Source: Candidatus Latescibacterota bacterium | Lineage (GTDB): Bacteria; Latescibacterota; UBA2968; GCA-2709665 | Direction of reading: 5' to 3' | DNA: 10,039 nt | NCBI GenBank assembly: GCA_030746455.1 | Contig: JASLMQ010000689.1 | Coordinates: 1 to 10,039 of the forward strand | In this document: piece by piece, positions 1-10,039 of the stretch | Numbering within the stretch: position 1 is the stretch's first letter | Layout: the number at the start of each line of letters is the position of its first letter | The notes under the pieces: generated by a model | What the model was told of the DNA's origin: nothing | The model's input: only the letters and a program-made list of their open reading frames with translations | Databases searched by the model: none | Program-made: the position numbers and the translations under genes

Positions 1-418
1 CCACGTCCGAGATCCAGACGAGGAACCCATTGGTCGAGCACACGAGATCGAAGCTCGAGTCCGGCAGGGGACGCAGCCCCGCGGCATCGGCACGAAGGAA
101 CATCATGTCCAGCCCGAGCTCTTCCGCCCGTTCCGACGCGACCTCGAGCTGGTTCTCCGATATGTCCGTGGACGTCACCTTCGCACCCAGGCCTGCCAGC
201 GCAAAGGCTGCATAGTTGTCGCCGCTGCCGATGACGCACACGTCCTTACCGGCCAGATCGCCTGCACGATCCCGGATGAACTGGAGCGCCTGGCCCTCGA
301 ACGCCAGCCCTGGCTCCTCCGGACACCTCCGCCACAGCCCGTCCCTGTCCCGAAGGGTCTTCCATCCCTCGGAATCATGGTTCCACCTCCGCCGGTTCCG
401 TTCGTGGATCTCGTTCAT
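1..418 (-). CDS. Class I SAM-dependent methyltransferase, third of three, 3' end outside window
   Basis: Translating the minus strand from ATG at 418 gives 139 residues that run off the left edge with no stop. The protein begins MNEIHERNRRRWNHDSEGWK. It continues with GLWRRCPEEPGL (27-38) and then a variant motif I, VCVIGSGDNYAAFAL (60-74), where GSGDN replaces the common GCGTG. D85 in TSTDISENQLEVA is the expected ribose-binding acid. MFLRADAAGLRPLPDSSFDLV (106-126) covers motifs II and IV. I recall proteins with the HERNRRRW start and GSGDN loop annotated as class I methyltransferases of unknown substrate in several phyla. A purine-rich GGGGGA lies 7 bases before the ATG. The gene follows the second methyltransferase by 68 bases. 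About half of a usual 250-270 residue protein is visible. Confidence 0.8.
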   Translation of the reverse strand, partial: MNEIHERNRRRWNHDSEGWKTLRDRDGLWRRCPEEPGLAFEGQALQFIRDRAGDLAGKDVCVIGSGDNYAAFALAGLGAKVTSTDISENQLEVASERAEELGLDMMFLRADAAGLRPLPDSSFDLVCSTNGFLVWISDV

Positions 419-486
419 CGCAGAATCCCCCCTCCCCTCGCCGTTGCCATCGGACCACGTGCCTGATGCGTCGTGATTCGGGTTCC

Positions 487-1152
487 TCAGGCCTTCTGCA
501 CGAGAACCTGCCACCGCGAGCTGGATCGCGGCCCGTCATCTTCGTCCCGCCACGTCCGGCCTTGTGGAGATCGTCGGATCTCGGTGAATCCCCGCAGCAT
601 GCGGTCCAGGTCTTCGGCGTCCGCACAGCAGTGAACGTGTCCGGGTTCGAGCTCGAAGGTCTGCCGCGCCACCTCTCTGCCCTTCTGCGTATCGACGTCT
701 CTCGCATCGGGGCAGGTGAAGTAGAAGATGCCGCCGCGTCTGAGCCATCCTCTGACGTTGCCCACGGCCCGTTCCAGCTGGACAAGGTCTCCGTGGTAGA
801 GCACGTTGACGCTCACCACGATATCGAACGACTCGGGGAGGAAGACATCCGACGCGAAGTCGCAGACCAGGGCGGACACATCGAGCTCGAGCCGCTGGGC
901 CCAATCTCGCAGGTACCCAACGCCATGGGTTGACAGGTCTGCGGCGCAGACCCGGAATCCCGCCTGCGCGAACGCGATCGAACTGCGCCCGAGACCGCAG
1001 CCCAGGTCCAGCACCGCCGGACGCTCATCGGGAGACTGAGACTCGATGAGCTCGACGACATCGGGCGATACCTGCTTCCAGAACCCCTGCTCATCGTGCC
1101 GCGACCACGCCGCATCCCAGAATTGCCTGGATCCCTCTCTGCTGTCTGTCAT
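487..1152 (-). CDS. Class I SAM-dependent methyltransferase, second of three
   Basis: This is a compact methyltransferase of 221 residues. The N-terminus, SRQFWDAAWSRHDEQGFWKQ (8-27), is the aromatic cap often seen before the core. Motif I is VLDLGCGLGRSS (47-58), the acidic residue is D72 (CAADLS), and FDIVVSVNVLYH (109-120) is the motif IV region, reading like a TehB/UbiE-type enzyme. GIFYFTCPDARD (141-152) follows. Cysteines and histidines near 171-176 (GHVHCC) are notable but could be incidental. The start is ATG at 1152 with a weak GGGA 5 bases upstream. A GTG at 1176 that overlaps the upstream stop would add eight residues and cannot be excluded. An ATG-like longer frame to 1272 would overlap the previous gene by 100 bases and is unlikely. 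The acceptor substrate is unknown. It shares little visible sequence with its two neighbours outside the SAM motifs. Confidence 0.82.
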   Translation of the reverse strand: MTDSREGSRQFWDAAWSRHDEQGFWKQVSPDVVELIESQSPDERPAVLDLGCGLGRSSIAFAQAGFRVCAADLSTHGVGYLRDWAQRLELDVSALVCDFASDVFLPESFDIVVSVNVLYHGDLVQLERAVGNVRGWLRRGGIFYFTCPDARDVDTQKGREVARQTFELEPGHVHCCADAEDLDRMLRGFTEIRRSPQGRTWRDEDDGPRSSSRWQVLVQKA

Positions 1153-1168
1153 TGCGGTCCCAGTGGCA

Positions 1169-1972
1169 TCAGACACCTTCGCGCTTCTCGGCCACGAAGA
1201 CCATCTGTTGGGAATCGTCCGTGTACGGGGATTCATCGAAGTTCCCGAAGATGTCGAGGACGCCGAATCCACATCGCGCCAGGAGGTGTTCCATCTCGAA
1301 GCGGTAGAAATAGCGCATCGGGAACGTCTGGCTGAAACGCCGCGTCTTTCCGCCCGGACTCGTGACGGTGTAGGTCATCTCGATTTCGTTGTACTGCTCG
1401 GCACGATGGAAGCCCGTGGTTCGGTGCGTCCGCCTGAGGGTAGATCCGTCCGGTAGGGGCGCATCCCGGAAGTCCTCAGCTTCCTGGGCGTACTTCGGGT
1501 CGTGGAGCCTGGCCGGGTTCACGTTGAAGAGGTCGAGGATCAGCCTGCCTCCCTCGAGAAGGTGCCGGTTGGCGCTTCGGAGGCAAGACAGCTGCTCCTC
1601 CGTGCTCACGATGTGCTGGAAGGACCGGAAGGGGGTGGTCACGAGGCCAAATCGAGAATCGAGGTCGAACGCGACCATGCTGTCTTGCACGAGCTTGGCC
1701 CGCCGTTGCACCTCAGGGTCTTCCGCACGGAGCTTGTCCCTGCACCGCTTGAGCATGTATTCGGAGTGATCCAGTCCCACCACCTCACAGCCCGCTCGTA
1801 CCAGCGGTATGAGGATCCGGCCGGTGCCACACCCCAGCTCGAGGATCGGGCCCGTCGACTCGCGGGCGAACTTCAGGTAGAACGCCTGATCCTCGCGGTC
1901 GAAGTAGCCCGGAATGCAGTCGTAGACCTCGGCCACTGAAGGTTCGTCTTCGTATCCCCCATACTGGTTCAT
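1169..1972 (-). CDS. Class I SAM-dependent methyltransferase, first of three
   Basis: This 267-residue protein has the Rossmann-fold methyltransferase core. Motif I is ILELGCGTGRIL at 43-54, with the acidic residue D68 at the end of strand 2 (VVGLDHS) to bind the ribose of S-adenosylmethionine. RLILDLFNVNPARLHD (143-158) is the motif after the fourth strand. The C-terminal half has charged and aromatic stretches (RYFYRFEMEHLLARCGF, 220-236) that resemble the usual beta-6/beta-7 end of the fold, finishing MVFVAEK. Nothing in the sequence shows the acceptor substrate. I choose ATG at 1972, which has GGGAG 7 bases upstream. An in-frame start at 2206 would add 78 residues of arginine-rich sequence crossing the hairpin, and I consider that false. 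The next methyltransferase begins 16 bases after the stop, so these two are cotranscribed. Confidence 0.85.
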   Translation of the reverse strand: MNQYGGYEDEPSVAEVYDCIPGYFDREDQAFYLKFARESTGPILELGCGTGRILIPLVRAGCEVVGLDHSEYMLKRCRDKLRAEDPEVQRRAKLVQDSMVAFDLDSRFGLVTTPFRSFQHIVSTEEQLSCLRSANRHLLEGGRLILDLFNVNPARLHDPKYAQEAEDFRDAPLPDGSTLRRTHRTTGFHRAEQYNEIEMTYTVTSPGGKTRRFSQTFPMRYFYRFEMEHLLARCGFGVLDIFGNFDESPYTDDSQQMVFVAEKREGV

Positions 1973-1979
1973 CGATCGT

Positions 1980-1984
1980 CTCCC
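1980..1984 (-). promoter_or_regulatory. Ribosome binding site of the first methyltransferase
   Basis: The minus strand reads GGGAG, 7 bases before the ATG at 1972. It supports this start over the upstream in-frame codons. Confidence 0.6.
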
Positions 1985-2072
1985 GGAGGCGGGTTGCAGG
2001 TCCTGCGCTTCTCGTTTCGAGGTTAGACCGGCCTGTGCGCTGGCCTGTTTCGTTGACGTTGGGGTACGCCTT

Positions 2073-2101
2073 TGGGGCGCATCCACACCGGATGCGCCCC
2101 A
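2073..2101 (-). terminator. Perfect GC-rich hairpin after the sugar-acid block, without U-tract
   Basis: An 11-base arm at 2074-2084 (GGGGCGCATCC) pairs perfectly with 2090-2100 around a 5-base loop. An extra T-A pair at 2073/2101 makes the stem 12 pairs. It lies about 150 bases past the aldolase stop and 100 bases before the next start. In the direction of transcription the stem is followed by AAAGGCG, so it lacks the U-run of a standard intrinsic terminator. It may be a non-canonical terminator, an mRNA-stabilising 3' end or an operator. On the plus strand only a weak pyrimidine stretch follows. Confidence 0.45.
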
Positions 2102-2208
2102 TCTTGCCTTCCCCTGTCTCTGCTCCCTAGGCTCGTCCGCCTCTCCTTCCACTCTGTTCGGCCACCAAGTCGATCCGATCCCTGCCCCGAGGGCCGGCCC
2201 CTGCATTT

Positions 2209-2236
2209 CTCAATTCTCAATCCCTCAATCTCCAAT
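2209..2236. repeat. Cluster of CTCAAT (ATTGAG) hexamers
   Basis: On the plus strand three exact CTCAAT copies lie at 2209-2214, 2216-2221 and 2224-2229, followed by a degenerate TCCAAT at 2231-2236. The centre-to-centre spacing is 7, 8 and 7 bases. The cluster starts 15 bases past the stop codon of the aldolase gene and is AT-richer than its surroundings. It could be a simple decayed repeat or a multi-copy protein-binding site. A 10-base palindrome, GGGCCGGCCC, lies next to it at 2191-2200. Confidence 0.5.
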
Positions 2237-2250
2237 GCTCCTCTGCCTTC

Positions 2251-3036
2251 CTACCCTCTCCTCCCCAGGCCCTTCCTCACAGCCTCGAGCCCCGCACGCA
2301 GTCCTTCCTGGTAGATCTGGATGTCCAGACCATAGGCCAACATTCGGAAGCCTCGACCCGCCCAGTGGACCGCCTCCTCAGCGCTACCCATCATACGTCC
2401 GGCAAAGGCGCCACGCCTCTCGGCCGCCTCCGCCACCTGGTCCATGGCCTTCTGGAATCGCCTGTGCTTGAAGTCCGCGGGGATTCCCATATTCTGGGTC
2501 AGATCGAAGTGTCCCACCCACGCCACGTCGATCCCCTTCACTGAAAGGATCTCGTCCACATTCTCAACACCAGCCTGGCTTTCGATCTGCGCGAGGATCA
2601 TCGACTCTCGGTTGCTGCTCGCCATGGTCTTCACGATGTCATCCGACCGGTAGTTGTCGTGCGCGACCCCGAATGCCGTTCCCCGCTTACCCAGAGGGCC
2701 GTACTTGATCGCATCAACGATCTGCTGCGCCTGGTCCGCCGACTCCACCATGGGCACCATCAGCCCCATCGCCCCGGCATCCATGGGCCGGCTCATCAGA
2801 TGGTAGGCGGTTGCCGGCGGGCGAACCAGCGGCACCAGGTCGCAGTTCCTGCACCACGCCATCATCTCCGCGATCCGCTCGATGGTGAATCGCGTGTGCT
2901 CCTGGTCGAAGATCACGAACTCGGCGCCGGCCAGCTCGCACAGCCTGGGCAAGCCCGGGGTGTCGAACTCGAATACCAGTGTGCCCAACGACACCTCGCC
3001 GCGCCTCAGCTTCTTCTTCACCTTGTTCGTCTTCAT
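2251..3036 (-). CDS. HpcH/HpaI-family aldolase (class II, 2-oxo acid type)
   Basis: This 261-residue protein has the usual length of HpcH/HpaI TIM-barrel aldolases, metal-dependent enzymes that split or form 2-oxo-4-hydroxy acids with pyruvate-like products. Visible family landmarks are LGTLVFEFDTPG (18-29), FDQEH with H47 as the expected catalytic base, VPLVRPP with R72, DAGAMGLMVPMVESADQA (86-103), GPLGKRG (113-119), AQIESQAGVENVDEI with metal ligand E152, and VGHFDLTQNMG with metal ligand D178. The last motif has histidine where the family commonly has proline (GP-DL). Two adjacent ATG codons are available. AGGAGG lies only 1 base from the first (3039) but 4 bases from the second (3036), so I chose the second. 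The gene follows the 2-hydroxyacid dehydrogenase by about 30 bases and is the last gene before a hairpin. It probably cleaves a 2-oxo acid made from apionate or another sugar acid; the substrate is not readable from the sequence. Confidence 0.85.
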   Translation of the reverse strand: MKTNKVKKKLRRGEVSLGTLVFEFDTPGLPRLCELAGAEFVIFDQEHTRFTIERIAEMMAWCRNCDLVPLVRPPATAYHLMSRPMDAGAMGLMVPMVESADQAQQIVDAIKYGPLGKRGTAFGVAHDNYRSDDIVKTMASSNRESMILAQIESQAGVENVDEILSVKGIDVAWVGHFDLTQNMGIPADFKHRRFQKAMDQVAEAAERRGAFAGRMMGSAEEAVHWAGRGFRMLAYGLDIQIYQEGLRAGLEAVRKGLGRRG

Positions 3037-3040
3037 CATG

Positions 3041-3046
3041 CCTCCT
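3041..3046 (-). promoter_or_regulatory. Ribosome binding site of the aldolase gene
   Basis: The minus strand reads a perfect AGGAGG. It is 1 base from the ATG at 3039 and 4 bases from the ATG at 3036. The tight spacing favours the second ATG and is short even for that one. Confidence 0.7.
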
Positions 3047-3068
3047 GTGCTCGCATGGTCGAACGGTG

Positions 3069-4109
3069 TCAGCGCGTCCCGTAGCCATCCAGCTTGGTGC
3101 GCAGCCCAGAGCGATCCAGAACCTCAGCGTTCACCACGTGCTCCGGCACCTCTCCACGCGAGACCGCCAGAACCGACTCGCATGCCATCATCCCGATCGC
3201 GAGGAAGAGCTCGTCCGTCCAGGCGAGCCCGTGGGGCGTCCCAATGAAGTTGTCCAGCGTGAAGAGCGGATGTTCAACCGGCGGCGGCTCTTCCACGAAC
3301 ACGTCGCTGGCGGCGCCCTGGATCTGTCCCGATTCTAGAGCATCATAAAGCGCTTCTTCGTCCATGATTGGGCCACGCGCCGTGTTGATGAAGTAGGCCG
3401 TGGGCTTCATCTGGGCAAAGGCCTCGGCGTTCACCATCGCCTCGGTCTCGTCCGTGAGCGGACAGTTCACGCACAGGAAGTCGGATTCGCGCAGAAGCGT
3501 CTTCCAATCGACCAGCTCCACCCCCAGCTCGAATGCACGCTGTCGGTCTGCGTACGGGTCGTGCGCCAGGAGCCTTGCCGTGCGATACGGACGAAGCAGC
3601 TCGAACATCCGCGATGCGATTCCCCCCAGCCCGATCGATCCCACAACCTTGTCCGAAATGTCGCTCCCCATGTGATGGACCTTCTCGTGGAACCGTCCCT
3701 CCCGCGTCAGCCGAGCCTTCAGGAAGACGCGTTTGGCGAGGGCCTGCATCAGGCAGAGGATCGACTCGGCAACCGGATTATCCACCGCGCCCCGCGTGAT
3801 GGTCAACATCACGTCGGCGGCCGTGCAGGCATCCACGTCGACGCTGTCGTACCCCACTCCGAACCGCGCGATCAGCGCCAGCCGATCCACCCCCTTCAGG
3901 CTGTCTGCCGTCACCTTTGGAGTCAGGACGATTACGGCGTCGATGCCCTCCAGCTGCGCCGGCGTAAGCTCGGAGCCGCCGGGCTCGAGGAATACGTGCT
4001 CGATGCCCGGCCCGTCCAGCAGCGCCAGCCCGATGTCTCTGTATGCGAGCTCTCCTGACGCCGACAGAAAATTGTGGGTCAAACCTACACGGAAGGGGTT
4101 GTTCTCCAT
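3069..4109 (-). CDS. D-2-hydroxyacid dehydrogenase (phosphoglycerate dehydrogenase-like)
   Basis: This 346-residue cytoplasmic NAD-dependent enzyme belongs to the D-isomer-specific 2-hydroxyacid dehydrogenase family, which interconverts 2-hydroxy and 2-oxo acids. The substrate-binding domain is split around the nucleotide domain, which starts near 105. The NAD loop is GLGGIA at 160-165, with D184 in AHDPYAD as the likely ribose-binding acid. The catalytic set is complete: R245 in NTARGPIMDE, E274 in DVFVEEPP and H293 in TPHGLAWTDE. The segment RFGVGYDSVDVDAC (82-95) is also typical. A GTG at 4133 would add eight residues. I prefer ATG at 4109 because GGAG lies 9 bases upstream. The gene follows the apiose dehydrogenase by 52 bases with no terminator, so it may act on D-apionate or a later 2-oxo acid such as hydroxypyruvate. 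This role is inferred from position only. The GLAWTDE stretch after the histidine differs from the common GG-T form, so classical phosphoglycerate dehydrogenase is unlikely. Confidence 0.85.
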   Translation of the reverse strand: MENNPFRVGLTHNFLSASGELAYRDIGLALLDGPGIEHVFLEPGGSELTPAQLEGIDAVIVLTPKVTADSLKGVDRLALIARFGVGYDSVDVDACTAADVMLTITRGAVDNPVAESILCLMQALAKRVFLKARLTREGRFHEKVHHMGSDISDKVVGSIGLGGIASRMFELLRPYRTARLLAHDPYADRQRAFELGVELVDWKTLLRESDFLCVNCPLTDETEAMVNAEAFAQMKPTAYFINTARGPIMDEEALYDALESGQIQGAASDVFVEEPPPVEHPLFTLDNFIGTPHGLAWTDELFLAIGMMACESVLAVSRGEVPEHVVNAEVLDRSGLRTKLDGYGTR

Positions 4110-4161
4110 GGCTGCATTCTCCGCGTTTGCCACCTCGTGACCGAGGCTGCCCGTCTCCTGT

Positions 4162-5187
4162 TCACTTTGCAGTTCCTACCCGATACACCTCGCCCGTCTC
4201 CGCCGATTCGTAGGCCCCGAAGACCAGCTCCAACGTGCGCAAGTTGTCGCGTCCGGTTGTTTCCGGTTCACGATCCGTGTGCAGACAGTCGGCCCAGTGC
4301 TGCTGGGTCGCGACCACGCTTCCCTGCACGACCTCGAAGCCCGGCTCCATCCAGTCACTTCCGGGGAGATCGAGCTTCACGTTCCGGGTCCCCTCATCGT
4401 CAGTCACGGTGAGTCGATAGTGGCTCCCAAGCGTGGCCGAGCTGTCGCCTGTTTCCAGGTGCACCAGCGTCTGCGGGAACAGATCCTCCTCCAGCGTGGA
4501 CGCGAAGCTCATCTCGACGCAGCACGTGGCACCGCCAGCCATTCTCAGCAGAACCGTGGCTACATCCTCTCCCCGAATCCGGGGATTCACCCGCTGCGTG
4601 TGGCAGGTGAGATACTCGGCCTCGCCCACGAAGAACCGGGCCAGGTCCAGCAGGTGAACACCCATGTCATACAGGATGAACCTCGGGTCTGTGGCCAGAT
4701 AGGGCTGAGCCGTGTACACGTCCACGCCGCTGCGGAAGCTCACCCTGCAGAAGAAGGGATCGTCCAATCCCGCGGCCGCCTCCTTAAGCGCCCGCATCGG
4801 TGCCTGCCAGCGGAAGTTCTCGTGCACCATGGACTGCACGCCGGCGGCGTCGCACGCAGCCACCATCGCCTTGGCATCCTCCAGGCTCGGTGCCAGGGGC
4901 TTCTGACAGATCACGTGCAATCCCGACGCGGCCACAGCCTCGACGGCGGCCCTGTGCGCATCGGGATGGGTGACGACATCGACGAAATCGAGGGACTCGG
5001 TCTCGAGCATAGCCTCGAGGTCTGTGTAGGCCTTCGCCACGGCGAACTCGCCCGCATACGTCCTCGCACGCTCACCTACCAGATCACACAATGCAACGAT
5101 CTCGGCGCCACTCACCTCGCGCCAGGCGTGGAGGTGATTCCTGGCCCAGAATCCGCAACCGACAAGCCCGCCTCGGAGCTCAGCCAT
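4162..5187 (-). CDS. apsD: Gfo/Idh/MocA-family oxidoreductase, probable D-apiose dehydrogenase
   Basis: This 341-residue NAD(P)-dependent dehydrogenase probably oxidises D-apiose to D-apionolactone, the substrate of the enzyme encoded just upstream. Residues 6-125 form the Rossmann domain, starting with GGLVGCGFWARNHLHAW. K97 lies in CQKPLA, a variant of the family's EKP motif. MVHENFRWQAP is at 120-130. The C-terminal domain has SFRSGVDVYTAQPYLA (150-165), D174 and H178 in YDMGVHLLD, and RVNPRIRGEDVAT (199-211). The HENFRWQ, FRSG-DV, QPYLA and RVNP-I-GEDVAT features match what I remember of D-apiose dehydrogenases closely. An ATG at 5223 would add 12 residues, but I choose ATG at 5187. It has GAGGAG at 7 bases, its reading starts MAELRGGLVGCGFW like other family members, and it overlaps the upstream stop by 8 bases, which is typical of coupled translation. 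The Gfo/Idh/MocA family is near certain; the substrate is less so. Confidence 0.75.
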   Translation of the reverse strand: MAELRGGLVGCGFWARNHLHAWREVSGAEIVALCDLVGERARTYAGEFAVAKAYTDLEAMLETESLDFVDVVTHPDAHRAAVEAVAASGLHVICQKPLAPSLEDAKAMVAACDAAGVQSMVHENFRWQAPMRALKEAAAGLDDPFFCRVSFRSGVDVYTAQPYLATDPRFILYDMGVHLLDLARFFVGEAEYLTCHTQRVNPRIRGEDVATVLLRMAGGATCCVEMSFASTLEEDLFPQTLVHLETGDSSATLGSHYRLTVTDDEGTRNVKLDLPGSDWMEPGFEVVQGSVVATQQHWADCLHTDREPETTGRDNLRTLELVFGAYESAETGEVYRVGTAK

Positions 5188-7147
5188 CGGCCTTCTCCTC
5201 GCAGTCGATCCGTACCAGGCCATGGGGTGGCAGACTCAGGCCGAATACACCATCCCTGACCTGCTCCTCAATGCCCTGCTCCGCGCGGTACGCTTCGGGA
5301 TCGCTCATTGCGCGCTGAGCCGTGTGCGCGTCGAGGCGGCTGACCCGTACCCGAGAGCCCATGCCGTCGCATTCGATACGCACCCTCTGGTCCTGTGCGC
5401 TCAAGTTGGCCAGCAGGACACGAACCCGGTCTCTCGACCTCAGCACCAATCCGTCGACGTCCAGAGGACGGGTCGACCGGCCCGGCAGCATCACCCCTCC
5501 ACTGAATTCGCCTACGTCCGCCAGCACGTGATAGAGCGGGAAGACTGTGCCCGGAGTCGAGGGGAAGGCATCAGGAAGCGAGGACCCGGCCTCGGTCTCC
5601 ATCGTACCCCGCCATCCCGTGGTCTCGTAGTAGGTGATAGATGAGACACCGCTCTCCGACAGGTACTTGATGCTCCCCAGGGTCCATCCCGCTCCCAGAA
5701 GCGAAATCTGACGTGCGTCCGCCTCCGGGGGCAGTGTCCCCGGAGGTGAGTCTAGGGCCTCGCCGGTCGCATTCGGGTTGAACCGGGGCTTCATCGTGAC
5801 CGGGGAAACGGCAACCGGCAGTCCCCCCACGAAGCCTCGCGCACTCTGAACCGTCGTACCCTGGGCCTCCAGCGTCTCGACAATCGAGGCGTCGTCGAAC
5901 GCGTGCACCTGGGGGTTCAGCGAGTAACAGACCAGGTCCAGCGATTCCGTTGGCGGACGCTGGCGGTTCAACTCCGTGAAGTAGGCGTCGGTCCCTCCGC
6001 CGATCGGGGCATCGGGGTCGTATGCCGCCAGGTGCCTGCGTGCGAGCAGGACCTCGCCCACCTCGGTGTGCCGGGTCATTGCATCGAAGACGAGCCACCG
6101 CGCGATCTTCGGATGCAGATCGTCAAGCGCTCCCCTGAGCCTTCCGAGCGCATCACCGGAGCTGTCGCTCAGGTACAGGGCCGCCTCGAGGCCAACGCCG
6201 AGGGCGCCCGCCTCGGCCGATGCGGCTCGAAGCACGTCCTCCCACCCCTCCTCTTCCATCCATAGGTCGACGCGCAGGTGCCCGAGGTCAAGCTTCCGGA
6301 GTCGTGCGACCTCCAGTTCAGTGAGGGTCTCTCCGTGGCTTGCCGATCCGAGACCGATCCGGGGCAGGCGTACAGGTGGCGCGTCACGCAGCGCCAGGAC
6401 CACCTCCTCCGTTTGCGTGACGCCTGTAGCCCGTGTCGGCGGCACACCATCGCTGACGGACAACCGGATCGACTGCCTGATCTGTGAGCCCTCGGTGATC
6501 CGGACCGGGAAGGGCAGGTCCAGCGGCGTGCAGTACGTCTTGAACGACGCGTCCGTCCAGTTCCGCTGGTCCTCCATCTCGAAGACATCGCCTTCGAACC
6601 GCACTTCCGCCCATACGCCCGGCATCACCTCGTGCGAGATGGCCTGCATACCCATGAAGGGCTGATGGGGAGCAATCGCTTCTGGCAGGTCGCCTTCCTC
6701 CAACACGCCGTCCACGTGCCGGACCCGGCAGGCTGCCCCCGCGGCCGAAGCGGGATGGAGCACGCAGAATCCGATCCGATTTCTCAGGAAGATCGACCGT
6801 GCGCTCCCATCCATCGTGAAGGTCGCGACCCCGGCCTCACTCCCCGTGATTGTTCCCTTCCATACGAAATCGATCTCGGCCGCACTGCACGTCGCGGTGA
6901 ACGTCAGCCGGAAGGCGTTCGACGATCCATCGTGAGCAAGATCCGTGATGTCAGGCTCGACAGTACCCCAGTTGTGGTCGCGAACCGCTGCATAGATGCC
7001 ACGCAGGACTTCGCGGTCGCCCAGGCGCACGTATCGCAGGAAACCGGTCCCCGGCTCGAACACCATGGTCAGGGGGCCTGCACACAGATCGATCCGCGCT
7101 ATCGCCGGCCCCCCGTGGCCATCGTGAATCACGTGGTCTGCGGTCAT
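5180..7147 (-). CDS. apnL: Probable D-apionolactonase (D-apionate lactonase, ApnL family)
   Basis: This 655-residue protein probably opens D-apionolactone to D-apionate in the breakdown of the branched plant sugar D-apiose. No signal peptide is seen, so it should act in the cytoplasm. Recognition rests on the N-terminal part: GFLRYVRLGDREVLRGIY (35-52), VRDHNWGT (55-62), IDFVWKGTITG (92-102), FLRNRIGFCVLHP (120-132), and then HQPF and EVRFEGDVFEMEDQRNWTDA (181-200) followed by SFKTYCTPL. I associate these with the ApnL family. The layout fits an N-terminal beta domain (about 1-235), a central TIM-barrel-like part (about 260-555) and a C-terminal beta domain (about 560-650). The start is ATG with GAGG 8 bases upstream. 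The stop overlaps the start of a gene that looks like D-apiose dehydrogenase, the preceding enzyme in the pathway, and this supports the call strongly. I cannot point to catalytic residues. The alternative is a related uncharacterised glycoside-hydrolase-like protein. Confidence 0.65.
   Translation of the reverse strand: MTADHVIHDGHGGPAIARIDLCAGPLTMVFEPGTGFLRYVRLGDREVLRGIYAAVRDHNWGTVEPDITDLAHDGSSNAFRLTFTATCSAAEIDFVWKGTITGSEAGVATFTMDGSARSIFLRNRIGFCVLHPASAAGAACRVRHVDGVLEEGDLPEAIAPHQPFMGMQAISHEVMPGVWAEVRFEGDVFEMEDQRNWTDASFKTYCTPLDLPFPVRITEGSQIRQSIRLSVSDGVPPTRATGVTQTEEVVLALRDAPPVRLPRIGLGSASHGETLTELEVARLRKLDLGHLRVDLWMEEEGWEDVLRAASAEAGALGVGLEAALYLSDSSGDALGRLRGALDDLHPKIARWLVFDAMTRHTEVGEVLLARRHLAAYDPDAPIGGGTDAYFTELNRQRPPTESLDLVCYSLNPQVHAFDDASIVETLEAQGTTVQSARGFVGGLPVAVSPVTMKPRFNPNATGEALDSPPGTLPPEADARQISLLGAGWTLGSIKYLSESGVSSITYYETTGWRGTMETEAGSSLPDAFPSTPGTVFPLYHVLADVGEFSGGVMLPGRSTRPLDVDGLVLRSRDRVRVLLANLSAQDQRVRIECDGMGSRVRVSRLDAHTAQRAMSDPEAYRAEQGIEEQVRDGVFGLSLPPHGLVRIDCEEKADG
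5195..5200 (-). promoter_or_regulatory. Ribosome binding site that fixes the start of the apiose dehydrogenase gene
   Basis: The minus strand reads GAGGAG, 7 bases upstream of the ATG at 5187. It lies inside the last codons of the upstream lactonase gene. No comparable site serves the ATG at 5223, so this site decides the start and implies translational coupling. Confidence 0.7.
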
Positions 7148-7199
7148 TGTACCGGCCTCAAAAGCCCAAAGACATCCACGGCAATACGGCCATCCACAC

Positions 7200-8633
7200 C
7201 TACCTCACATCGTATCTGATGAACGCCACGTAGGCCCCCGCGAATCCCACAATGACCAGGAGCGACAGGTTCAGGATGTACGGAAGGTTCCGATAAAGGC
7301 AATCGCGCAGCTTCTCACGGTCCTCGTATGCGAAGGGAGAGAAGTCGGTGAGGTTGGGGACCTCCTCGGACTGCTTTTCAAGGGCGTACTGCGCGAAATC
7401 GGCCAGATGCGCCTGAAGGACATCCTCGACCCGCTCTTGCTGAACATAGCTCGTCCGCGCGAGGTCCGTGGACAAAAACGTTACCGCACCCATGGGCGAC
7501 AGGGATGCCAGCGCAGCCGACCAACGTCGCTGTCTGCGCATCTCGTTGCGTCTTCTGATGAGGATGCTCGACAGATCGGGATGGATCCGAGCCTGCCATC
7601 GCTGCAGGATGGTCTTCTCGCCATCGAGAAGCTGCTGCTGTCGCGCGGGCGTCAGGTGACCGATGGCATCGAAGGTGCGCCCCAGCACGCGCCGCAGTCC
7701 GAAGCCCGGGATACCATGCCTATCCCAGTATGCCGCCACTTCATCGGTACGACCCATAATTCCGTGCCATCTGGCGGCGTAGGCCTTCCTCTCGGCTGCG
7801 TTGAACGATGTGGACGGTGCCACGGCACGCGAGATCCGCACCGCCAGATTTGGGATCACGAACAGCCAGGCAGTCCACATGCCCAGGAGGCAGAGGAAGG
7901 CGGTCAGCCGCCGGTGTGTCAGTGCCGACACCATCAGCCCAAAGGCGGCGAAGACCATCAGATAGAGCGCGAAGACGCCCGCCAGCGCGGTCCACCGGGC
8001 CCAATCTCCAGCGCCCATATCGAGATCGGGCGATGTTGCGAGCACGAGCGCGGCAATGAGACAGCAGAAACCCAGCGGAACCAGTACGGCGAGGACGGCG
8101 CCCGACAGCTTTGCTGCGGCGAGCATGGACCGGGATGCAGAAAAGGAGGCCACCAGCCGGAGCGTGCCTTCTTCCTTCTCCCCACAGATGGCGTCGTACG
8201 TGAACAGGAGCACGCTGAGGCTCAACACGACCGTTACGATGAACCCGAAGTCGAGCACCTCGAAAAAGCCATAGCTCGGGTCGGTCGCGAAGAGGCTGGC
8301 CTCGAACTCCGGGAGCACGTCTCGCTGGATGTGGACCTCCTGCCCCTGCTTGCCGGACAGTCCGTAGACGACCGGACTGAGAACGGCGGGGGGCCTGTTC
8401 CACCTGTAGCCGACCCACGAGAACTGGTTGAGGCTCCCACTCGCCATCACCTCTTCAAGCGCGCGACGGTTCGCGCCCGTCACCGAGCTGTGGTCCTTGA
8501 TCTGACGGGCGTAGTTCCGTGTGCCCATCAGCACGCTGGCGCCGGACAGCAGGACGCAAAGCGCAAAGACGATCACGAAACGCAGGTCGAGGACGTAGTT
8601 GAGAAACTCCTTCTGAAGCAATCGCACAAACAC
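7200..8633 (-). CDS. ABC-2 type transporter permease (NosY/DUF3526-like), second of a tandem pair
   Basis: This 477-residue inner-membrane protein is a paralogue of the permease just upstream. The two would be expected to pair as a heterodimer with a shared ATPase, which is not visible here. Hydrophobic segments lie near 18-36, 126-146, 175-200, 211-238, 243-263 and 453-472. An extracytoplasmic loop of about 90 residues separates the first two, as is usual in this family. The signature FTYDAICGEKEEGTLRL is at 144-160, and LSPMGAVTFLSTDLA at 378-392 resembles a motif of DUF3526 permeases. The C-terminus is IRYDVR. The start is GTG at 8633. An AAGGTAGGG stretch lies 7 bases upstream and overlaps the stop codon of the previous gene. 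A second in-frame GTG two codons later is possible. A 52-base gap to the next gene shows no terminator, so read-through into the sugar-acid block is possible, although the roles may be unrelated. Confidence 0.85.
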   Translation of the reverse strand: MFVRLLQKEFLNYVLDLRFVIVFALCVLLSGASVLMGTRNYARQIKDHSSVTGANRRALEEVMASGSLNQFSWVGYRWNRPPAVLSPVVYGLSGKQGQEVHIQRDVLPEFEASLFATDPSYGFFEVLDFGFIVTVVLSLSVLLFTYDAICGEKEEGTLRLVASFSASRSMLAAAKLSGAVLAVLVPLGFCCLIAALVLATSPDLDMGAGDWARWTALAGVFALYLMVFAAFGLMVSALTHRRLTAFLCLLGMWTAWLFVIPNLAVRISRAVAPSTSFNAAERKAYAARWHGIMGRTDEVAAYWDRHGIPGFGLRRVLGRTFDAIGHLTPARQQQLLDGEKTILQRWQARIHPDLSSILIRRRNEMRRQRRWSAALASLSPMGAVTFLSTDLARTSYVQQERVEDVLQAHLADFAQYALEKQSEEVPNLTDFSPFAYEDREKLRDCLYRNLPYILNLSLLVIVGFAGAYVAFIRYDVR

Positions 8634-8640
8634 TATGGCA

Positions 8641-8649
8641 CCCTACCTT
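8641..8649 (-). promoter_or_regulatory. Ribosome binding site of the second permease, overlapping the upstream stop codon
   Basis: The minus strand reads AAGGTAGGG here, and GGG ends 7 bases before the GTG start at 8633. The TAG stop of the upstream permease (8645-8643) lies inside this stretch. That suits reinitiation or coupled translation, which would keep the two permease subunits in balance. The match to the anti-Shine-Dalgarno sequence is partial. Confidence 0.5.
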
Positions 8650-10039
8650 ATGTCGTACCTGACCATGCTGAAATACGCGCCCGCAAAGAACAGCAGCGAC
8701 CACAGGCACAGCCTTCCCGCATCAAGGATCACTGCCAGGAGCTGTTCGGAAGGCCACTCCTCCTGGTACACGAAACGGGGCATGTCATCGGCGTGCCACC
8801 GATTCGCTCCGCGCCGATCCGGATCGGCCTGGCCCTGGCTGATCCGCGCCGCGGCCTGGCGATACCAGCGCGATCGCAGGCCCATGTGCTGCCAGAAGGC
8901 CCTCAGGAACCGCTGCTCACGCTCGGGTCCCGTGCCCGCCAACCCGAACGTTGCCCGCTTGAGTGCGAGCGTCGGCGAAAGCTCGCCCAGAACCAACAGC
9001 AGCTGCATCCTGGTCTGATACCGGTTGTTGAAGGTCTCTGACAGTCGCCGCCAGCTCGGACCGAACTCGGTCCACCCCTCGCGCAGAAAGCGGTTGGAGG
9101 CTGCATCCCGGGCCTTCCGGATCTCGGGGTCGGTGTCCCATCCCGGGTGCTCTCGCTCCCACTGATCGAGTTTCAGCCTTCGCTGCTTGAGCACCTCGCT
9201 CCGAAGTGCCTCCTTCTGGGCCTGCAGCTCGTGGATCGACATGGCCGGTCGAAGGGTGTCCGCGAGAACGAGGCCCAATCTGGGAAACAGCGTCACCGAA
9301 ACGACCCAGTACACGAGCAGAAGTACGAAGGATGTGCCGGGGCTGTGTGTGAGAGACGATGCGAGTATCCCCGCGAAGAGAAAGACGGCAAGGTAGCCGC
9401 CGAAGACCACCAGGATCAGGGCAAGGCGGCCCCATTGCGGCCCCGCCAGCTCGAATCCCGGCAGCAGCAGGAGCATGGAAAGACCAAGGAGAAGGGGAAT
9501 CCCGAATGCAGCCATTAGTGGGATGGCCGCCCCAACGAGCTTGGCGAGGAGGAGCCGATAGCGAGGGACACTGAAGGAACCCATCAGTCGAAGGGTTCCC
9601 GCCTGCTTCTCCCCGCACACCGCATCGTACGTGAAGAGCAGGACGAACAGGCTCAGCACGACCTGCACCACGGTCCCCAGGTCTGTTGACGGAAACAGCC
9701 CGGTCAGAGGACCCACCTCCGACGGGCTGCGCTTCATTCGGACGTTCGATGTCCCGATCGCGTGGATCGCCTGCCCCAGGGTCGGCTCCATGCCCCGGAC
9801 CAGTACGCTCAGGGGGGTCGGTGGCTTGTGGAGCACGTACCCCATGGCCGAGTACTCGCTGAGCGAGGCACGCGGGTCCCGCAACTGGGAGTAGCGCTCA
9901 TCGAGGGAGAGCTGCCCGGTTCGGTAGTTCTTGAGCTGCTCCTGGTACGCGGCATACCCGTCCGCAAGGCTGAACCAGATCAGCGAGGCGCCGATCGCGG
10001 TGAGGATCAGGAACCTCAGGCTCAACAGCTGGTCGAGCA
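8643..10039 (-). CDS. ABC-2 type transporter permease (NosY/DUF3526-like), 5' end outside window
   Basis: This is an integral membrane subunit of an ABC transporter, probably an exporter of the NosY/DUF3526 type. The substrate is unknown and the ATPase subunit is not in the window. The frame stays open to the right edge: TTG at 10025 would be the first usable start, but in-frame codons for L-D-Q-L precede it. These align with F-L-N-Y-V-L-D-L-R-F of the downstream paralogue, so about ten N-terminal residues are probably missing. Counting from the TTG codon, hydrophobic segments lie near 3-20, 114-133, 161-190, 200-225, 232-254 and 435-455. The signature FTYDAVCGEK...GTLRL is at 131-147, just after the second segment. 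The region at 265-345 is hydrophilic and charged. The protein ends in RYDIR, almost the same as its neighbour. Its stop codon is 9 bases from the next start, so the two genes are cotranscribed and probably translationally coupled. The family is fairly certain; the transported compound is not. Confidence 0.85.
   Translation of the reverse strand, partial: LDQLLSLRFLILTAIGASLIWFSLADGYAAYQEQLKNYRTGQLSLDERYSQLRDPRASLSEYSAMGYVLHKPPTPLSVLVRGMEPTLGQAIHAIGTSNVRMKRSPSEVGPLTGLFPSTDLGTVVQVVLSLFVLLFTYDAVCGEKQAGTLRLMGSFSVPRYRLLLAKLVGAAIPLMAAFGIPLLLGLSMLLLLPGFELAGPQWGRLALILVVFGGYLAVFLFAGILASSLTHSPGTSFVLLLVYWVVSVTLFPRLGLVLADTLRPAMSIHELQAQKEALRSEVLKQRRLKLDQWEREHPGWDTDPEIRKARDAASNRFLREGWTEFGPSWRRLSETFNNRYQTRMQLLLVLGELSPTLALKRATFGLAGTGPEREQRFLRAFWQHMGLRSRWYRQAAARISQGQADPDRRGANRWHADDMPRFVYQEEWPSEQLLAVILDAGRLCLWSLLFFAGAYFSMVRYDIR

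Follow-up and report, generated by a model that had tools for sequence, protein, structure and literature searches.

A four-gene block from a Latescibacterota genome as a candidate variant of oxidative D-apiose catabolism with a dehydrogenase–aldolase lower half

Introduction

The oxidative D-apiose pathway, reportedly described by Carter et al. in 2018, is said to run through ApsD, ApnL and ApnO and then through either OiaC or OiaK with OiaX/OiaT. Described oxidative apiose routes reportedly combine an oxidoisomerase with decarboxylating or RuBisCO-like enzymes. The pathway is mentioned in PMC6302742, and a cluster encoding a lactonase, a dehydrogenase, an oxidoisomerase, a kinase and a decarboxylase has been presented together with growth on apiose (PMC11747546).

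Two further systems bear on the chemistry considered here. If PanE (ketopantoate reductase) and PanB (ketopantoate hydroxymethyltransferase) were run in reverse, a 2-hydroxy acid would become a 2-oxo acid and then lose a C3 hydroxymethyl group, which is the logic that we propose below; our case differs in its enzyme families (2-hydroxyacid dehydrogenase and HpcH/HpaI aldolase) and in its catabolic direction, and PanB is also present in many of the genomes that we studied. In an in vitro cascade built on YfaU or KPHMT and a ketoreductase, YfaU with formaldehyde, followed by ketopantoate reductase, gives 2-hydroxy-4-butyrolactones (PMC10127515). The cascade runs in the opposite direction to our proposal but shares with it the aldolase family of YfaU, the release or uptake of formaldehyde, and compounds that are gamma-lactones or 2-oxo and 2-hydroxy acids; it differs in being artificial and in using other ketoreductase families, and no substrate with a C3 hydroxyl appears in the passages considered.

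Results

By the window we mean the whole 10,039-nt stretch of Candidatus Latescibacterota DNA analyzed here. It contains a block of four packed, co-oriented genes, all on the minus strand and all in the positions assigned by the initial annotation. They encode an ApnL-like gamma-lactonase of the D-apionolactonase family (5180..7147; 655 aa; matching NF049900 below its cut-off), an ApsD-like dehydrogenase of the Gfo/Idh/MocA family, predicted to convert an aldose to a lactone (4162..5187; PF01408, PF22725 and PF02894; matching PDB 5uhw), a D-2-hydroxyacid dehydrogenase (HADH; 3069..4133; PF02826 and PF00389), which we propose to be a D-apionate 2-dehydrogenase, and an HpcH/HpaI class II 2-oxoacid aldolase (2251..3039; PF03328), which we propose to be a formaldehyde-releasing lyase. 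The four gene calls made initially, ApnL-like and ApsD-like for the first two, stand. The same holds for the reported lack of ApnO and Oia genes in the block, as profiles for ApnO, OiaC, OiaK and the RuBisCO-like OiaX gave no match at a threshold of E 1e-10 when the window was searched, a search that covered this locus.

The lactonase and ApsD-like genes overlap by 8 nt (ATGGCTGA); the open reading frame list starts the latter at 5223, and the ATG at 5187 gives the 8-nt overlap with the lactonase stop codon. HADH may start from a GTG at 4133 or an ATG at 4109. Gaps of 28 nt (ApsD-like gene to HADH) and 29 nt (HADH to aldolase) separate the other genes, the second containing an AGGAGG ribosome-binding site ahead of the aldolase gene, and a 52-nt gap precedes the lactonase gene. 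Between 2100 and 7400, no Rfam family reached its gathering score and no tRNA was detected; this region has one promoter-like site (0.9 in shuffled sequences) and four terminator-like sites (2.3 in shuffles, sd 1.5).

The upper half of the block resembles the oxidative D-apiose pathway in having a lactonase and a Gfo/Idh/MocA dehydrogenase encoded by neighbouring genes. NF049900 (D-apionate lactonase) was the sole NCBIfam match of the lactonase, at 338.6 bits, below the model cut-off of 750, and it matched no family in a Pfam scan. A lactonase encoded beside ApsD-, ApnO- and OiaC-like genes (L059) reached only 296.5 bits against this model, which suggests that the cut-off is set too high to take in the whole family. 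Of 7998 candidates scored, 7483 proteins reached E<=0.001. The lactonase structure model (pLDDT 81.3) partially matched a GH79/GH30-like fold (TM to query 0.40–0.45). The best PDB match of the ApsD-like protein was 5uhw (323.5 bits, residues 13–350), named there only 'Oxidoreductase protein', which we take to be Agrobacterium ApsD. It is also 56% identical to the ApsD-like protein of a locus with OiaX-, OiaK- and ApnO-like genes (L028). By these similarities, the window appears to encode an ApsD-family dehydrogenase adjoining the lactonase, as in the known pathway.

The lower half, in contrast, is occupied by HADH and the aldolase. In HADH, the GxGxxG motif is intact, and R253, E282 and H301, presumably the catalytic Arg/Glu/His, are present; the protein forms a long branch in its tree. 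In the aldolase, D45, H48, R73, E153 and D179 were identical in all 20 sequences aligned, and Q151 in 18 of them; we take the conserved residues to include the metal-binding E and D, the substrate-binding R and the catalytic H. Its structure model (pLDDT 85.6) matched best the folds of 3qz6, SbnG and YfaU, with HpaI and GarL structures also matching. Judged by domains, motifs and conserved residues, the two proteins are thus probably a genuine HADH and a genuine class II 2-oxoacid aldolase of the HpcH/HpaI family. The aldolase belongs to no named NCBIfam subfamily among HpaI, RhmA-type and GarL: the four models matched (HpaI, RhmA-type and two GarL) all scored below cut-off, the best at 130.7 bits against an equivalog cut-off of 368.8. 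In a tree, it grouped with metagenome proteins of unknown context, away from other ApnL-linked aldolases.

Characterized HpcH/HpaI aldolases, such as those behind the below-cut-off HpaI, RhmA-type and GarL models, mostly use 3-deoxy-2-oxo acids. This suits a different order of events, in which a dehydratase encoded elsewhere (IlvD-like or of the enolase superfamily) would form a 3-deoxy-2-oxo acid from apionate, the aldolase would release formaldehyde and HADH would act last by reducing the 2-oxo product. Apionate can be seen as a polyhydroxylated analogue of dihydroxyisovalerate, and at one locus (L156) a gene of the enolase superfamily is located some 4 kb away from an HADH–HpcH pair. However, no dehydratase was recognized in the recurrent gene clusters around lactonase-linked modules (24 loci, with not all small clusters annotated), and we consider this order unlikely. 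The most frequent of these clusters were those of the lactonase (20 loci), the dehydrogenase and the aldolase (16 each) and the BASS transporter (7); no formaldehyde-handling gene was recognized among the recurrent clusters annotated, which do not include several small ones.

We then compared 80 further lactonase loci with the window, 81 in total. Loci with any of ApnO, OiaC, OiaK or a RuBisCO-like protein (RLP) at >=200 bits were scored as state A, and those with HADH at >=400 bits (two frames summed in L070) or HpcH at >=200 bits as state B, using profiles derived from the neighbour clusters of the very loci scored. One locus (L068), where HADH scores 557 bits and the contig ends within an aldolase fragment scoring 65 bits, was placed in state B by hand, and two with weaker HADH matches (L005 and L006; 254 and 229 bits) were left out of it. 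State A was found at 23 of the 81 loci, state B at 15 and both at none (p=0.0044); where 5 kb was available on each side of the lactonase (41 loci), the counts were 15, 7 and 0 (p=0.035), the p values serving as a guide only, as many contigs are short and the loci share ancestry. Mapped onto the lactonase tree, states A and B require 6 changes (shuffled mean 12.7), at least 4 of them forced by well-supported branches; the labels are clustered, and the loci are therefore not independent. Among these loci, the HADH/aldolase and ApnO/Oia modules are mutually exclusive, at the level of the locus only.

HADH and the aldolase co-occur at 12 of the 81 loci. The expectation that the genes would cluster in relatives was upheld as to recurrence, with both genes at 11 of the 80 further loci (including the aldolase fragment at the contig edge in L068, and L070, where the pair lies about 3.4 kb from the lactonase), but not as to a fixed order. 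Such clusters, in varying gene orders, come from Poribacteria, Latescibacterota, Planctomycetota, Rokuibacteriota, Actinomycetota, Verrucomicrobiota and one alphaproteobacterium. The alphaproteobacterial locus (L073) reads HpcH–HADH–ApsD–ApnL, and its aldolase, of another subfamily, is 24% identical to that of the window. ApsD was local at 2 of the 15 HADH/HpcH loci (the window and L073) versus 11 of the 23 ApnO/Oia loci.

We also examined whole genomes. ApnO and Oia genes proved nearly absent from the 14 genomes behind the HADH/HpcH loci, largely as predicted: OiaX/RLP 0, full-length OiaK 0, full-length ApnO 1 and OiaC above 200 bits 1. The exception, accounting for both hits, is one genome (G007, locus L047) that has, besides the module, OiaC-, ApnO-, ApsD- and apiosidase-like genes on a separate contig. 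Four control genomes gave OiaX/RLP 4, OiaK 3, ApnO 4 and OiaC 3, a comparison that is partly circular for ApnO and OiaC, since three of the four fed each of those two models. Exclusivity of ApnO and the aldolase failed at the genome level: ApnO occurs in 5 of 84 Poribacteria, three of which (G019, G020 and G026) have a strong aldolase too, and the HADH–HpcH pair of G026 has an ApnO-like gene some 9 kb away. These coexistences are what one would expect if apiose were degraded by the ordinary route, with ApnO/Oia genes elsewhere in the genome and HADH and the aldolase being unrelated sugar-acid genes. This explanation seems distinctly improbable to us, given the exclusivity at loci, the near-absence of ApnO/Oia in the 14 genomes and the linkage that persists across several gene orders and two aldolase subfamilies.

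The presumed tie of the HADH–aldolase pair to ApnL held insofar as the pair recurs at lactonase loci, but the pair is not exclusive to them, as shown by HADH–HpcH pairs without ApnL in Poribacteria (G025 and G041). Nor is the aldolase subfamily tied to ApnL as a general rule. In Poribacteria the two are associated (aldolase in 6 of 12 genomes with ApnL versus 4 of 72 others, p=0.0004); in Latescibacterota no association was found (3 of 7 versus 21 of 57, p=1.0), ApnL being present in 3 of the 24 genomes carrying this aldolase.

The substrate might instead be a different branched acid or 2-hydroxy-gamma-lactone, such as pantoate or pantolactone: the lactonase would open the ring, HADH would make ketopantoate and the aldolase would free formaldehyde. 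Consistent with this, BASS transporters adjoin the lactonase at 8 of 80 loci, one scanned transporter matching the PanS pantoate-transporter model (196.6 bits, below the cut-off of 400); PPS, HADH and HpcH genes are packed together in four Latescibacterota genomes (G160–G163), with a pantoate-kinase-like gene ahead of them in the two full-width views (L162 and L173); and 13 of the 15 HADH/HpcH loci have no local ApsD. Searches for PanB gave no hit in G004, G006, G007, G009, G012, G025 and G026, of which G006, G007, G009 and G012 are module carriers with incomplete genomes. On the other side, ApsD lies within the block and in L073, with homologues of 48–49% identity away from the module in G001 and G003 (the first part of the G001 alignment runs through stop codons, and the open frame scores 429.6 bits). 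At 23 of 81 loci the same lactonase family is accompanied by ApnO/Oia genes, and at 6 of 80 by apiosidase-like genes scoring above 500 bits, one of which (830 bits) adjoins the lactonase in L021. Furthermore, PanB was found in 13 of the 20 genomes searched and in 59 of 64 Latescibacterota, so that the HADH–HpcH pair does not generally stand in for PanB; the idea, taken from the PoK–PPS context, that the pair replaces PanE and PanB was dropped as a general one on these counts. We regard a pantoate-like substrate as quite unlikely.

Discussion

Our analysis establishes which genes the block contains, their close packing, their recurrence, the exclusivity of the two modules at loci and the intactness of the sequence motifs; the substrates and products named below are all predictions. 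We propose that the block encodes a variant of the oxidative apiose pathway whose lower half departs from the described one, in which C2 oxidation would be followed by a formaldehyde-releasing retro-aldol cleavage; we give this prediction an even chance of being right. By family, ApsD would turn D-apiose into D-apionolactone, which the ApnL-like lactonase would open to D-apionate. HADH, in the place of ApnO, would oxidize C2 of D-apionate to 2-oxo-3,4-dihydroxy-3-(hydroxymethyl)butanoate, which can be viewed as a polyhydroxylated analogue of ketopantoate; C2 of D-apionate is R, which fits a D-specific dehydrogenase. The metal-dependent aldolase would then cleave the C3–C4 bond, releasing formaldehyde and 3,4-dihydroxy-2-oxobutanoate. 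The proposal is chemically coherent and partly supported; the reverse chemistry has been achieved in vitro with a member of the same aldolase family (PMC10127515).

A second cleavage could yield another formaldehyde and hydroxypyruvate, which HpcH aldolases can use as a nucleophile, and the same HADH could reduce hydroxypyruvate to D-glycerate. Together, these steps would make a redox-neutral apionate pathway from one dehydrogenase and one aldolase, with one C2 oxidation and two formaldehyde-releasing cleavages; we advance this fuller scheme tentatively and think it unlikely.

If the proposed branch exists, C2 oxidation with loss of formaldehyde would offer bacteria a further way to degrade a common pectin sugar, and it would explain lactonase loci without ApnO/Oia genes in several poorly studied phyla. 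It would also give a function to an unassigned group of 2-hydroxyacid dehydrogenases and to subfamilies of HpcH aldolases, and environmental bacteria would have in plant-wall apiose a natural formaldehyde source. If the fuller scheme held as well, the HADH–aldolase pair would be a module that can move between pathways acting on 2-hydroxy acids with a hydroxymethyl branch.

Results

A four-gene block with an ApnL- and ApsD-like upper half

On the minus strand of the window, a gene for an ApnL-like lactonase (7147–5180; NCBIfam NF049900 match) is followed by genes for an ApsD-like Gfo/Idh/MocA dehydrogenase (ATG at 5187, end at 4162; match to PDB 5uhw), a D-2-hydroxyacid dehydrogenase (HADH; 4133–3069), and an HpcH/HpaI aldolase (HpcH; 3039–2251). 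The block is real and non-random. Since the first two genes overlap by 8 nt and the next two gaps are 28 and 29 nt, it resembles a single transcription unit, as which the four genes look to be organized. Also on the minus strand, two genes for ABC-2 type permeases that contain DUF3526-like parts (7200–8633 and 8643–10025) lie upstream, ending 52 nt before the lactonase gene starts, and two mutually overlapping methyltransferase-domain genes (487–1272 and 1169–2206) lie downstream. In a scan of the window, no Rfam family reached its gathering score, and tRNAs were likewise absent.

The sole NCBIfam match of the lactonase was the D-apionate lactonase model NF049900, at 338.6 bits against a cut-off of 750. 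The lactonase of locus L059, which also carries ApsD-, ApnO-, and OiaC-like genes, scores lower still (296.5); thus, a sub-cut-off score alone does not exclude D-apionate lactonase function. A PDB sequence search with the window lactonase returned no relative at E ≤ 1. Its predicted structure (pLDDT 81) showed partial likeness to GH79/GH30 glycosidases (TM to query 0.40–0.45), and the enzyme is perhaps built on a glycosidase scaffold. The second gene product scored 323.5 bits against 5uhw, which we take to be ApsD. A relative (56% identity) belongs to locus L028, where the genes appear to run ApnL, nucleoside-hydrolase-like, ApsD, OiaX-like, OiaK-like, and ApnO-like; the OiaX and OiaK names come from NCBIfam models matched below cut-off (539.5 and 486.1 versus 700). 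The ApnO name rests on PF16896, a weak KARI_N match, and gene position, and the OiaC name on PF01261 and gene position.

D45, H48, R73, E153, and D179 of the window aldolase are conserved throughout an alignment of 20 sequences (20/20). The protein scored 122 bits against YfaU (2vws), and its predicted model fits the structures of 3qz6, SbnG, YfaU, GarL, and HpaI.

The dehydrogenase and aldolase recur beside the lactonase

We scanned genomes with a lactonase alignment, took the best 80 of at least 578 confirmed places, and applied profiles built from recurring neighbour clusters to these loci plus the window (81 in all). ApnO, OiaC, OiaK, or RuBisCO-like OiaX (RLP) at 200 bits or more marked 23 loci (A); HADH at 400 bits or more and/or HpcH at 200 bits or more, together with L068, marked 15 (B), 12 of which had both; 43 were neither. 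Among these best 80 and the window, A and B never overlapped (Fisher p = 0.0044; p = 0.016 for A versus the 12 loci with both genes; p = 0.035 among 41 loci whose sequence extends 5 kb to either side of the lactonase). A local ApsD was present in 11/23 A, 2/15 B, and 6/43 other loci. Six changes between A and B were needed on a quick lactonase tree (82 rows), and branches with SH-aLRT of 95 or more force at least four of them. Shuffled labels needed 12.7 on average, which means that shared descent also groups the labels; L012 (A) is the sister of L073 (B).

The initial annotation had suggested searching relatives for a conserved order of the four genes. HADH and HpcH recur with the lactonase (12/81), and the gene order varies: HADH-HpcH-ApnL (L002, L009, L011, L029, L033), HpcH-HADH-ApsD-ApnL (L073), ApnL-HpcH-HADH (L076, L080), HpcH-HADH-ApnL-BASS (L047), and ApnL-ApsD-HADH-HpcH in the window. 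The aldolases of L047, L073, L076, and L080 belong to another subfamily (24–27% identity to the window aldolase). In L076 (11903–13567) and L080 (2633–4273), a single ORF joins the aldolase to two cupin domains, and the L047 aldolase (5619–7277) equals these ORFs in length and profile score; all three lie near a 2-HADH and a lactonase.

When the B loci were pooled with related Poribacteria and BASS loci (24 in all), the commonest clusters were those of the lactonase (20 loci), the dehydrogenase (16), the aldolase (16), and the BASS transporter (7); smaller ones, annotated in part and present in 2–5 loci each, included sulfatase-like, DUF1501, and SDR proteins. A BASS transporter adjoins the lactonase in 8 of the best 80 loci (L047, L049, L061, L062, L066, L068, L071, L079), all from Verrucomicrobiota and Planctomycetota; the single transporter scanned, that of L049, matches the PanS model below cut-off.

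ApnO and Oia genes in genomes behind the B loci

The suggested check for absence of apnO/oia genes in relatives covered the 14 genomes of the 14 fetched B loci and four controls. Absence held for OiaX/RLP (0/14; controls 4/4) and full-length OiaK (0/14, with weak partial matches in G004 and G006; controls 3/4). Full-length ApnO occurred in 1/14, with weak partial matches of 20–30 bits in nine others (controls 4/4), and OiaC above 200 bits in 1/14, with 78–98 bits in three others (controls 3/4); each of these two models includes sequences from three of the four control genomes. The exception was G007 (L047), which carries OiaC-, ApnO-, ApsD-, and apiosidase-like genes on a separate contig. ApsD homologues away from the B locus were found in G001, G003, and G007 (43–49% identity) and, weaker, in G009 and G012 (37–38%); that of G011 is L073's own gene. 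Most of these genomes are MAGs whose completeness is not given, so absence in any single one is weak evidence.

The pair beyond the lactonase

Among 84 Poribacteria genomes, the aldolase (>320 bits) was present in 10, the lactonase in 12, and both in 6. All seven best aldolases adjoin the dehydrogenase; three of these pairs adjoin the lactonase (G001, G003, G042), two have it on a different contig (G026, G033), and in two no lactonase was found in the genome survey (G025, G041). ApnO occurred in 5/84, three of which also have a strong aldolase (G019, G020, G026); in G026, an ApnO-like gene lies ~9 kb from the pair. Among 64 Latescibacterota genomes, the aldolase (E 1e-90) was present in 24, the lactonase in 7, and both in 3, with no aldolase-lactonase association; the dehydrogenase lay inside the short flanks at 15/25 aldolase places. 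The ApnL loci of G126, G127, G144, and G145 carry RLP, two of them also OiaK.

Discussion

D-apionate is (2R)-2,3,4-trihydroxy-3-(hydroxymethyl)butanoate. A D-specific dehydrogenase could oxidize it at C2, and the aldolase would cleave the 2-oxo product; since this product has a hydroxymethyl group on the carbon adjacent to the keto group, retro-aldol cleavage would yield formaldehyde. We infer all substrates of this scheme; formaldehyde-releasing chemistry fits best, and we give it about an even chance of being correct.

Published outlines describe the canonical apiose route (PMC11747546, PMC6302742) and an E. coli kinase/transketolase route (PMC13001218). A dehydrogenase/aldolase apionate route was absent from the titles and abstract openings of the papers listed in an open-access literature search, and may be described in other papers or full texts. 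In vitro, 2-hydroxy-4-butyrolactones have been made with formaldehyde by YfaU and KPHMT, ketopantoate reductase acting in the next step (PMC10127515); hydroxypyruvate serves as a substrate for some HpcH aldolases, and KPHMT uses formaldehyde to form quaternary carbons (PMC7610986); and several 2-HADH groups reduce hydroxypyruvate (PMC6303947).

In Latescibacterota genomes G160–G163, PPS (PF02006), the dehydrogenase, and the aldolase are packed together, and in both full-width loci an archaeal-type, GHMP pantoate-kinase-like gene precedes them (L162:6222–9596 and L173:2073–5513). L160, L161, and L172 have the order kinase-PPS-GH2-like-aldolase. A kinase-like/PPS and aldolase context is also seen in L150 and L152–L154, L153 being the L173 place and L154 the L162 place. 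This context hints at pantoate-like chemistry, which resembles that proposed here for apionate. A pantoate role is less certain because PanB is present in 59/64 Latescibacterota genomes; it occurs in six of the seven with kinase-like/PPS-aldolase loci and was not found in G162.

The block is probably an apiose-type operon whose lower half follows an alternative route, and, judging by the Poribacteria and Latescibacterota surveys, its dehydrogenase-aldolase pair is a module wider than apiose.
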